Positions 1 to 64,000 of a stretch of DNA of 64,000 nt are shown here, one piece after another; the first letter of the stretch is position 1, and every line of letters begins with the position of its first letter. Position numbers and translations under genes: made by a program. Origin of the DNA: Gemmatimonadota bacterium. GTDB taxonomy: Bacteria > Gemmatimonadota > Gemmatimonadetes > Longimicrobiales > Gaopeijiaceae. The notes under the pieces are model-generated. The model ran no database searches and was not told the DNA's origin. It saw nothing but the letters and a program-made list of their open reading frames with translations. The stretch is from positions 62,001 through 126,000 of the forward strand of contig JAGWBQ010000007.1 of NCBI GenBank assembly GCA_021295815.1, written 5' to 3'.

Positions 1-51
1 GGCGCGAACGCGGCTTCGGCGGACCGGCACGTGCCTGGGCGGCGGAACTAG
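1..51 (+). CDS. Possible C-terminal tail of an upstream gene (partial)
   Basis: Frame 1 is open from the window edge and ends in TAG at 49-51, giving a 16-residue tail. It is too short to assign a family. It is reported only because the next convincing gene starts more than 160 bases further on. The open frame could be chance in GC-rich DNA. Confidence 0.2.
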   Translation, partial: GANAASADRHVPGRRN

Positions 52-218
52 CTCGGAGGACCCCTCGCCAGTTTCTCCACGCTCGGAGCTTGAGCTTCAG
101 TCATCCCGAAACTGGAGAGGTCATGGAATTTGACTCTCCCCTCCCTGACGATCTGGCTCGCGTACGTCGATGGGCTCTCGAATATTGACCGCATTTTCGG
201 AAGAGGTTATCCTTTGAC

Positions 219-503
219 ATGGCTAAGAGAAAGAACACGCGCAGGGGCGTCACGCGGAACGCGGCGAAAGGTAGGGCCGGGGTCGCGAAGCGAACCGGAT
301 CGAGACGAAGGGCCGCCGGCAGACGGGCGACGACGGGTGCGAAGGCGATCGCCTTCACCAGGACCAGCGCGATCCTGCTGGCGTGCGGGGTGGCTTCGCT
401 CACGCTCGGGTACTGGCTGCTTTCTCGGGGCGACATAACCGCTGCGCCGCTTCTCCTCGTCCTCGGATACGTGGTTCTGCTGCCGCTGGCGATCATCCGA
501 TAG
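219..503 (+). CDS. Small basic two-helix membrane protein (DUF3098-like)
   Basis: A 94-residue protein. Residues 1-45 are very rich in Lys, Arg and Ala (MAKRKNTRRG start). Two hydrophobic helices follow, at about 50-66 and 74-92, separated by a short turn. The layout of a basic cytoplasmic tail plus a helical hairpin resembles the small DUF3098-type membrane proteins, but the match is from memory and only moderate. A purine-rich GAAGAGG lies about 14 bases before the ATG. It sits alone upstream of tRNA-Val. Function unknown. Confidence 0.55.
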   Translation: MAKRKNTRRGVTRNAAKGRAGVAKRTGSRRRAAGRRATTGAKAIAFTRTSAILLACGVASLTLGYWLLSRGDITAAPLLLVLGYVVLLPLAIIR

Positions 504-598
504 ACGGGCCGGAAAGGCTAACCGGGTTGGGAGACAGTTTGCGCGTTCGAAGCCGAAGGAGGTCTTCGTCCACAGCCGAATGACATCCTGCGCCGAAG

Positions 599-673
599 GG
601 GCGCTTAGCTCAGCCTGGTTAGAGCGCCTGCCTTACAAGCAGGAGGTCGCTGGTTCGAGTCCAGCAGCGCCCA
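599..673 (+). tRNA. tRNA-Val (anticodon TAC)
   Basis: A complete cloverleaf can be read. The acceptor stem GGGCGCT (599-605) pairs with AGCGCCC (666-672), with A673 as discriminator. The anticodon stem CCTGC (627-631) pairs with GCAGG (639-643) around the loop CTTACAA, giving anticodon TAC at 634-636. The T-arm contains GGTTCGAGTCC. No CCA is encoded. A degenerate integrase end lies just downstream, so the 3' end may be an old attachment site. Confidence 0.95.
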
Positions 674-700
674 CTCGACTTGCGGAATCCGGGGGTATAG

Positions 701-726
701 ATGCTCTCCAATTATGCTCTCCAATT
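701..726 (+). repeat. Two tandem copies of a 13-bp unit
   Basis: ATGCTCTCCAATT occurs at 701-713 and again, exactly, at 714-726. It sits between tRNA-Val and the integrase stump, so it may be part of a decayed attachment region. With only two copies it could also be a simple slippage duplication. Confidence 0.7.
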
Positions 727-732
727 GGAGCG

Positions 733-858
733 CTAGTTGGACGCCGAGCCCACCTCCCGGTACGCTTCGAGAGCCTTCCTGAGCCGGTCCTCATCGGGCC
801 TCTGGTAGCACTGGAGGACCGTCTGGGCCGTCTTCCACCGCCCAGATCGCAGAACACC
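733..858 (-). pseudogene. C-terminal remnant of a tyrosine-recombinase integrase
   Basis: On the minus strand about 40 codons ending in TAG (733-735) read as a typical phage-integrase C-terminus. It has GRWKTAQTVLQCYQRPDEDR followed by a short acidic/basic helix. The Tyr in QCYQ (codon at 805-807) is in the position of the catalytic nucleophile of tyrosine recombinases. No in-frame start is present and no Arg-His-x-x-Arg catalytic box can be found upstream; the upstream sequence to 1030 has no recognisable integrase in any frame. The position beside tRNA-Val fits a tRNA-targeting element that has been lost. The family is recognised by motif only. Confidence 0.65.
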
Positions 859-1064
859 TTGAAAGGCGGGTAGAGGCCTGCCTCGCCCACGTCCCGGACA
901 GCCGGGTCCTTCGGACGTAGCAGCACTCCGACCTGCTGGAGCGCCGGGCCGAGGTCCTCCGGGGGTGGGGTGACTTCGAGTGACTCGACGGGCTCGACAA
1001 CCATACCTCCAGCGCCCATATTGACTTCGTGACCGTTCCGCCCACCGTCCTCCGGGAGCTACTC

Positions 1065-2285
1065 ATGAACCTGAATCAACTCCCTGCACTGATGTCTCTG
1101 GCACTGATGTCTCTGGCCGCGCTCGCTTGCGAGCAGGGCCAGCCATCGACACCCTTCCTCCCCAACCAAACACATGACAGTGCCGGAATCCGGATCGTCG
1201 AGAACGCTCAACCGCCGGCCGGCTCGCGCCTCCCCTGGCGGATCAGTCCGGAGCCCATCGTCTCCATAGGTGCATTAGAGGGCGAGGAGCCCTATCTGCT
1301 CTACAGGGCCAGCGACGCCACCAGGCTGAGCGACGGCAGGATCGTCGTCGCGAATGGCGGGACGAACGAACTGCGCGTGTTCGACTCAACCGGAATCCAC
1401 CTCACAACCTGGGGCGGCCCAGGAGAGGGTCCGGGCGAATTCATGGCGCTCGAGCGAGTCGAGCCGTGGCGGGGCGATTCGATCGTCGCCTGGTACGCAC
1501 CGCGCCGGGGGGTTTCGATCTTTGACGCGCAGGGGAACCACGGTCGCATCCTTGAACTCGTGTACGATCAGGCCACCCCTGTAATGCAAGGCTTCTGGCC
1601 CCAACAAGCTACCCGTTCCGGAAAGATCCTTGCCGTTCACAGGCCCGAGGTTGCGGACACGGTGGTCGTCCAGCTTAGGGACGGAGAGGGGAGGGTGCGG
1701 ACCTCGTTCGGGACGCACGCGGGCTCGGAACCGTATATCCATGCCGAGGGAACCGACCAGTCCATGCTGTTCTGGAAGATCTTCGGGCGCAAGCCGGTCT
1801 GGACGTCGTGGGGAGACCTGGTCGTCATCGGCCACACCGGCCGTTACGAACTGAGAGCGTTCGCGGAGGACGGTTCGCTGGCTCGGATCGTCAGGCGCGA
1901 CCACATGCCGCGTTCCCCGACAGCCGATGATGTCGAGGAGTACATCGACGGACAACTCGCTTGGACCTCCGGCCGACCCGAGAGCATGAAGGAGCGGTGG
2001 CGTCGGGGGTACGAATCAGTGCCGGTAGCGGAGCACTTTCCGGCGTTCGCGTCGGTAATGTCCGACGCTGTAAGCCACCTCTGGGTTGCGGAGCTCACAG
2101 GGGAAGAGGGGTCCCCTAGCCTCTGGACCGTTTTCGATCCCGAAGGCCGGGTGTTGGGCTTTGTGGAGACGCCGGAAGGGCTGTGGATTCACGAGATTGG
2201 GGAAGACTATATCATAGGGACGGCCTGGGACGAACTCAACATCGAGTACATGCAGATGTGGGGGCTGGAGCGGTTAGAAGGTTGA
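1065..2285 (+). CDS. Six-bladed beta-propeller lipoprotein
   Basis: A secreted lipoprotein of 406 residues from the ATG at 1065, chosen because it has GGGAG 6-10 bases upstream and begins directly with the signal peptide; a GTG at 1029 would add 12 residues. The signal peptide ends in a lipobox ending ALAC. After it comes DSAGIRIVEN, the typical entry of the exported six-bladed beta-propeller family (PF17170-like). It is followed by repeated strand motifs (RIVVAN, LRVFDSTG) and by GGPGEGPGEF. Such proteins are probably anchored in the outer membrane or periplasm; the ligand is unknown. Three more copies are in this window. The signal peptide contains a 15-bp tandem duplication. Confidence 0.85.
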   Translation: MNLNQLPALMSLALMSLAALACEQGQPSTPFLPNQTHDSAGIRIVENAQPPAGSRLPWRISPEPIVSIGALEGEEPYLLYRASDATRLSDGRIVVANGGTNELRVFDSTGIHLTTWGGPGEGPGEFMALERVEPWRGDSIVAWYAPRRGVSIFDAQGNHGRILELVYDQATPVMQGFWPQQATRSGKILAVHRPEVADTVVVQLRDGEGRVRTSFGTHAGSEPYIHAEGTDQSMLFWKIFGRKPVWTSWGDLVVIGHTGRYELRAFAEDGSLARIVRRDHMPRSPTADDVEEYIDGQLAWTSGRPESMKERWRRGYESVPVAEHFPAFASVMSDAVSHLWVAELTGEEGSPSLWTVFDPEGRVLGFVETPEGLWIHEIGEDYIIGTAWDELNIEYMQMWGLERLEG

Positions 2286-2514
2286 TTGAAGGTGCGACCC
2301 GACGGGGGATCCAAGAGGCGGACCCCCTCGCCGCCCCTTCTGGAATAACAACAACGCTGACAAATGGTGGGGAATCCCCTAGGAACAAACGGGCCGCACC
2401 GTGTGTTCTCGTGCCACAGCGGCGTCGAAGACCGGCAGCCGTTGGATCCCGTCGGGACCGGGAGCAGAGTGGAGGATGCGTAGACAGACAAAGGACTCTC
2501 CAACGGAGAACCAG

Positions 2515-3977
2515 ATGCGGGATACGTCGGCCCCCGCGCTCGCGAACGGTCTCCGGATGCCCAGCCGGGTCATGCTCGACTTGGCCGCCAGGGCATCCGA
2601 GGCCCTCGTACGGCGCAGCGAGCAGTTGGGCCGGCAAGAGGCGTGGGATGGCGAGTTTCGTGACGAGCATGTCGAAAACCTCATGGGGGATCCGCCGGAA
2701 GACGGCCAGGCGCCCGAGGTGGTTTTGGAGCAGGTCCTGGCCGACTTCCTTCCACTGGCCCTTAGCCTCGACCATCCCCGTTGCTTCGGCTTCGTGCCGT
2801 CCTCCCCCACCTGGCCAGGAGTCATCGCGGACTTCCTCGCCGCAGGCTACAACATCAACTCCTGCAATTGGCTCGTGGCGAGCGGCACCAGCCAGCTCGA
2901 ATGCGTGGTCGTCGACTGGTTTCGCCAATGGCTCGGCTACCCGGACACTGCCGGAGGGCTGCTGACGAGCGGTGGCTCCGCCGCGAGCGTGAACGCGCTC
3001 GTGGCCGCGAGGGAAGCCGCCGGATACCCGGAGAGCGCCAGCGTGTACATGAGTGACCAGAGCCACAGTGCGCAACAAAGGGCCGTGAAGATCGTCGGCA
3101 TCCGCCCGGAACACGCCCGGATCGTGCCGAGCGACGACCGCTTTCGCATCGACATGGGCGAGTTGGCCTCAATGGTGGCGGAGGACCGCGCCGCCGGACT
3201 GGAGCCCATCGCGGTGTGCGCCAATGCCGGAGCTACCGCGACCGGAGCGGTCGATCCGATGGAGGAACTGGCTGACTTTTCCGCGTCGGAGGACATCTGG
3301 CTGCATGTCGACGCCGCTTACGGAGGGTTCGCGGTCCTGACCGAACGAGGTAAGCGCGTCCTGCGTGGCATCGATCGCGCCGACTCGGTCGGGCTCGACG
3401 CCCACAAGTGGTTCTACCAGCCTTACGAAGCGGGCTGTCTCATGGTCAGGGACATCTCGACGCTCGAGAAGCCTTTCGCGGTTCGGCCCGATTTCCTGCA
3501 AGACGCGCTGTGGGGCTCAGGTCACCCAAACTTCTGGGACCGCGGCCTCCAGATGAGCCGCTCCGCGCGCGCGCTCAAGATCTGGATGTCGGTGCAGACG
3601 TTCGGGAGGCCATCTCCAACGGGATGGAATTCGCCGAACGTGCGCAGGAATACATCGACGACAGTCCCGTGCTGAGGTGCACGAGCCCGGCTTCACTGAG
3701 CGTCGTGTGTTTCCGCGTCGATCCAGCCGGCCAAGACATCGCGGACCACGACCTGGACGAAGTCAATCGCGAGGTGCTGGTTCGACTGTTCTGGGAGGAC
3801 CCGGCGTTCATCTCCTCGGCCATGCCGGGCGGAAGGTTTTCGCTGAGGCTCTGCATCGTCAACCACAATACGACCTGGGACGATGTGAGGGAGACGCTGT
3901 CGGCCGCCGAGCGCTTCGGGCAGGACGCGTTTCTTAGACTTCGTCATCCGGAACGAGGAAATGGAGAAGAAGGTTAA
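2515..3977 (+). pseudogene. PLP-dependent group II (aromatic) amino-acid decarboxylase, frameshifted
   Basis: Resembles the aromatic-L-amino-acid decarboxylase family. Visible are the PLP-phosphate region TSGGSAASVNAL, the HVDAAYGG aspartate motif and the Schiff-base lysine K298 in DAHKWFYQ. The start at 2515 has GGAG five to eight bases upstream. Near 3600 the frame breaks: the first frame runs through KIWMSVQTFG, then the homologous sequence REAISNGMEF continues one frame over and runs to TAA at 3975-3977. Homologues usually have about four residues between these blocks, so a short deletion fits. The last 25 residues look less like the family, so a second shift near 3930 is possible. It would decarboxylate an amino acid to an amine if intact; it may be a pseudogene or a sequencing error. 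Confidence 0.8.
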
Positions 3978-4028
3978 AGCACCGCGCGCCTCGCCGGATT
4001 CTTCCGGTTCGCCAAGCCACCCGATGAG

Positions 4029-5336
4029 ATGAGGCTACCATTGCTGCACCGGTCAACCTGCCCGGCCGGGGTTGTCCTTGCCGTGCTCGCCGTCGCCGGC
4101 GGCCCGGCCACCGCCCAGCAAGTCGTCGAACTCCCGCTGGAAGACCGCCTGCTCAACTCCGATTTCCCCGAGGTCTACCGAATCGGGGACGGCGTGCGCG
4201 ATTGGGAACTGCTGACCCGCGTCACCTCGATCGGATTCGACGGCCAGGGCAACCTGCACATCGGCGACTGGTCCGGCGGGAATCTCTCGGTGGTGGTGGT
4301 GGACCCGCGCGGCGAGCTGGTGGTGCGTTTCGGCCAGCCTGGCGAAGGTCCGGGGGACTTTCGCGACGCGACCCACGCCTTCGCCCTGCCCGATGGGCAC
4401 ACGGTGGTCGCCGACGACGGGCACTTGGCCTATCAGCTGTTCGATGCCCGGGGAGCCCTCGAACGCTGGGTGCGTTATTCGGGGGTCTCCGGCGGCGAGA
4501 CGCCGCCTCTCTGGAACGTCAGAAGTGCGGATCCGCGGGTTCGGAAGGTGGACCGGTGGGACGGCAGCATCCTCGCCCGGGTGACCGTCGCGCGCAGGTT
4601 GGAGGCCGACTCGGCGACTAGGAAGTTCAAAATGCAAACCGGTTCGGGTCCTCGTACCGTGCTGCGCGTGCGGCTTGACGGAGACGAAGCGAGCGAATCG
4701 GAGGTCGCGCGCGCCTCGCGCCCGGATGTCGAAGGAGAGTTTCATTTCTCGGCACTCCCCGGCCGTAGGGTCGCATACTCGGACACGACCGCCTACCTGA
4801 TCAAGGTGACGGATCCCGCAGGGAACGTCGATAAGGTCCTGACCCGCTCCTTCCCTCCGCGAGACTGGGACGACCGCACCATCAGGGCCCAGCGCGAATA
4901 CCTCCGGACCAGCGTCGATGAGGCCGTCGCCGTAGGAGGTAGCCGCGCCGAATTGATCGGCAGTTTCGGGGGACCTTCGTTTTTCCGGCAACGAGCGGAC
5001 GCTTGGGAACCGGAGGGCGCGATTCCCCACGTCGCCGGCCTGGAGACGACCTGGGGCGGGAACATCTGGGTGCTGCGCACTCCCGCTCGAGGCTTCATCG
5101 ATGTCGACCACCTCGGAATGTTCGAGACGGCCCTGCTCTCGACACCGACCGGGTTGACGGCGGCCGGGCCGGGTCCGATCGATGTTGTCACGCCTGCGGG
5201 CGAGTACCTTGGCACGATTCCCGACACGCGCATGCCCAACGCCTTTGGTCCCGACGGGCTCGTGGCCTACGTCGGGCTCGATGAGTTCGACGTGCCGACC
5301 GTGGTAGTGCGACGAGTGCCGGACGGGATTCGGTAG
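4029..5336 (+). CDS. Secreted six-bladed beta-propeller protein
   Basis: A 435-residue protein with a cleavable signal peptide (basic start, hydrophobic core, then GPATAQQ). There is no lipobox cysteine, unlike the propeller proteins on either side. The body shows blade-like repeats, for example NLHIGDWSGGNLSVV, and the family motif FGQPGEGPGDF at about residue 99. It ends with FDVPTVVVRRV, closely matching the end of the next protein (MDVPTVRVVRL), so these two are tandem paralogues. No enzymatic residues are recognised. Role unknown; binding of a cell-surface ligand is a guess from the fold. Confidence 0.8.
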   Translation: MRLPLLHRSTCPAGVVLAVLAVAGGPATAQQVVELPLEDRLLNSDFPEVYRIGDGVRDWELLTRVTSIGFDGQGNLHIGDWSGGNLSVVVVDPRGELVVRFGQPGEGPGDFRDATHAFALPDGHTVVADDGHLAYQLFDARGALERWVRYSGVSGGETPPLWNVRSADPRVRKVDRWDGSILARVTVARRLEADSATRKFKMQTGSGPRTVLRVRLDGDEASESEVARASRPDVEGEFHFSALPGRRVAYSDTTAYLIKVTDPAGNVDKVLTRSFPPRDWDDRTIRAQREYLRTSVDEAVAVGGSRAELIGSFGGPSFFRQRADAWEPEGAIPHVAGLETTWGGNIWVLRTPARGFIDVDHLGMFETALLSTPTGLTAAGPGPIDVVTPAGEYLGTIPDTRMPNAFGPDGLVAYVGLDEFDVPTVVVRRVPDGIR

Positions 5337-5404
5337 GGGGGATGGGATCAGAGCCGGACGGGATGCTTGCCACCGATCCCCTTGACGTGAGGGACGGATC
5401 GAAT

Positions 5405-6694
5405 ATGAGGCAGCTGACGAGAACGGGAAAAACGACAGCTCGCCCGAGCGGCTTTCCGCCGGTCATTCCCCTGCTGCTCCTGTCGGCCTGCGGCGATGCC
5501 GGGGACGGATCGACCATCGGCGTCGGCGGAACATCGGACGGCCCGGACGTGATCGTGAACGCCGTCACCGAGGACGTCTTCACCGTCGGGTCCGTTTCGG
5601 GCGACGACTGGGAGATCTTCGGCAGCGTTCAATCGGTGCACTTCGACGATCAGGCCAACCTGCACATCTTCGACGATCAGGCCCAACGCATCCTGGTGGT
5701 CGGGCCGGATGGGTCGCCGATCCGCACGGTCGGAGGGCGGGGAGAGGGACCCGGAGAATTCAACGACGTCTACACGGCGATCGTCGCGCGCGACGGCTCC
5801 TACACGGTGATGGGATTCTCACAGATCGACCTTTTCGAACCCACCGGCGAATTCGCGCGGCGCATCGACCGAGATCCGATGAGGACGGGAGGAGTCATAG
5901 CCGACCAGGCGCTTCCCGACGGCCGCCTGTTAACTGGCGTGACTATGAGCTTGGGCGATGACGACGGGGAGGCCGAAGGGGGCCACCCCATTCATATCTT
6001 CCCGCTCGACGGCACCGAGCCGGAGCTGCTTTACACCGCTTGGAGGCTACCCGAAGAGGACGAAGAGGATACCGGAATCAGATTCGGCGTCCTCGAGTGG
6101 CGCAAAGTCATCGTGAGCGGGTCGGGGGAGAGCGGCGAGCGTTTAGTTTGGGCAGCGGGCCGCGCCTTCGAGCCCCCCCTCAGCTATGACGTCCTGACCG
6201 ATGGCCGTCTCGCGTTGATCGACTCGATTGGGTACCGGGTCAAGCTGATCGGACTCGACGGAAACGTAGCCGGAACCATCGAGCGACCCATTGCACCGCT
6301 TGCGGTCGACGACGCGATCAGGGAAGCCGAACGCGAGCGTTACCGAGAACGCATGGCGCGCGAGGACGCGACGAGTACCAACTTGCCCATCGAGATCGAG
6401 ATGGAGGAGGTGGAGGGGCTCACCTTCACCGACGAGGTGCCAGTGCTGTATGGCTTGAAGGTGGACTGGGAGGACCAAATCTGGATCGAGCGCCGGGGTC
6501 CCACGGGCGCCGAAGACGGCCCCATCGACATCGTGAAGCCCGACGGGGACTACGTCGGCACCCTGCCGTCGGAAGGCCTTAGGACGCCGGATGCCTTCGG
6601 CCCCGGCGGGCTCATGGCCTACATCGAGTTGGACGAGATGGACGTGCCGACCGTCCGCGTTGTCAGGCTGGTTGCGCTGGAGACGCAAGGGTAG
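5405..6694 (+). CDS. Six-bladed beta-propeller lipoprotein, tandem paralogue
   Basis: A 429-residue lipoprotein. The start at 5405 is preferred over an in-frame ATG at 5342 because it places the signal peptide (MRQLTRTGK, then a hydrophobic stretch ending LLSAC) at the N-terminus. The mature protein has GGRGEGPGEF and repeated strands such as NLHIFDDQAQRILVV. Near residues 325-355 it has an acidic/basic helical insertion (AEREERY-like) missing from the upstream copy. The C-terminal FGPGGLMAYIELDEMDVP block repeats the end of the upstream gene. A small hairpin (6705-6720) follows the stop. Confidence 0.82.
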   Translation: MRQLTRTGKTTARPSGFPPVIPLLLLSACGDAGDGSTIGVGGTSDGPDVIVNAVTEDVFTVGSVSGDDWEIFGSVQSVHFDDQANLHIFDDQAQRILVVGPDGSPIRTVGGRGEGPGEFNDVYTAIVARDGSYTVMGFSQIDLFEPTGEFARRIDRDPMRTGGVIADQALPDGRLLTGVTMSLGDDDGEAEGGHPIHIFPLDGTEPELLYTAWRLPEEDEEDTGIRFGVLEWRKVIVSGSGESGERLVWAAGRAFEPPLSYDVLTDGRLALIDSIGYRVKLIGLDGNVAGTIERPIAPLAVDDAIREAERERYRERMAREDATSTNLPIEIEMEEVEGLTFTDEVPVLYGLKVDWEDQIWIERRGPTGAEDGPIDIVKPDGDYVGTLPSEGLRTPDAFGPGGLMAYIELDEMDVPTVRVVRLVALETQG

Positions 6695-6911
6695 GATTCC
6701 GTACCTCGGGGCTCACCGAGTCGAGTAGCGGACGCTCCAAGCTGGCAACCGGCCACCGCCGTTCCGCCATCCGCAGGTAGATCCTGCTGAAGCAGCTTCC
6801 AGCCGAGCGTGGTCAGACCGGTCCCGTTGCGTTCGAGGAACACCGATGTCCGGCTGGCGGCGGGCGCGGGACCTGGAACGGTGTTACCTTTAGGATTAAA
6901 GACTCCCGCGA

Positions 6912-7769
6912 GTGGAGTATCCCCGGTTCAAAAGGGCACAAGTGCGGCAGCAACACTCATTCCCCCGGAGGCTGGTTGGCAGCTTGGCGATGGTCTGCCT
7001 CGCTGGTGTGCAGAATGCCTGCCAACCGAGCCCTCCGGAGCACGCGGACTTACGGGAAGAGCCGGTCGCAGAGCACGCGTCCGAGGCCGGAAGCGGCCAG
7101 ATTCACTGGACATATGACGGTGAGACGGGTGCCGGGCGATGGGGCGGGCTGGACTCGTCCTTTGCCGTTTGTGCCGAAGGTGCGCAGCAGTCTCCGGTGG
7201 ATCTGGCGAGTCCGATCCCGGCAGGCGCAGAAGACATGGACATCCGATGGCAGCCCTCCGAGGCGCGCGTGGCGGACAACGGGCATACCGTCCAGGTCGA
7301 CATGGCCGCAGGGAGTTCGATCACCTTGGAAGGCCGGCAGTTCTCGCTCCTGCAGTTCCACTTCCATCTTCCCAGCGAGCATGCGGTCGACGGAGGCGGT
7401 TTTCCCATGGAGGTGCATTTCGTGCATCAGGCCGAGGAGGGGGATCTCGCGGTGGTCGGGGTATTCATGGACACCGGCGAGAGCCATCCGGCCATCGAGA
7501 GAATATGGGGCGCGGCCCCTGGATCCGGCGAGCCGTCCGCGACCCTCCCGGAACTGGACCCGCGCACCCTCTTGCCCGAGGAATCGGGCTATTTCCGCTA
7601 CGCCGGTTCCCTGACCACTCCTCCCTGTTCCGAAGTGGTAAGTTGGGTGGTGATGACCGAGCCGATTTCAGTCTCCCCGGCTCAGGCCGACGCCTTCGCG
7701 GCCCGGCATCCCATGAACGCTCGCCCCGTTCAGGCGCTTAACCGACGATTCATTCTGTTGCGACGGTAG
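6912..7769 (+). CDS. Exported alpha-carbonic anhydrase
   Basis: Catalyses hydration of CO2 to bicarbonate in the periplasm. The zinc ligands of the alpha class are visible: H150 and H152 in QFHFH and H169 in EVHFVH. Also visible are SEHAVDG with the gatekeeper glutamate and LTTPPCSE with the threonine of the proton-shuttle network. WGGLDSSFAVCAEGAQQSP matches the conserved N-terminal part. Residues 18-37 form a signal peptide ending at QNAC, so it may be a lipoprotein. The start is uncertain: ATG 6912, GTG 6942 and ATG 6990 are all in frame. It stands alone, with no neighbouring carbon-fixation gene. Confidence 0.88.
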   Translation: MEYPRFKRAQVRQQHSFPRRLVGSLAMVCLAGVQNACQPSPPEHADLREEPVAEHASEAGSGQIHWTYDGETGAGRWGGLDSSFAVCAEGAQQSPVDLASPIPAGAEDMDIRWQPSEARVADNGHTVQVDMAAGSSITLEGRQFSLLQFHFHLPSEHAVDGGGFPMEVHFVHQAEEGDLAVVGVFMDTGESHPAIERIWGAAPGSGEPSATLPELDPRTLLPEESGYFRYAGSLTTPPCSEVVSWVVMTEPISVSPAQADAFAARHPMNARPVQALNRRFILLRR

Positions 7770-7867
7770 TTGATCCCCAACCCCGGTGCGCTGTAGGATC
7801 GAATGATTTTCATGTGGGTCAAGGAGGAGACATCCTGAACTTGTCCGGGAACAACGGACCACGGCAT

Positions 7868-9448
7868 ATGACGAAGGTGCGCTCACCGGTGTCCAGCCCT
7901 ACCTACCCACGGTCCAGGCGGACGCACCCTCGCCGACCTCTCGCACCGCTCGACCTCCTGTTCGCCCTCTCGTTCGCCGCCTGCGGCGACGCCGGGCCCA
8001 CCACACCCTCCGGCGGCACCCCCGCCGCTATCGAGATCGTGGCCGGCGGAGCTCAGCGTGCCGTTCAAGGGCTTTCGCTCGAAGAGCGCATCGTCGTACG
8101 TGTGCTGGACACCGCGAACCGTCCCGTTCCGGGAGCCTCGGTCGAGTTTGAGGCCTCGCACGCCGGACGCGCCGACTCGGCCTCCACGGTTACCGATGCC
8201 GACGGGCGCGCCTCCGCCGTATGGGTCCTGGGTCCGGACGCGGGCCTTCAGGAGCTCGTGGTCGCGGCAGACCCGGCCGGCATTCGCGTCTCGGCCGAAG
8301 CGCTCGACCTGGAAGCGGAGCTCGATGCCTTGTTCAGGGCGGCCACCCGGGCCGAAATTGACGCAGTTCGTTGGGATTGGGCTGGACGCGAAGCCCCGGT
8401 CGAAGAGGTCCGGGTGGAGCACGAGGAGGACTTCCCTCTGGGCCGGACCGACGCGCGACTGCGAATTGTGTCCCACAAGGTCACCGGCTTCCGCCACTAC
8501 GGTGCGATCATCACTCCGGACGGGGCCGAAACGGAGAGCCTGCCGATCCTGGTCTACCTCCACGGGGGCGAGAACGGCGTGTCCACCGACGAAGCGCGGA
8601 TCTTCGCGTTCGGACTCGGGGAAGAGCTCGTGGGCGGGTTCGTCTACGTGCTGCCGTCCTACCGCAGCGAGACGCTCCACCACGGCGAGGCCCGATGGGT
8701 ATCCGAAGGGCCCGCGAGCCCGTGGGATTACGATGCGGACGACGTGATCGCGCTGGTCAACGTCGCCCTGGCGACCACGCCGGAGGCGAAGCCCGACGCA
8801 TACCGCATCATCGGCGGCAGCCGCGGGGGCGCGGTGGCGAAGCTCACGGGGATCCGGGACCCGCGAGTCGAACGTATCGTCAGCTTCTTCGGACCGACCG
8901 ACTTCTTCGACGACTGGGTGCGCGATATCGTCCGTGAAGCTGCGCTGCGCATGCCCCGAGACCTGACCGGCGTCGCCCACTTCGACTCGACCGTGGTGCA
9001 GCCCTACGTTCGTGGAGAGATCTCCCTCGCCCAGGCTCGAATGGAGCTGGCGCGCCGGTCTTCGGTCCTGTTCGTCGCTGACATTCCGCCTCTCCAGGTC
9101 CACCACGGCACGATCGACGAGGTCGTATCCGTCTCGCAGGCCGAATCGATGAGGCGCGCGATGGAGTCCATCGGTCGGGTTCGCCCGGACTTCGAGCTCC
9201 ACATCTACGAGGGGGGAGGCCACGACTTCCTGTCGTTGCGGGACGCGATCCCACGCGCCGCGGAGTTTTTGACGCGAGGACTGGGGTCGGTGGTGGCGGG
9301 CTCCCTAAGACACGCGCGCCACTCTCCCAGGCGGCCCGTCGCGAAGCCTAGCCGCGACGTATCCGGCTATCGACTGCTCGAGCCAGCCTCCTGGCCCGGG
9401 CCGCAGGCGGCGATCAAGAAACCCGATGTGTCCGCCCTGTTTCGTTAA
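7868..9448 (+). CDS. Ig-like (Big-1) plus alpha/beta-hydrolase lipoprotein
   Basis: A 526-residue protein from ATG 7868 (an upstream in-frame start at 7814 precedes no signal peptide). The lipobox is in SFAACGD. Residues 35-130 look like an invasin-type Ig domain (RPVPGASVEFEAS, VTDADGRASAVW). Residues 200-470 form an alpha/beta hydrolase of prolyl-oligopeptidase/dienelactone-hydrolase type. They include the oxyanion-side YLHGGENG, the nucleophile elbow GGSRGG, and a C-terminal HDF that should hold the catalytic histidine. The probable substrate is a peptide or ester at the cell surface. The last about 50 residues are Arg/Pro-rich and are read across the antisense end of the next gene, so the natural stop may have been lost. 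Confidence 0.78.
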   Translation: MTKVRSPVSSPTYPRSRRTHPRRPLAPLDLLFALSFAACGDAGPTTPSGGTPAAIEIVAGGAQRAVQGLSLEERIVVRVLDTANRPVPGASVEFEASHAGRADSASTVTDADGRASAVWVLGPDAGLQELVVAADPAGIRVSAEALDLEAELDALFRAATRAEIDAVRWDWAGREAPVEEVRVEHEEDFPLGRTDARLRIVSHKVTGFRHYGAIITPDGAETESLPILVYLHGGENGVSTDEARIFAFGLGEELVGGFVYVLPSYRSETLHHGEARWVSEGPASPWDYDADDVIALVNVALATTPEAKPDAYRIIGGSRGGAVAKLTGIRDPRVERIVSFFGPTDFFDDWVRDIVREAALRMPRDLTGVAHFDSTVVQPYVRGEISLAQARMELARRSSVLFVADIPPLQVHHGTIDEVVSVSQAESMRRAMESIGRVRPDFELHIYEGGGHDFLSLRDAIPRAAEFLTRGLGSVVAGSLRHARHSPRRPVAKPSRDVSGYRLLEPASWPGPQAAIKKPDVSALFR

Positions 9449-10330
9449 CAGCAGCGTCAGGTTCGCACGTCGGCGCATGGCGGCCAGCGGTAGCGCGGCT
9501 CCGGGAACGATCGGGTCGTCCTCGGCATGGACGATGAGAACGGGAACCGCGACCGAGTCCAGGAACCGGGCGGCGCTGCAACGCGCATAGTAGTCCGCGG
9601 CGTCGCGGAAACCGTGGAGCGGCGCAGTCAGGAGGTCGTCGAATTCGCGCAAGGTGCGCGCGCGGAGCACGGCAGTCGGCACGAGCTCCGGGAATCTCGT
9701 CGCCTTTTCCAGAGCCTTGGCCTTGAGGCTGCGGAGGAATCTTCGCCCATAGAAACGGATGGAGCCCTGATCGAGCACCTCGGCGCTTCTGGCGAGGTCG
9801 TAGGGCACGGAGACGGCCACCGCCGCTTCCAGACCGTCGGCCGTTCTCCTTTCGGCCCGTCCGAGCAGGTTGAGCAGGGCGTTGCCTCCCAGCGAGAATC
9901 CGACCGCCGCGAGAGGGAGGTCGGGGTAGCGATCCGCCATCCAGTCCAGCACGAGTTCGATGTCCTCCGTATGTCCGGAGTGATAGGACGAGGGAAGACG
10001 GTTGGGTTCGCCGCTGCACGAACGAAAATTCAGGGCAACGGCCTGCACGCCGATGGCCGAGAGCGCCTCGCTCGTCGATACCATGTAGCCGGAGCCGGCG
10101 CTCCCTTCCAAGCCGTGGAGGAGCAGGCAGGCGCCGGACGGCTCGCAGGGTCCGCACCATAGATCGAGGTCCACGAAGTCGCCGTCCGGCGTGTCCAGCC
10201 GGACACGCTCGTAGCTAGGTCGGCGCCGGGAGCGCAGCAGCTTGGCTCCGACGGTCTGGACGTGCGGATTACCCAGTCCGGGCGGGGCCGTGAAGGGCTG
10301 CGGTCCCGTTCGTTCTCGTCGGCGCCGCAC
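9305..10330 (-). CDS. YheT-family alpha/beta hydrolase
   Basis: A cytoplasmic hydrolase of 341 residues, normal for the YheT/ABHD1-3 family. It has the entry motif GLGNPHVQT, the oxyanion loop LLLHGLEGS, the nucleophile elbow GFSLGG, the acid loop HAEDDPIVP and the catalytic histidine in GGHIGF. RSCSGEPNRLPSSYHSG is also characteristic of the family. The physiological substrate is unknown; family members act on short esters. It converges with the Ig/hydrolase lipoprotein, sharing 144 bases with its end, and lies 54 bases downstream of the AGCS symporter, so the two may be co-transcribed. Confidence 0.88.
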   Translation of the reverse strand: MRRRRERTGPQPFTAPPGLGNPHVQTVGAKLLRSRRRPSYERVRLDTPDGDFVDLDLWCGPCEPSGACLLLHGLEGSAGSGYMVSTSEALSAIGVQAVALNFRSCSGEPNRLPSSYHSGHTEDIELVLDWMADRYPDLPLAAVGFSLGGNALLNLLGRAERRTADGLEAAVAVSVPYDLARSAEVLDQGSIRFYGRRFLRSLKAKALEKATRFPELVPTAVLRARTLREFDDLLTAPLHGFRDAADYYARCSAARFLDSVAVPVLIVHAEDDPIVPGAALPLAAMRRRANLTLLLTKQGGHIGFLDRRLRPGPGGWLEQSIAGYVAARLRDGPPGRVARVS

Positions 10331-10384
10331 TCCGCGGGCGCGAACGTTCAGCCTGCGGATTCCTCTTCTCCGGATAGGGCGCGG

Positions 10385-12085
10385 CTACCTTGCCCAGGGT
10401 CTCCTCTCGAAGTAGCTCTTCGTCTCCTTAACAACCACCGGCGCCAGCATGAAGAGCGCTATCAGGTTGGGCCAGATGACGATGGCCAGCATGAGATCGC
10501 CGAGCGCCCAGACCACCGCCAGGGTACCCGCTGCGCCTCCGAAATGGGCGATGAGGAAGAGCCATTTGTACGGCACGACCGCCTTCGCGCCCAGCAGGTA
10601 GTATGCGCAGCGGTCGCCGTAGTAGCTCCACGCGACGGCTGTCGAGACGCCGAAGAGTAGGACGCCCACGAGGACGATGTAGTGCCCCCAGTCGCCCAGC
10701 GGACTCAGTCCGTTTCTGAACGCCTGTGCGGTAAGCGGGGCCCCGCTCTCCACGGCGTCTCCGTAGAGGGAGGTGTGGACGGTTCCGTTCGCGGAGACCG
10801 CCTCGCCGCGATCCGGGTAGAAGATGCCGGTGAAAGGCATGGTCTGGTCCTCGTCGACGTAGATCGTCTCGACGGCGACCTCGTGCCAGGCCAGGCTCGC
10901 TCCGACTCCCTCCACCTGCGCTCCGTTCGCGAAGCCGATCTGAGCGGGCGCCTCGCCGGCCGTGACGCGGCCGCCGTCGCTCTCGACCACGTAGGAGACA
11001 TCGCCGCCGCCCAGGGTGATCTCGGTCGGGAAGCGAGCGGTGTGCGACCCGGTCATGACGATCACCAACCCGGTGAGCGTGCAGATGACGATAGTGTCGA
11101 TGAACGGCTCCAGCAACGCCACCACGCCCTCCGAGACGGGCTCGTCGGTCTTGGCGGCCGCGTGCGCGATGGGCGCCGAGCCCTGGCCGGCTTCGTTCGA
11201 GAAGAGGCCGCGCCGCACGCCCCACATGAGGGTGACGAGGAAGACGCCGGTGCCCACGCCCGCGATGCCCGCCTTCGGGTTGAAGGCCTCGGCGAAGATG
11301 GAAGCGAACGCGCCCGGCACCGCGCCGAGATTGAAGAGGATGATGAGCAGAGCCCCGGCGACGTAGATCGCGGCCATGACCGGAGCGAGAATGGACGTCA
11401 CCCGACCGATGCGCGAGATGCCGCCCAGGATCACCAAACCTACGACAGTGGCGGTGAGGAGGCCGACGAGTTCCACGGGAGTTCCGAAGGTGGTGTTGAT
11501 CTGGTCGGCGACCGTGTTAGCCTGGACCGCGTTGCCGGTGAGGAAGGCGGTCAGTCCGAGCATCACCGCGAAGAATATCGCCACCGGCTTCCACCTCGAT
11601 CCCAGACCGCGCTCGATGTAGTACATGGGACCGCCGGCGACCGTCCCGTTCTCGTCGGTGATCCTGTACTTCTGGGCCAGCGTTACCTCCGAATACTTGG
11701 TCGCCATGCCGAGGACCGCCGTGACCCACATCCAGAAGAGGGCTCCCGGTCCCCCGTAGTGGATGGCGAGCGCCACGCCGGCGATGTTGCCGATGCCGAC
11801 CGTCGCCGAAAGCGCCGTGGTCAGGGCCTGGAAGTGAGAGACGTCTCCGGGATCGTCGGGGTCGTCGTACCTCCCGGTCGTGACGCCGAAGCCGTGACCG
11901 AGGCGGGAGATCTGGACGAAGCCGGTACGTACGGTCAGGTAGAAGCCGACACCGAGCAGGAGGATCACCATCAGCGGCACGGTCTCGCCGTTTATCGACG
12001 GGCCGATCTGCACGATCCAGCGGTCCGCCCATGCGACCATCGAAGAAAAGGCGCCGGTCAGAATCTCGGAGAAGGAGGCATCCAT
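10385..12085 (-). CDS. Sodium:alanine/amino-acid symporter (AGCS family)
   Basis: Imports alanine or glycine with Na+ across the inner membrane. The signature ALSATVGIGNIAGVALAI followed by GGPGALFWMW is clear, as are KYSEVTLAQKYR, NEAGQGSAPIAHAAAKT and AWSYYGDRCAYYLLG. The start at 12085 (MDASFSEIL) is chosen because family proteins begin there; the open frame continues 75 codons upstream with no homology. At 566 residues it is longer than the usual 450-500. The excess is a beta-rich, hydrophilic insert of about 90 residues (roughly 360-450) between two helices, presumably outside the membrane. Transcribed divergently from ahcY. Confidence 0.92.
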   Translation of the reverse strand: MDASFSEILTGAFSSMVAWADRWIVQIGPSINGETVPLMVILLLGVGFYLTVRTGFVQISRLGHGFGVTTGRYDDPDDPGDVSHFQALTTALSATVGIGNIAGVALAIHYGGPGALFWMWVTAVLGMATKYSEVTLAQKYRITDENGTVAGGPMYYIERGLGSRWKPVAIFFAVMLGLTAFLTGNAVQANTVADQINTTFGTPVELVGLLTATVVGLVILGGISRIGRVTSILAPVMAAIYVAGALLIILFNLGAVPGAFASIFAEAFNPKAGIAGVGTGVFLVTLMWGVRRGLFSNEAGQGSAPIAHAAAKTDEPVSEGVVALLEPFIDTIVICTLTGLVIVMTGSHTARFPTEITLGGGDVSYVVESDGGRVTAGEAPAQIGFANGAQVEGVGASLAWHEVAVETIYVDEDQTMPFTGIFYPDRGEAVSANGTVHTSLYGDAVESGAPLTAQAFRNGLSPLGDWGHYIVLVGVLLFGVSTAVAWSYYGDRCAYYLLGAKAVVPYKWLFLIAHFGGAAGTLAVVWALGDLMLAIVIWPNLIALFMLAPVVVKETKSYFERRPWAR

Positions 12086-12362
12086 GAAATTTGCTGTTTC
12101 GAGGGGAAGGACGGAGGCTAATCTTCGCCTCCGACAGGTGGGAGTGCAAGGGTGGAGCGGGTTCGGTGTGCAGGGCCTGCTGAGGAAGAGGTGGCACGGA
12201 CATGCAACTGCACGCGGGCTGTACACCCGGTGTAACGCAGGAAGTTGCCTCCGGCACCGGGAACACATCATGACCAGCGCGCAAGACTCCTGGACCTGCC
12301 CCGCTTTCACGGGCGGTTGGTTTTTGGGTTGATGGTGTCTGATATGGTTTCCTTTCTCTTCC

Positions 12363-12436
12363 CTCCAACGGTGGAGAGGGGTAACGAGCTACCCCGACGA
12401 AGCGAGCAGGCCGGAGAAGCCCAGAGGGCTTCGGCC
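12363..12436 (+). other. Three consecutive hairpins in the 582-bp AGCS-ahcY intergenic region
   Basis: The region 12086-12667 has no convincing gene. Inside it are three adjacent inverted repeats. CTCCA/TGGAG (12363-12376) has a 4-base loop. GGGGTA/TACCCC (12378-12395) has a 6-base loop. GAAGCCC-AGA-GGGCTTC (12416-12432) is enlarged by GGCC on both sides (12409-12436). This could be the core of a structured leader or small RNA. I could not match it to a known riboswitch; the SAH-riboswitch consensus expected before ahcY is not visible. The strand is uncertain. Confidence 0.4.
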
Positions 12437-12667
12437 GCCCCGGCGCTGCAGGTTCGCTTCACGCCGGACCGGCCGAGTTCTGTCTGGGGGAAGGACGGCC
12501 CTGAACACCCCGGCGTGGCGGTCGGCAGGTCGGCAGGAAACGCAGATCGTGCAGTCCTGTATAACTTTAGATGATCAGCTACGTGACTCAGGCTTCATGT
12601 GCTCCGCCCGCCCGGCGTACGAACCGAGGAACGAAAGAACGCACACGCGAGCGAGGGTAAGACACGA

Positions 12668-14170
<1,503 letters not shown>

Positions 14171-14203
14171 CGGCCCGACGCGGAACCGAAGGTTCGCTCG
14201 TGA

Positions 14204-14229
14204 AGCCTCTGCGGACGTCCCCGCAGGCT
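14204..14229. terminator. Hairpin between convergent ahcY and aldehyde dehydrogenase
   Basis: CTGCGG (14209-14214) and CCGCAG (14221-14226) form a stem around ACGTCC, with AGC/GCT adding outer pairs. It lies between two converging genes and could serve both. There is no T-run, so it may act with Rho rather than alone. Confidence 0.45.
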
Positions 14230-14243
14230 ACGCGAGCCGCGAC

Positions 14244-15656
14244 CTACTCCACGTAGACCGTCTTCACGTTGGCGAACTCGGTGATCCCCAGCGGCGAGAG
14301 CTCTCTTCCGTAGCCGCTCTCCTTGATGCCGCCGAAGGGAAGGTTCACAACCGATTCCACAGCCCGGTTGACGAAGCAATTGCCGGCTTCGAGCCGTTCG
14401 CGGGCGATGCGCTCGCCGCGCTCCAGGTCGCTGGTGAATACCGACGCCCCCAGACCGAAATCGGTGTCGTTAGCGATGCTGACGGCGTCTTCCTCGTCTC
14501 GCGCGCCGATGGTGACCGCGACCGGTCCGAAGAGCTCCTCCTCGTAGGCGGCCATGCCCGGCCCGACCTCGGCGAGGAGCGTGGTCGGATACCAGGCGCC
14601 GCGCGGGTCCGGCGGTCCACCGCCCAACCGCGGACGGGCGCCCTTCGCGACCGAATCCGACACCTGCTTGTGCAGCTCGTCTCGCAGATCGATCCGCGCC
14701 ATGGGTCCGATATCGGTGGTCGGCTCGAGCGGATCGCCCAGGCGCATCTCACGAAGGCGGGACGCCAGCGCGGCCTCGAAGCTGTCGCGCACCTTGTCGA
14801 GCACGATGATCCGCTTGACAGCGATGCAGCTCTGCCCGGCGTTGCGCATTCGTCCCCAGGTCACAGCTTCCACCGCGTGGCCCAGGTCGGCGTCCTCGAG
14901 CACGATGGCGGGATCGCTCCCGCCCAGCTCCAGCACGCACTTCTTCACCGCCCGCCCGGCCTTGGCGGCGACGGCCCGGCCGGCCCGTACGCTGCCCGTC
15001 AGACTCACGGCTCTGATTCTGGGGTCCGCGATGAGCGAACCGGTCGTCTCGTCGTCGCAGAAGAGGTTGGTGTAGACGCCCTCGGGAAAGTCCGCTTCCT
15101 GAAAAAGACGAGCAAGCGCGAGGGCGCAGCCGGGCACGGACGGAGCGTGCTTGACGACCACGGAGTTGCCGAGGGCGAGGGTCGGCGCCGCAAAGCGCAC
15201 CACCTGCCAGAACGGGAAGTTCCAAGGCATGATGCCGAGGACGGGACCGATGGGACGGTAGCACCAATAGCTCCTTGTCGCTGCGGTCGGCGCTTCGACG
15301 GCATTGAGCATCGCCGCTGCGTTGTCGGCGTAGTAGTCGCAGCAGTCGGCGCACTTGTCGATCTCACCTACGCCCTGAGTCACCGGTTTTCCCATCTCGA
15401 CCGCCATGAGTCGCGAGAGCCGGCCGCGCTCCCTCCGCAGAAGGCGTGCGAGCTCGCCGAGAAACCTCGCGCGATAGGCGAACCCACCCCGGCTCCAGTC
15501 CTCATAGGCCCGTTGCGCCCGAGCGATGCGCCGCTCGACCTCGGTCGGGCTAGCAAGCGGATGTTCCGAAATCGTCCTGCCCGTGCTTGGGTCTACCGCC
15601 CTGAACACGAGATCGAAGCTCTCAGGACGGTGATCGAGACCAGGAGGACGCGGCAT
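14244..15656 (-). CDS. NAD(P)-dependent succinate-semialdehyde/aldehyde dehydrogenase
   Basis: Oxidises an aldehyde to the acid, most like succinate-semialdehyde dehydrogenases of about 455-480 residues; this one has 470. Seen are MPWNFPFWQVVRFAAP at the cofactor site, SLTGSVRAGRAVA in the Rossmann fold, the general base E243 in LELGG and the nucleophile C277 in NAGQSC. The C-terminal LPFGGIKESGYGRELS is also typical. The start at 15656 (MPRPPGLDH) overlaps the end of the upstream TPR gene by 35 bases, so the two are translated from one message. No GABA aminotransferase is nearby, so the true substrate is uncertain. Confidence 0.9.
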   Translation of the reverse strand: MPRPPGLDHRPESFDLVFRAVDPSTGRTISEHPLASPTEVERRIARAQRAYEDWSRGGFAYRARFLGELARLLRRERGRLSRLMAVEMGKPVTQGVGEIDKCADCCDYYADNAAAMLNAVEAPTAATRSYWCYRPIGPVLGIMPWNFPFWQVVRFAAPTLALGNSVVVKHAPSVPGCALALARLFQEADFPEGVYTNLFCDDETTGSLIADPRIRAVSLTGSVRAGRAVAAKAGRAVKKCVLELGGSDPAIVLEDADLGHAVEAVTWGRMRNAGQSCIAVKRIIVLDKVRDSFEAALASRLREMRLGDPLEPTTDIGPMARIDLRDELHKQVSDSVAKGARPRLGGGPPDPRGAWYPTTLLAEVGPGMAAYEEELFGPVAVTIGARDEEDAVSIANDTDFGLGASVFTSDLERGERIARERLEAGNCFVNRAVESVVNLPFGGIKESGYGRELSPLGITEFANVKTVYVE

Positions 15657-17751
15657 CCGGTCCACGCTCGACCTCGGTCCGTGCCCGTCCGTCGCCAATC
15701 GGATACCGCCTCGGATCTGGCCAAGTGCGGAGTCGGCGAAGCGTCCGGGTGATCTCGACGAATTCTCCGTCCCTCCTGAATCCGTCCCAGACCGGATCGT
15801 TGAAGACGCTGAAGAGCTCCGGTTCGCCTCGGTCGAGACTCTGCCGGAGGTATTCGACGGCCCTTTCCCGATCTCCCGCACCCGCATACGCCCGGGCCAG
15901 CTCGATCCTTCTAACCGCACCGGGAGCGTCGGCCTCGACCTCCAGCAGCCGCTCGACCTCCCATTCCCAGTAGGCGTCGTCGCCGCGTTCGTCCACATCG
16001 ACGAACATCGCGTCGACCTCTTCGGCGCTCGGCGCTCCGTCCACACCGCTCGCGCTCCATTCGACGAGCACTTCGCCGAGCTCGCCCACTTCCACAAACG
16101 AGGATGCCACGTTGGCGACCAGCAATTTCCACGCATCTCCGGCAGCCCCGTCGCCCGACTCCGTCACTTCGCGCAGACGGTCGGCCGCTTCGCGGAACTC
16201 CCCGGTCCGCGTCAGCCAGATGGCTTCCCGCACGCGTCGGTCGCGGGTAGGAGGCCGGCTGGGCGGGCCTTCGCCGGAGGAGCCTTCGGCATCGGGTCGG
16301 GATGGGTCCCCATACCCGGCGCCGACGAAGGCCGCGAGCCGATCCGCGAGCGGGCGACCCAGTCCGGTCACGCCCTCGAAGAGAACGGTGTCGAACGCCG
16401 ATACGTCGATGGTCACCACCTCGGGATCCATGCCCGCCGGCTCGTCGGCGTACCGGAAATCGACCGCACCTTCGGCGACGGCGGTACGGGCATCTTCACC
16501 GAGCGTTCGAGCGACCAGGGAGTGAACTTCGCGGACTTCCGGAATCCATGGAGCCGTGCTGAAGGCCCGCCCGGCGTCGCCCATGATCTCCAAACCCTCC
16601 ACGTGATCGATCTCGCCGTCCTCCAAAGCGCTCAGCAGGAGCGACGCGGCCCGACCCGCGAACGCCGGCGCGAACGAGGAATCGCGGCGGATCGACTCTT
16701 CGAAGTGCCGGGTCGCCGTAGCCAGGGATTCGTCGTCGCCCCTGCGGTATGCGCTTACGCCTCGGAGATAGTGCTCCGCGGAGCCGGGATCGATTTGCTC
16801 GCGATTCGCGGCCAGCCAACGGGGTCCGTTCCTTTCGGTGGGAGGTTCGACTGCGGCGAGAGCCGGTTGGGCGGGCGGGGTCCCGTTGAGAACCGCGTCC
16901 ATGCGATGCGCGGCCTGCGCCGCCACCAAGCTCTGAAAGGAGAGCGGGTCCATGCCGGCGGTATCGATGGTGAAGCCGTCGATCTGGGTGTCGCTCGCTG
17001 CGTGGATGATGCGAACGGTCGCTCTGAGGACGGAGTCGGAGCGGTTCACCGATCCTTCGACCAGCGCGTCCACGCCCAGGTCCCGTCCTATGCTGGGCGC
17101 GGAGGCGAGAACGGTGTCGTAGCGCGCGACCGACATCCGCGACACCACCCTGAGCCCGTCCACCTGTCCCATGTGCATGGAAAGCTCGTCGTGCATCCCC
17201 GACCCGAGGTAGGCGAGGCTCGCGTCAGGCGAATTGTCCCGGATGGGCAGTACCGCTAGGGAGGTGACGGGTTCGGCGGGGTCATACGCCGTGGGAGCGA
17301 CCGCGCCTCCGTTTCCGTCCTCCGATAGGGTCAGCATGTCGTTGCTTTGGAGCCAGAGCGCCGCTCCTCCCGCCACCAGCACGCTGCCGACGAGCAGCGC
17401 CAGGCGCGGAAGTGCGGAGTCGTGTGCCAGGGTAGCGGTGCGCTTGAAGCCGCCGCGGGTGAGGTCGAAGAGCCATGAGAGGGCTGCGGCGGGAGGGAAG
17501 GCGAGCGCCACCGCGATGACGAGGATCCTGAGCGCACCGTCGCCCAGACCGAAGGCGGGCAGGACGATTTCGCCGAGCTGGAGGAGGACCCACGCGACGG
17601 CCACGTACGCTATCAAGAACGGGCCCAGTCTCCTGCGCCGAAGCTCGGCGAGGAAGGTTGCGAAGGCCCCCGGATGCGCGTCTCTGGCTCTGGGTCGTTC
17701 CCGGTCGTTCACATGCTTTCTCCGATTGGAGGCTTGCTCAATTTCGTCCAA
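15622..17751 (-). CDS. Membrane-anchored TolB-like/TPR protein
   Basis: A 709-residue protein. Residues 30-100 contain two or three membrane helices (FLIAYVAVAWVLLQLGEIVL and a second around ILVIAVALAFPPAAALSWLF); a further helix lies near 115-130. Residues 160-270 match the TolB-like/FlgO domain found after kinase or cyclase domains in other bacteria (SLAVLPIRDNSPD, YLGSGMHDELS, LGVDALVEGSV). The remainder is helical with tetratricopeptide-like stretches (EHYLRGVSAYRRGD, AGAGDRERAVEYLRQSLDRG). No DNA-binding or kinase domain is present. The end overlaps the aldehyde dehydrogenase start by 35 bases. A scaffold or sensor role is inferred. Confidence 0.8.
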   Translation of the reverse strand: MDEIEQASNRRKHVNDRERPRARDAHPGAFATFLAELRRRRLGPFLIAYVAVAWVLLQLGEIVLPAFGLGDGALRILVIAVALAFPPAAALSWLFDLTRGGFKRTATLAHDSALPRLALLVGSVLVAGGAALWLQSNDMLTLSEDGNGGAVAPTAYDPAEPVTSLAVLPIRDNSPDASLAYLGSGMHDELSMHMGQVDGLRVVSRMSVARYDTVLASAPSIGRDLGVDALVEGSVNRSDSVLRATVRIIHAASDTQIDGFTIDTAGMDPLSFQSLVAAQAAHRMDAVLNGTPPAQPALAAVEPPTERNGPRWLAANREQIDPGSAEHYLRGVSAYRRGDDESLATATRHFEESIRRDSSFAPAFAGRAASLLLSALEDGEIDHVEGLEIMGDAGRAFSTAPWIPEVREVHSLVARTLGEDARTAVAEGAVDFRYADEPAGMDPEVVTIDVSAFDTVLFEGVTGLGRPLADRLAAFVGAGYGDPSRPDAEGSSGEGPPSRPPTRDRRVREAIWLTRTGEFREAADRLREVTESGDGAAGDAWKLLVANVASSFVEVGELGEVLVEWSASGVDGAPSAEEVDAMFVDVDERGDDAYWEWEVERLLEVEADAPGAVRRIELARAYAGAGDRERAVEYLRQSLDRGEPELFSVFNDPVWDGFRRDGEFVEITRTLRRLRTWPDPRRYPIGDGRARTEVERGPDAASSWSRSPS

Positions 17752-17908
17752 CCGGGGCGCGTCCGCCAGTAACGGCGCGGCCAGGCGCGGAAGCTGCGCC
17801 CAAGCTCGGTCCTTGCCGCCGGATGGTCATCCTCCAGACACTTGGGACCTGCCAATGCTGAAATCCGTGGGCGGTGCCGCGAAGCCCGGTTCGATGTAGG
17901 TTGTGGCC

Positions 17909-19801
17909 ATGAGAATCAGCTATCTGGATGGCCCGAGGCTGCGTCGCACCCTCCTGGCTGCCAGCGCTCACGCTCAGGAGAGCCGCCGCGAGCTCAATCG
18001 GATCAACGTCTTCCCGGTACCCGACGGCGACACCGGCACCAACCTCGCCCTCACCCTTCGTTCGGTCGAGGCTCATCTGCGCCGCTTCGCATCCCCGTCG
18101 GTGTCGGATGTGGCTCGCCGGGCGGCCGAGGGAGCGGTCATCGGCGCCCGCGGCAACTGCGGGATGATGCTCGCGCACTTCCTCAACGGCTTCGCCGCTT
18201 CCCTCGAGGGCGACGAACGGGCGCAGGCCCTCAAGGTAGCGCACGCTCTCAAGCGAGGGTCGGCCAACCTCTACGCGGCGCTCGACAAACCGGTCGAAGG
18301 CACCATGCTCACCGTGGTGCGCGAGGCTGCGGAGGTCGCGGTCGCTTCGCGGGCGGAGGATATCGCCGACCTTATGGAGGAGGTGCTCGCCGAGGCGAGG
18401 GCGTCTCTGGCAAGGACTCCCGATCTCCTGCCGGTGCTTAAGAAGGCCGGTGTCGTGGACGCCGGAGCCACGGGCCTGGTCAGGCTCCTCGAAGGAGCGG
18501 TCGGGTTCATCGACGGAAGCGTGGAGGCCGCCGTCGGTTCGGGCGCCGGCCGGGCGTTCGGGCCGGAAGAGGAGAGCGCCGCGGTCGCGGATGCGCTTCC
18601 GGAACAGACCGGCGCGGCGGCCGTCGAGTATCCGTCCGACAGCGAGCGTTACCGGTACTGCACGGAAGGGATGGTGCGCGGCGCCGGGTTGCCTTCCGAG
18701 CGCGATGTCCGGGATGTTCTGCGTGCCATGGGCGACTCGATTATGGTGATCCGCGCGGGCTCGGTGCTCAAGGTTCACATACACTCCGACGACCCTGAAG
18801 GAATCTTCGGTTACCTCGGCAAGCTGGGCGACCTCGTCACCCGCAAGGCGGAGGACATGCACCTTCAGCACGCCACCGTCCGCGCCGCCGGCGGGCACGG
18901 GACGGGGCTCGCCCGCCGCCCTGTGGCGGTGGTGACCGACACCGCCGCCGATCTGCCGCCCGAGGTGATCTCGGCGCACGGCATCCATGTGACGCCGCTG
19001 CTGCTCATCGGTTCCGACAGGACCTACCGGGACGGCATCGACCTCACCTCGGAAGAGTTCCACCTGCGACTGGCGGAAGAGACCGGAAGGCTCCCGACCA
19101 CCAGCCAGCCCACCCCGGGAGACTTCAGAACCATCCTCGCACAGGCGGCCGAGGACGGCGAGACCGTCATCGCGGTCTTGCTCGGCTCGACGCTCTCGGG
19201 AACGATGCAGTCGGCCTTAGCGGCCGCCGATCTCCTGGACACGCCGGTTCTGGTGGCCGATTCGCTCGGCGCGAGCCTGCTGGAGGGGTTGATGGTGCTG
19301 CGCGCATGCGAGTGCGCCGAAGCCGGGTGGAAGCCTCGCGAGATCGTGCGCGAGGTCGAGGAGGTGCGCACCAGCTCCGGGATAATTCTCTACGTCGAGA
19401 CGCTCAGGCGGCTGGTGGCGTCGGGTCGGGTCAGCCCTCACCAGGCGCGTATCGCCGGCCTGCTGGGTCTGAAGCCGATAGTCGAGATCGACCGGGACGG
19501 CAAGGTCGCGTCGGCCGGCCGGGGCATCGGGAGACGCCACGCCCGTTCGCAGATGTTCAGGATCCTGTCGAAGCGGCTGGCAGGCAGGGGCCAGAAGCGG
19601 GTCCGGTTCGGCGTGGTCCACGTGGGGGTGCCGGAAGTGATCTCCGAGGTGACCCGCGAGATCCGCGAACGGTACGGCGAGGACACCGAGGTTCTGGCGT
19701 CGCCGGCTACGCCTACGCTCTCGACACATGTCGGTCTCGGGGCCTGGGGCATCGCCTGGTCGGTGGACGACGGTCCGCCACCGCTCCGCGACGCGGTTTG
19801 A
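17909..19801 (+). CDS. DAK2 (FakA-like) and DegV (FakB-like) fusion
   Basis: A single 630-residue protein joining two functions that are separate in Firmicutes fatty-acid kinase. Residues 1-200 are a DAK2/DhaL kinase domain: FPVPDGDTGTNLALTLRSVE carries the metal-binding aspartates and GARGNCGMMLAHFLNGF the second ATP-site loop. A middle segment resembling the FakA linker is at 240-320 (YCTEGMVRG, VHIHSDDPEG). Residues 335-620 are a DegV/EDD lipid-binding domain (VAVVTDTAADLPPEV, TTSQPTPGDF, VVADSLGASLLEGL). By analogy it would bind and phosphorylate fatty acids. GTG 17903 is an alternative start two codons upstream. Confidence 0.88.
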   Translation: MRISYLDGPRLRRTLLAASAHAQESRRELNRINVFPVPDGDTGTNLALTLRSVEAHLRRFASPSVSDVARRAAEGAVIGARGNCGMMLAHFLNGFAASLEGDERAQALKVAHALKRGSANLYAALDKPVEGTMLTVVREAAEVAVASRAEDIADLMEEVLAEARASLARTPDLLPVLKKAGVVDAGATGLVRLLEGAVGFIDGSVEAAVGSGAGRAFGPEEESAAVADALPEQTGAAAVEYPSDSERYRYCTEGMVRGAGLPSERDVRDVLRAMGDSIMVIRAGSVLKVHIHSDDPEGIFGYLGKLGDLVTRKAEDMHLQHATVRAAGGHGTGLARRPVAVVTDTAADLPPEVISAHGIHVTPLLLIGSDRTYRDGIDLTSEEFHLRLAEETGRLPTTSQPTPGDFRTILAQAAEDGETVIAVLLGSTLSGTMQSALAAADLLDTPVLVADSLGASLLEGLMVLRACECAEAGWKPREIVREVEEVRTSSGIILYVETLRRLVASGRVSPHQARIAGLLGLKPIVEIDRDGKVASAGRGIGRRHARSQMFRILSKRLAGRGQKRVRFGVVHVGVPEVISEVTREIRERYGEDTEVLASPATPTLSTHVGLGAWGIAWSVDDGPPPLRDAV

Positions 19802-19855
19802 CGGTCCCGGACCGCCCGTCGCGGCATTCGGATGGCGCCACCTCCGCCGTCGGCG

Positions 19856-20320
19856 CTAAAGCCGCAGCCGTCTTTCCACCAACAAGGCGCGAGCGGCCTT
19901 CTGCGCCGCGCTCGCCCGGATCGGCTCGGCGATCACCAGCGCCGGCTCTCCCGACGAGGGCAGGTGGAGCGCCAGCTTGTCGGTTCCCACCGGTTCGGCG
20001 AAGGTCACGGCGGTGCCGTCCTCCAATACGCAAACGGCTTCGCCGGGGAGCGTGAGGCCGGTCACCATCCTACCGTACTCCGCCCATGCCTCGAGAGGGT
20101 CCGTTCCTTCGGTGGCGATGCGGGGCAGGAGCTTTTCCCGGTAACTGACCGACGCCTTCCGGTACCCGTCGGGATTCGCGGTCTTGAGCGTGCGCAGGTT
20201 CTCGCGCTGGAGAGGTCTGGGGTCGGGGGCTCCGGTCTCCTCGAGCCGCGCCTCGAGCAGGCGGGTGGCTTCGGCCGCGGGATCGGCCGGAACGGCGGAG
20301 GACGCTTCGTCCGTCGTCAC
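19856..20320 (-). CDS. Conserved hypothetical protein downstream of rho
   Basis: A 154-residue, acidic protein with no signal peptide or membrane segment. The first half is helical (AAEATRLLEARLEETG, RPLQRENLRTLKTANPDGYR). The second half looks like beta strands (GEAVCVLEDGTAVTFAEPVG). It begins 31 bases after rho on the same strand and is probably co-transcribed with it. I do not recognise the family. Codon use and the ATG support a real gene. Confidence 0.65.
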   Translation of the reverse strand: MTTDEASSAVPADPAAEATRLLEARLEETGAPDPRPLQRENLRTLKTANPDGYRKASVSYREKLLPRIATEGTDPLEAWAEYGRMVTGLTLPGEAVCVLEDGTAVTFAEPVGTDKLALHLPSSGEPALVIAEPIRASAAQKAARALLVERRLRL

Positions 20321-20351
20321 GGTCAGGTGTCTCCCGCCGCCCGGCGCACCG

Positions 20352-21806
20352 TCAGTAACCTCGCGCCATGACGTCGAGGAATTCCGCGTTGGTCGCGGTA
20401 TTCGACATGTGCTCGGTGAGGAACGGGATCGCTTCCTCGTTGGGCATGGTCGCCAGGAAGTTGCGCAGAATGTGCACTCGGTCGAGCTCGGTTCCGCTAA
20501 GAAGCAGCTCCTCGCGGCGGGTTCCGCTCTTGGCGAGATCGATGGCCGGGAATATCCGGCGATCGGCCGAGGACCGGTCGAGGACGAGCTCCATGTTGCC
20601 GGTTCCCTTGAACTCTTCGAAGATCAGGTCGTCCATTCGGCTGCCTGTGTCCACGAGCGCGGTGGCCACTATGGTGATCGAGCCGCCGTCCTCCAGGTCG
20701 CGCGCGGCGCCGAAGAAGCGTTTCGGGCGCTCGAGCGCCCTGGCGTCCATCCCGCCGCTCATGATGCGGCCCGACTGGGGAAGGATGGCGTTGTGGGCTC
20801 TGGCCAGACGGGTAAGCGAGTCGAGCAGGATCACCACGTCCCGCCTGGCCTCGGCGAGGCGGCAGGCCTTGTTGTAGACGACGTCGGCAACCTGAACGTG
20901 ACGCAGCGGGGGGCTGTCGAAAGTGGAGGCGATCACCTCGCCCTTCACCTTCTCCTTCATCTCGGTCACCTCCTCGGGCCGCTCGTCGATGAGCATCACG
21001 ATGAGGTGCACGCCGGGATGGTTGTGAGCCACGGCCTGGGCCATCCCGCGCAGAATCGTGGTCTTTCCGGCCTTCGGCGGCGAGACGATGAGACCGCGCT
21101 GACCCCGTCCTACCGGAGCGAGCAGGTTGACCATGCGCATGGCGACGCTTCCGCCCGGCACCTCGAGGTCGATCCGGCGATCGGGGTAGCGGGCGCGCAG
21201 GCTCTCGAAGTGGGGGCGATCGTCAGCGCTTCCCGCCGGTCGCCCGTTGACCGTGACGATGCTGGACAGGCGCCGATCGCGATTGCCCGAGGTGCGCCGG
21301 GCGACGGTGCCGACGAGCGTGTCGCCGCGTCTGAGCGCGTGGCTCCGGATCAGCCCCCTGCTGACGTAGATGTCGTCGTTGCCCGAGGCGTAGCTCAGTT
21401 CCGGATCTCGCAGAAATCCATACCCTTCGGGCAGAATCTCCAGCACCCCCCGTCGCAAGGGACCGATATCGGTGACGCCCGACGATGCGGCGGTGGCGGA
21501 TGCGCGACGGATTTGATCGACGAGGGCGGGCTTGGACAGCCCGACCGCACCCCGTACCCCGAGCTTCTCAGCGATCCGGTGCAGTTCTCCGACCGACTTG
21601 CGTATCAGTTCGGCCCGTTCCAATGCTTGTGATTGCAAGGGTTGGACAAGGTTGGGTCCGTATCTTCCGGGAACCGGCGCCCCAGGGCGGCGTAGCAGGC
21701 CCGGGCAGGCTAACTCCGGAAGGGGGACGACCCAGGAATGGCCAGGCACATCCGTACCGGCGCGGGGACCGATCAGCGTGGCGTCAGACACTTGGTAGGA
21801 TACCAT
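20352..21806 (-). CDS. rho: Transcription termination factor Rho
   Basis: An RNA-dependent ATPase helicase acting as a hexamer. The RNA-binding domain is visible as GVLEILPEGYGFLR, then the Q-loop region DRPHFESLRARYPDRR. The Walker A is PPKAGKTT, the Walker B VVILLDSLTRLARA, and the C-terminal block SSADRRIFPAIDLAKSGTRREELLL is complete. The start is uncertain. The first ATG (21806) gives about 60 extra residues unlike Rho that overlap the divergent gene at 21738. In-frame TTG codons at 21638 and 21623, just before the helical N-terminal domain (ERAELIRKSVGELH), are better by homology but lack a clear ribosome site. Confidence 0.95.
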   Translation of the reverse strand: MVSYQVSDATLIGPRAGTDVPGHSWVVPLPELACPGLLRRPGAPVPGRYGPNLVQPLQSQALERAELIRKSVGELHRIAEKLGVRGAVGLSKPALVDQIRRASATAASSGVTDIGPLRRGVLEILPEGYGFLRDPELSYASGNDDIYVSRGLIRSHALRRGDTLVGTVARRTSGNRDRRLSSIVTVNGRPAGSADDRPHFESLRARYPDRRIDLEVPGGSVAMRMVNLLAPVGRGQRGLIVSPPKAGKTTILRGMAQAVAHNHPGVHLIVMLIDERPEEVTEMKEKVKGEVIASTFDSPPLRHVQVADVVYNKACRLAEARRDVVILLDSLTRLARAHNAILPQSGRIMSGGMDARALERPKRFFGAARDLEDGGSITIVATALVDTGSRMDDLIFEEFKGTGNMELVLDRSSADRRIFPAIDLAKSGTRREELLLSGTELDRVHILRNFLATMPNEEAIPFLTEHMSNTATNAEFLDVMARGY

Positions 21807-22082
21807 CCCGACTGGCTCCGAAAGATAAAGATAGCGCGTCGCGTCGCTTCGGGGCGCAGGTCGCTCAGGACCCTCCTGGTGAACCGGGAGTCCCCGAAGA
21901 CTCCTCCGCCGGAAAGGGTGCGCACGCTGATTCAGGCGGGCGATGCCCCGCCTATCGAACTCTGGCTGAAGGATCCGGCTGCGACGGTGCGAAGCATCCG
22001 GCTGACCTGCAGGCTGCCTGACGGAGACGAGGAGGTGGAGTACGTGGTGGAATGCGCGGGCGGAGGGGCGAAGGGCCGATGA
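21738..22082 (+). CDS. Small conserved hypothetical protein
   Basis: A 114-residue protein rich in Arg and Lys. The part from about residue 20 (YHPDWLRKIKIARRVASGRR) looks conserved and the end is a small strand-rich domain. Its stop overlaps the next start as ATGA (22079-22082), which supports a translated gene. The N-terminal 20 residues overlap the antisense N-terminal extension of rho, so one of the two starts must be wrong. No function is recognised. Confidence 0.55.
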   Translation: MARHIRTGAGTDQRGVRHLVGYHPDWLRKIKIARRVASGRRSLRTLLVNRESPKTPPPERVRTLIQAGDAPPIELWLKDPAATVRSIRLTCRLPDGDEEVEYVVECAGGGAKGR

Positions 22083-23329
22083 CGAAATCCTCGGCGTGGA
22101 GGGTCGTTCAGACCGGCTCCGCGATCGTCACCTACGCCCTCTTTCTGACGAGCGTCTTCATCCCGGCTGCGGTCCCGTCGATCCTGCACCCCGTGCCGCT
22201 CTTCCTTGCGCTCGCCGCCACCATGCACCCCTTCCGCGGCGAAAAAGGGCACTCGTGGCTGCTCGGCGTCGCCGGCGTCATCACGTTCGTCACCCTGCTG
22301 GCCACCACCGGCACGTTGCTCACCCCGTTCGTGCTGGCTCTGGTGCTGGCCTACGTGCTCGATCCGCTGGTGGACCGGCTCGAGGATCGTCGCGTGCCGC
22401 GCTCGGTCGCCATAGTGGTGCTGATGCTGCCCGCCACCGGCCTGCTGGCTCTGGTGCTGGCGGTGTTGCTGCCCTCCGCCATCCGTCAGCTCGGGGGAGT
22501 GCTGCAGGACATACCGGCGCTGATCGACCACCTGAGGACGGGAGCTGCCGCCCTCCTCGCCCGCGATCTGCCCCTGATCGACGAAAGCGCCCTCCTCGCC
22601 CGGCTGGAAGCCGTCGACGGCGACGCGGTCACCGCCTTCCTCTCGGAGCGGCAGGAGGATCTGCTCCGGTGGCTGTGGACCGGCGTTCTCGGTCTGGGAC
22701 GCGGCCTGGGCACGTTGTTCACCCTCGTCGGTTTCGCAGCTCTGACCCCGGTCCTCACCTACTACACCCTGCGGGACTGGGATCGGATCACCGAGGCTGC
22801 GGCCAACCTCTTCCCGGCCGACCGCCGCGGTCCGGCGCTAGAGTTCGCCAAGGACTGCGACCGCATAATCTCGCGCTACATGAGGGCGCAGATACTAGTG
22901 GCGACCATCATGGGAACGCTCACCGGGGGGCTGCTCGCAGTGTTCGGCTTCCCTTACGCGGCGACCCTAGGTCTGGTGGTCGGTGTATTTTCGCTGGTTC
23001 CGTACCTTGGAATGATCCTGGGCCTGCTGCCGGCGGTCATCATCGCGCTCACGACCGATTCGGCGGGAACCTCGCTTCTGATCGTGGCCGGCGTCTACGG
23101 GGGAACCCAGCTGCTGGAAAGCGCGGTAATAGGGCCTCGCATCGCGAGCGAGTCGGTAGGGCTGCACCCGGTCTGGGTCGTGCTGGCCCTATCCGTCGGC
23201 GGGTTCTTTTTCGGCTTCGCGGGTCTGCTTCTGGCGGTGCCCGCGGCAGCCGTGACGAGACTGGTGCTGGTCAGGGCTCTTCAACGTTACCAGGGGACCA
23301 GGCTCTACCAGGGCGCATCCGGGGATTAG
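22079..23329 (+). CDS. AI-2E family (TqsA/YdiK/PerM) membrane transporter
   Basis: A polytopic inner-membrane protein of 416 residues. The family landmarks are an N-terminal pair of helices, the third helix LTPFVLALVLAYVLDPLVDRLE and the hydrophilic middle domain with IPALIDHLRTG. The C-terminal half has YYTLRDWDRI, FGFPYAATLGLVVGVFSLVPYLG and GPRIASESVGLHPVWVVLAL. Members export small molecules or move Na+/H+; the substrate here cannot be told. The start overlaps the upstream stop (ATGA) and the stop is two bases before the next start, so it sits inside an operon. Confidence 0.9.
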   Translation: MTKSSAWRVVQTGSAIVTYALFLTSVFIPAAVPSILHPVPLFLALAATMHPFRGEKGHSWLLGVAGVITFVTLLATTGTLLTPFVLALVLAYVLDPLVDRLEDRRVPRSVAIVVLMLPATGLLALVLAVLLPSAIRQLGGVLQDIPALIDHLRTGAAALLARDLPLIDESALLARLEAVDGDAVTAFLSERQEDLLRWLWTGVLGLGRGLGTLFTLVGFAALTPVLTYYTLRDWDRITEAAANLFPADRRGPALEFAKDCDRIISRYMRAQILVATIMGTLTGGLLAVFGFPYAATLGLVVGVFSLVPYLGMILGLLPAVIIALTTDSAGTSLLIVAGVYGGTQLLESAVIGPRIASESVGLHPVWVVLALSVGGFFFGFAGLLLAVPAAAVTRLVLVRALQRYQGTRLYQGASGD

Positions 23330-23331
23330 GG

Positions 23332-24351
23332 TTGACGGAAGAGCTGCGGGACATCACCATCGTCGGAGGAGGCCCCACCGGTCTCTTCGGCGCCTTCTAC
23401 GCCGGGATGCGCGGCGTCTCCTGCAGGATAATCGACTCGCTTCCGGAGCTGGGCGGGCAGCTGACCGCTCTCTATCCCGAGAAGTACATCTTCGATGTGG
23501 GCGGTTTCACGAAGATTCTGGCCAAGGACCTGGCCTCCGCGCTCATCGAACAGGGCCTTCAGTTCGGGGCCGAGGTCGTGCTCGACAGCCGCCTGGAAGC
23601 GCTGGAGCTGGGCGAGGACGGAACGCTCACCGTGCGCACCGAAGACCGGGCCTTCCCCGGAAGGGCGGTGATCGTCGCCGGCGGCAAGGGCGCGTTCATT
23701 CCCACCCGTCTGAAGTGCCCGGGCTACGACGAGTTCGAAGGGCGGGGCATAGCCTTCGGCGTACGCGACAAGGAGGTGTACCGGGACCGCAAGGTGGTGG
23801 TCGTCGGCGGCGGCGACACCGCCATGGATTTCGTTCTCATGCTCAAGGACGTGGCCGCGTCGCTCACCCTCGTCCATCGCCGTGACGGCTGGCGCGGCTT
23901 CTCCGCCTCGGTGCGGGAGATGGAGGAAGCCGAGGCAAGAGGCGAAATCGAGGTGAGGACCTTCCACGAACTCCGCTCCATCGAGGGAAACGGAAGTCTG
24001 GAGAGAATCACGATCTTCGACAACCGCAAGGGCAGGGAAGGTCCGGACATAGTGCTTGAAGCCGACGCGATGCTCTCCTGCCTGGGCTTCAAGCCGGACT
24101 TGGGACCGATCAAGGAGTGGGGTCTCGAGGTGAAGAAAAACCGGATCGTGGTGGACCAGCTCATGAAGACGAACCGTGCCGGGGTCTTCGCGGCCGGCGA
24201 CCTGGTCGGCTATCCCGGCAAGGTGGACCTGATAGTCGCGGGTTTTTCGGAGGTAGCGATCGCGGTGAACGGCGCGGTCCGGCATCTCGACCCCAAGGCG
24301 CCGTCGAAGGCGGGGCACTCCACCCATCTGAAGGTTTTCAAGGACAAATAG
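23332..24351 (+). CDS. Ferredoxin--NADP reductase type 2 (thioredoxin-reductase-like flavoprotein)
   Basis: A 339-residue FAD/NAD(P) flavoprotein. The FAD-binding IVGGGPTGLFGAFYAG and the second nucleotide loop VVVGGGDTAMDF are both present. Also present are the family traits PELGGQLTALYPEKYIFDV and the terminal AAGDLVGYPGKVDLIVAGFSE. There is no CxxC pair, which separates it from thioredoxin reductase. It would move electrons between NADPH and ferredoxin or flavodoxin. The start is TTG at 23332, two bases after the upstream stop; no ATG lies in a sensible place. No ferredoxin gene is close by. Confidence 0.9.
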   Translation: MTEELRDITIVGGGPTGLFGAFYAGMRGVSCRIIDSLPELGGQLTALYPEKYIFDVGGFTKILAKDLASALIEQGLQFGAEVVLDSRLEALELGEDGTLTVRTEDRAFPGRAVIVAGGKGAFIPTRLKCPGYDEFEGRGIAFGVRDKEVYRDRKVVVVGGGDTAMDFVLMLKDVAASLTLVHRRDGWRGFSASVREMEEAEARGEIEVRTFHELRSIEGNGSLERITIFDNRKGREGPDIVLEADAMLSCLGFKPDLGPIKEWGLEVKKNRIVVDQLMKTNRAGVFAAGDLVGYPGKVDLIVAGFSEVAIAVNGAVRHLDPKAPSKAGHSTHLKVFKDK

Positions 24352-24431
24352 AGCGAGATCACCACGCGGGGCGGCAGCTCCGCAACAGCCGCGGCCACGA
24401 GCCGATGAACCCGCGAAGGGTATACGAAGCG

Positions 24432-25421
24432 ATGAGTGAAAACGGTGCGAAGAGGGAGAAGGTCGTGATCATCGGATCGGGCCCTGCCGCCTGGACCGCC
24501 GCCATCTATGCGGCCAGGGCGATGCTGGAGCCCTTCGTGCTCGAAGGCGCCGGCAGCCGGACCATGATCCCCGGTGGGCAGCTCATGTTCACCACCGAGG
24601 TCGAGAACTACCCCGGCTTCAAGGAGGGCGTGACCGGCCCGGAGCTCATGGGGGAGATGCGCGAGCAGGCTCTGCGTTTCGGAACCCGCGCCGAGTGGGA
24701 GGACGTGGTAGGAGTGGACTTCGCGGAATGGCCCTTCAGGCTCCGTACGAGCGGGGGCGGCGAGGTGCTGGCCGACTCGGCGATCGTCGCGACCGGGGCC
24801 AACGCCAGGTGGATCGGACTCGCCAACGAGGAACGGCTTGCGCAGTCGGGCGGCGGGGTCAGCGCGTGCGCGGTGTGCGACGGTGCGCTGCCCGCCTTCC
24901 GGGATCAGGTGGTGGCAGTGGTGGGAGGAGGTGATTCCGCGATGGAGGATGCGCTCTACCTGACAAAATTCGCCAGGGAGGTCGTCATCGTTCATCGCCG
25001 GGACGAGCTTCGGGCCTCCAGGATCATGGCCGAAAGAGCTCTGGCGCACGATCTGATTCGATTCGAATGGAACACCGTGGTGACCGATGTTCTGGGCGAG
25101 GAGACCATTGCCGGGCTGCGCCTGCGCGACACCGAGAGCGAAGAGGAGCGCGAGCTTGCGGTCGGCGGACTCTTCGTCGCGATCGGCCACACGCCGAACA
25201 CCGGATTCCTCGAGGGCGCGCTCGCTCTACGGGAGAACGGGTACGTCGAAACGCCGGAGCCGTGGCGAACCGCGACCTCGGTGCCGGGCGTATTCGCCGC
25301 CGGCGACGTCATGGACGACCATTTCCGCCAAGCGGTCACCGCCGCAGGGACCGGCTGCATGGCGGCGCTCGAGGCCGAACGCTGGCTGGCCGCGAGGGAA
25401 CCCCAATCGAGGAAACTATGA
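24432..25421 (+). CDS. trxB: Thioredoxin-disulfide reductase
   Basis: Reduces thioredoxin with NADPH in the cytoplasm. It contains the FAD loop VVIIGSGPAAWTAAIYAARA, PGGQLMFTTEVENYPGF, the redox pair CAVC at C146/C149 and the NADPH loop VAVVGGGDSAMEDALYLTKFA. The terminal block AAGDVMDDHFRQAVTAAGTG is also typical. Length (329) is normal. ATG 24432 is used; ATG 24405 would add nine residues. The stop overlaps the next start (ATGA at 25418-25421). It directly follows a ferredoxin-reductase-like paralogue lacking the Cys pair. Confidence 0.93.
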   Translation: MSENGAKREKVVIIGSGPAAWTAAIYAARAMLEPFVLEGAGSRTMIPGGQLMFTTEVENYPGFKEGVTGPELMGEMREQALRFGTRAEWEDVVGVDFAEWPFRLRTSGGGEVLADSAIVATGANARWIGLANEERLAQSGGGVSACAVCDGALPAFRDQVVAVVGGGDSAMEDALYLTKFAREVVIVHRRDELRASRIMAERALAHDLIRFEWNTVVTDVLGEETIAGLRLRDTESEEERELAVGGLFVAIGHTPNTGFLEGALALRENGYVETPEPWRTATSVPGVFAAGDVMDDHFRQAVTAAGTGCMAALEAERWLAAREPQSRKL

Positions 25422-26212
25422 ACAACCCCGACCGGCGCGGACCTGCGCCCACCTTCGCCCTCTTCTTTCTTCTGGCGACGATCGTCGCACCCCGACAGAG
25501 TCGGGCGCAGGAGGTCGTCGAAAACGACGTCGCGGCCTGGCCGCCCGTGGCCACCTTCTCCATCGTCGGCTACGACCCTGCCACCGGGGAAGCGGGTGTG
25601 GCCGTCCAGTCCCGGGTATTCTCGGTCGGGAACGGCGTCATCTGGGGCGAGGCGGGCGTGGGAGTCGTGGCAACCCAGGCGATCGTCGACGTCAGCTACG
25701 GTCCCCAGGCCTTGGAGCTGCTCCGGTCGGGAATGACCCCCGCCGAGGCCGTCGAACGAATACTCGCCGACGATCCGGACCCGGATCCGGTTCGCTGGAC
25801 CAAGGAGGGTCGCCAGTTCTCGATCATGAGCGCCGACGGCGACGTCGCCACCCACACCGGGCCGCGCGCGAGCTCATGGGCGGGCCACCGCATCGGCAGA
25901 CACTGCTCGGCTCAAGGTAACATTCTGACGGGTTCCGCCGTGGTAGACGACATGGTCGCGGCTTTCGAGGAAACCGAGGGTCATCTCTCGCTCCGTCTCC
26001 AGGCCGCTCTCGAGGCCGGGCAGGCGGCCGGTGGCGACACCCGCGGCATGCAGTCAGCCGCGATGCTCGTCGTCAAGGAGGACGGCGGCGTCTGGCTCAA
26101 CAACGACGTGGTGCTCAGGCTTCAGGTCGACGACCACGAAGCACCCATCGCCGAGCTGCGCAGACTCGTCGAAATGGCGGCGGCGCAGCGGGAACGGAGG
26201 CGGGGTCGGTGA
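25418..26212 (+). CDS. Secreted DUF1028 protein
   Basis: A 264-residue protein with an N-terminal signal peptide (hydrophobic FALFFLLATIVAPRQSRAQ). It then has the DUF1028 hallmark TFSIVGYDPATGEAGVAVQS, in which the N-terminal strand resembles Ntn-hydrolases. Also typical are GEAGVGVVATQAIVDVSYG, ILTGSAVVDDM and the end ADDDP/WLNNDVVLRLQVDDH. The enzymatic activity of the family is not established. It is translated by overlap from both sides (ATGA upstream, GTGA downstream), so it belongs to the run of genes from 21738 to 26928. Confidence 0.87.
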   Translation: MNNPDRRGPAPTFALFFLLATIVAPRQSRAQEVVENDVAAWPPVATFSIVGYDPATGEAGVAVQSRVFSVGNGVIWGEAGVGVVATQAIVDVSYGPQALELLRSGMTPAEAVERILADDPDPDPVRWTKEGRQFSIMSADGDVATHTGPRASSWAGHRIGRHCSAQGNILTGSAVVDDMVAAFEETEGHLSLRLQAALEAGQAAGGDTRGMQSAAMLVVKEDGGVWLNNDVVLRLQVDDHEAPIAELRRLVEMAAAQRERRRGR

Positions 26213-26928
26213 GCGCCGTCCCCTCCCTTGCCGGCAAGGCCGCGCTGGTCACCGGAGGAACTCGTGGCATCGGCTACGCCATCGCCGACAAACTCGCGGA
26301 GGCGGGGGCCCGGGTGGCGGTGGGCGGACGCAGCCCTGGAACGGCCCGCTCGGCGGCCGAGCGTATGGGGCGGGGGACGGTGGCGCTGGTCGCCGACCTC
26401 GCCCGGGCGGCTGAGTGCGACCGGCTCGTGGAAGAAGCGGCGGACGCTTTGGGCCGACTCGACATTCTGGTGAACAACGCCGGCGTGGGCCACTTCAAAC
26501 CGGTGAGCGAGCTCTCCGCCGAGGAGTGGAACGCCCAGATCGACCTCAACCTGAGCGGTGTCTTCCACACCTCCAAGGCCGCCCTTCCTCACCTCGGCGC
26601 AAGCGGCGACGGACACATCGTCAACATCGGCTCGCTCGCGGGCCGGCACGCGTTCGCGGGCGGAACCGCCTACAACGCCAGCAAGTTCGGCCTGACGGGG
26701 CTCACCGAGGCGATGATGATGGACGTGCGCTACGACGGCGTGCGCGTCAGCATCGTCATGCCCGGGAGCGTAGCGACCGAGTTCGGAGGACGCCCGCCCG
26801 GAGCGGGTGCCGACTGGCGCCTCACCGCCGCCGACTGCGCGGACGCCGTGCTCCACATCGTCGGCTACCCGCATCAGGCGCACGCCAGCCGGATCGAGCT
26901 GCGGCCGAGCGCGCCGAGACGGAGGTAG
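26209..26928 (+). CDS. Short-chain dehydrogenase/reductase
   Basis: A 239-residue NAD(P)-dependent oxidoreductase of the classical SDR type. The cofactor motif GGTRGIGYAIA and NNAGVG are present. The catalytic serine follows in NIGSLAGRHAF and the YNASK motif supplies Tyr and Lys. Substrate unknown; FabG-like 3-oxoacyl reductases are the nearest general comparison. GTG start overlapping the preceding stop (GTGA). It is the last gene of the overlapping set; 253 bases with no recognised feature follow before fumC. Confidence 0.9.
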   Translation: MSAVPSLAGKAALVTGGTRGIGYAIADKLAEAGARVAVGGRSPGTARSAAERMGRGTVALVADLARAAECDRLVEEAADALGRLDILVNNAGVGHFKPVSELSAEEWNAQIDLNLSGVFHTSKAALPHLGASGDGHIVNIGSLAGRHAFAGGTAYNASKFGLTGLTEAMMMDVRYDGVRVSIVMPGSVATEFGGRPPGAGADWRLTAADCADAVLHIVGYPHQAHASRIELRPSAPRRR

Positions 26929-27181
26929 GGGCGGCCATGACGATTGCGATTCAGGACGCTGTCGCTTCCCTCTTCCAGATCGCGGTCGAGGGCCTCTGAT
27001 TATCCGAACTCGGGGACCGCGACACCCGCCGACGGGGTATCCTTCCACCCCCGTACCGCCATCAAGGGCGACCTGCGGCCGCTACCGCCGCGGCAGCCGG
27101 CGACCATCCGCCTAGCCGCGCCCGCGACCGCCGGGGACCGGAAGATCCCTCGAACGCCTGACCGGCACCACCAATCGAAAG

Positions 27182-28594
27182 ATGACCGACTACAGGATCG
27201 AACGCGACTCCTTGGGGGAGATGAGGGTCCCGGCCGACGCCCTCTACGGCTCGCAGACCCAACGGGCGGTCGAGAACTTCCCCATCAGCGGGCGGCGCTT
27301 CGGGCGAAGGTTCATCGAGGCTCTCGGGTTCGTCAAGTGGGCGGCCGCAGAAGCGAACGCCGAGCTGGGTCTCATCGAGGAAGGCGTGGCGCGGGCGATC
27401 GCCGAGGCCGCCCTGGCGGTGGCGGAAGGTGCCCACGACAAGGAGTTCGTTCTCGACATCTACCAGACGGGTTCCGGGACCTCGTCGAACATGAACGCGA
27501 ACGAGGTGATCGCCCGCCTCGCCTCGCGGGCGGCCGGGAAGGCGATCCACCCCAACGATCACGTCAACTTCGGACAGTCTTCCAACGATGTGATCCCCAC
27601 GGCCATGCACGTGGCCGTCCGACTGGAGATCGACGGGCTTCTCGTTCCCGAGCTCGATCTCCTGGGTAGAAGCCTCGCGGCGAAGGCCGAGGAGTTCGAC
27701 GGGATCGTCAAGTCGGGACGCACGCATCTCATGGATGCGACACCTGTTCGGCTGGGCCAGCAGTTCGGCGGATACGCGGCCCAGGTTACCAAGGGCCTGA
27801 CTCGTGTGAAGCGGGCCGCCGAGGAGCTCGACGAACTCGCTCTCGGAGGAACTGCGACGGGAACCGGCATCAATACCCATCCCCGGTTCGCCCGCACCGC
27901 CCTGAAGCGGCTCGCGAGCCGTACCGGGACGGAGTGGCGCGAAGCCGACGACCATTTCGAGGCCCAGGGAGCCAAGGACGCCGCCGTGAACGTCTCAGGT
28001 TCGCTGAACACCCTGGCCACGAGTCTTATCAAGATCGCCGACGACCTTCGCTGGCTCGGATCCGGTCCGACTTCGGGACTGGCGGAGATCGTGCTGCCCG
28101 CGGTGCAGCCCGGATCGTCGATCATGCCCGGCAAGGTGAACCCGGTGATGAGCGAGGCGCTGATGATGGTGTGCGCGCGGGTCATGGGGAATCACCATAC
28201 GATCACGATCGCCGGCAGCCGCGGCAATTTCGAGCTCAACGTCATGATGCCGGTGCTGGCGCATGCGCTTCTCGAATCCGTCACCGTACTGGGGAACGCG
28301 GCCTCCGCCTTCCGGACTCGGTGCATCGACGGGATTCGCGCCGACGAGGCCCGCATCCGACAGCTGCTCGAGCGCAATCCGGCCGTGGCGACCGCCCTCA
28401 ATCCCTACATCGGATACGACGCGGCGGCGACGGTCGCGAAGGAAGCGGCGGCTCGCGGCGTCAGCGTGCGCGAGGTGGTTCTGGAACGCGGACTCGTCCC
28501 GCCCGATCAGGTTGACGACGCGCTCGACGTGCGGGCGATGACCGAGCCGGGGCTGCCGGAGTTAGGGACCCCGGATTCCGGGTCGGTGCCCTAA
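27182..28594 (+). CDS. fumC: Class II fumarate hydratase
   Basis: Interconverts fumarate and malate in the TCA cycle; cytoplasmic homotetramer. The 470-residue product shows DALYGSQTQRAVENFPIS, TGSGTSSNMNANEV, NFGQSSNDVIPTAMH and SGRTHLMDATPVRLGQ. The fumarase/aspartase signature GSSIMPGKVNPV, with the catalytic flexible loop serine, is complete. No iron-sulfur cysteines are needed in this class. The stop overlaps the next gene's start as TAATG (28592-28596), linking it to a lipoprotein of unknown function. Confidence 0.96.
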   Translation: MTDYRIERDSLGEMRVPADALYGSQTQRAVENFPISGRRFGRRFIEALGFVKWAAAEANAELGLIEEGVARAIAEAALAVAEGAHDKEFVLDIYQTGSGTSSNMNANEVIARLASRAAGKAIHPNDHVNFGQSSNDVIPTAMHVAVRLEIDGLLVPELDLLGRSLAAKAEEFDGIVKSGRTHLMDATPVRLGQQFGGYAAQVTKGLTRVKRAAEELDELALGGTATGTGINTHPRFARTALKRLASRTGTEWREADDHFEAQGAKDAAVNVSGSLNTLATSLIKIADDLRWLGSGPTSGLAEIVLPAVQPGSSIMPGKVNPVMSEALMMVCARVMGNHHTITIAGSRGNFELNVMMPVLAHALLESVTVLGNAASAFRTRCIDGIRADEARIRQLLERNPAVATALNPYIGYDAAATVAKEAAARGVSVREVVLERGLVPPDQVDDALDVRAMTEPGLPELGTPDSGSVP

Positions 28595-29868
28595 TGACGC
28601 GGCGATCGCGCACGGCTCCCGCGATGGGTCTCTGGTGGGCGGTTTCAGCTTCCGGCTGCCAGGATGCATCGGAGAACGGTGCGCACCCGGGCGTCGATGT
28701 GGACGCTGAGGCGGTGGTAGTCACCGAGTCCGACGGGGTGAGAAACGCTCGGATCGCGGACCTGAATTCCCTGGAGCTCCCGGAATTCGAACTGACACTG
28801 CTCTATTCCACACTCGGCTACCTTGACCTGGTCGAAGTCGTCGGGGCGGTACTATTGCCTGATTCGTCGCTGGTTGTCGCTGATCGGGTCGCTCCCAACC
28901 TGACCTTCCTAGGTCCGGACGGGGAGCTTCGATCTCAGGTCGGCAGGGAAGGAGAGGGTCCGGGCGACTACTCCGATATCGCACGGATCGGGGTGGCCAC
29001 CGATCACTCGCTGTTCGTGTACGACAGGGCATTGCGACGCCTCACGTTTCTGGATTGGACGGGAAACGTCGTCAACGAGCGGCGGACCGGTTGCATGGGA
29101 GAAGTCGTTCCCCTCGCCCAAGTGAACAATGAGGGATTCATCGGCGTTCTCGAGACGCGACCGGTCCTCCCGCCAGGTGTGCAGCGCGGTCCCCTGTTCC
29201 TGATCGCGTGCAGCGGCACCGACGGATCTTTCGACACCTTGGGGGAGTGGCATGGCAAGGAGCGATACGTAACTTCGACCCAGCAGAACTGGGTCGCGGT
29301 AGGGTTTGGCCGGACAGCATTGTACGACGGGAGGGGAGTCCATTCCATCGTCGGCACCAACGACTCCTTGAATTTGACACGCTTCCGGGGATCGGCGGTG
29401 CATACCCAGATCCGTGGCGGTGTTCCTATCACCCGTATCGTCACCCCGCAGGAACGCGAGGAGTGGACGAATCTGTTCCTGAGCTCGATCCCGGAGGTGG
29501 CTCGAACTGGCTACCGATCGCAAACCGAGGTGCGGGATACCTATCCGGCTGTTGGGGCTGTCAAGGTCGATGCCGGCGGCCGGATCTGGGTCGGTGACTA
29601 TGCGAAGCTGTCAGGTGAGAGGCGGTTGTGGTCGGTCATCGGGGTGGACGGCACGCCCATCGGTTCCGTTCGTCTCCCGGTCTTTCATCCGGAATGGTTT
29701 ACCTTCAACAATGGCACTTTTACGGGACGAGTCCCCGTGGATTTTGAAGTCACCATCCCGAGCCCGCTGCATGAGTTGCTGGACATCGCAGTCGACCGAA
29801 TCGCTTTGCTGCGCAAGGATGACTCGGGGGCGGAGTTCGTGGAGGTATACGAGATCGGGGTGCCATAG
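28594..29868 (+). CDS. Six-bladed beta-propeller lipoprotein (fourth copy)
   Basis: A 424-residue lipoprotein starting on the fumC stop (TAATG). The short signal region ends at VSASGC. The mature protein has the family features: strands like SLVVADRVAPNLTFLGPDG and the motif GREGEGPGDY at about residue 113. Further blades alternate glycine-rich turns and Trp/Val strands (RIWVGDYAKLSGERRLWSVI). The signal peptide is weaker than in the 1065 and 5405 copies. Co-translation with fumarase is probably due to operon packing rather than a shared pathway. Confidence 0.8.
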   Translation: MTRRSRTAPAMGLWWAVSASGCQDASENGAHPGVDVDAEAVVVTESDGVRNARIADLNSLELPEFELTLLYSTLGYLDLVEVVGAVLLPDSSLVVADRVAPNLTFLGPDGELRSQVGREGEGPGDYSDIARIGVATDHSLFVYDRALRRLTFLDWTGNVVNERRTGCMGEVVPLAQVNNEGFIGVLETRPVLPPGVQRGPLFLIACSGTDGSFDTLGEWHGKERYVTSTQQNWVAVGFGRTALYDGRGVHSIVGTNDSLNLTRFRGSAVHTQIRGGVPITRIVTPQEREEWTNLFLSSIPEVARTGYRSQTEVRDTYPAVGAVKVDAGGRIWVGDYAKLSGERRLWSVIGVDGTPIGSVRLPVFHPEWFTFNNGTFTGRVPVDFEVTIPSPLHELLDIAVDRIALLRKDDSGAEFVEVYEIGVP

Positions 29869-30079
29869 GGCTTGAAGCCTTGATTTCCGCCATTCCAAGA
29901 GGCTTTATCGGTCATTTCAGCAGATCTCTTCCAGCAATCGAGCCCGTCGATGACGGCTCCGTCCTTGATTCCCGGAGCAATCCGCGCGGGTCCTCCCGAG
30001 CGTGGATCCTCATGTCCATGCCCCTCGAGCGAGACGCCGCTCTCGGTGCTCGTGAGGGTTTCGCCTTCGCCGAGTGCCG

Positions 30080-30916
30080 CTAGAAGATCGGTATCGGAAA
30101 GAGGCGGATCTTCGCCGCTCGCTCCATGTAGCGAGCAGTATAGGCTCTGATGTGGCGGCCCCTTCCGAAGATCTCGAGCATCTCGAGCTCCTGGGGCGCG
30201 ACCACGGAGAGATAGTCCAGACCGCCCGGCAAGGGCATCTCGTCCAGATAGACCGTCGGCTCGACCGCCCTTCCGCGAATCCGGAGGCAGGTCGAGTTAA
30301 TGAACGAGCCCGGACAGGGTGTCGGGAAGGTCAGGACGCGGCTCTCGATCAGTTCCAGGACGGTTCCTTGATGCGCGAAGGCCAGATCCTCGCGCTCGAA
30401 GGCCCGCACGGTCGTCGCGGTCGCCTTGCGGCGTGACCGGAAGCGGTCCACCACGATCTCCAACCCTTCGAGCAGGATGGGTTGCGGCTTGAGCTCGATC
30501 GTGACGTTCACCCCAGGCTCGATCTCGCCCTCCCAGACGAGATCGGCGTAGCCGATAAGCGAGACCTCGAATCTGACCGTGCCCGAGTCCGCGAGCTCGA
30601 TCGGAAAGTTGCCGCGCTCGTCGGTGAGGACGCCCCACTTGGCACCGTTGAGCGTCACGAGAGCCGCGACGAGGGGCGTCCCGTCGGATTCGTCCACAAC
30701 TCTTCCCACGGCGACGAATCCCGTCTCCGGCTGGGGAGGATCCTGCGCGGAGAGCGCCCCGACCGCCCCGAGGGCGAGGAAGGGCACGCATGCCAAGACG
30801 AAGGCTGCGAGCTTTCGTGCCGGCGAAACGAGGGCCGTCGTCCTCAGGCCGCCCTTGGCGAGGTTCCGGACCGGCCGCTTCACCGTCCCGTTTCCGGGTG
30901 TTTCGATCCGCTCCAT
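30080..30916 (-). CDS. Barrel-less CarboxypepD-regulatory-like plus TonB-plug protein
   Basis: A 278-residue exported protein. After a long basic N-terminal stretch and a hydrophobic signal (AAFVLACVPFLALGAVGALSA) it has a carboxypeptidase-regulatory-like Ig domain (VGRVVDESDGTPLVAALVTL, then VSLIGYADLVWEG). From about 145 it resembles a TonB receptor plug (LLEGLEIVVDRFR, LRIRGRAVEPTVYLDEMPLP). It ends where a receptor's beta-barrel would begin. Two cysteines flank the plug motif (CPGSFINSTC). A similar protein is at 52110. It may assist an outer-membrane complex; no partner is evident beside it. Confidence 0.75.
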   Translation of the reverse strand: MERIETPGNGTVKRPVRNLAKGGLRTTALVSPARKLAAFVLACVPFLALGAVGALSAQDPPQPETGFVAVGRVVDESDGTPLVAALVTLNGAKWGVLTDERGNFPIELADSGTVRFEVSLIGYADLVWEGEIEPGVNVTIELKPQPILLEGLEIVVDRFRSRRKATATTVRAFEREDLAFAHQGTVLELIESRVLTFPTPCPGSFINSTCLRIRGRAVEPTVYLDEMPLPGGLDYLSVVAPQELEMLEIFGRGRHIRAYTARYMERAAKIRLFPIPIF

Positions 30917-31057
30917 ATCAAGGACCTAACCCGCGGGTCGGGTCCGGTTCCGAGCGGACAACAAACTCGGGTCGTCGGGGGTCATGGAGACGGGATTCCG
31001 GGTGGGCGGAGTGGGATCCGCGTTGACCGATCGCGACCCTTAGGGCAGATTGCAGCC

Positions 31058-31930
31058 ATGAACGATTCCAGACCTGTCGACGGCGACGAACTCGGTGCGC
31101 ACGTCTCGTCCTCGGGCGGGGTCGACAAATGCCCGGGCCGTTCGGCGGAGATCGGCGGTGGCGTCCTCCAGCTCTTCACCAAGGTTCCGCGCTTCTGGAG
31201 GGAACCGAAGCTGAAACCGGGCGTTCCCGACGCCTTCAGAGCGGCTCGCGCGGAGCATGGCGTCACCGCTGCGGTCTCTCACGACTCCTACCTGATCAAC
31301 CTCGCCTCTCCCAAGCCCGACCAGTGGGCGAAGTCCATGGTGTCGTTCAAGGCCGAGCTCGAACGCTGCAGGCTTCTGGGCGTGGAGTTCATAGTCACTC
31401 ACCCCGGCAACGAGACCGAAGGCGATCACCTCCGAGGCATTGAGAAGAACGCCCGCGGAATAGCCGAATGCCTTGAGGATGTTCCAGGCGAGACCAGGGT
31501 GCTCCTCGAGCTCACCGCAGGCTCGGGCAACAGCGTGGGCGGCAGCTTTGAGAACCTGCGGGCCATCATCGACCATCTTCCCGCGGCGGCGGCCCGTAGG
31601 GTCGGCGTCTGCTTCGACACCTGTCACGCCTACTCGGCGGGTTACGATCTCGTGGGTGACTACGAGGGCGTCTGGGCGGAGTTCGACGACGTGCTCGGTC
31701 TCGACCTGCTCGAGCTCCTGCACATGAACGACTCCAAGCATCCCTTCCGCTCGCATCGCGATCAGCACGAACACATCGGGAAGGGCACGTTGGGCGATGC
31801 GCCCTTCAGGAAGATCATGCTCGACGAGCGACTCGCCAGAGTGCCGAAGATACTGGAGACGCCGAAGGGGGACGACGCCGTGGAGGCCGATCGCAGGAAT
31901 CTCGCCCGCCTGCGGAGCTTCAGGGCTTGA
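31058..31930 (+). CDS. nfo: Deoxyribonuclease IV (AP endonuclease)
   Basis: Cleaves DNA 5' to abasic sites in base excision repair, using three zinc ions. The TIM-barrel zinc ligands are visible in GAHVSSSGG, FIVTHPGNETEGDH, VLLELTAGSGNSVG, VCFDTCHAYSAGYD, LHMNDSKHPFRSHRDQHEHIG and ETPKG (shown in parts). The 290-residue length is normal. The ATG at 31058 is preceded by a weak AGGGCAG site. Its stop overlaps the TTG start of the following DUF5916 gene (TTGA), so they may be coupled. Confidence 0.94.
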   Translation: MNDSRPVDGDELGAHVSSSGGVDKCPGRSAEIGGGVLQLFTKVPRFWREPKLKPGVPDAFRAARAEHGVTAAVSHDSYLINLASPKPDQWAKSMVSFKAELERCRLLGVEFIVTHPGNETEGDHLRGIEKNARGIAECLEDVPGETRVLLELTAGSGNSVGGSFENLRAIIDHLPAAAARRVGVCFDTCHAYSAGYDLVGDYEGVWAEFDDVLGLDLLELLHMNDSKHPFRSHRDQHEHIGKGTLGDAPFRKIMLDERLARVPKILETPKGDDAVEADRRNLARLRSFRA

Positions 31931-34242
31931 GGGCGCGGCGGGGTGAGGTTCGCTTTGCCACCCGCGTGGTCCGGTGGAGGCCTTGCCCACGGGCTGCCAC
32001 GGGAATCCTCCCCGGCTTCCCGCTGCTGCCTGCGACCCTCGCCTCGATCCCGGCGCTGCTCGCACCTGCGCTCGCCCTCGCCCAGAGCTCTGGCGTGCTC
32101 GAACCTCTCCCGCTGGCGCGGCTCGACTTCGTCATAGAGTTCGACGGAGTGGTTGACGAAGGGGGCTGGGAGCTGATCGATCCTCTGGCCATGACCATGT
32201 ACTCGCCGGTATTCGACGGTCCGCTCACGGAGGAGACCGAAATCCGACTGGCCTACGACGACGAATATCTCTACGTCGCCGGTCGCCTTCACGACTCCGA
32301 TCCCGCCGGGATCGAGATCAACACCCTCTACCGGGATCTCTACAGCGGCGACGACATTCTGGCGGTGGTCATCGACAGCTACAACGACTACGAGACCGCC
32401 GTCTGGTTCGTCTCAAGCCCGGCAGGGGTGCGAAACGACCGCACCGTCGCCAACGACGCCGAGTTCACCCAGGGCATGCCCATGAACTCCGACTGGAACG
32501 CGCACTGGGATGTGCGCACCAGCATCGGTGACCACGGTTGGCATGCGGAGTTCCGCATCCCCTTTTCGACCTTGGGATTCCAGGTCGAAGACGACGTGGT
32601 AACCATGGGAGTCATCGCCTATCGATTCATCCCGCGCAAGAACGAACGCCACACCTTCCCTGCGATCGAACCTCGTTGGGGAGGCCTGGGCTTCGCGAAG
32701 CCGTCGCGCGCTCGCCGGGTGACCCTTGAAGGTGTGAAACAGGGAAAGCCGGTGTACCTGACGCCCTTCGCGCTGGGTGGCGCCGGATACCTTCCCGCCC
32801 TCCCCGACGGCGCCGACGCGTGGGAATCGGATCGCGACCTCACCCGCGAACTGGGCATGGATCTGAGGTGGTCGCCGACCTCCAACCTTACCGTGGATCT
32901 CACCGTCAACACCGACTTCGCGCAGGTGGAGGCCGACGATCAGCAGGTGAACCTCACCCGCTTTCCGCTCTTCTTTCCGGAAAAGCGCCAGTTCTTCCAG
33001 GAGCGAGCCTCGACCTTCCAGTTCAGCACGGGGGGATTCACCGACCGGCTCTTCCACAGCAGGCGCATCGGACTCGAGGGCGGTGAGATCGTGCGCATCT
33101 TCGGGGGCGCGCGGGCGGTGGGGCGGCTCGGCGGAATGGATTTCGGTTTCCTCGACATGCAGCTTGCCGGAAGCGACGGGGAGTCCGGCGAGAACCTCGG
33201 CGTGCTGAGGTTGAACCAGAGGATCTTCAACGACTACTCCTCGGTCGGCGGCATGATCACCTCTCGACTAGGGAATTCGGGTCGCGACAACGTGGCGGTG
33301 GCTCTCGATCTCTCGGTCCGACCCCTCGGCGACGAGTACGTCAGCGCCAAATGGGCTCGCACCTTCGACGAGGCGATCGAAGAGGCGGACGGCCTGGCCA
33401 CGGCTCTCTTTCTGGCCCGCTGGGAACGCCGCCGGGACGACGGCTTCTCATACGTCTTCGAGGGCAGGCGGGTCGGAGTCGACTTCCGCCCGGGGCTCGG
33501 CTTTCAGTCGCGCAGGGATTTTTTCAGCTACGGCGGGGAGCTGCGCTATCGTCATCTGATGTCGGACGAATCCTCCCTCCAGTCCGTCGGCTTCAATCTG
33601 ACGGGCGAGCGCTTCCACCTGATCGAAGGACGCGAGCTGGAGTCCGCTACCCTGGCTCCGGTCTTCAATCTGGAGTTCCGCACCGGCCACAATCTCGACT
33701 TCACCGCGACCCGATCCTTCGAGATGCTCGGAGATCCGTTCGTGATCGCAGGCGTGGAAGTGCCTGAGGGCGAGTACGGCTTCACCGAGGGCAAGGCCGA
33801 CTTGCGTTTTCCCCGGGCGAAGAGATTTCGGGGGAACTACTCCGTCACGGCCGGCACCTTCTACGACGGCGCGCGCATCGGCGTCTCAGGCAATCCGACT
33901 TTCACCTTCTCTCGCCACTTCGAGCTCGGCGGCGGCTACGAGGTGAACCGGGTCTCCTTCCCGGAGCGCTCGACCGGCGTGACCACCCAGGTCTGGCGGC
34001 TCAAGACCCAGTTCGCCTACGACGCCCGCCTCTCCCTCACCCTGTTCGGCCAATACTCGAACGTCGCGGAGCTGACGAGCGTGAACGCCCGGCTTCGCTA
34101 CCATTTCAGCGAAGGCACCGATCTCTGGCTGGTCTGGAACGAAGGATTGAACATGGAGCGCGCCAACGGACTCGATCCTCGCCTGCCGCTCTCGGCAGGA
34201 CGCTCCTTCATGATCAAGTACACGCGGGCGCTCGTGTTCTGA
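31927..34242 (+). CDS. DUF5916 outer-membrane protein with CBM9-like N-terminal domain
   Basis: A 771-residue protein. An unusually long Arg-rich N-terminus precedes a hydrophobic signal (LASIPALLAPALALAQS). A carbohydrate-binding family-9-like domain follows (FDGVVDEGGWELID, LAYDDEYLYVAGRLHD). From about residue 230 it matches DUF5916: FAQVEADDQQVNLTRFPLFF, PEKRQFFQERAS. The rest alternates Tyr/Phe-rich strands ending in LVF, consistent with an outer-membrane barrel. Substrate unknown. The TTG start at 31927 overlaps the nfo stop; a later start nearer the signal may be the real one. Confidence 0.85.
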   Translation: MRARRGEVRFATRVVRWRPCPRAATGILPGFPLLPATLASIPALLAPALALAQSSGVLEPLPLARLDFVIEFDGVVDEGGWELIDPLAMTMYSPVFDGPLTEETEIRLAYDDEYLYVAGRLHDSDPAGIEINTLYRDLYSGDDILAVVIDSYNDYETAVWFVSSPAGVRNDRTVANDAEFTQGMPMNSDWNAHWDVRTSIGDHGWHAEFRIPFSTLGFQVEDDVVTMGVIAYRFIPRKNERHTFPAIEPRWGGLGFAKPSRARRVTLEGVKQGKPVYLTPFALGGAGYLPALPDGADAWESDRDLTRELGMDLRWSPTSNLTVDLTVNTDFAQVEADDQQVNLTRFPLFFPEKRQFFQERASTFQFSTGGFTDRLFHSRRIGLEGGEIVRIFGGARAVGRLGGMDFGFLDMQLAGSDGESGENLGVLRLNQRIFNDYSSVGGMITSRLGNSGRDNVAVALDLSVRPLGDEYVSAKWARTFDEAIEEADGLATALFLARWERRRDDGFSYVFEGRRVGVDFRPGLGFQSRRDFFSYGGELRYRHLMSDESSLQSVGFNLTGERFHLIEGRELESATLAPVFNLEFRTGHNLDFTATRSFEMLGDPFVIAGVEVPEGEYGFTEGKADLRFPRAKRFRGNYSVTAGTFYDGARIGVSGNPTFTFSRHFELGGGYEVNRVSFPERSTGVTTQVWRLKTQFAYDARLSLTLFGQYSNVAELTSVNARLRYHFSEGTDLWLVWNEGLNMERANGLDPRLPLSAGRSFMIKYTRALVF

Positions 34243-34312
34243 CAAACATGCGCTTCCGCGAAACGTCCCCATATTTCCCGGTGACCCCATCCCCCTGAAG
34301 GGACCGAGAAAG

Positions 34313-34843
34313 ATGACAGCGACCCTGAAGCTCCCCCACCGTACCGTCCTGACGGCGCTCCTGCTTCCGATCGCCGCGACGGTGTTCGTGGCCTGCTCCG
34401 CAGGTACCGAAGTTGCGGATCCGATCCCGGACACGTCCTCTAAGTGGCTTTCCCCTCCCCCAGGTTGGCCTCTCAAGGTAGGTGACGTGGTTGACCCTGC
34501 TGCTCGCCGGGATGTGGAACTCCGGTTCCCGAGTGGAGGGGAACATGGACATCCGCAGTTCAGATACGAGCTCGCACCGTCACCCATCGATGCTCCGGGA
34601 GAAAAGTACTTCTGCGTGGACGAGCCTCTGTTGATGGGCAAGAACGGTATACATGACGACATCGGGCACCGGGTCCAGGGCGTGTTGCTCTACGCTGTGA
34701 ATCTTCCGCCCGGCGTGCCGTGTGACGAAGACGCGGTTTATTCCGGTGCCTACTTTTACGAAGGGCACGTTCGGGACCCGCCATTGGATCTGTGGTTTCA
34801 TCTTGGCGTTGGTCGCTCTCGGTGCTGTGCCCCAAACAGCTGA
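34313..34843 (+). CDS. Hypothetical lipoprotein
   Basis: A 176-residue reading frame with a good lipoprotein signal (MTATLKLPHRTVLTALLLPI, then TVFVACSAG). The rest has no family I recognise. Its final part overlaps another plus-strand frame (34722-35030), so one of the two is wrong or the gene is frameshifted around 34790. A GGGACCGAGAAAG purine tract precedes the ATG. It stands 70 bases after the DUF5916 gene. Confidence 0.4.
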   Translation: MTATLKLPHRTVLTALLLPIAATVFVACSAGTEVADPIPDTSSKWLSPPPGWPLKVGDVVDPAARRDVELRFPSGGEHGHPQFRYELAPSPIDAPGEKYFCVDEPLLMGKNGIHDDIGHRVQGVLLYAVNLPPGVPCDEDAVYSGAYFYEGHVRDPPLDLWFHLGVGRSRCCAPNS

Positions 34844-35030
34844 ACAAGAAGACTACTTCGAAAACAGGTACCGCTGGCGGACCACGGGGCGTGTCGCGAG
34901 TGAGGTCGAGATGGCAAGCTGGAAAGACCGTATCGCCAATCTTCAATGGTCCGACGGGGACCTCTGCAACTCGACCCGTATGGGTGTCAGCATGGTGATG
35001 ACCCCTGGCCAGGGGCACAATTTGGGGTGA
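34722..35030 (+). CDS. Doubtful small ORF, possibly the continuation of the preceding gene
   Basis: A 102-residue frame with one hydrophobic stretch (WICGFILALVALGAVPQ) and a hydrophilic end without similarity to anything I know. It overlaps the preceding frame by 122 bases. It could be an independent small membrane protein, the downstream half of a frameshifted lipoprotein gene, or chance. Confidence 0.25.
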   Translation: MTKTRFIPVPTFTKGTFGTRHWICGFILALVALGAVPQTAEQEDYFENRYRWRTTGRVASEVEMASWKDRIANLQWSDGDLCNSTRMGVSMVMTPGQGHNLG

Positions 35031-35233
35031 ACTTACGGCTGGGGGTCGCGTCGGTACACCTCCATGAGGCTCTTCACCATGTGACCAATGCGGCGCACGG
35101 TTCGGATGAATGGCGTGCTCGGTCAGCCTGCTATGTCATGCGACTGCCGCCCGCGAGCCGTTGGTAGGGTGGGCGATCCGCTCGTACCGCCCCTCGCCGT
35201 GGACTAGGGCGCCGCCGAGGCCGACGCCGCCCA

Positions 35234-35423
35234 ATGACCCCGCTGACCGCCGCCCTCGATACCGCCCGCTTCGAGAAGGCCTTGGCCGACCTCCCCCCCG
35301 AGCCCGACGGCCTACAACTACCGGACGGCCGCCGTCCGCGAACACGACCGGCCCGCGACCTCCGAAGCCGAAGCCGTCGACAACATGGCGCGGACATCGG
35401 CGAGGTACCGCGAGCGGGTTTAG
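35234..35423 (+). pseudogene. Small ORF interrupted at a C7 run
   Basis: Between 35031 and 35462 there is no intact gene. From ATG 35234 a frame reads MTPLTAALDTARFEKALADL up to seven consecutive C bases (35293-35299). If one C is removed, the frame continues as PTAYNYRTAAVREHDRPATS and on to TAG at 35421-35423, a helical 62-residue product. This might be a real small gene with a homopolymer error or slippage mutation. No function is recognised. Confidence 0.3.
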
Positions 35424-35462
35424 ATTTCTCAGCAGGCTTAAGCAACCTCTAACCGACCAGGA

Positions 35463-36356
35463 ATGCGCTCCTTCGTACTATGGACCGTCGCCGTGATCTT
35501 CATGGCCGGCGCTTCCGTCTACCAGCGAACGACCGGCCCCACCTATCCCAAGCGGGGCGACTTCACCGTAGCGGGCGAGAGCTACGACTACCGCCTGGTG
35601 CGAAGCCAGGAGACCACGGCGAAAGCACGGGTGGCGCTGCCCGGCCCCGCCGCCGGCGCCGAGGGTTCTCTCATATACCGGCGCTATCCGACCGAAGACG
35701 AGTTCACGGTCGTTCCGCTCGTTGAGGAGATGGGCGAGGACGGACCGGAAATGGTCGCCTTCCTCCCGTTACAGCCCGCCGCCGGCAAGATCGAATATCG
35801 TTTGGAACTGGTGGCCGACGGAGACCGGATCGCCATTCCTTCGGAGTCCGATGCGGAGACGATCATCCTCCGCTACAAGGATCCGGTACCGGACGCTCTG
35901 CTGATTTCACACGTGGTCGCCATGTTCTTCACCGTGCTTGTGGGCATGCGCGCGGGTCTCGGAGCCGTTTTCGCGCCTGCAAGTGCGCGGCTGATGTCGT
36001 GGATCACTCTCACCGGCATGACCGTCGGCGGACTCGTGTTCGGCCCCTTCGTTCAGAAGTACGCCTTCGGAGCCTACTGGACTGGCTTCCCCTGGGGATA
36101 CGACCTAACCGACAACAAGCTGCTGGTCATGTGGCTGGTCTGGCTGATCGGCTGCCTTCTGGTGGGCATGCCCCGTCGATCGGGAGCAGTGCCGAGGGGG
36201 CTTTCGCCGGCCGGACGCACGGCCGTTCTTTTCGCGGCCGCCACCATGATGGCGGTCTACCTCATTCCGCACTCGATGAGGGGGAGCGAACTGAAATACG
36301 CCGAGGTGGACGCGGGCACGCCTCCCGGCGAGGCGGTGGGCACGGGTCGGAACTGA
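35463..36356 (+). CDS. Conserved membrane protein with N-terminal periplasmic domain
   Basis: A 297-residue protein. Residue 3-20 is a membrane anchor. The segment to about 145 is a hydrophilic Ig-like strand region (GDFTVAGESYDYRLVRSQE, KIEYRLELVADGDRI). It is followed by four helices (SHVVAMFFTVLVGMRAGLGA, LMSWITLTGMTVGGLVFGPF, LLVMWLVWLIGCLLVGM, TAVLFAAATMMAVYLIPHS). Tryptophan-rich FPWGYDLTDNK joins two helices. It is probably inner-membrane and of unknown function. The neighbour 20 bases downstream is also a membrane protein. Confidence 0.75.
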   Translation: MRSFVLWTVAVIFMAGASVYQRTTGPTYPKRGDFTVAGESYDYRLVRSQETTAKARVALPGPAAGAEGSLIYRRYPTEDEFTVVPLVEEMGEDGPEMVAFLPLQPAAGKIEYRLELVADGDRIAIPSESDAETIILRYKDPVPDALLISHVVAMFFTVLVGMRAGLGAVFAPASARLMSWITLTGMTVGGLVFGPFVQKYAFGAYWTGFPWGYDLTDNKLLVMWLVWLIGCLLVGMPRRSGAVPRGLSPAGRTAVLFAAATMMAVYLIPHSMRGSELKYAEVDAGTPPGEAVGTGRN

Positions 36357-36376
36357 GAGGTGGCGAGGCTGGGCGT

Positions 36377-36976
36377 TTGAACTCGGCGCACCTCCACCTG
36401 TTAACGGTTCATGTGCCGATCGTACTCTCGCCGCTCGCTCTGGTATTTCTGCTCGCGGCGTCCCGTCGCAGGCGCGGAGCCGGTCCCGACCCCGGCGCGG
36501 ACGAGATGGAGAGGATCGCCCACTGGTTGGTCGTCGCGGCGGCGGCGGCCGGCGCGATCTCGTTCTTCTCGGGACCGGGAGCGCTGGAGATCGTGAAGGA
36601 CGAGCTGACCCGGCCGGAGATCGCCGATCTCCACGCCGCTTTCGGACGAGCGGCTTTCTTCCTGCTGGCGCTCGTCGCGGTCGGTTCGGCGCAGCGCCTG
36701 GTCAGGGCGAGCGGATGGAGTCCTCCGCAACGCGTCCGGCGCTGGTTCACGGTGCCGGAGGAGGTCGGGCGCGAGACCGCCGGCAAGCCGAACTCGACCC
36801 GCTCGACTGTCCGCCTGGCAAGGGAGGGTCGCAGCCGGCGCTCTAACGGAACCGGCGACCCGGCCCCGTCAGACCGTTTCCGGTTGGCCGTGACGGTGGG
36901 GCTCGCGTTGGCTTGCGCCCTTCTCTTCTGGAGCGGTTACCTGGGCGGAACCCTGCGTCACCCCGAGATCGGATGA
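36377..36976 (+). CDS. DUF2231-like four-helix membrane protein
   Basis: A 199-residue protein. The first helix HLHLLTVHVPIVLSPLALVF has the two-histidine entry typical of DUF2231-like proteins, some of which sit with cytochromes. Further helices are at about 50-66 (HWLVVAAAAAGAISFFSG), 85-105 and 170-190 (LAVTVGLALACALLFWSGYLGG). The middle is a long basic loop. No ATG is in a suitable place; TTG 36377 is used on the basis of homology to the family start. The histidines might bind haem, but this is inference. Confidence 0.6.
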   Translation: MNSAHLHLLTVHVPIVLSPLALVFLLAASRRRRGAGPDPGADEMERIAHWLVVAAAAAGAISFFSGPGALEIVKDELTRPEIADLHAAFGRAAFFLLALVAVGSAQRLVRASGWSPPQRVRRWFTVPEEVGRETAGKPNSTRSTVRLAREGRSRRSNGTGDPAPSDRFRLAVTVGLALACALLFWSGYLGGTLRHPEIG

Positions 36977-37126
36977 ACGGATGGCGAGGCAGCCCATCGC
37001 CTCGCATCGGCTCCAAGCCGAGACCAGGGTGTAATATTCATTCGAGCGATCCGTAGTACGCGCTCTCGTTTCGGCGGCGCTCCGCCTCCGAAAGCGCAAA
37101 TCACCTGCAGAGATGACGAACAACCC

Positions 37127-38416
37127 ATGAAGGACCAAACCACAGTAATCCACGGGGGTTACGAGACCGAGCCCACAACCAAGAGCGTGGCGGTGCCGAT
37201 CTACCAGACGGTCGCCTACGAGTTCGACAACGCCCAGCACGGCGCCGATCTCTTCGACCTCGTGGTGCCCGGGAACATTTACACCCGGATCATGAATCCG
37301 ACCGTGGACGTGCTCGAACGTCGCCTGGCGGCGCTGGAGGGCGGGATCGGTGCGCTCGGCGTCAGCTCGGGGAGCGCGGCGATCAACTACGCCGTCCTCA
37401 CAATCGCCAAGGCCGGCAACAATGTCGTGACCACGCCTCAGCTTTACGGAGGCACCTACACCCTCTTCGCTCACATGCTGCCCGAGCTGGGGATCGACGT
37501 TCGGTTCGCGGCCGACGACTCCGCCGCCGCAGTGGCGGCCCTGATCGACGATAACACGGTCGCGGTCTACACCGAGTCCATCGGCAACCCGGCGGGCAAC
37601 ATCGTCGACATCGAGGCTCTGGCCCGGGTGGCGCACGAACGCGGCGTGCCGCTGATCGTGGACAACACGGTCGCGACTCCCGTGCTCCTCAAGCCGATCG
37701 AGTACGGCGCCGACGTGGTGGTGCACTCGCTGACCAAGTACATCGGCGGCCACGGGATCGCGCTGGGGGGCGTGATCGTCGACAGCGGACGCTTCCCCTG
37801 GACCGAACACGCCGAGCGCTTCCCGGGGCTGACGCAGCCCGAGCCTTCCTACCATGGCGTAGTCTACACCGAGGCCATGGGCGAGGCCGCCTATATCGCC
37901 CGCGCCCGGACGGTTCCGCTGCGCAATACCGGGTCGGCGCTCTCACCCCACAACGCCTTCCACATCCTTCAGGGTTTGGAGACTCTACCCATCAGAATGG
38001 AGCGCCACGTCGAGAACGCCCGCAAGGTCGCCGACTACCTTAGCGCGCACGAGCGGGTCTCCTGGGTTCGCTACCCCGGACTTCCGGACTCCGAGTACTA
38101 CGAACTGGCGCGGAAGTACACCGGCGGACGCCCGTCCGCTCTCGTGAGCTTCGGTGTCGACGGCGACTTCGATTCAGCGGTCCGGTTCTACGACTCCCTG
38201 GCGCTCTTCAAGCGGCTGGTGAACATCGGCGACGCCAAGTCGCTGGCGACCCACCCCGCATCGACCACCCACCGTCAGCTCACCGCTGAGGAACAGACGA
38301 GCGCCGGGGTGACCCCGAACCTCATTCGTCTTTCGGTCGGCATCGAGGACATCGACGACATTCTGGCCGACCTCGACCACGGACTCGCCAGGAGCGCCGT
38401 GACCCGGGCGGCCTAG
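37127..38416 (+). CDS. metY: O-acetylhomoserine sulfhydrylase (cystathionine-gamma-synthase family)
   Basis: Makes homocysteine from O-acetylhomoserine and sulfide using PLP; cytoplasmic. The 429-residue product shows VPIYQTVAYEFDNAQHG, the PLP-phosphate region SSGSAAINYAVL and the Schiff-base lysine in HSLTKYIGGHG. FKRLVNIGDAKSLATHPAST near the end is typical of the MetY branch. The 150-base leader has two hairpins, GCGAGGC/GCCTCGC just after 36983 and a stem around 37069-37093, but no SAM-riboswitch consensus. It is the first gene of a tight block reaching 47516. Confidence 0.95.
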   Translation: MKDQTTVIHGGYETEPTTKSVAVPIYQTVAYEFDNAQHGADLFDLVVPGNIYTRIMNPTVDVLERRLAALEGGIGALGVSSGSAAINYAVLTIAKAGNNVVTTPQLYGGTYTLFAHMLPELGIDVRFAADDSAAAVAALIDDNTVAVYTESIGNPAGNIVDIEALARVAHERGVPLIVDNTVATPVLLKPIEYGADVVVHSLTKYIGGHGIALGGVIVDSGRFPWTEHAERFPGLTQPEPSYHGVVYTEAMGEAAYIARARTVPLRNTGSALSPHNAFHILQGLETLPIRMERHVENARKVADYLSAHERVSWVRYPGLPDSEYYELARKYTGGRPSALVSFGVDGDFDSAVRFYDSLALFKRLVNIGDAKSLATHPASTTHRQLTAEEQTSAGVTPNLIRLSVGIEDIDDILADLDHGLARSAVTRAA

Positions 38417-38422
38417 CAGCCC

Positions 38423-40606
38423 GTGGACAATGCCTCCCACGGCATCACGGCGCTGCATCCGAAAAACGTCGTGCTCATCGTCACCGTCCTCGGGGGATTC
38501 GTCCCGGGGGCGGCGGCACCCGCTGTAACCGCGGCGCAGGAAGCCGCGACGACCGGACTGGTCGGTTTCACCGCCGACCGCGCCGAACGGCAAGCGTTCT
38601 GCGAAGCGGAGTTCCTCGGTCTGCCTTCGAGCGACTCGTTCCGCGAACACCTGCGCACCATCACGTCGGAGCCGCATCCGGCCGGATCCGAGGCCCAGAA
38701 GAGGGTCGGCGAGTACCTGGCCGCCGTCATGGAGCGGTCTGGGCTCGAGGTCAGGTCGCATCCTTACGACATTTACCTGCCGGAGCTCACCGACGACGTG
38801 GAGGCGCACATCGTCACGCCGACGGCCCTGCGCCTCTCCAACCGCGAGCCCGCGCTCCCCGAGGACCGTTTCAGCGGCCACCCCGATCTGCTGAACGGTT
38901 GGAACGCCTTTTCGGGTACCGGCGACGTGACCGGAGAGGTGGTCTACGCCAACTTCGGACGCAGGGAGGACTACCTCGCGCTCGACTCGATGGGCGTTTC
39001 GGTGGAAGGTCGCATCGTCATCGCGCGCTACGGCGGCAACTTCCGAGGCTACAAGGTGAAGTTCGCCGAGGAGCGAGGAGCCGCAGGCGTCATCATGTTC
39101 AACGATCCCGGCTTCGGCGCTACAGGCGACATCTACCCCCAGGGGCCGATGATGAACGGCGAGACCATCCAGAGGGGTTCGGTGCTGACCCTGCCCTGGA
39201 CCGGGGACCCGCTTACCCCGTTCGTGCCCGCGCTGCCTGTGGACGGCGACCGTCAGGTGGAGCGGCTCGATCCATCCGAGATCGCCCTGCACACAATTCC
39301 CGTGTTACCTCTCGGTTCGAACGCCGCCGGAGAGATACTGCGCAGAATGGAGGGCGAGACGGTTCCGCCGGGATGGGCGGGCGGCATCGACGCCCCCTAC
39401 CGGCTGACCGGCGGCACCGACCTCACCGTGCGCGTCCGAGTCAACCAACCCAAGCGGCTCACCCGGGCGGTAAACGTCGTAGGCACGGTACGCGGGTCGG
39501 AGTATCCCGACGAGTGGTTCGTGCTCGGCTCCCATTACGATCCGTGGGGCTTCGGGGCGATCGACCCCAACGGAGGCACGGCGATGCTCCTCGTCCTCGC
39601 CGAAGCTCTGGGCGAACTCCGGGAGCGGGGCTGCGAGCCTCGGCGGTCGATCATGATCGCTCACTGGGACGCCGAAGAGGCAGGCATCCTGGGCTCGACC
39701 GAGTGGGTGGAGGAGTTCCTGGAAGAGCTGGAGGCGAACGCCGTCGCCTACGTCAACGCCGATGCCGCCGTCTCCGGGGGCAACTTCGGAGCGTCCTCGT
39801 CTCCTTCCTTGAAAGGACCGATCCTCGAAGCGACGAAGGTCGTGGAACGCCCGGGCGAAGGTCGCTCGCTATACGACTGGTGGATGGAGAGGGCGCCCGA
39901 GGGTTCGGTGGAGCCCAACCTTGGGAATCTGGGGGGCGGTTCCGATCACGTCGCCTTCTACACTCACGCCGGAGTGCCTTCCGCCGGGCTCAGTTCAGGA
40001 GCGCCGAGCGGGGTCTACCACTCCAACTACGACAACTTCGCCTGGTACGAACGCTTCGGGGACGTCGATTTCGTCTTCGGCCCCATGGTGGCGAGGGCCG
40101 ACGGCGTGCTCGCTCTGCGTTTTGCCAACGCCGACATCCTTCCGTACGACGTGGTCCGCTACGCCGACGACGTGCGCACCCACGTCGAGACCCTGTACGC
40201 CGTGGCCGAAGCGCGTCGGCTCTCGGTCGGCTTCGACGATCTGCTGGCGGCCACCGTCGGACTGGAGGCGGCCGCTCGCGAGCTCGACGGCGCCCGCGCT
40301 CGCGTGGTAGCGGCCGACCGGGTCGATCCGGCTCTGGCCGAGGGGGTGAACCGGATGCTGATCGGACTGGAGAAGGCTTGGTTGAACGATCGCGGTCTTC
40401 AGGACCGGCCTTGGTCGCGCTCCCTCTACGTCTCGCCCGACCCGTTCAGCGGCTACGCCTCCTGGATGCTTCCGGGACTGCGCTACGAGATCGAGACCGA
40501 CGATCGCGGCGACCTTCCCGGCTGGGAGCGAGTCTACGTCAATGCCGTGAACGACCTCTCGGAGCGCATGCGCGCAGTCACGCTGGCGCTCGCCGAAGAG
40601 GGATAG
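38423..40606 (+). CDS. Secreted M28 (glutamate-carboxypeptidase-II-like) peptidase
   Basis: A 727-residue di-zinc exopeptidase. A signal peptide (VVLIVTVLGGFVPGAAAPAV) precedes a protease-associated domain (about 100-330) and the catalytic domain. The metal ligands and base have the spacing of human GCPII: H371, D381 (HYDPWGFGAIDPNGG), E418/E419 (WDAEEAG), D447 (NADAAV) and H533 (YHSNYDNF). The C-terminal helices match the dimerisation domain. It should release C-terminal acidic or hydrophobic residues from peptides in the periplasm or outside. GTG start six bases after metY. Confidence 0.93.
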   Translation: MDNASHGITALHPKNVVLIVTVLGGFVPGAAAPAVTAAQEAATTGLVGFTADRAERQAFCEAEFLGLPSSDSFREHLRTITSEPHPAGSEAQKRVGEYLAAVMERSGLEVRSHPYDIYLPELTDDVEAHIVTPTALRLSNREPALPEDRFSGHPDLLNGWNAFSGTGDVTGEVVYANFGRREDYLALDSMGVSVEGRIVIARYGGNFRGYKVKFAEERGAAGVIMFNDPGFGATGDIYPQGPMMNGETIQRGSVLTLPWTGDPLTPFVPALPVDGDRQVERLDPSEIALHTIPVLPLGSNAAGEILRRMEGETVPPGWAGGIDAPYRLTGGTDLTVRVRVNQPKRLTRAVNVVGTVRGSEYPDEWFVLGSHYDPWGFGAIDPNGGTAMLLVLAEALGELRERGCEPRRSIMIAHWDAEEAGILGSTEWVEEFLEELEANAVAYVNADAAVSGGNFGASSSPSLKGPILEATKVVERPGEGRSLYDWWMERAPEGSVEPNLGNLGGGSDHVAFYTHAGVPSAGLSSGAPSGVYHSNYDNFAWYERFGDVDFVFGPMVARADGVLALRFANADILPYDVVRYADDVRTHVETLYAVAEARRLSVGFDDLLAATVGLEAAARELDGARARVVAADRVDPALAEGVNRMLIGLEKAWLNDRGLQDRPWSRSLYVSPDPFSGYASWMLPGLRYEIETDDRGDLPGWERVYVNAVNDLSERMRAVTLALAEEG

Positions 40607-40616
40607 CGCCGCAGCG

Positions 40617-43079
40617 GTGATCGCGGCGTTCGGGAGGTACCCGGTCAGGGCGATCGTCGGGCTGCTGGTGCTGATCGCCTGTTCCGGGGAAGCGGAGCCG
40701 GCGCCGGGCATGGCGGCCTCCGTAGGCGACCATGTTCTCACGGTGGAGCAGCTGGCGGAGGTTCTGGTTCTTGCCCAGCCGTTCCCCTTGGAGGTCGATC
40801 CGGCGCTGGAGCTCGTTCGGCACTGGGCGCTCTCCGCCGCGGTCGCGACCGCCTTCGCTGCCGGAGACAGTCTGAACGGTAAGACCGCGGTCGACGCGGC
40901 CACCTGGATCGCCCGCCGCGAGGCGGTTCTTGCTCTCGAGCGCGAGGACCGCCTCGGTCCGCCGCCTACGGTGGACGATCCCGAGCTCGCCCGCGAGGTC
41001 TTCGACCGCGGCGAACTCCGCCTTTTCGCTCACGTCCTCCGGCGGGTCGGTCCCGAGACGCCGCCGGCGGAACGTGCGCTTCAGAGGCGGACGGCGGAGC
41101 GTATCCTCGCGGACCTCGTGGCCGGAGGCGGATGGGCGGCGGCCGTCGCCCAAAGCCAGGCCGACGAGACGCGAGCGCTGGGCGGGGTTCTCGGTCTCTT
41201 CGGCCCCGGCGAGCTTCCCGGCGAGCTTGACCGGGCCGGAGTCCGGCTGGAGCCGGGTTCGGTATCGTCGGTGATCGAGACCGTCGACGGGTTTCACCTC
41301 CTGTACCGCCCCACTTTCGCCGAGGTGGGCGCCATCTACGCCGACCGCCTGGGCTCGCGCATGCTCGCCGAGGCCGACGCGGCCTCGGCCGAAGCCGCGC
41401 TCGCGGCGGCCGGCTTCCGGGTCGTGGAGGGCGCGGGGGCGGTCGTCCGCCGCGTCGCCGCCGCTCCTGCGGACTGGTTCGACCGGGAAGCCGCGCTTGC
41501 CACCTGGACCGCCGGCGCCCTCCGGGCTGCGACCTTCGCTCGCTACCTCGCGGCCCTGGAGGCGGGTGAACGGCAAGGCTTGGCTTCCGCCGACGACCGC
41601 TCCACAACCGCGCTCCTCAACGAGCTCGGCTATCGGGAGCTCCGGATGGCGGAGGCGGCGGCTCGCGGACTTGCACTCGACAGCGTGACGGCCCAGGAGC
41701 TCGCCGAGCGACACCGCTCCGACCTGGAGGCGTGGCGCGAAGCCGTGACCGGCCAAGGCGCTCTTGGCGTCCATCTGCGCGAAGTGGCGGCCAGGCGGAC
41801 GGCAAGACCGTCGCTGGGTCCGGTCCTGGCCGCCGAGCTGCTCTCGACCGCCAGATTGGGAAGGGACGCTGCTGCGGCTGCGGTCGATCGGGCTCGCACA
41901 CTCATTGTCGCCGCCATGGATGGAGCCGAGCGGACAGGGTCCGTCCCTGTCGCTGCCGTTACCGAAACCGCGCTCGGCCGGCCGCTCCCCGGCATCGGCG
42001 ACGGCGGCCGCGGTCGCTTCCTCCTCGGCCGGGCTCTCTTCGAGAGGGTCGCCACTCCCGACGAGGGTCTCGGACCGCTCTTCAACGCCGATCGCTGTGT
42101 GAGCTGCCATGATGATCCGGTGGTCGGGGGGGGCGGGCTCTCCATACCGGTCCGCAAGGCCACCGCCTTCATCGCGGGGCGCTGTGACCTGCTGCCCGCT
42201 CACGGGGGCGACAACCTCCAGGCCCGCGCCACACCGATGGCGCTCGCCGCCGGCCTCGCCCCCGAGACCCGGCCCGACGATGCCACCGCGTTCGCCCAGG
42301 TGGTCGCGCCTCCGCTCTTCGGTCTGGGCCTGCTCGAGGCCGTGCCCGACGAGACCGTTCTGGCCTTGGAGGACCCGGAAGATCTAGACGGCGACGGCGT
42401 CTCCGGTCGCGCCCCCAGACTCGCGGACGGTCGGATCGCCCGTTTCGGGCGCAAGGGAGACGCTGCGGACGTGCGCGGCTTCGTCGAGCAGGCGCTCAGA
42501 ACCGAACTCGGACTGACCACTCCCGAGCGTCCCACCGAGGAGCGCGCCGGCGGCTCGCCAATTCCCGGCTCCGCCGACCCTGCGGAGGAACCGGAGATGG
42601 ACGAGCGGGGCATGGACCTGCTGACCGAATACGTGCGGTACCTCGCCCCGCCCGCTCCCGAGCTCCTTCCTGCCGGGGTGGTGCGCGACTCGGTGGAGCG
42701 GGGCCGAGTGATTTTCGACCGGACGGGCTGTGCGGCCTGCCACGTGGCCGAACTGCGAGCTTCGCAAGTTGCGGAACCACCGCTTGCGAACTTGCGGGTG
42801 CCGGCCTACACCGATCTCCTGCTCCATGATCTCGGAGCAGGAGACATCGGTGGAGCGAGAGAGGACCTGTGCGGGTACGACGCCCTGCCGGGCGAGTACC
42901 GCACGGCGCCTCTCTGGGGGTTGCGCCACCGCTCGCGCTTCCTCCACGACGGCCGGGCGGCCAGCGTCGAAGAGGCCGTTCTCGCGCACGGGGGTGAAGC
43001 CGCCCGAGCGCGAGCGGCGTTCCACGACTTGATCGAGCGCGACCGAGCCGATTTAGTCCGTTTTCTCCTTTCGCTATGA
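40617..43079 (+). CDS. Fusion: parvulin-type PPIase and di-heme cytochrome oxidoreductase
   Basis: An 820-residue lipoprotein (lipobox LIACSGE). Residues 30-400 look like a SurA/PpiC prolyl isomerase or chaperone: FAHVLRRVGPETPP, AQSQADETRALGGVLGLFGP, SSVIETVDGFHLLYRP. Residues 440-820 are a di-heme oxidoreductase (DUF1111/DHOR type) with DEGLGPLFNADRCVSCHDDP (haem ligands C494, C497, H498) and CAACH (C705, C708, H709), ending in RTAPLWGLRHRSRFLHDG. The stand-alone relative is at 52938. Start GTG, 10 bases after the M28 gene. It would act in the periplasm; the electron donor and the folding client are unknown. Confidence 0.88.
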   Translation: MIAAFGRYPVRAIVGLLVLIACSGEAEPAPGMAASVGDHVLTVEQLAEVLVLAQPFPLEVDPALELVRHWALSAAVATAFAAGDSLNGKTAVDAATWIARREAVLALEREDRLGPPPTVDDPELAREVFDRGELRLFAHVLRRVGPETPPAERALQRRTAERILADLVAGGGWAAAVAQSQADETRALGGVLGLFGPGELPGELDRAGVRLEPGSVSSVIETVDGFHLLYRPTFAEVGAIYADRLGSRMLAEADAASAEAALAAAGFRVVEGAGAVVRRVAAAPADWFDREAALATWTAGALRAATFARYLAALEAGERQGLASADDRSTTALLNELGYRELRMAEAAARGLALDSVTAQELAERHRSDLEAWREAVTGQGALGVHLREVAARRTARPSLGPVLAAELLSTARLGRDAAAAAVDRARTLIVAAMDGAERTGSVPVAAVTETALGRPLPGIGDGGRGRFLLGRALFERVATPDEGLGPLFNADRCVSCHDDPVVGGGGLSIPVRKATAFIAGRCDLLPAHGGDNLQARATPMALAAGLAPETRPDDATAFAQVVAPPLFGLGLLEAVPDETVLALEDPEDLDGDGVSGRAPRLADGRIARFGRKGDAADVRGFVEQALRTELGLTTPERPTEERAGGSPIPGSADPAEEPEMDERGMDLLTEYVRYLAPPAPELLPAGVVRDSVERGRVIFDRTGCAACHVAELRASQVAEPPLANLRVPAYTDLLLHDLGAGDIGGAREDLCGYDALPGEYRTAPLWGLRHRSRFLHDGRAASVEEAVLAHGGEAARARAAFHDLIERDRADLVRFLLSL

Positions 43080-43816
43080 AGTGGACGCCCGAGACCGCAC
43101 GAGACCTTCCGGTAGTGGAGGTCGAAGAGGTCGAACGCCGGTTCGGGGCCAAACGGGCGCTCGGCCCGGTCAGCTTTTCCATCGCCCGCAAAGGCATCGT
43201 CGGAATCCTTGGGCTGAACGGGGCGGGGAAAACCACGCTCCTCCGCATTATGGCGGGGGATCTTCGACCCACCTCGGGTGTTGCGCGCATCGACGGTCTG
43301 GATCTGGCGAGGGATGCTTTCACGCCCAAACGGCGCATCGGCTATCTGCCCGAGAGTCCGCCGCTCTACCGGGACATGGGGGTGCGCTCCTTCCTGCGCT
43401 TCGTCGCAACAATAAAAGGGGTGGCAAAGGAAGATATGAGCGCGGCGGTCGAAACCGCGGTCGAGAGGGCCGGCATCGGAGAGGTCGCGGAGAGGCCGAT
43501 CGGCCAGCTATCGCACGGATACCGGCAGCGAGTCGGTCTGGCCCAGGCTATCGTGCACTCGCCTTCTCTGACAATCCTCGACGAACCGACGAACGGACTC
43601 GACCCGGTCCAGATCGTCGCCATGAGGGAGCTCATAAGGGAGCTCGGGCGGGAGAGCGCGATAGTCGTCTCCTCCCATGTTCTCGGGGAGGTCTCGAAGA
43701 CCTGCGACCGCGTGATCGTGATCCACCGGGGCAGGTTGGTCGCCGACCGGAGCGCCGACGACTTCGGAGTCGCCGGTGGAGAGCTTGAGCGTCTCCTCGT
43801 GGAACTGGTCGAATGA
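43076..43816 (+). CDS. ABC transporter ATPase, GldA-like
   Basis: A 246-residue ATP-binding subunit. The Walker A GLNGAGKTT (46-54), the signature LSHGYRQR (145-152), the Walker B LTILDE (165-170) and the switch histidine in SSHVLGEV are all present. YLPESPPLYRDM is the Q-loop of GldA/CcmA-type ATPases. It overlaps the upstream stop (ATGA, 43076-43079) and the permease start (43813-43816). With the next two genes it forms a GldA-GldF-GldG set, which in Bacteroidetes supports gliding and secretion but elsewhere has other roles. Confidence 0.92.
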   Translation: MKWTPETARDLPVVEVEEVERRFGAKRALGPVSFSIARKGIVGILGLNGAGKTTLLRIMAGDLRPTSGVARIDGLDLARDAFTPKRRIGYLPESPPLYRDMGVRSFLRFVATIKGVAKEDMSAAVETAVERAGIGEVAERPIGQLSHGYRQRVGLAQAIVHSPSLTILDEPTNGLDPVQIVAMRELIRELGRESAIVVSSHVLGEVSKTCDRVIVIHRGRLVADRSADDFGVAGGELERLLVELVE

Positions 43817-44544
43817 GAACGATCCGCGCCATCGCCCTCCGCGATCTGACCAGTTACTTCCGATCGACGACGGGCTACGTGGTAGCGAGCGCTGTCCTCC
43901 TTCTTGACGGTGTCCTCTTCTACGCCTTGGCGTTAGGCCCGGGGGCCGGAGAACGGCTCTCAGGAGAGGCTCTCGGGAGCTTCTTCTACTCCGCGAGCGG
44001 GCTTACGGCCGTGGCCGCAGCCGTCCTCTCGGCGCGTCTCATCGCCGAAGAACGGGTGACCGGCACCCAGGTCCTTCTCGACACCTCGCCTATTACCGAT
44101 TTCCACATTGTTGCGGGCAAGTTCTGGGCGGCGTACGGTTTCGTGTCGGCGATCACGTTCGTGAGCCTCTACCTGCCCCTTCTCGTCTTCGTGAACGGGC
44201 GCATTTCGTTCGGGCACATCGCGATCGGCGTCCTGGGCCTCCTCTTGCTCGGAGCTGCGGTCACCGCCATCGGACTTTTCGCGTCGTCGCTCACTTCCCG
44301 ACCCATCCTCGCCGCCGCGGTCGGTGGCGGCATCACGGCGATGCTGTTCCTCCTTTGGCCGCTCTCCCAGGCTGTCGATCCGCCGCTTTCGCGGGCCTTT
44401 GCCGCCTTGGCGATACACGGCCGCCACTTTGCGACCTTCCAGGCAGGCATACTCCACCTTCGCGACGTCACGCACTATCTCGCAGTGACCGCGTTCTTCC
44501 TGATCGCCGCCGTCAAGGCGCTGGAGGCCCGCAGATGGTCCTGA
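43813..44544 (+). CDS. ABC transporter permease, GldF-like
   Basis: A 243-residue protein with six membrane helices (for example GYVVASAVLLLDGVLFYALA, IAIGVLGLLLLGAAVTAIGL, HYLAVTAFFLIAAVKALEAR). The cytoplasmic loop LIAEERVTGTQVLLDTSPIT is the family feature that contacts the ATPase. ATGA overlap with the ATPase gene and a 10-base overlap with the next gene show translational coupling. Confidence 0.85.
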   Translation: MRTIRAIALRDLTSYFRSTTGYVVASAVLLLDGVLFYALALGPGAGERLSGEALGSFFYSASGLTAVAAAVLSARLIAEERVTGTQVLLDTSPITDFHIVAGKFWAAYGFVSAITFVSLYLPLLVFVNGRISFGHIAIGVLGLLLLGAAVTAIGLFASSLTSRPILAAAVGGGITAMLFLLWPLSQAVDPPLSRAFAALAIHGRHFATFQAGILHLRDVTHYLAVTAFFLIAAVKALEARRWS

Positions 44545-46457
44545 CGGCAGGGCTGGTTCTCGTCCTGTTGAGCGAGAACGCCCTTGGCGACTCCACGTTC
44601 AGGGCGGCGTTCACCGGGATCGGTGTCGCCCTCGTGCTGGCGGCCGCAGCCCGCGATTTCCTGGCTTGGCGACGCGACCGCGGACGGGTCTCGACGATCC
44701 TCGCCGCCACCTCCGCCGGGTGTGGGCTCGCGCTCGCGGGTTTCCTCGCGGCGACCGAGAACGGATCCGATCTCATCGGGCTTGACTTCGAAAGCGAGGC
44801 CGCCTTCGGAAGATACAGTCGCACTCTGCTCACCCTCTCGACGATGGCGATGGCCATCGGCCTGCTTCCGGCTCTCGCAACCCGCTGGGCTCGCGCCCGC
44901 ACTCAGGCCGAGGGGGTCGTCCAGGTGGCGACCGCCGCTCTGGCGACCGCCCTCGCTGGGTCCACCCTCACCTTGGTCGGGTATCTAGCGTCCGAAAAGG
45001 ACATCGTGATCGATTTTTCCTACTTCAAGACCGCGATGCCCGGTGAAGCCGTCGTCAACCTGGCGGAGGCGATGGACGAACCGCTCGAAGCGACTCTCTT
45101 TTTCCCGGAGGTCGATCCCGTCAAGGACGAGGTTCTTAGATATTTCCGGGAGCTCCAGCGCGAGGTCCCGAGTCTCGAGATTCAGGTGATCGACCGGTTC
45201 GCCGATCCCCGCGCGGCTGAACGGTACCGGATCGCCAGGGACTGGATGATCGTCCTCGCACCGACCTCGACGTCGGACGGAGTCGATGGCGCGACCGATG
45301 CCGATGCCGAACTCGGACGCCACGAGCGGATCGGTCTTCCGGAGACGTTGGATGAGGCCAGAGGCAACCTGAGGATTTTCGACGGCTTCGTGCACGAAGC
45401 GCTTTCCAAGTTGACTCGTCGGGAAAGGGTCGCCTATCTCACCGCAGGTCATGGCGAGCTTAGCGACGGGTCCGCCGAGGGCCGTGACCTCGCTACGGGG
45501 CCGGAGAGCTTCGTTGAGACCGACCCCGAATCGGAACTGCCGCTCGCCGAGCTGCGCCGGCTGCTCGCAGCGCTCAACTACGAAACCAGGGATCTCGGCG
45601 TTCGCCAGGGGCTCGCCGAAGGGGTGCCCGCAGATGCGGCGATTCTGCTGGTCATCGGTCCCGAGCGTCCCTTCCTGGACGAGGAAGCGGCATCCGTACG
45701 CGAATATCTGGCGCGGGGTGGTTCGGCGCTCTTCGCGGTCGAACCCGACTCCGACTTCGAGCTGGCTCCCTTTGCCGCGCTCCTGGGCGTGGACGTCGCC
45801 TCCGGGACCGTCGCGGACGAGGAAACCCACGGTAGGCGGCGGGGGGGCAGAGCCGACCGAAGCATCCTCGTCACCGACCGCATTCTGGCTCATCCGTCGG
45901 TGAACGTCCTCTTTCGAAGCGGCATCGGCACGGGCGTTCTCTTCGACGGGAGCGGCCACCTCGACATGACGAGCACGTCACGCACAGACGACCGGACCGT
46001 TGCCCCGCAGGTGTTCGCCACGGTCCACGCTCTCTCGTCCTCCTTCGTCGATCTCGACCGGGACCTCGACTTCGACGGCGAAGCGGAAGCGCGTGAAGGC
46101 ATCACTCTCGTCGCCGCGACCGAGGCCGCCTACGCCCCGACGGACAACTCCGATGCGGCGACGGCAGCGAAGACCGACGACACCTTCCGGGCGATCGTGT
46201 ACGCCGACGCGGCCCCCTTTACCGACGAAGTGCTTAGATCGCTCGCCCCGAACGCAGCCATGGTCACGAACAACCTGAGCTGGCTCGGGCGAGAAGAGGA
46301 GCTCGCGGGCCTCATCGTTTCCGAGGAGGACGTGCCGGTGCTGCATGCCCACGCCGAAGATCTGGTCTGGTTCCAGCTCGTCATCTTCGGCGTGCCCCTC
46401 ACCTTGCTGACCGTCGGGATCGCCCTGACCGTCGGAAGGAGGAAGAGTGAAGGCTAG
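44535..46457 (+). CDS. GldG-like ABC auxiliary protein
   Basis: A 640-residue protein. The first 150 residues hold several helices (VLVLLSENALGDSTFRAAF..., MAMAIGLLPALATRWARA, AALATALAGSTLTLVGYLAS). The large periplasmic part is the PF09822-type ABC auxiliary domain: FSYFKTAMPGEAVVNLAEAM, VTLFFPEVDPVKDEVLRYF and RRERVAYLTAGHGELSDGSA. A last helix (FQLVIFGVPLTLLTVGIALT) returns to the membrane before the basic tail. Start ATG 44535 overlaps the permease stop. It probably works as the periplasmic part of the Gld-like transporter. Confidence 0.85.
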   Translation: MVLTAGLVLVLLSENALGDSTFRAAFTGIGVALVLAAAARDFLAWRRDRGRVSTILAATSAGCGLALAGFLAATENGSDLIGLDFESEAAFGRYSRTLLTLSTMAMAIGLLPALATRWARARTQAEGVVQVATAALATALAGSTLTLVGYLASEKDIVIDFSYFKTAMPGEAVVNLAEAMDEPLEATLFFPEVDPVKDEVLRYFRELQREVPSLEIQVIDRFADPRAAERYRIARDWMIVLAPTSTSDGVDGATDADAELGRHERIGLPETLDEARGNLRIFDGFVHEALSKLTRRERVAYLTAGHGELSDGSAEGRDLATGPESFVETDPESELPLAELRRLLAALNYETRDLGVRQGLAEGVPADAAILLVIGPERPFLDEEAASVREYLARGGSALFAVEPDSDFELAPFAALLGVDVASGTVADEETHGRRRGGRADRSILVTDRILAHPSVNVLFRSGIGTGVLFDGSGHLDMTSTSRTDDRTVAPQVFATVHALSSSFVDLDRDLDFDGEAEAREGITLVAATEAAYAPTDNSDAATAAKTDDTFRAIVYADAAPFTDEVLRSLAPNAAMVTNNLSWLGREEELAGLIVSEEDVPVLHAHAEDLVWFQLVIFGVPLTLLTVGIALTVGRRKSEG

Positions 46458-46586
46458 CAGCCCGTCGACACCCACGGCCGAGCGACGCAGCTGCCGGCCG
46501 GACGCCGCGCTCGGCGTCCCGCTTCGGGCGAATAGCGGTTCTGTTCGTTTCTCGTCGCGCTGTGGACGGCCGCTACGGCGTTCCCG

Positions 46587-47516
46587 GTGCTCGTGCTAGT
46601 TTCGCCAAGGACCGCTGGCGCGCGCGGCTACGCGGCAGCCCTGGTCATCGCGCTGGTGGCGGCCGCTGTTCTGCGTGTCACGGCCGATCCGGGTGCTGCC
46701 GATGCGGGCCGCACGGCTCTTTGGGAGCACAAGCTCTCGGAACTGGCCGCGGTCACCTATTCGTCCTCCACCCTCCAATTGGATATTCGACCACTGAGCG
46801 CGGACGGAGGCGAGCATCTGATCGCGGTCGAGAACGGTGCCGGCCGGACCCTGCGTTACCCGCTGGGAGATTTCGGTCGGGAGGCCGTCGCCGAGCTAGC
46901 CGTCTTTCGTCCCGTGCGCGACCTCGGTCCCTTGGACGGGGACCCGGCGGTTTACGGCCTCGGCGGGGGTTCAGCTCGACTGACCCTCGACTTCGGCGAC
47001 GAGCTTATGGAAATCTTCGTCGGCAGGGAGGTGCCCGCCGGCGAGGAACGCTTCGCGCTGCTCGGTCCCAGACTTGTCGCGCTCGCGGGAGACCTTATCA
47101 CCCCCTTTGAGCTCGGCCAGGGCGCCCTCAGGGTTCGGCGCCTGCACGAATTCCCGTGGAGCTCGGTCCGGGGCATCACCCTGAGTGTCGACGGAAGATC
47201 CGGCGCGCTCACCAGAGAGACGGGTGGAGGCTGGACCGTTGCGGAGGGCGTTTCGCAGGCGGCCGTCAGGCTCGCGGAGCGATCCTGGCAGTTGGCGGTT
47301 CTCGGTTTCGAGCCGCCTCCGATGGCCGAACGGCTCGGTACTCTGGTGAACCTGGGCTACCGCGACGCCGAAGGGAACGAGCTGGGTTGGGTCGAGCTCA
47401 TGAAGGATCTTGAGACCGACACTTACTGGGTGACGAGCGAACGCACCGTGTTCCCGGCGCTCGCCGATGCCACCCTCGCCCGCCGGGTGGAAGAGTCTCT
47501 CTTCGGAGTCTTTTAG
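46587..47516 (+). CDS. DUF4340-type protein, N-terminus probably frameshifted
   Basis: A 309-residue protein of the type that often follows GldG. It has one remaining helix (YAAALVIALVAAAVLRVTAD) then a periplasmic domain of repeated strands (LTLDFGDELMEIFVGREVPAGEERF, FPWSSVRGITLSVDGRSGALT). The GTG at 46587 leaves part of the anchor behind: reading the same frame upstream gives FLVALWTAATAFPVLVLV, and GRIAVLFV lies one frame over at 46526-46549. A start further up (GTG 46447, overlapping the GldG end) with frame slips is likely. Confidence 0.65.
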   Translation: MLVLVSPRTAGARGYAAALVIALVAAAVLRVTADPGAADAGRTALWEHKLSELAAVTYSSSTLQLDIRPLSADGGEHLIAVENGAGRTLRYPLGDFGREAVAELAVFRPVRDLGPLDGDPAVYGLGGGSARLTLDFGDELMEIFVGREVPAGEERFALLGPRLVALAGDLITPFELGQGALRVRRLHEFPWSSVRGITLSVDGRSGALTRETGGGWTVAEGVSQAAVRLAERSWQLAVLGFEPPPMAERLGTLVNLGYRDAEGNELGWVELMKDLETDTYWVTSERTVFPALADATLARRVEESLFGVF

Positions 47517-47680
47517 GCGGGTTTCGACGCCTCTCCGGGCCGATCTGGTTCGCACTACGTCTCCGAGAGTCGCCGCCGGGGCCGGGAGCCACCGGTTGCC
47601 ATTACGTGAAGGTCGATGTACCTTCCTTGGCAACAGTGGCGATCTCTCCGGCGCGCAAAGCGGGGAGGTGCACATTGCCA

Positions 47681-47710
47681 GGCCGCCCCGCCGCGAGGGC
47701 GGGACGGGCC
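47681..47710 (+). other. Strong hairpin in the first SusC leader
   Basis: The arms GGCCGCCCCGCC and GGGCGGGACGGGCC pair around GCGA with one or two mismatches. It ends 11 bases before the ribosome site AGGAAGGAG (47721-47729). The region 47517-47736 has no gene. The hairpin could attenuate transcription or shape the leader; no vitamin B12 box is visible. Confidence 0.4.
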
Positions 47711-47736
47711 GAAGACCCAAAGGAAGGAGTGACGAT

Positions 47737-50700
47737 ATGTCAATCCGCTACCGTACGGGGGGAGGCGTCGCGGCTGCTGCGCTCGCGCTCGTGGTCGCCT
47801 CGACCTCTCTGAACGCCCAGGTCGGCAGCATCACCGGATCGGTGATCGACGACACCAACGGGCAACCACTCAATGGAGCGCAGATCTCGCTTGTGGACCA
47901 GCGGGACGGTGTGCTCTCCAACGTTACCGGTCAGTACCTCATGACGAGGTTGACGCCCGGCAACTACACGGTCCAGGTGGTGTTCGTGGGTTACGCCACC
48001 GAGACCCGGGAGGTCACGGTCACCTCAGGTGAGGCGACCGTCGAGAACTTCCGCCTTCGCCAGTCCGCCATCCGACTCGACCAGATCGTGGTCACGGGTA
48101 CCGCCGGAGAGGTGGAAAGACGCAAGCTGGGATCGGCTCCGGCTACCCTCGACATCTCCAGCATCAACGACGTCTCTCCCCAGGCCGGTTTCGGCTCGGC
48201 GCTGGAAGGCCGCATTCCCGGAGTGCGTTCCATCGGGACGGTGGGAGGCGTCGGCGCCGGCCGCGAACTTCGCATTCGCGGAACCGACTCCTTCTCGCTG
48301 GGCCAGCGCCCCGTGATCTACATCGACGGCGTTCGGGTCGACTCCCGTCAGGTGGAATGGGGAAGCTCCGCCGGCGGAAGCACGACCTGCTGCGCTTTCT
48401 CCGGCGGCGCCGGTGAGGACCGACTCTCGGACCTGAACCCCGACGAGATCGAGCGCGTCGAGGTTCTCAAGGGGCCGGCGGCGGCCACGCTCTACGGATC
48501 CGAGGCTTCGGGAGGCGTCATTCAGGTCTTCACGAAGAGAGGCCGGAACAACAGCTCGGCGAACTTCGCCCTGACCACGCAGCTCGGCTTCAACCGCCAC
48601 CGCGCGAACTTCCCCACGTCTCTGCGCGGCACTCTGGTCGGAATCGACGGCACGGTTCCGTGGGACCCGAACGAGACCCTGATCGAAAACGGTCTCGTCA
48701 ACACGTACAACCTGACGGTGGACGGCGGTGGAGAGGATGTGACCTACTTCGTGAACGCCGGTATCGGCTACGAGGAAGGATCGGTCAAGCCCAACGATCA
48801 GACCCGCGGCAACCTGCGTCTCAACCTCAACTGGACCGCCGCCGAGGACGTCACCGTCCAGGTCCGGTCCGGTTACGTGCGCAACCGCATCTGGTCGCTC
48901 CAGTCGGGCAACAACTGGCTCGGCATCTACACCAACGCGCTGCTTTCGCGGCCGACCAACGCCACCGCCGAGGAGCCCTACGGCGGCGGGCTCGATGTCA
49001 ACGTGGCCGATGCCAAGGCGATCTCGACCTACTCCGACACCGACCGATGGACCGGCAGCGTCCAGGTCGACTGGGTGCCTAGTCCGAACTTCCGCCACCA
49101 GGCGACGATCGGGCTGGACGCGGTCAACGACCAAAAAACGCGCAACCTTCCCTTTGGGAAGCACTACACCTACATCGGCACCGTCGGCGAGCGGAACATC
49201 GGCTACCGCAACGCTCGCAAGTTCACCGGAAATTACATCGGCACGCTCAACTACGAGAACGTCTTCGGCCTCACCGGCGAGATCGCGTTCGGTGCCCAGG
49301 GAGGATGGGACCTGACGAGCACTTCGATGGCGACCGGCCGCGGATTCGCGGGCGAGGGAGTCACGACCGTCGGTGGTGCGGCGGAAACCTTCGGTGGCGA
49401 GACTTCGCTCGAGTCCATCCAGGTCGGCGGCTTTGCTCAGAACCGCTTCGAGTTCACCGAGGACCTCTTCATGACCGCCGCGGTCCGCATCGACGGCAAC
49501 TCCGCCTTCGGCGTGAACTACGGCTTCCAGGTCTACCCCAAGGTCGACGTGGCCTACAACCTGCCTCAGAGCATGATGGGTTCGACGCTATCGAGCGTGA
49601 AGCTGAGGGGTGCGCTCGGGTACGCCGGCAAGGCCCCCGGAGCATTCTCCCAGTTCCAGACCTACCTGCCGAACACAGTCCTCGACGACCGGCCCGGCGT
49701 ATCGCCCAGCAACCCGGGTAACGCCGACCTGGAGCCCGAGATCAAGCGCGAAATCGAAGCCGGCTTCGACATCGGTCTGGTCGACAACAGGATCGCGGTC
49801 GACTTCACGGGTTACCATCAGTTGATCGAGAACGCGCTTCTGGGTATAGCGCTGCCGCCGAGCGAAGGCTTCGGAAGCTCACAGCTTCGCAACGTCGGCC
49901 AGATCATGAACCGCGGCATCGAGGCGACAATCAACGCCTCCCTTGTCGATCGGTCCGGCTTCCGCTGGAACACCGGATTCTCCTTCGAGAAGACCCAGAA
50001 CAAGATCCTCGATCTGGGTGAAACGGCCGAGCTCGACTCGCTGCCCATCTACGCCGAGGGCGACATCTCCAACGTGCCCGTGAGCTGGGAGCACGTGAAC
50101 CGCGTCGGCGGCCTATACGAGGGCTACCCGATCTTCGAGATGATCGGCAGGGGCATTCTGGGTTGGGATCCGGCGACGGGCGAGCACGTACGCTCCACCT
50201 ACGGCTATTATCGAGGAAAGGGCGAGCCCGACCTCATGGGCTCCGTGTGGAACACCTTCAGTCTCGGCCGAAACCTGCGACTTCATGTCCAATTCCGCGG
50301 CGAGATGGGTGCCAGCATGTGGAACTCCGATCGCGGCTACGGCGTTCGCCAGCTCGCCTACGACGAGTACGTCATGCACCTGGACTCGAACGGCGATCCC
50401 ACCGCAGCGGCGGATTCGGTGCTGAACTTCCACCGTCTGGCCACGCCCGTGGATTCCAGAGACCACATCAGACTTCAGGAGGCGTCGCTTCAGTTCACCG
50501 TACCTTCGGCGATCAGTTCGAGCATGGGACTCTCCACGACGACGCTCTCGCTCACGGGTTACAATCTGCACTGGTGGGACAACTGCAACTGCCCCGATCC
50601 CAACCAGCAGTACAGGGGAGGTGACGATTTCAGCCAGTCGCCCTTCCTCGGACTACCGCAACCGAGGCGCATGGTACTTACGGTTCGAACGAGATTCTAA
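47737..50700 (+). CDS. SusC/RagA-family TonB-dependent outer-membrane transporter 1
   Basis: A 987-residue receptor. Signal peptide to about residue 28 (STSLNAQ). The SusC N-terminal regulatory-like domain is at 30-120 (GSITGSVIDDTNGQPLNGAQ). The plug follows (IRLDQIVVTGTAGE, RGTDSFSLGQRPVIYIDGVR, VLKGPAAATLYGSEASGGVI). The remainder is beta-barrel, ending in TVRTRF with a terminal aromatic. It has a pair of Cys (TTCCAF) in the plug. The ribosome site AGGAAGGAG is 8 bases upstream. It imports a SusD-bound nutrient with the protein at 50713; the substrate is not evident. Confidence 0.95.
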   Translation: MSIRYRTGGGVAAAALALVVASTSLNAQVGSITGSVIDDTNGQPLNGAQISLVDQRDGVLSNVTGQYLMTRLTPGNYTVQVVFVGYATETREVTVTSGEATVENFRLRQSAIRLDQIVVTGTAGEVERRKLGSAPATLDISSINDVSPQAGFGSALEGRIPGVRSIGTVGGVGAGRELRIRGTDSFSLGQRPVIYIDGVRVDSRQVEWGSSAGGSTTCCAFSGGAGEDRLSDLNPDEIERVEVLKGPAAATLYGSEASGGVIQVFTKRGRNNSSANFALTTQLGFNRHRANFPTSLRGTLVGIDGTVPWDPNETLIENGLVNTYNLTVDGGGEDVTYFVNAGIGYEEGSVKPNDQTRGNLRLNLNWTAAEDVTVQVRSGYVRNRIWSLQSGNNWLGIYTNALLSRPTNATAEEPYGGGLDVNVADAKAISTYSDTDRWTGSVQVDWVPSPNFRHQATIGLDAVNDQKTRNLPFGKHYTYIGTVGERNIGYRNARKFTGNYIGTLNYENVFGLTGEIAFGAQGGWDLTSTSMATGRGFAGEGVTTVGGAAETFGGETSLESIQVGGFAQNRFEFTEDLFMTAAVRIDGNSAFGVNYGFQVYPKVDVAYNLPQSMMGSTLSSVKLRGALGYAGKAPGAFSQFQTYLPNTVLDDRPGVSPSNPGNADLEPEIKREIEAGFDIGLVDNRIAVDFTGYHQLIENALLGIALPPSEGFGSSQLRNVGQIMNRGIEATINASLVDRSGFRWNTGFSFEKTQNKILDLGETAELDSLPIYAEGDISNVPVSWEHVNRVGGLYEGYPIFEMIGRGILGWDPATGEHVRSTYGYYRGKGEPDLMGSVWNTFSLGRNLRLHVQFRGEMGASMWNSDRGYGVRQLAYDEYVMHLDSNGDPTAAADSVLNFHRLATPVDSRDHIRLQEASLQFTVPSAISSSMGLSTTTLSLTGYNLHWWDNCNCPDPNQQYRGGDDFSQSPFLGLPQPRRMVLTVRTRF

Positions 50701-50712
50701 GGAGGAACCTAC

Positions 50713-52014
50713 ATGAACACTTCAAGGATTAGGTGGCCGCTGACCGCGGTCGCCCTGATGCTCGGGCTGGGAGCGTGCGGTGACCTGCTCACCGTGCCCG
50801 ATCCCCAGCGGTACACGGACGAAGATCTCGACAACGCCCTCGACGCCGTCGCCGACGGCGTCGAGGGGGCGCTCCACGAGGTTGTGGACAGTTGGGTCAT
50901 TTACCAGGCGCTTCTCGGTGACGAGTATCAGCACACCGGCACCTGGAGCGGCTACGACGAGACCGACCACGGCAGGTTCCAGTACGGGACCTCGGCGATG
51001 GACGGGATCAACAACGCTTGGTTGCGGGCTCGCTGGTTCGCCAGGGCCTCTGCGGAGCGCTTCGAGCGCGTGTTGGGTGCGGGGGAGGCTGCGAGCACCG
51101 ATCTCATGGCGCAGGTCCACGTCTCCGAGGGGCTGGTCGATCTCATGATCGGCATGACCTTCTGCGAGTCGCCCGCAGATCCCACCGGCGACGCGGTGTC
51201 GGCAGCGCAGATTCTGACGCAGGCGGTTTCCAAGCTCGATCGGGGGGAGAGCACCGCGATGGCGGCGGGCGAAACCTACTACGCCACCGCAGCACGAGCG
51301 GGCCGCGCCACCGCCAACCACTTGCTGGGCAACTACGCGGCGGCGGCGGCGGACGCGGCGTCGATTCCCGACGGTTTCTCCTACGATGCCATCTTCAACG
51401 CTCAGTCCCGGAACTCGGTGGTCCTTCTGACCACGAAGACCTGGAACGAGGCCGCCGGCATCCAGCACGGATACTGGAACCGGATCGCGCTGAGCGATGA
51501 TGCGGGATACATGGCCGACTGGGCGACCGGCGCTCCCGACATGCGGCTTCCGGTCTACTACGACGGGGAGATCGCCACCGACAACGAGACGGGTCACCGG
51601 TCGCAGTGGAAATACGACTCGGAGACCGCGCCGATCCCCATTCTTCACTCCAGAGGGATGCGGATGATCCAGGCCGAGGCCGCCATGTTCGGAGGTGACT
51701 TCGCCAGCGCCATGCAGATAGTCAATGGTCTGCGGGCGTCGGTGAATCTCCAACCCCTGCCTGTGCCCACCACCATCGAGGAGGCGGGATTCCTGTTGCT
51801 CAACGAGCGTTTCGCCGAGCATTTCATGGAGGGCCGGCGTCAGATCGATCTCCATCGTCTGGGAATCACCAAGGACATCTTCGACTTGCTCAACGACGAC
51901 GAGCGGGTCGGCACGAACCGTCCGACACAGTTCCCCATGAGCGACACCGAAGCGCTCTACAACCCCAACATCGTCGACGACCTGGCGCAGCGCTGCCTGC
52001 CTAGGGCCGGGTAA
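50713..52014 (+). CDS. SusD/RagB-like lipoprotein 1
   Basis: A 433-residue surface lipoprotein that partners the SusC upstream. The lipobox is LGLGACGD. The fold is helical with TPR-like stretches (AGRATANHLLGNYAAAAADAAS, MIQAEAAMFGGDFASAMQIV) and the C-terminal FLLLNERFAEHFMEGRRQIDL motif is typical. It has AAGGAGGAAC directly before the ATG. The 12-base gap to SusC and the strong hairpin after the stop (52047-52078) suggest a two-gene unit. Confidence 0.92.
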   Translation: MNTSRIRWPLTAVALMLGLGACGDLLTVPDPQRYTDEDLDNALDAVADGVEGALHEVVDSWVIYQALLGDEYQHTGTWSGYDETDHGRFQYGTSAMDGINNAWLRARWFARASAERFERVLGAGEAASTDLMAQVHVSEGLVDLMIGMTFCESPADPTGDAVSAAQILTQAVSKLDRGESTAMAAGETYYATAARAGRATANHLLGNYAAAAADAASIPDGFSYDAIFNAQSRNSVVLLTTKTWNEAAGIQHGYWNRIALSDDAGYMADWATGAPDMRLPVYYDGEIATDNETGHRSQWKYDSETAPIPILHSRGMRMIQAEAAMFGGDFASAMQIVNGLRASVNLQPLPVPTTIEEAGFLLLNERFAEHFMEGRRQIDLHRLGITKDIFDLLNDDERVGTNRPTQFPMSDTEALYNPNIVDDLAQRCLPRAG

Positions 52015-52046
52015 GCGACGGCAGGAAGAGGAAAAACGTTGGAACG

Positions 52047-52078
52047 CCGTGGGGCGGTGCTACCGAGCCGCCCCACGG
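52047..52078 (+). terminator. Terminator-like hairpin after susCD 1
   Basis: An 11-bp perfect stem CCGTGGGGCGG / CCGCCCCACGG (52047-52057 and 52068-52078) with a 10-base loop, followed by TTGACGCTAAAT rather than a long T-run. Good candidate for ending the susC-susD transcript. Confidence 0.7.
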
Positions 52079-52109
52079 TTGACGCTAAATCAAACGAGGG
52101 AGGCCTGAG

Positions 52110-52889
52110 GTGGTAACGCTGGACCGCAAAGCAGTGGCAGCCGCAGTTCTGGTTCTCGCAGCTATGGGTCCGCTTACCGAGCTCGAGGCACAGCGCAGGA
52201 CCGAAGCCGGCGTCATCACAGGTGTGGTGATCGATCAGGAGTCGGTAGAACCGCTTGCTGACGTGCGGCTCGTTCTCGTTCCCTACGGGGAGGGCCGGGA
52301 GGTCTTTGGAAGGACCGCCGTCACGAATCAGGACGGCAGATTCCTCCTTTCCGAGGTGGCCGGCGGTGCCTACGATCTGCGGGTCGAACTCTTGGGGTAC
52401 GGAGACCGAAGCGACAGCCTCGAAATCGATGAGGGCACCTTTCTCGACATTTCAGTCAGCTTGGGGATAGAGGCCATCGAGCTCGACGAGATTTCGGTGA
52501 CGGTAGGGTCGGTGGTGCTGGCTCGTCAGGGATTCTACGACCGAAAACGCCAGGGATTCCGCGGAACCTTCATTGAACGCTCCGAGATCGAAGAAGAGCA
52601 GCCGGCCTCGGTTACCGAGCTCTTTCAAAACGTGCGCGGAGTGACCGTCGTCTGGGGCGGGGTCTATGGTTCACAGGTCTTCATGAACCAGCGGAGCAGC
52701 TTGACCAGCGGTCATCCGGGCTGTCGGCCCGAAGTCTGGCTCGACGGCATTCGCTCGACCATCGAGTCGCTCGACATAATGCGGGTCGAGGAGCTGGAAG
52801 GGATCGAGGTCTATCGCGGAGGTGCTCCGGGCAAGTTCAACGACCCTTGCGGTACGATCGCGATTTGGACCAAGAGAGTCATCCGCTAG
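52110..52889 (+). CDS. Barrel-less CarboxypepD-regulatory-like plus TonB-plug protein 2
   Basis: A 259-residue exported protein with a signal peptide (AAVLVLAAMGPLTELEAQ). It carries a regulatory-like Ig domain (GVITGVVIDQESVEPLADVR, LRVELLGYGDRSD) and a plug domain (IELDEISVTVGS, ELFQNVRGVTV, EVWLDGIRSTIESLD, GIEVYRGGAPGKFNDPCGTI). It stops before any barrel. Cysteines at GHPGCRPEVW and NDPCGTI may form a disulfide. GTG start with GGGAGG six to eleven bases upstream. It is a relative of the protein at 30080 and lies after susCD 1. Confidence 0.75.
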   Translation: MVTLDRKAVAAAVLVLAAMGPLTELEAQRRTEAGVITGVVIDQESVEPLADVRLVLVPYGEGREVFGRTAVTNQDGRFLLSEVAGGAYDLRVELLGYGDRSDSLEIDEGTFLDISVSLGIEAIELDEISVTVGSVVLARQGFYDRKRQGFRGTFIERSEIEEEQPASVTELFQNVRGVTVVWGGVYGSQVFMNQRSSLTSGHPGCRPEVWLDGIRSTIESLDIMRVEELEGIEVYRGGAPGKFNDPCGTIAIWTKRVIR

Positions 52890-52937
52890 CAAGAGGTGAC
52901 AAGGCTTCGCGGCATTCGCGGAGGAGAGAACGGTTCC

Positions 52938-54164
52938 TCAGAGTGAGGCCAGGAACGCAAGAACCAGGTCGCGCCCGAGCCGGTTCAGTTCCTGGAAACG
53001 GTCGCGCGCCGCACTAGCTTCGCCGCCGTGCAACAGGACCGCGTCCTCCACTCGCTGTACGCGCCCGTCGTGCAGGTACTGAAAACGGTATCCGAGGCCC
53101 ATAAGCGGGGTGGTTCGCCACTCGGAGGGAGCGGCTCCGCCCGCACACGGTCCGGCGAGCTCGGGGCCCATGTCGTGCAGCAGGAAGTCGGAATAGGGAC
53201 GGAAGGCCTTTTCGGCGAAGGCGAGACGGTCCGTTGCACTGTCCCGGCCGGGGGCCGATGTCATCATGACCGGAACGTGACAGCTCGTGCATCCGATTTC
53301 GGTGAAGAGGCGTTCGCCCTCCGCCGTCCGGTCCGCATCGCTCTCGGTTCGCCGGGCGGGGGGCGCCAAAAAGCGAACGTAGGCGGCAACCGCCTCAAGG
53401 ACCGAGTCGGCGAGCTCGGGCTCGGCGGTCGGGTCCGTTCCTGCGGGCAAGGGCATTCCGTTCGGGAGTTCCTCGTACGGGTGTCCCGATGTCGTGAGTC
53501 CCATCTCGAGTCGAAAGGCGTCCTCGGCGAAATCCCGCACCCTCGCGTGAGTGGCTTTGAAGCCGAAGCGGGCGAGGGCTCCCGCGCCGTCGAACCCCGG
53601 ACGCCCCGAGATGCCGTCTCCATCGCTGTCCTCGGGATCGGCGAGAGCGAGGATGGTCTCTTCCGCTACGGCCTCCACCATGCCCATGCCGAAAAGCGGA
53701 AGTGGGAAGATGTCGGCCATGTGAGTGGCATCCGGCGGACGCCGTTCGGGAGCGCCGCCGGCCGCGCGCAGCGGCTCGGTCACCAGAAACTGGAGGAGAT
53801 CGCCGCCGGCTGCGTTCAGGGGATCGCAACCCGTGGCGGGATCGAAGCGGCTGGCCTTAGTGACCGGCTCCGCCCCGAAACCGCCGCTTGCGGGCAAGTC
53901 GTGGCAGGAGACGCAGCGTCGCTGGTTGAAGAGGGGACCTAGCCCCTCCGATTCCGTGAACTCGCGTTGGAAGAGCGCTCGTCCAAGGCGGAATGCGCCC
54001 AGTTCGGTCTCGGTCAGTCCGGGAAGTGGATCACCAGGCTGCTCTTCGACGAACTCCGCAGTAGCGGTGCAGGAGGGGGAGCCGACTGCGAAGAGCAGGA
54101 GCGGAACACTGCGCCACGAGCTTGCCCGCTCCAGCGTCGCGGTGCCCTGGGAGGCCTTGGCCAC
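52938..54164 (-). CDS. Stand-alone di-heme oxidoreductase (DHOR/DUF1111) lipoprotein
   Basis: A 408-residue periplasmic c-type cytochrome. The N-terminus has a hydrophobic signal ending SPSCTATA, possibly a lipobox. The two haem sites are CVSCH (C84, C87, H88) and CTSCH (C292, C295, H296). Other family blocks are SEGLGPLFN, DPEDSDGDGISGRPGF and FRPYSDFLLHDMGPELAGPC, and RTTPLMGLGYRFQYLHDGR closes the domain. It matches the C-terminal half of the 40617 fusion along its whole length. Six bases separate it from the lipoprotein upstream on the same strand. Confidence 0.92.
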   Translation of the reverse strand: MAKASQGTATLERASSWRSVPLLLFAVGSPSCTATAEFVEEQPGDPLPGLTETELGAFRLGRALFQREFTESEGLGPLFNQRRCVSCHDLPASGGFGAEPVTKASRFDPATGCDPLNAAGGDLLQFLVTEPLRAAGGAPERRPPDATHMADIFPLPLFGMGMVEAVAEETILALADPEDSDGDGISGRPGFDGAGALARFGFKATHARVRDFAEDAFRLEMGLTTSGHPYEELPNGMPLPAGTDPTAEPELADSVLEAVAAYVRFLAPPARRTESDADRTAEGERLFTEIGCTSCHVPVMMTSAPGRDSATDRLAFAEKAFRPYSDFLLHDMGPELAGPCAGGAAPSEWRTTPLMGLGYRFQYLHDGRVQRVEDAVLLHGGEASAARDRFQELNRLGRDLVLAFLASL

Positions 54165-54170
54165 GGGTTG

Positions 54171-54650
54171 CTAGGGAATCCCGAGAGTCGCCGCCTGGAA
54201 TTGGTAGGAGAAGGTGAGGGCCTGGCGGACTCCCACGGATTCCCACACCTGGAGTTCCCTGAAGTCGTTGTACCAGTCCCGCCCGTCGATCTTCACGTTC
54301 ACGGCGATAGTGGCGACGACCTCTTCCGTGGGAAAGATGCGCGAATGGAACTGCAGGCGATCGTTCAGGCGGTAGGTCCGCTCGTACGGCAGGGTGACGG
54401 TGGTCGTGTCGGACGAGTTGATGTGCGTGATCAGAGGGCAGCCCTCCTGACCGACGCACTCCGGGTCCTCGACGAGGAGGAAATCCTGCGACGTGATCAA
54501 CACTGCCGACGAGACCTGCTGGCTAGTGACGGTCACGGTAACCTCTTCAGGTTCACCTGGACCGGTGAGCCAGTCACAGCCGGAGATCAGGACGGGGACG
54601 AGCGAGAGCGGGAGAATCCGAGGCAGGACGGAAGACGACGGAAGGAGCAT
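54171..54650 (-). CDS. Hypothetical lipoprotein
   Basis: A 159-residue lipoprotein with signal peptide ending LVPVLISGCDW. The mature part is strand-rich (EVTVTVTSQQVSSAVLITSQ, TTVTLPYERTYRLND, VATIAVNVKIDGRDWYND) and has a Cys pair (PECVGQEGCP). No family is recognised. It is six bases upstream of the di-heme gene, and both face away from susC 2. A role with the cytochrome is inferred from position alone. Confidence 0.7.
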   Translation of the reverse strand: MLLPSSSVLPRILPLSLVPVLISGCDWLTGPGEPEEVTVTVTSQQVSSAVLITSQDFLLVEDPECVGQEGCPLITHINSSDTTTVTLPYERTYRLNDRLQFHSRIFPTEEVVATIAVNVKIDGRDWYNDFRELQVWESVGVRQALTFSYQFQAATLGIP

Positions 54651-54766
54651 TGTCGCTATCTGAATGGGAGGGGATGGGTGTCGGTACCGGCATGGTACCG
54701 GTTACGCGTTCTCATACACCGCTGCCCAGCTTCCTATCCCTGGTTCGGGGACCCGTGCCTTAACGG

Positions 54767-54841
54767 CCCGGACCGTGCGGTCCGGGAAACTATGTCGCTC
54801 GGTTCGCGTATGCACGGTGCTCGGATCAGTACCGAGAAACT
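54767..54841 (+). other. Two hairpins, each followed by AAACT, in the second SusC leader
   Basis: CCCGGACCG-TG-CGGTCCGGG (54767-54786) is followed at once by AAACT (54787-54791). CTCGG/CCGAG (54820-54836, 7-base loop) is followed at once by AAACT (54837-54841). The two AAACT are exactly 50 bases apart. Upstream is a repeated GGTACCGG. The region 54651-54911 has no gene. It may be a regulatory leader or operator, but the pattern could be chance. Confidence 0.4.
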
Positions 54842-54911
54842 GCCGTGCCCCCCGGTGTCCGGGTTGGACGCCGAGCGGGGGCTCCATCCACCCCACTCAA
54901 AAGGGAAAGCT

Positions 54912-57818
54912 ATGTCACCAACATCGTTAAATCGAAAGGCGCTGCTCTCAGGGATCACCCTGATCGCGGCGTTTCTGTTCACACCCAACGCGCCTCCCGC
55001 CGCTGCGCAGGAGGTCGGTTCCGTCGTCGGTACGGTGGTCGACGAGGCCTCCGGAAGACGTCTCGCCGACGCTCAGGTTCTGGTGACCGGTACCGGGATC
55101 GGAGGGCTCACCAACGCCGCCGGCTTCTTCAGGCTAGGAGCGGTTCCCGTGGGTTCAGCGGAGATCTCCGTCAGTCTGATCGGGTATCAGCGCACGACAC
55201 AGACCGTCACCGTCGCTCCCGCCGGCGTCTCGGTCGAGTTTCGGATGAGCCAGACGGCCATCTCGCTCGGTGAAATCGTGGTCACCGGCGTCGGCCAAGC
55301 CACCGAGCGGCGCGCGCTCGGCACGACCGTGGACGTGATCTCCGCAGCGGAGATAGATCAGGCACCGGTTCAGAACGTGGCTCAGCTCCTCCAGGGCCGA
55401 GTCGCGGGGGCGACCGTCAACGCCACCTCCTCCCAGCCCGGCACCGGCAGCCTCATCAACTTCCGGGGCGTCTCCTCGGTGGTCGGCGCACAGACTCCGG
55501 TCATCTATATCGATGGCGTGCGCGTGGACAACGACCAGTCCACTGCGGCCGGGACGGGCGGCGAGCAGTCAAGCGCACTGGCCGACCTCATGGCCTCGGA
55601 CATCGAGCGCATCGAGATCACCAAGGGCGGTGCGGCGAGCACCCTCTACGGCTCGGACGCCGCCACGGGCGTCATCCAGATCTTCACCAAGCGGGGCACG
55701 CCGGGGGCTCCCAAGGTGACGGCGCGGATCGAACGCGCCTACGAAGTGCCGGAGCTCAAGTACATGTTCGACGTGGGGCTCACCTTCCCGGACCTGGTCG
55801 CGGCGGGGGAGGCTCCGGCCACCCTTCTCGCCGACCAGTACTGGCGAAACGGCCAGGCCCAGACCTACTACGTGGGTGTCAACGGGGGCACCGCCGCCGT
55901 CACCTACCGTCTGAGCGGACGGATCAACCAGACGGATGGAACCCAGCCCAAGAACGGCTCGGTCCAGTACAACCTCTCCGGCGGGATGCAGGCGACGATC
56001 TCCGACCGCCTGCGGGTGGAGTTCTCCGGCGCCTACACTCGCTCCAGCTTCGACCGTCTCTTCAATGGAACCGCCATCGCCGACCCTATCACCACTTTCG
56101 AGGTGGGCGACGCGCTCTTCTTCTCGGGTGAATCGACCCTCCAGGGCGCGCTCGAAATGTTCTTGCGCCCCGACATCACCGAAGAGGTCAACCGCTTCCT
56201 GGTGAGCGGCGGAGGACACTTCAATTGGAACGACGATGTGGAGACCCGCTTCACGGTGGGCGTGGACGCGCGCACCAACCACCAGCGGGTCCTGCAGCCG
56301 ATCGGGTTCACTCCGGGAGAACCCACGGGATCGCTGACGCGGTTCAACAGGGAGTTCACCTCGGTCTCACTCAACCTGGCCACCACCTGGCGGACTCGGT
56401 TGAACGACGGACTAAGCTCGGCTCTGACCTTCGGCGCCCAGGGCTTCCGCGACGACGAGTCCGTCTTCAACGCGAACGGCACCGGCTTCGCCCTCCCCGG
56501 CTCCGAGGACTTCGGGTCCGCCGCAGAGGTCTCGGCTGGTGAAGGCAACTCGGAGCTCTTCAACGGCGGAGTGTTCGTCGACGAGCAGCTCGCCTTTCAG
56601 GACAAGCTCTTCATCGGCGGCGGCGTGCGCATCGACGCCGGCTCCTCGTTCGGAGACGAGATCGCCTACCAGGCCTATCCGAAGGGCACGCTTTCCTACG
56701 TGATCTCGGAGGAGTCCTTCATGCCGGGCGGCGATATCCTGAACGAACTGAAGCTGCGCGGCGCGTACGGGCGCACCGGAAAGTTCCCTGGTCCCTTCCT
56801 CCGCGACCGCACCTTTTCCGCCATTCCGTTCCGGGGCGAGAGTGCGCCTTCCTTCGCCAATCCGGGAAACGACGAACTCAAGCCCGAGGTCACCTCGACC
56901 ATCGAGTACGGCTTCGACGCGGCGCTTCTTGACAACCGCATCGGGGTGGGCTTCACCTACTTCGACGCAGTCACGAGCGACGCGCTCTTCCTGGTCCCGG
57001 AGCAGCCTTCCACGGGCCTGGGCAACCAGCTTCGCAACGTCGGAGAGATCGCCAACACTGGTATCGAGGTCGCGCTTAGCGCCACCGTGCTCAACATCGA
57101 GGACTACGTGTGGAGCCTGAGCGGTACCTTCAACACGGTCACCAACGAAGTGACCGACATGGGTTCCGCAGCCGACTTCAACATCGAGGCCCAGAAGAGA
57201 GTCAGCGAGGGCAAGCCGGTGGGAACGTGGTGGATGACCCATCCCGTCGACACCAACGGCGACGGTCTCGCCGACGGCTCGGAGACGCAGTTCGTCACCA
57301 AGGAGGACGGCAGCTACGCCAGCCCGCAACCGGATCAGTTCGGGGCCTTCTCCACTCAGCTCACCCTCTGGAACAGGCTCTCGCTCTCGGCGTTGGCGGA
57401 CTGGGCCACCGGCGCCTACGTCTTCGACTACGGGTCGGTGTGGGCGACTTTCAACGCCATCTACCGCCGCGAGGAGATCGAGGGCGTGACCTTCCCGGAT
57501 CGCTACGACACCTCCGGGACGGGAATCGGCAAGTACTCGCAGAGCGCGGCGCGCCGGGCGTTCCTCTACGAGGGCGACTGGCTGAAGCTCAGAGAGGTGA
57601 GCGCGCGTTACGAGCTGCCCGAGAGCCTGGTCGGAGACCGGGCCGAGAGGGCGAGCATCTATGCGAGCGTCCGCAATCTGGCCATCTGGTCGTCCACGGC
57701 CATGGTCGATCCCGAACTCAGCGGCGTCACCGGCGGCGGTCTGGAGCTCGGTGGAGAATCGAGCATCACCGCCTCGCCGAACCGGGCGTTCCGGTTCGGC
57801 CTCGAGTTCGTGTTTTAG
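54912..57818 (+). CDS. SusC/RagA-family TonB-dependent outer-membrane transporter 2
   Basis: A 968-residue receptor. Signal peptide to AAAQE (about 35). The SusC N-terminal domain (GSVVGTVVDEASGRRLADAQ) is followed by the plug (ISLGEIVVTGVGQA, NFRGVSSVVGAQTPVIYIDGVR, EITKGGAASTLYGSDAATGVI). The barrel ends FRFGLEFVF. ATG 54912 has AAGGGAAAG just before it; the frame stays open far upstream but that part antisense-overlaps the genes at 52938-54650. Works with the SusD at 57840. It is about the same length as the first SusC, with a different barrel sequence. Confidence 0.95.
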   Translation: MSPTSLNRKALLSGITLIAAFLFTPNAPPAAAQEVGSVVGTVVDEASGRRLADAQVLVTGTGIGGLTNAAGFFRLGAVPVGSAEISVSLIGYQRTTQTVTVAPAGVSVEFRMSQTAISLGEIVVTGVGQATERRALGTTVDVISAAEIDQAPVQNVAQLLQGRVAGATVNATSSQPGTGSLINFRGVSSVVGAQTPVIYIDGVRVDNDQSTAAGTGGEQSSALADLMASDIERIEITKGGAASTLYGSDAATGVIQIFTKRGTPGAPKVTARIERAYEVPELKYMFDVGLTFPDLVAAGEAPATLLADQYWRNGQAQTYYVGVNGGTAAVTYRLSGRINQTDGTQPKNGSVQYNLSGGMQATISDRLRVEFSGAYTRSSFDRLFNGTAIADPITTFEVGDALFFSGESTLQGALEMFLRPDITEEVNRFLVSGGGHFNWNDDVETRFTVGVDARTNHQRVLQPIGFTPGEPTGSLTRFNREFTSVSLNLATTWRTRLNDGLSSALTFGAQGFRDDESVFNANGTGFALPGSEDFGSAAEVSAGEGNSELFNGGVFVDEQLAFQDKLFIGGGVRIDAGSSFGDEIAYQAYPKGTLSYVISEESFMPGGDILNELKLRGAYGRTGKFPGPFLRDRTFSAIPFRGESAPSFANPGNDELKPEVTSTIEYGFDAALLDNRIGVGFTYFDAVTSDALFLVPEQPSTGLGNQLRNVGEIANTGIEVALSATVLNIEDYVWSLSGTFNTVTNEVTDMGSAADFNIEAQKRVSEGKPVGTWWMTHPVDTNGDGLADGSETQFVTKEDGSYASPQPDQFGAFSTQLTLWNRLSLSALADWATGAYVFDYGSVWATFNAIYRREEIEGVTFPDRYDTSGTGIGKYSQSAARRAFLYEGDWLKLREVSARYELPESLVGDRAERASIYASVRNLAIWSSTAMVDPELSGVTGGGLELGGESSITASPNRAFRFGLEFVF

Positions 57819-57839
57819 GCCACAAGGAGAACCACAACA

Positions 57840-59288
57840 ATGAACCAGACAAGAAAGAGACCGTTCCTGCCCATGGCGATCGCCGTCCTCGTCGGCTTCC
57901 AGGGCTGTGATTTTCTCGACCCGACCAACGTGCAGAACCCGCTGACCACCACGGACGACCTGGCCAACGCCGAAGAGCCGACGGCCGCGCTGCTCCCGGG
58001 ACTGCGAGCCCAGTTCGCCCGTGCGATCTCCGCCGTGGTTTCGACCACGGAGAACGTCAGCGACAACTACAGCATCCACGGCACGGGCATCAACAAGGAC
58101 TTCGACAACCCGCGCGCGGTCACCTCGCAGGTGGCCAACGGCACCGGCACCGGTGGGGGCGGGGCGTACTGGAACATCCAGGAGCTCCGTGCCTTGGCGG
58201 ATTTCGTTCTCGAAATCGCCACCGGAGACGCGACTGCCACCCAGAGTCAGATAGCCGAGGCGCGCTATTATCGCGGCGTCGCTCTGGTCATGCTCGCGGA
58301 GAACTTCAGCGCGGCGCCGGTCGAGCTCGACGGCGCAGCCCTCTCGGGTCGGGAGCTGCTCACTCTGGCGGTCACCGAACTCCAGGGAGCCACGGGTTCC
58401 GGAAGCCTCGCCCACGCGACGCTCGCTCGGGCTTACCGGCTTCTGGGCGATGCGGCCAACGCCGTCTCCAGCGCCAACTCCGCCCTCGCGCTGGGAGACG
58501 GATTCTACAACTTGCAGGAGTATGATGCGGCGACCCTGACCAACACGCCGCACGCCTTCCTAGTCACTCGCGCGCTGCAGGAGATGCAGCCGCTGCCCCG
58601 GCTCGACTTCCTCGATCCCAAGTTCCTCTCCCGAGCAGCCGGCATCGCTTACGCCAAGGGCGAGGAGATGTACCTGATCAAGGCTGAAGCGGCATTCGCC
58701 GGTGGCGACTTCGTCGCCGGCCGGGCCGAACTGGCGCGGGGGCTGCGACTCGCGCTGAGCCGAGGGACCACTTCGTTCATCGACAACGACCAGCGCCTGA
58801 ACGCCGATCTCTCCATCCGGCCACGCGACGCGGCGATCAAGGTTCGGGCGGACGACGAGAGCCCGATCCGGTCAGGGCTGGTGCTCAACCGCAACGGGAG
58901 CGAGGTGGCGGTGCCCGAACTCTCGTCGACCTCGCTCGACCCCGACTCGGTCGCGGCGATTCCGGTCGGCGACACCGACGCGCTCTGGCACGCCCTCCAC
59001 CTCGCGCGACAGGAGATACTCTTCCTGGAAGGGCGGAGGATGTCGGACCTTGGGATCCGGCTGCCGATGATGCAGCGCGAGATCGACGCGAATCCGAACA
59101 TCAATCCGGGCGGCCCGGGAACGGAGCCGGTGGTTCCCGGCTACATCCCTGCGGGAGAGACCATGGACTTCTTCACACCCGCCTCGCCCTACGGGCCCGA
59201 CGGTACGCTTCTTACCGACGTGGTCACCGTAAACGTCGACATGAACAAGGTGCTCGTCGCGAACGGGGTGTCGCCCTTCCTGAACTAG
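57840..59288 (+). CDS. SusD/RagB-like lipoprotein 2
   Basis: A 482-residue surface lipoprotein. The lipobox is VGFQGCDF. It shows the SusD-like helices (AEARYYRGVALVMLAENFSA, LARAYRLLGDAANAVSSANS) and the C-terminal HLARQEILFLEGRRMSDLGI. It starts 22 bases after the SusC stop with AAGGAGAACC as ribosome site. It should be the lid of the SusCD complex. It ends next to two hairpins (59301-59357). Confidence 0.9.
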   Translation: MNQTRKRPFLPMAIAVLVGFQGCDFLDPTNVQNPLTTTDDLANAEEPTAALLPGLRAQFARAISAVVSTTENVSDNYSIHGTGINKDFDNPRAVTSQVANGTGTGGGGAYWNIQELRALADFVLEIATGDATATQSQIAEARYYRGVALVMLAENFSAAPVELDGAALSGRELLTLAVTELQGATGSGSLAHATLARAYRLLGDAANAVSSANSALALGDGFYNLQEYDAATLTNTPHAFLVTRALQEMQPLPRLDFLDPKFLSRAAGIAYAKGEEMYLIKAEAAFAGGDFVAGRAELARGLRLALSRGTTSFIDNDQRLNADLSIRPRDAAIKVRADDESPIRSGLVLNRNGSEVAVPELSSTSLDPDSVAAIPVGDTDALWHALHLARQEILFLEGRRMSDLGIRLPMMQREIDANPNINPGGPGTEPVVPGYIPAGETMDFFTPASPYGPDGTLLTDVVTVNVDMNKVLVANGVSPFLN

Positions 59289-59300
59289 GAGCCTTGTCCA

Positions 59301-59357
59301 CGCACCGCCAGGTGTGGTGCGGACCCGCCGGCATCGCAGGAATCGGTGTCGGCGGGT
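59301..59357 (+). terminator. Two hairpins after susCD 2
   Basis: CGCACC/GGTGCG (59301-59321) is followed by ACCCGCCG/CGGCGGGT (59323-59330 and 59350-59357). No T-run. Together they could slow or stop polymerase after the susD gene. The rest of 59289-59576 has no recognised feature apart from an ATGGCTTGAAGCCAT hairpin at 59508-59522. Confidence 0.45.
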
Positions 59358-59576
59358 CGCCCTCTTGCAGACCTGAACGGCTTGGGCCGGAGGGGCTTGG
59401 GCGTGGACCCTGAAGCCCTTCGCGACCTTCGACTGGGTACCAGCCGTGCGAACCGCCGAATCTCCCCGGATCGGCAACCTTCCCGATCCCGGCAGGTATC
59501 AATCGGTATGGCTTGAAGCCATGGCGGCCGCCATCCGGGCGTTGCCCTCATCCATCCCAGAACCCGGGAGGGGACT

Positions 59577-61414
59577 ATGGGAACCTACGTCGTTCGAACT
59601 GCCGGTATGCTCATGCTGCTCGCGTTGGCGGCTCCCGGCCCGGTAACCGCCCAGACGCCGACAGGGGCGATCGAAGGCACGATCACCGACGCGACCACGG
59701 GCCAGCCGCTGCACCAGGTCTCGGTCGTGGTGGAGGGAACCGAGCTCAGCGCACTGACCAACCTGACGACGGGCCGCTACTTTCTGACCAACGTACCCGC
59801 CGGAGACCACACCGTGAGGGTGGTGGTCATCGGCTACGTGACTCAGGAGAAGCAGGTCACCGTCACGGCGGGCCAGACCACGGTGGCCGACTTCGCGCTC
59901 GAGATTTCGACCGTCAGCCTTGACGAGATGCTAGTCTCCGGAGCGGTGGGCGAAGTGTATTTCAGGACGAAGGGCGGACCGTGGCCCTTGGTGAGCGTGG
60001 CCGATTTCAACACCGAATCCTACGCCCACATCGACGAGAACGACTTCAAGCTCGTCAGCGCGTCCCCGCTCTCCACCTTCTCGACCTCCTACGCCAACGT
60101 GCGCCGTTTCATCCAGGACGGCGAGCGCCCGCCCATCGACGCGGTCCGCATCGAGGAGATGGTCAACTACTTCCCCTACGAGTGGGACGACGTGTCTGGC
60201 GAGCACCCGTTCGCCGTGACCACCGAGGTGACCCAGGCGCCCTGGAAGCGGGAGCATCGGCTGGTTCGCATCGGGCTGCACGCGCAGTCGATCGACACCG
60301 AGGATCTCCCGCCCAGCAACCTGGTCTTCCTGCTGGACGTGTCCGGATCGATGGAACCGAGCAACAAGCTGCCGCTCCTCAAGAAGGCGTTCTCTTTGCT
60401 TGTCGACCAGCTGAGGCCGCAGGACCGGGTCGCGATCGTGGTATACGCGGGCGCTGCCGGGCTTGTGCTTCATTCCACCCCCGGCAACCGGCAGGACAAG
60501 ATCCTGGCCGCGCTCGAACGGCTGCAGGCCGGCGGCAGCACCGCCGGAGGCGAAGGTCTCAAGCTCGCCTACGAGACGGCCCGCGAGTATTTCATCGACG
60601 GCGGCAATAACCGCGTCATCCTGGCCACCGACGGCGACTTCAACGTGGGCGCCTCCAGCGACGGCGAGATGGTGCGGCTCATCGAGAGAGAGCGCGAAAG
60701 CGGCGTCTTCCTGACCGTGCTTGGATTCGGCACCGGCAACCTCAAGGACTCCAAGATGGAGCAGATCGCCGACCACGGGAACGGCAACTTCCACTACGTC
60801 GACGGCCTGCTCGAGGCCCGCAAACGCTCCTCACCCTGGCCAAGGACGTGAAGCTGCAGATCGAGTTCAATCCGGCGCGGGTGGAGGGCTATCGCCTGAT
60901 AGGGTACGAGAACCGGCTGCTGGCCGACGAGGATTTCAACGACGACACCAAGGACGCGGGCGACCTCGGGGCCGGACACACCGTGACCGCGCTCTACGAG
61001 GTGGTGCCTGCGGGCGTCGAGGTGCCGCGCGAGAGTGAAGTCGACGATCTGCGCTACCAGCCGCAGGCGGACCACCCGCCGCTCAGCGAGTTCGAAGGCG
61101 AGATGCTGTACGTCAAGATCCGCTACAAGGATCCCGACGGGGAGAAGAGCAGGCTTCTCGAACACGCTGTCGCCGACCGGAGCGGGATGCCTTCCACCGA
61201 CTTTCGCTTCGCGACCGCGGTGGCGGGCTTCGGCATGCTGCTGCGCGACTCACCCTATGCCGGGACCTTCTCACTCGACGATGTCGTGAAGCTGGCCGAG
61301 AGAGGCAAGGGGGATGACCCGCGCGGCTACCGGGGCGAGTTCATCCGGCTGGTGGAAACGACGCGAGACCTGGGGCTGCTCAAGGAGGCGGAGGAAACGG
61401 ACGGGCGACACTAG
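59577..61414 (+). pseudogene. Von Willebrand-A (YfbK-like) protein with SusC-type N-terminal domain, frame broken
   Basis: Signal peptide to TAQTP, then a regulatory-like domain (25-120) as in the SusC proteins, ending SLDEMLVSG. Residues 150-400 are the YfbK-type VWA region (IEEMVNYFPYEWDD, MIDAS-type LDVSGSMEPS, LATDGDFNVGASSD). After LLEARK at 60824 the frame ends at 60851 in a 9-residue unrelated tail. The next part of the family, TLLTLAKDVKLQIEFNPARV, begins one frame over at 60824 and runs to 61414 with the YfbK C-terminal domain. About 25 bases seem missing compared with homologues. It may be two separate proteins now, or an error. Confidence 0.8.
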
Positions 61415-61484
61415 CACGTACGAAAAGGTTGGCCAGGTGATCAGGTTCCCCCGGCCCGGTTCCGCCTCCGACTGACCCTCCGCC

Positions 61485-62438
61485 TTACGCCGGCGGCAGA
61501 TCCTCCACCAACCGGACCATGCGCTCGACCTGGTCCTCGTCGGGAAGCCCGCCCATCCCCGCACCGAGGTTGTCGACCATGTGCTCGGGTCGGCTGGTCG
61601 CGGGCGTGACCACGGTCACGGCCTCGTTCGCCAGGACGAACTTGAGAAAGAACTGAGCCCAGCTGTGCGCGTCGAACTCCCCGGCCCATTCGGGAACGTC
61701 GCGTCCGCTTACCCGATTCCACAACCGGGTGCGTCCGAATGGGGCATAGATCAGCACACCGATGCCGCGCTCCCTGGCCAAGGGCAGGATCTCCTCGGCG
61801 GAAGCTCGGTTGTCGACGGCGTAGTCGACGCCGATGAAGTCGATGGGCTCGTTGCGCATCACCGCCGCGAGATCGGGATAGCGTCGCTCGCTCGTGCTTG
61901 TGATGCCGATGTACCGAACCCGAGCGGCCTCTTTTTCCTCCTTGAGGATGCCGAGCTGGGTCGGAGGATCGCCCAGGTTGTGTACCTGGATGAGGTCGAC
62001 GACCGGGAGCCGGAAACGGTCGAAGGAGCGGCGGACCTGAGCACGGGCCTCGTCCGGATCGGCGCTTCCGCCGCCGCGACCCGCCACGTTCACCTTGGTC
62101 GCCCAGAAAATGCGATCCTGAATGCCGAGGTCGTTGGCCACTTCGCCCGCCACCTCCTCGGAAGCCCCGTAGGACGGTGCGGTGTCGAACACCGAGCCGC
62201 CGTTGTCCACGAAGGTCTGGAGCACGGCCCGGATCGCGCTCACATCGTCGCTTCGAGCCACCCGCGAGAAGGTGGCCGAGCTGCCCAGACCGACGACCGG
62301 GAGCATTTCGCTCGTACCGGGGACGGCCCGGGTCATGATTTCCTGACGCGTCAGCGCCTGGAGCAGGGTAGGGGTGAGGGCGAATCCCGCGCCGCTTCCG
62401 GCGGTGAGCTTGAGCCAATCGCGTCGTGTGAGCTTCAT
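61485..62438 (-). CDS. Exported aldo/keto reductase with Tat signal
   Basis: A 317-residue NADPH-dependent reductase. The N-terminus MKLTRRDWLKLTAGSGAGFA is a twin-arginine signal, so it should be exported folded. The AKR tetrad residues are in FDTAPSYGAS (Asp, Tyr), FWATKVNVAG (Lys) and IQVHNLG (His). The cofactor end VTPATSRPEHMVDNLGA is also typical. Substrate unknown. The start at 62438 is preferred to one at 62564 because it places the RR motif at the N-terminus. Confidence 0.9.
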   Translation of the reverse strand: MKLTRRDWLKLTAGSGAGFALTPTLLQALTRQEIMTRAVPGTSEMLPVVGLGSSATFSRVARSDDVSAIRAVLQTFVDNGGSVFDTAPSYGASEEVAGEVANDLGIQDRIFWATKVNVAGRGGGSADPDEARAQVRRSFDRFRLPVVDLIQVHNLGDPPTQLGILKEEKEAARVRYIGITSTSERRYPDLAAVMRNEPIDFIGVDYAVDNRASAEEILPLARERGIGVLIYAPFGRTRLWNRVSGRDVPEWAGEFDAHSWAQFFLKFVLANEAVTVVTPATSRPEHMVDNLGAGMGGLPDEDQVERMVRLVEDLPPA

Positions 62439-62582
62439 CGTTCCTTGTTTCTCGGGCCATGGTTTACGAAGGGCGGGCGGCACGAACCCGTCTCCTGCGT
62501 CGGGTCTGCGGTTCCCACCGCTAAACAAAAGATGGCCCGGACCGTCCCGGATCACAAGAGACACCGCCCGACCGGCAGTTCG

Positions 62583-63539
62583 CTACCTTCCCGCCCCCAC
62601 TCCCGTCAGTTCTTCGCTCAACCGTCTCAACCTGGCTCGGGCCTCCGGGTCGTAGGTCTGGTCGTTCGCGCGGGCCGGTCGAAGGCCGCTGAAGTACTGA
62701 CCACTCTCGAAGTCGTCGGAGTCCACGACCTGCATCACGGCGTCGGCGCCCTCGGCGATTGTGGACCGCGGGGTCACTCCGAGCCGACGCACCATCCCGG
62801 TAGGCATGTAGGTGGCCGGATGCAACGAGCCTACGACGATGCCGGTTTCCGCCAGTTCCTCCGCCAGATCGTGCGTGAACATGACTTGGGCGAGCTTGCT
62901 CTGGGCGTAGGCGCGGCGACCGCTGAAGTTTCGCTCGATCATCACGTCGTCGAAATCGATCGGCGTCTGGGCTCCCGACGACACGTTGACGATGCGCGAC
63001 GGAGCGCTAGAACGGAGCCTCGGCAAGAGCATCCGTGTCAACAGGAAGGGGGAGAGGTAGTTGACCTGATAACGGTATTCGTGCCCGTCGTCGGTGAGGA
63101 GTCGCTCGTCGGGAGCGGAGCCGAATCCCGCGTTGTTGATGAGGATGTCCATTCGGTCGTAGTCGGCCAGCAACCTCCCCGCGAACCGCCTCACCGCAGC
63201 TAGCGAAGCGAAGTCGGCCCGGTAGAAGCGAGCGCTTCCCGGTCCCGCCGCGTTGATCGCGTCCACCACCTCGGCACCCCGTTCCTCGTTGCGACCGTGC
63301 ACGATGACGTGATCGCCGCGAGCGCCGAGACGGATGGCCAGCTCCCTCCCCAGTCCGGAGGTCGATCCGGTCACAAGCGCGACCCGCTGGCCCGGAGAGG
63401 GCTCTCGGGTGACCTGGGCCCCAACGGAGTCGGTTGCGAAGCCGAGCGGAACGAGGAGCAGGGCGGCTGTGAGGGTGGCCGTGTGGCGGGGCCGAACCTC
63501 GACGCGGCGGGCAAGGGGCGGGGCAGACATGTCGGACAT
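62583..63539 (-). CDS. SDR-family oxidoreductase with signal peptide
   Basis: A 318-residue classical SDR. Residues 15-41 form a hydrophobic signal (TATLTAALLLVPLGFATDSV, GAQ), which is unusual for the family. It then has TGSTSGLGRELA, NNAGFG, NVSSGAQ and the catalytic YAQSK. The LHPATYMPTGMVRR end resembles retinol-dehydrogenase-like SDRs. It is 144 bases upstream of the exported AKR and on the same strand; the two may share a promoter. Substrate unknown. Confidence 0.88.
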   Translation of the reverse strand: MSDMSAPPLARRVEVRPRHTATLTAALLLVPLGFATDSVGAQVTREPSPGQRVALVTGSTSGLGRELAIRLGARGDHVIVHGRNEERGAEVVDAINAAGPGSARFYRADFASLAAVRRFAGRLLADYDRMDILINNAGFGSAPDERLLTDDGHEYRYQVNYLSPFLLTRMLLPRLRSSAPSRIVNVSSGAQTPIDFDDVMIERNFSGRRAYAQSKLAQVMFTHDLAEELAETGIVVGSLHPATYMPTGMVRRLGVTPRSTIAEGADAVMQVVDSDDFESGQYFSGLRPARANDQTYDPEARARLRRLSEELTGVGAGR

Positions 63540-63706
63540 GGAAACGGATCCTCGCGAAGATGGCGCGGTCGGCGGTGGCGTCCGGTGCTGCTGCGGACGA
63601 CGTCCGCCCCGCGAAGTCTATCCGGTTTCGGCTCGGATCGCCACCGCCGGAGGTTGAAGAGGCGTTGGGGTTGGCTCACGACAATGCTTGAACGTAGCCA
63701 CCCGCC

Positions 63707-64000
63707 TCACCTCCGCATTCCGTTGAACGCGTCCGCCATCGCCCGGATGTGCACGGGGGTGGTCCCGCAGCAGCCTCCGATGAAGCGGGCGCCGGCGTTC
63801 ACGAGCCTGCGGGCGTAACGGGCCATGTACTCCGGGCTCGCCATGTAGATCTTGCGGTCGCTGACGTTCCTCGGCATGCCGGTGTTGGGCTGGGCGGAGA
63901 GCGGGAGCTCGACCTCCTCGGCCATTTCCTCGATGGCGTCGAGGGTGACCGCCGGTCCGACCGAACAGTTGAGTCCGACCACGTCGGCGCCCCCGTCTGC
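63707..64000 (-). CDS. Homocysteine S-methyltransferase domain (C-terminal part, truncated by window edge)
   Basis: The last 97 residues of a longer protein that continues past the window. GLNCSVGP supplies one zinc cysteine and FIGGCCGTTPVHI the other two, the ligand set of homocysteine methyltransferases. AQPNTGMPRN and SPEYMARYARRLVNAG are typical of bifunctional homocysteine methyltransferase/methylenetetrahydrofolate reductases and of MetH N-termini. The stop at 63707 directly after the domain favours a stand-alone methyltransferase. Confidence 0.85.
   Translation of the reverse strand, partial: ADGGADVVGLNCSVGPAVTLDAIEEMAEEVELPLSAQPNTGMPRNVSDRKIYMASPEYMARYARRLVNAGARFIGGCCGTTPVHIRAMADAFNGMRR

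Follow-up and report, generated by a model that had tools for sequence, protein, structure and literature searches.

Does the long open reading frame at positions 40617 to 43079 (+ strand) of the window, that is, the whole 64,000-nucleotide stretch of DNA analysed here, encode a genuine fusion between a parvulin-type foldase and a di-heme oxidoreductase, and which envelope process would such a protein serve? The original prediction had described it as a SurA/PpiC-like half joined to a di-heme oxidoreductase, and its frame, coordinates and heme cysteines (C494/C497 and C705/C708) all proved to be exactly right. Profile searches, a structural model covering the first half and a comparison with split orthologues from 28 genomes all backed the joining of the two halves, and the assembly carries no stop codon between them.

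The two halves of the fused protein

The frame opens with a GTG start and runs unbroken for 820 amino acids. The N-terminal lipoprotein signal peptide, residues 1 to 22 (MIAAFGRYPVRAIVGLLVLIA/C; 40617 to 40682, + strand), was read off the sequence: it includes the segment GLLVLIAC, of which L-I-A-C is the lipobox and Cys22 the lipobox cysteine. A lipobox cysteine was also found at the parvulin N-terminus of most split relatives. Profile searches gave matches above the curated cut-offs for both the PPIase and the DHOR/DUF1111 half. Because MAFFT misplaced the halves in a joint alignment of the fused protein and both split sets, AlphaFold2 models were made for each half separately, the first as residues 1 to 443. 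Structure prediction supported the first half, with a SurA-like fold at a mean pLDDT of 89.8, but not the DHOR half, of which the model (pLDDT 47) was too poor for a fold search.

The parvulin domain was located at residues 133 to 234 (41013 to 41318, + strand). In Pfam, Rotamase (PF00639) matched residues 139 to 230 with 40.6 bits (cut-off 21.7; E = 5e-10) and PF13616 matched with 26 bits (cut-off 22.5), and residues 133 to 234 of the model were superposed on the first parvulin domain of SurA with a Z score of 15.2 and an rmsd of 1.6 Å over 101 residues. The description of this half as SurA/PpiC-like therefore holds for the parvulin fold, but not for the pair of domains found in SurA, since both Pfam (one Rotamase stretch) and the model indicated one parvulin domain only. 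Among NCBIfam models, the PrsA equivalog scored 17 bits against a cut-off of 343, and the best match, NifM, reached 29.6 bits against a cut-off of 168.2. The fused protein resembles the foldases SurA, PrsA and PpiC in the parvulin fold, the flanking helical parts and export, and PrsA also in being a lipoprotein; it differs from them in its single parvulin domain (two in E. coli SurA), in the change of the Met/Phe pocket to Leu and in the di-heme enzyme at its C-terminus. At the positions assigned to the parvulin active site (His, Cys/Asp, Met, Phe and His), His139, Asp182 and His227 are kept and Leu200 and Leu204 replace the Met and Phe of active parvulins; the first catalytic His is missing in two split relatives. 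Because of the altered pocket and these two relatives, a holding or docking role appears more likely for the parvulin half than a strong isomerase activity, and there may be little or no prolyl isomerisation.

The DHOR/DUF1111 half covers residues 454 to 820 and the stop codon (41976 to 43079, + strand) and matched PF06537 of Pfam with 134.5 bits (cut-off 22; E = 5e-39). Two heme c sites were observed, CVSCH at residues 494 to 498 (42096 to 42110, + strand) and CAACH at residues 705 to 709 (42729 to 42743, + strand), and in both the two Cys and the His are invariant in a 23-row alignment. By its profile and these invariant motifs, this half is a predicted di-heme c-type oxidoreductase. Its sequence relatives in the PDB were weak matches only, to c-type cytochromes and bacterial di-heme peroxidases. 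The di-heme proteins of the DHOR/DUF1111 family are widespread, and to our knowledge no function has been firmly assigned to them. Tree analysis placed the fused DHOR inside the clade of parvulin-linked DHORs (95/97), which also takes in the DHOR of genome G059, on a branch about as long as those of its nearest neighbours. A second DHOR (52938 to 54164, − strand; PF06537), 49% identical to the fused one, was placed in a separate clade and is kept in the relatives too. The original prediction had taken it for the same cytochrome without the PPIase; an unfused DHOR is indeed encoded there, but it is a paralogue of the other clade and not the same protein.

The junction and the split relatives

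The window belongs to the genome of an uncultured member of the Gemmatimonadota. In 28 genomes of its family, parvulin and DHOR are encoded by separate adjacent genes on the same strand and in the same order (a count made by hand; 121 genomes of the family were searched), and the fused frame was the only one of its kind among the 121. Of the DHOR matches listed across 395 Gemmatimonadota genomes, none showed a second fused frame. Frames of more than 800 codons were present in the family genomes G014, G029 and G037, but with the parvulin match in another frame, and the upstream neighbour of the G143 DHOR was a ZIP transporter. The full-length fused protein had no relative in a genome-contig collection from which its own genome is possibly absent.

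The junction itself was located at residues 442 to 452 (41940 to 41972, + strand), where the stop codon, the spacer and the DHOR signal peptide of the split relatives are replaced. The split parvulins end at positions corresponding to fused residues 440 to 446 and the mature DHOR starts adjacent to them, about 11 residues lying between the conserved ends; the fused parvulin is thus retained down to its final residues. The signal peptide and lipobox with which the split DHORs begin are both gone in the fused gene, and a search for the DHOR signal peptide at the junction was negative in all three frames. The GC content by codon position was even across the junction.

An assembly or sequencing error at the junction could have run two adjacent genes together. 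Such an artefact would agree with the occurrence of the fusion in one genome only, a draft assembly of 35 contigs, with the separate and closely spaced genes of the relatives, and with a gene close by (59577 to 61414) that does look frameshifted. An error should, however, have kept the second signal peptide in some frame, and the three frames are without it; the codon-position GC is even, and the gene lies far from the ends of a 289-kb contig. We consider an artefact very improbable. The strongest argument for a true fusion of neighbouring partner genes at 40617 to 43079, which we regard as very probable, is the comparison of the junctions, since neither the loss of a stop codon nor a slip in sequencing would have removed the signal peptide of the second gene.

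The adjacency of the split genes in 28 genomes suggests that the two proteins work together. This partnership appears to be independent of the rest of the cluster, because the split pair persists in six genomes (G035, G044, G047, G060, G062 and G067) without ABC genes in the fetched stretch. Heme groups of the c type are attached in the periplasm. A free DHOR made from an internal start was also considered and was rejected, since such a protein would have no signal peptide and would receive no hemes in the periplasm. As export to the periplasm needs the signal peptide of the parvulin, the DHOR half would work only as a part of the fusion.

The gene cluster and the SusC/SusD receptor

In the relatives, which are Gemmatimonadota assemblies (several labelled Longimicrobiales), a cluster is conserved in the order DUF4399, parvulin, DHOR, GldA/GldF/GldG-like ABC transporter, DUF4340, SusC/SusD and second DHOR. 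In the window, the fused gene is followed on the + strand by its conserved neighbour, a GldA-like ABC ATPase (43076 to 43816; ABC_tran), which overlaps the stop codon of the fused gene in the sequence ATGA, and then by a GldF-like ABC-2 permease (43813 to 44544; ABC2_membrane_2) and a GldG-like ABC auxiliary protein (44535 to 46457; ABC_transp_aux, PF09822). Further downstream on the same strand are a DUF4340 protein (46587 to 47516; PF14238, slightly below the cut-off), a SusC-like TonB-dependent receptor recognised by Pfam (47737 to 50700) and a SusD-like lipoprotein (50713 to 52014; PF07980), all three conserved in position, and a protein with CarboxypepD_reg and Plug domains by Pfam (52164 to 52889). 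The second DHOR and the small lipoprotein F8 adjoining it (together 52938 to 54650) are convergent to the rest of the cluster. F8 (54171 to 54650, − strand) was found at 11 loci, namely, that in the window and L036, L037, L038, L040, L041, L042, L044, L045, L047 and L049, mostly beside the second DHOR; its Trp-Tyr/Phe pair is nearly invariant, and an F8 relative gave no match in Pfam or NCBIfam. F8 is a candidate substrate or partner of the second DHOR.

Several observations were made on genes around this cluster. DUF4399 stands alongside in the relatives, often with a beta-lactamase-like gene, and the genome of the window has both together on another contig, where the beta-lactamase-like gene lies directly before that of a DUF4399 lipoprotein with a GHHHL motif (G000:C1:117509-117781, L158). 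An M28 peptidase with PA and TFR_dimer domains (38423 to 40606, + strand) stops 10 bases ahead of the fused gene; its place there is not conserved in the relatives. The gene at 59577 to 61414 (+ strand), coding for a von Willebrand factor A protein of the YfbK type, has an apparent frameshift near 60830: the N-terminal part with CarboxypepD_reg, vWF_A and VWA stops at 60851, and YfbK_C goes on in another frame. The break may be genuine or due to an error in the sequence.

The presence of DHOR was compared with that of SusC/SusD at loci where the ABC genes were present and the downstream sequence exceeded 8 kb, presence being counted when SusC, SusD or both were found. DHOR occurred with SusC/SusD at 16 of these comparable loci and both were absent from the other 6 (Fisher P = 1e-5, a value that ignores shared ancestry). 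Six genomes carry DUF4399-parvulin-ABC-DUF4340 without DHOR, and both SusC and SusD are missing in all six. G059 (L120), of which the contig ends within 6 kb, was outside the count and is a mixed case, with parvulin, ABC genes and SusC together and DHOR on another contig; in G044 the parvulin–DHOR pair is kept, and the 20 kb fetched from it contains neither SusC nor SusD. The rows lacking DHOR require four changes on the parvulin tree, where G031 is sister to a DHOR-bearing genome, and at least two independent co-losses of DHOR and SusC/SusD were recognised. The joint presence or absence and the four changes on the tree altogether indicate two modules: DHOR follows the SusC/SusD receptor, and parvulin accompanies both modules. 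The outer-membrane client supposed in the original prediction thus gained indirect support, in that DHOR tracks SusC/SusD at 22 of 22 comparable loci. The coupling of electron transfer to the folding or processing of that client, also supposed there, is hypothetical: the parvulin pocket has Leu in place of both Met and Phe, the first catalytic His is lost in two relatives, and the genome context of DHORs elsewhere ties them to metal transport.

Possible roles of the fused protein

The partners probably serve an outer-membrane uptake system. The likeliest reading, to which we give about an even chance, is that the frame is a true fusion of partner proteins and a redox module for SusC/SusD uptake, probably of metal, with the parvulin as a dock for the client. 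The signal peptide of the parvulin would then export both halves, the lipobox cysteine would anchor both to a membrane, probably the outer one, and the DHOR half would gain its hemes only when exported within the fusion. The DHOR half would carry out a redox step for SusC/SusD uptake, most likely on a metal or a metal-loaded ligand. The parvulin/chaperone half would mainly be a binding platform that holds the redox centre at a protein client, which may be the SusC/SusD receptor or a substrate of the GldAFG-like ABC transporter.

The link to metal is drawn by analogy with other DHOR branches. In other Gemmatimonadota families, DHORs adjoin Rieske proteins together with NRAMP or ZIP metal transporters. 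This other branch was observed in small operons (L171, L172, L173 and L176); two were profiled, L171 (DHOR-Rieske-NRAMP) and L173 (ZIP-DHOR-Rieske). An unnamed protein of about 390 amino acids adjoins the Rieske protein, and operons of these types may form a unit for metal-redox transport. Iron-uptake operons with imelysins also encode DUF1111 proteins, imelysin–peroxidase fusions exist, and EfeB was counted as a DUF1111 member (PMC3143127). Such operons (PA4370-PA4373; PMC3143127) resemble the present cluster in that an uptake locus combines DUF1111/DHOR with an adjacent envelope lipoprotein, the two being occasionally fused; the partner there is imelysin, whereas here it is parvulin, with SusC/SusD and a GldAFG-like ABC transporter in addition. 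Imelysin (Peptidase_M75, PF09375) was absent from the genome of the window (96% complete), and the same search was positive in four control genomes. Only the PA4371-type comparison should be used, because EfeB is a DyP-type peroxidase.

Instead of acting on metal, the di-heme half could, like MauG or MbnH, mature proteins by oxidising residues of a secreted or outer-membrane protein presented by the parvulin. As precedent, the Trp-to-kynurenine change of a partner protein that binds copper is suspected to be the work of a MauG-like di-heme enzyme, and TonB-dependent receptors are found beside MbnH/MbnP pairs (PMC3621798). The fused protein shares with this system (PMC3621798) two c-type hemes and a link to TonB-dependent outer-membrane uptake, the DHOR being likewise linked to SusC/SusD; a foldase would be sensible as a substrate holder, and the second DHOR has in F8 a conserved neighbour with a nearly invariant Trp-Tyr/Phe pair. 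It belongs, however, to the DHOR family of Pfam and is joined to a foldase, the MauG model (TIGR03791) gave 14.3 bits against a cut-off of 443.85, and F8 adjoins mostly the second DHOR, not the fused one; MbnP was not recognised among the neighbours examined. A role in such maturation is rather unlikely. We are equally doubtful of a role in export or surface biogenesis of the Gld/T9SS type, in which the parvulin would serve the GldAFG-like ABC machine and the DHOR would ride along. The ABC ATPase and permease best match GldA (240.2 bits) and GldF (91.2 bits) in NCBIfam, but below the curated cut-offs of 402.6 and 288.5. As in the Gld transporter of Bacteroidota, ATPase, permease and a GldG-type auxiliary protein are adjacent; here they are joined by DUF4340, DUF4399, parvulin, DHOR and SusC/SusD. 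The retention of DUF4399-parvulin-ABC-DUF4340 in six genomes without DHOR and SusC/SusD, and an SprA_N-like frame on the same contig, would favour such export, which nevertheless leaves the redox half and its tie to SusC/SusD unexplained; a search for T9SS C-terminal domains, run without a positive control, detected none. The SprA_N match (G000:C7:141349-141696, L182; 29.1 bits, cut-off 27) lies about 15 kb past the end of the window, in a 2118-codon open frame that may encode a T9SS translocon-like protein.

It is quite improbable, in our estimate, that the foldase passes its client, SusC/SusD or an exported substrate, to the joined di-heme centre, which would then oxidatively modify or metallate it. 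If it did, folding and redox processing would form a single step of receptor assembly, and the protein would be an envelope maturation enzyme of a new kind.

A literature search of limited range found no parvulin–DHOR pair, combination or cluster; each of the domains is known, and their combination and the cluster appear to be new. Fusion of neighbouring partner genes is a common event, and the value of this one is that it names a partner for a poorly understood heme family. Together with the conserved split pair, it identifies which protein DHOR/DUF1111 is partnered with in this lineage; the uptake system that DHOR probably serves is indicated by its shared pattern of presence and absence with SusC/SusD. 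If expressed, the fusion would offer one polypeptide in which a foldase and a redox centre can be studied together.
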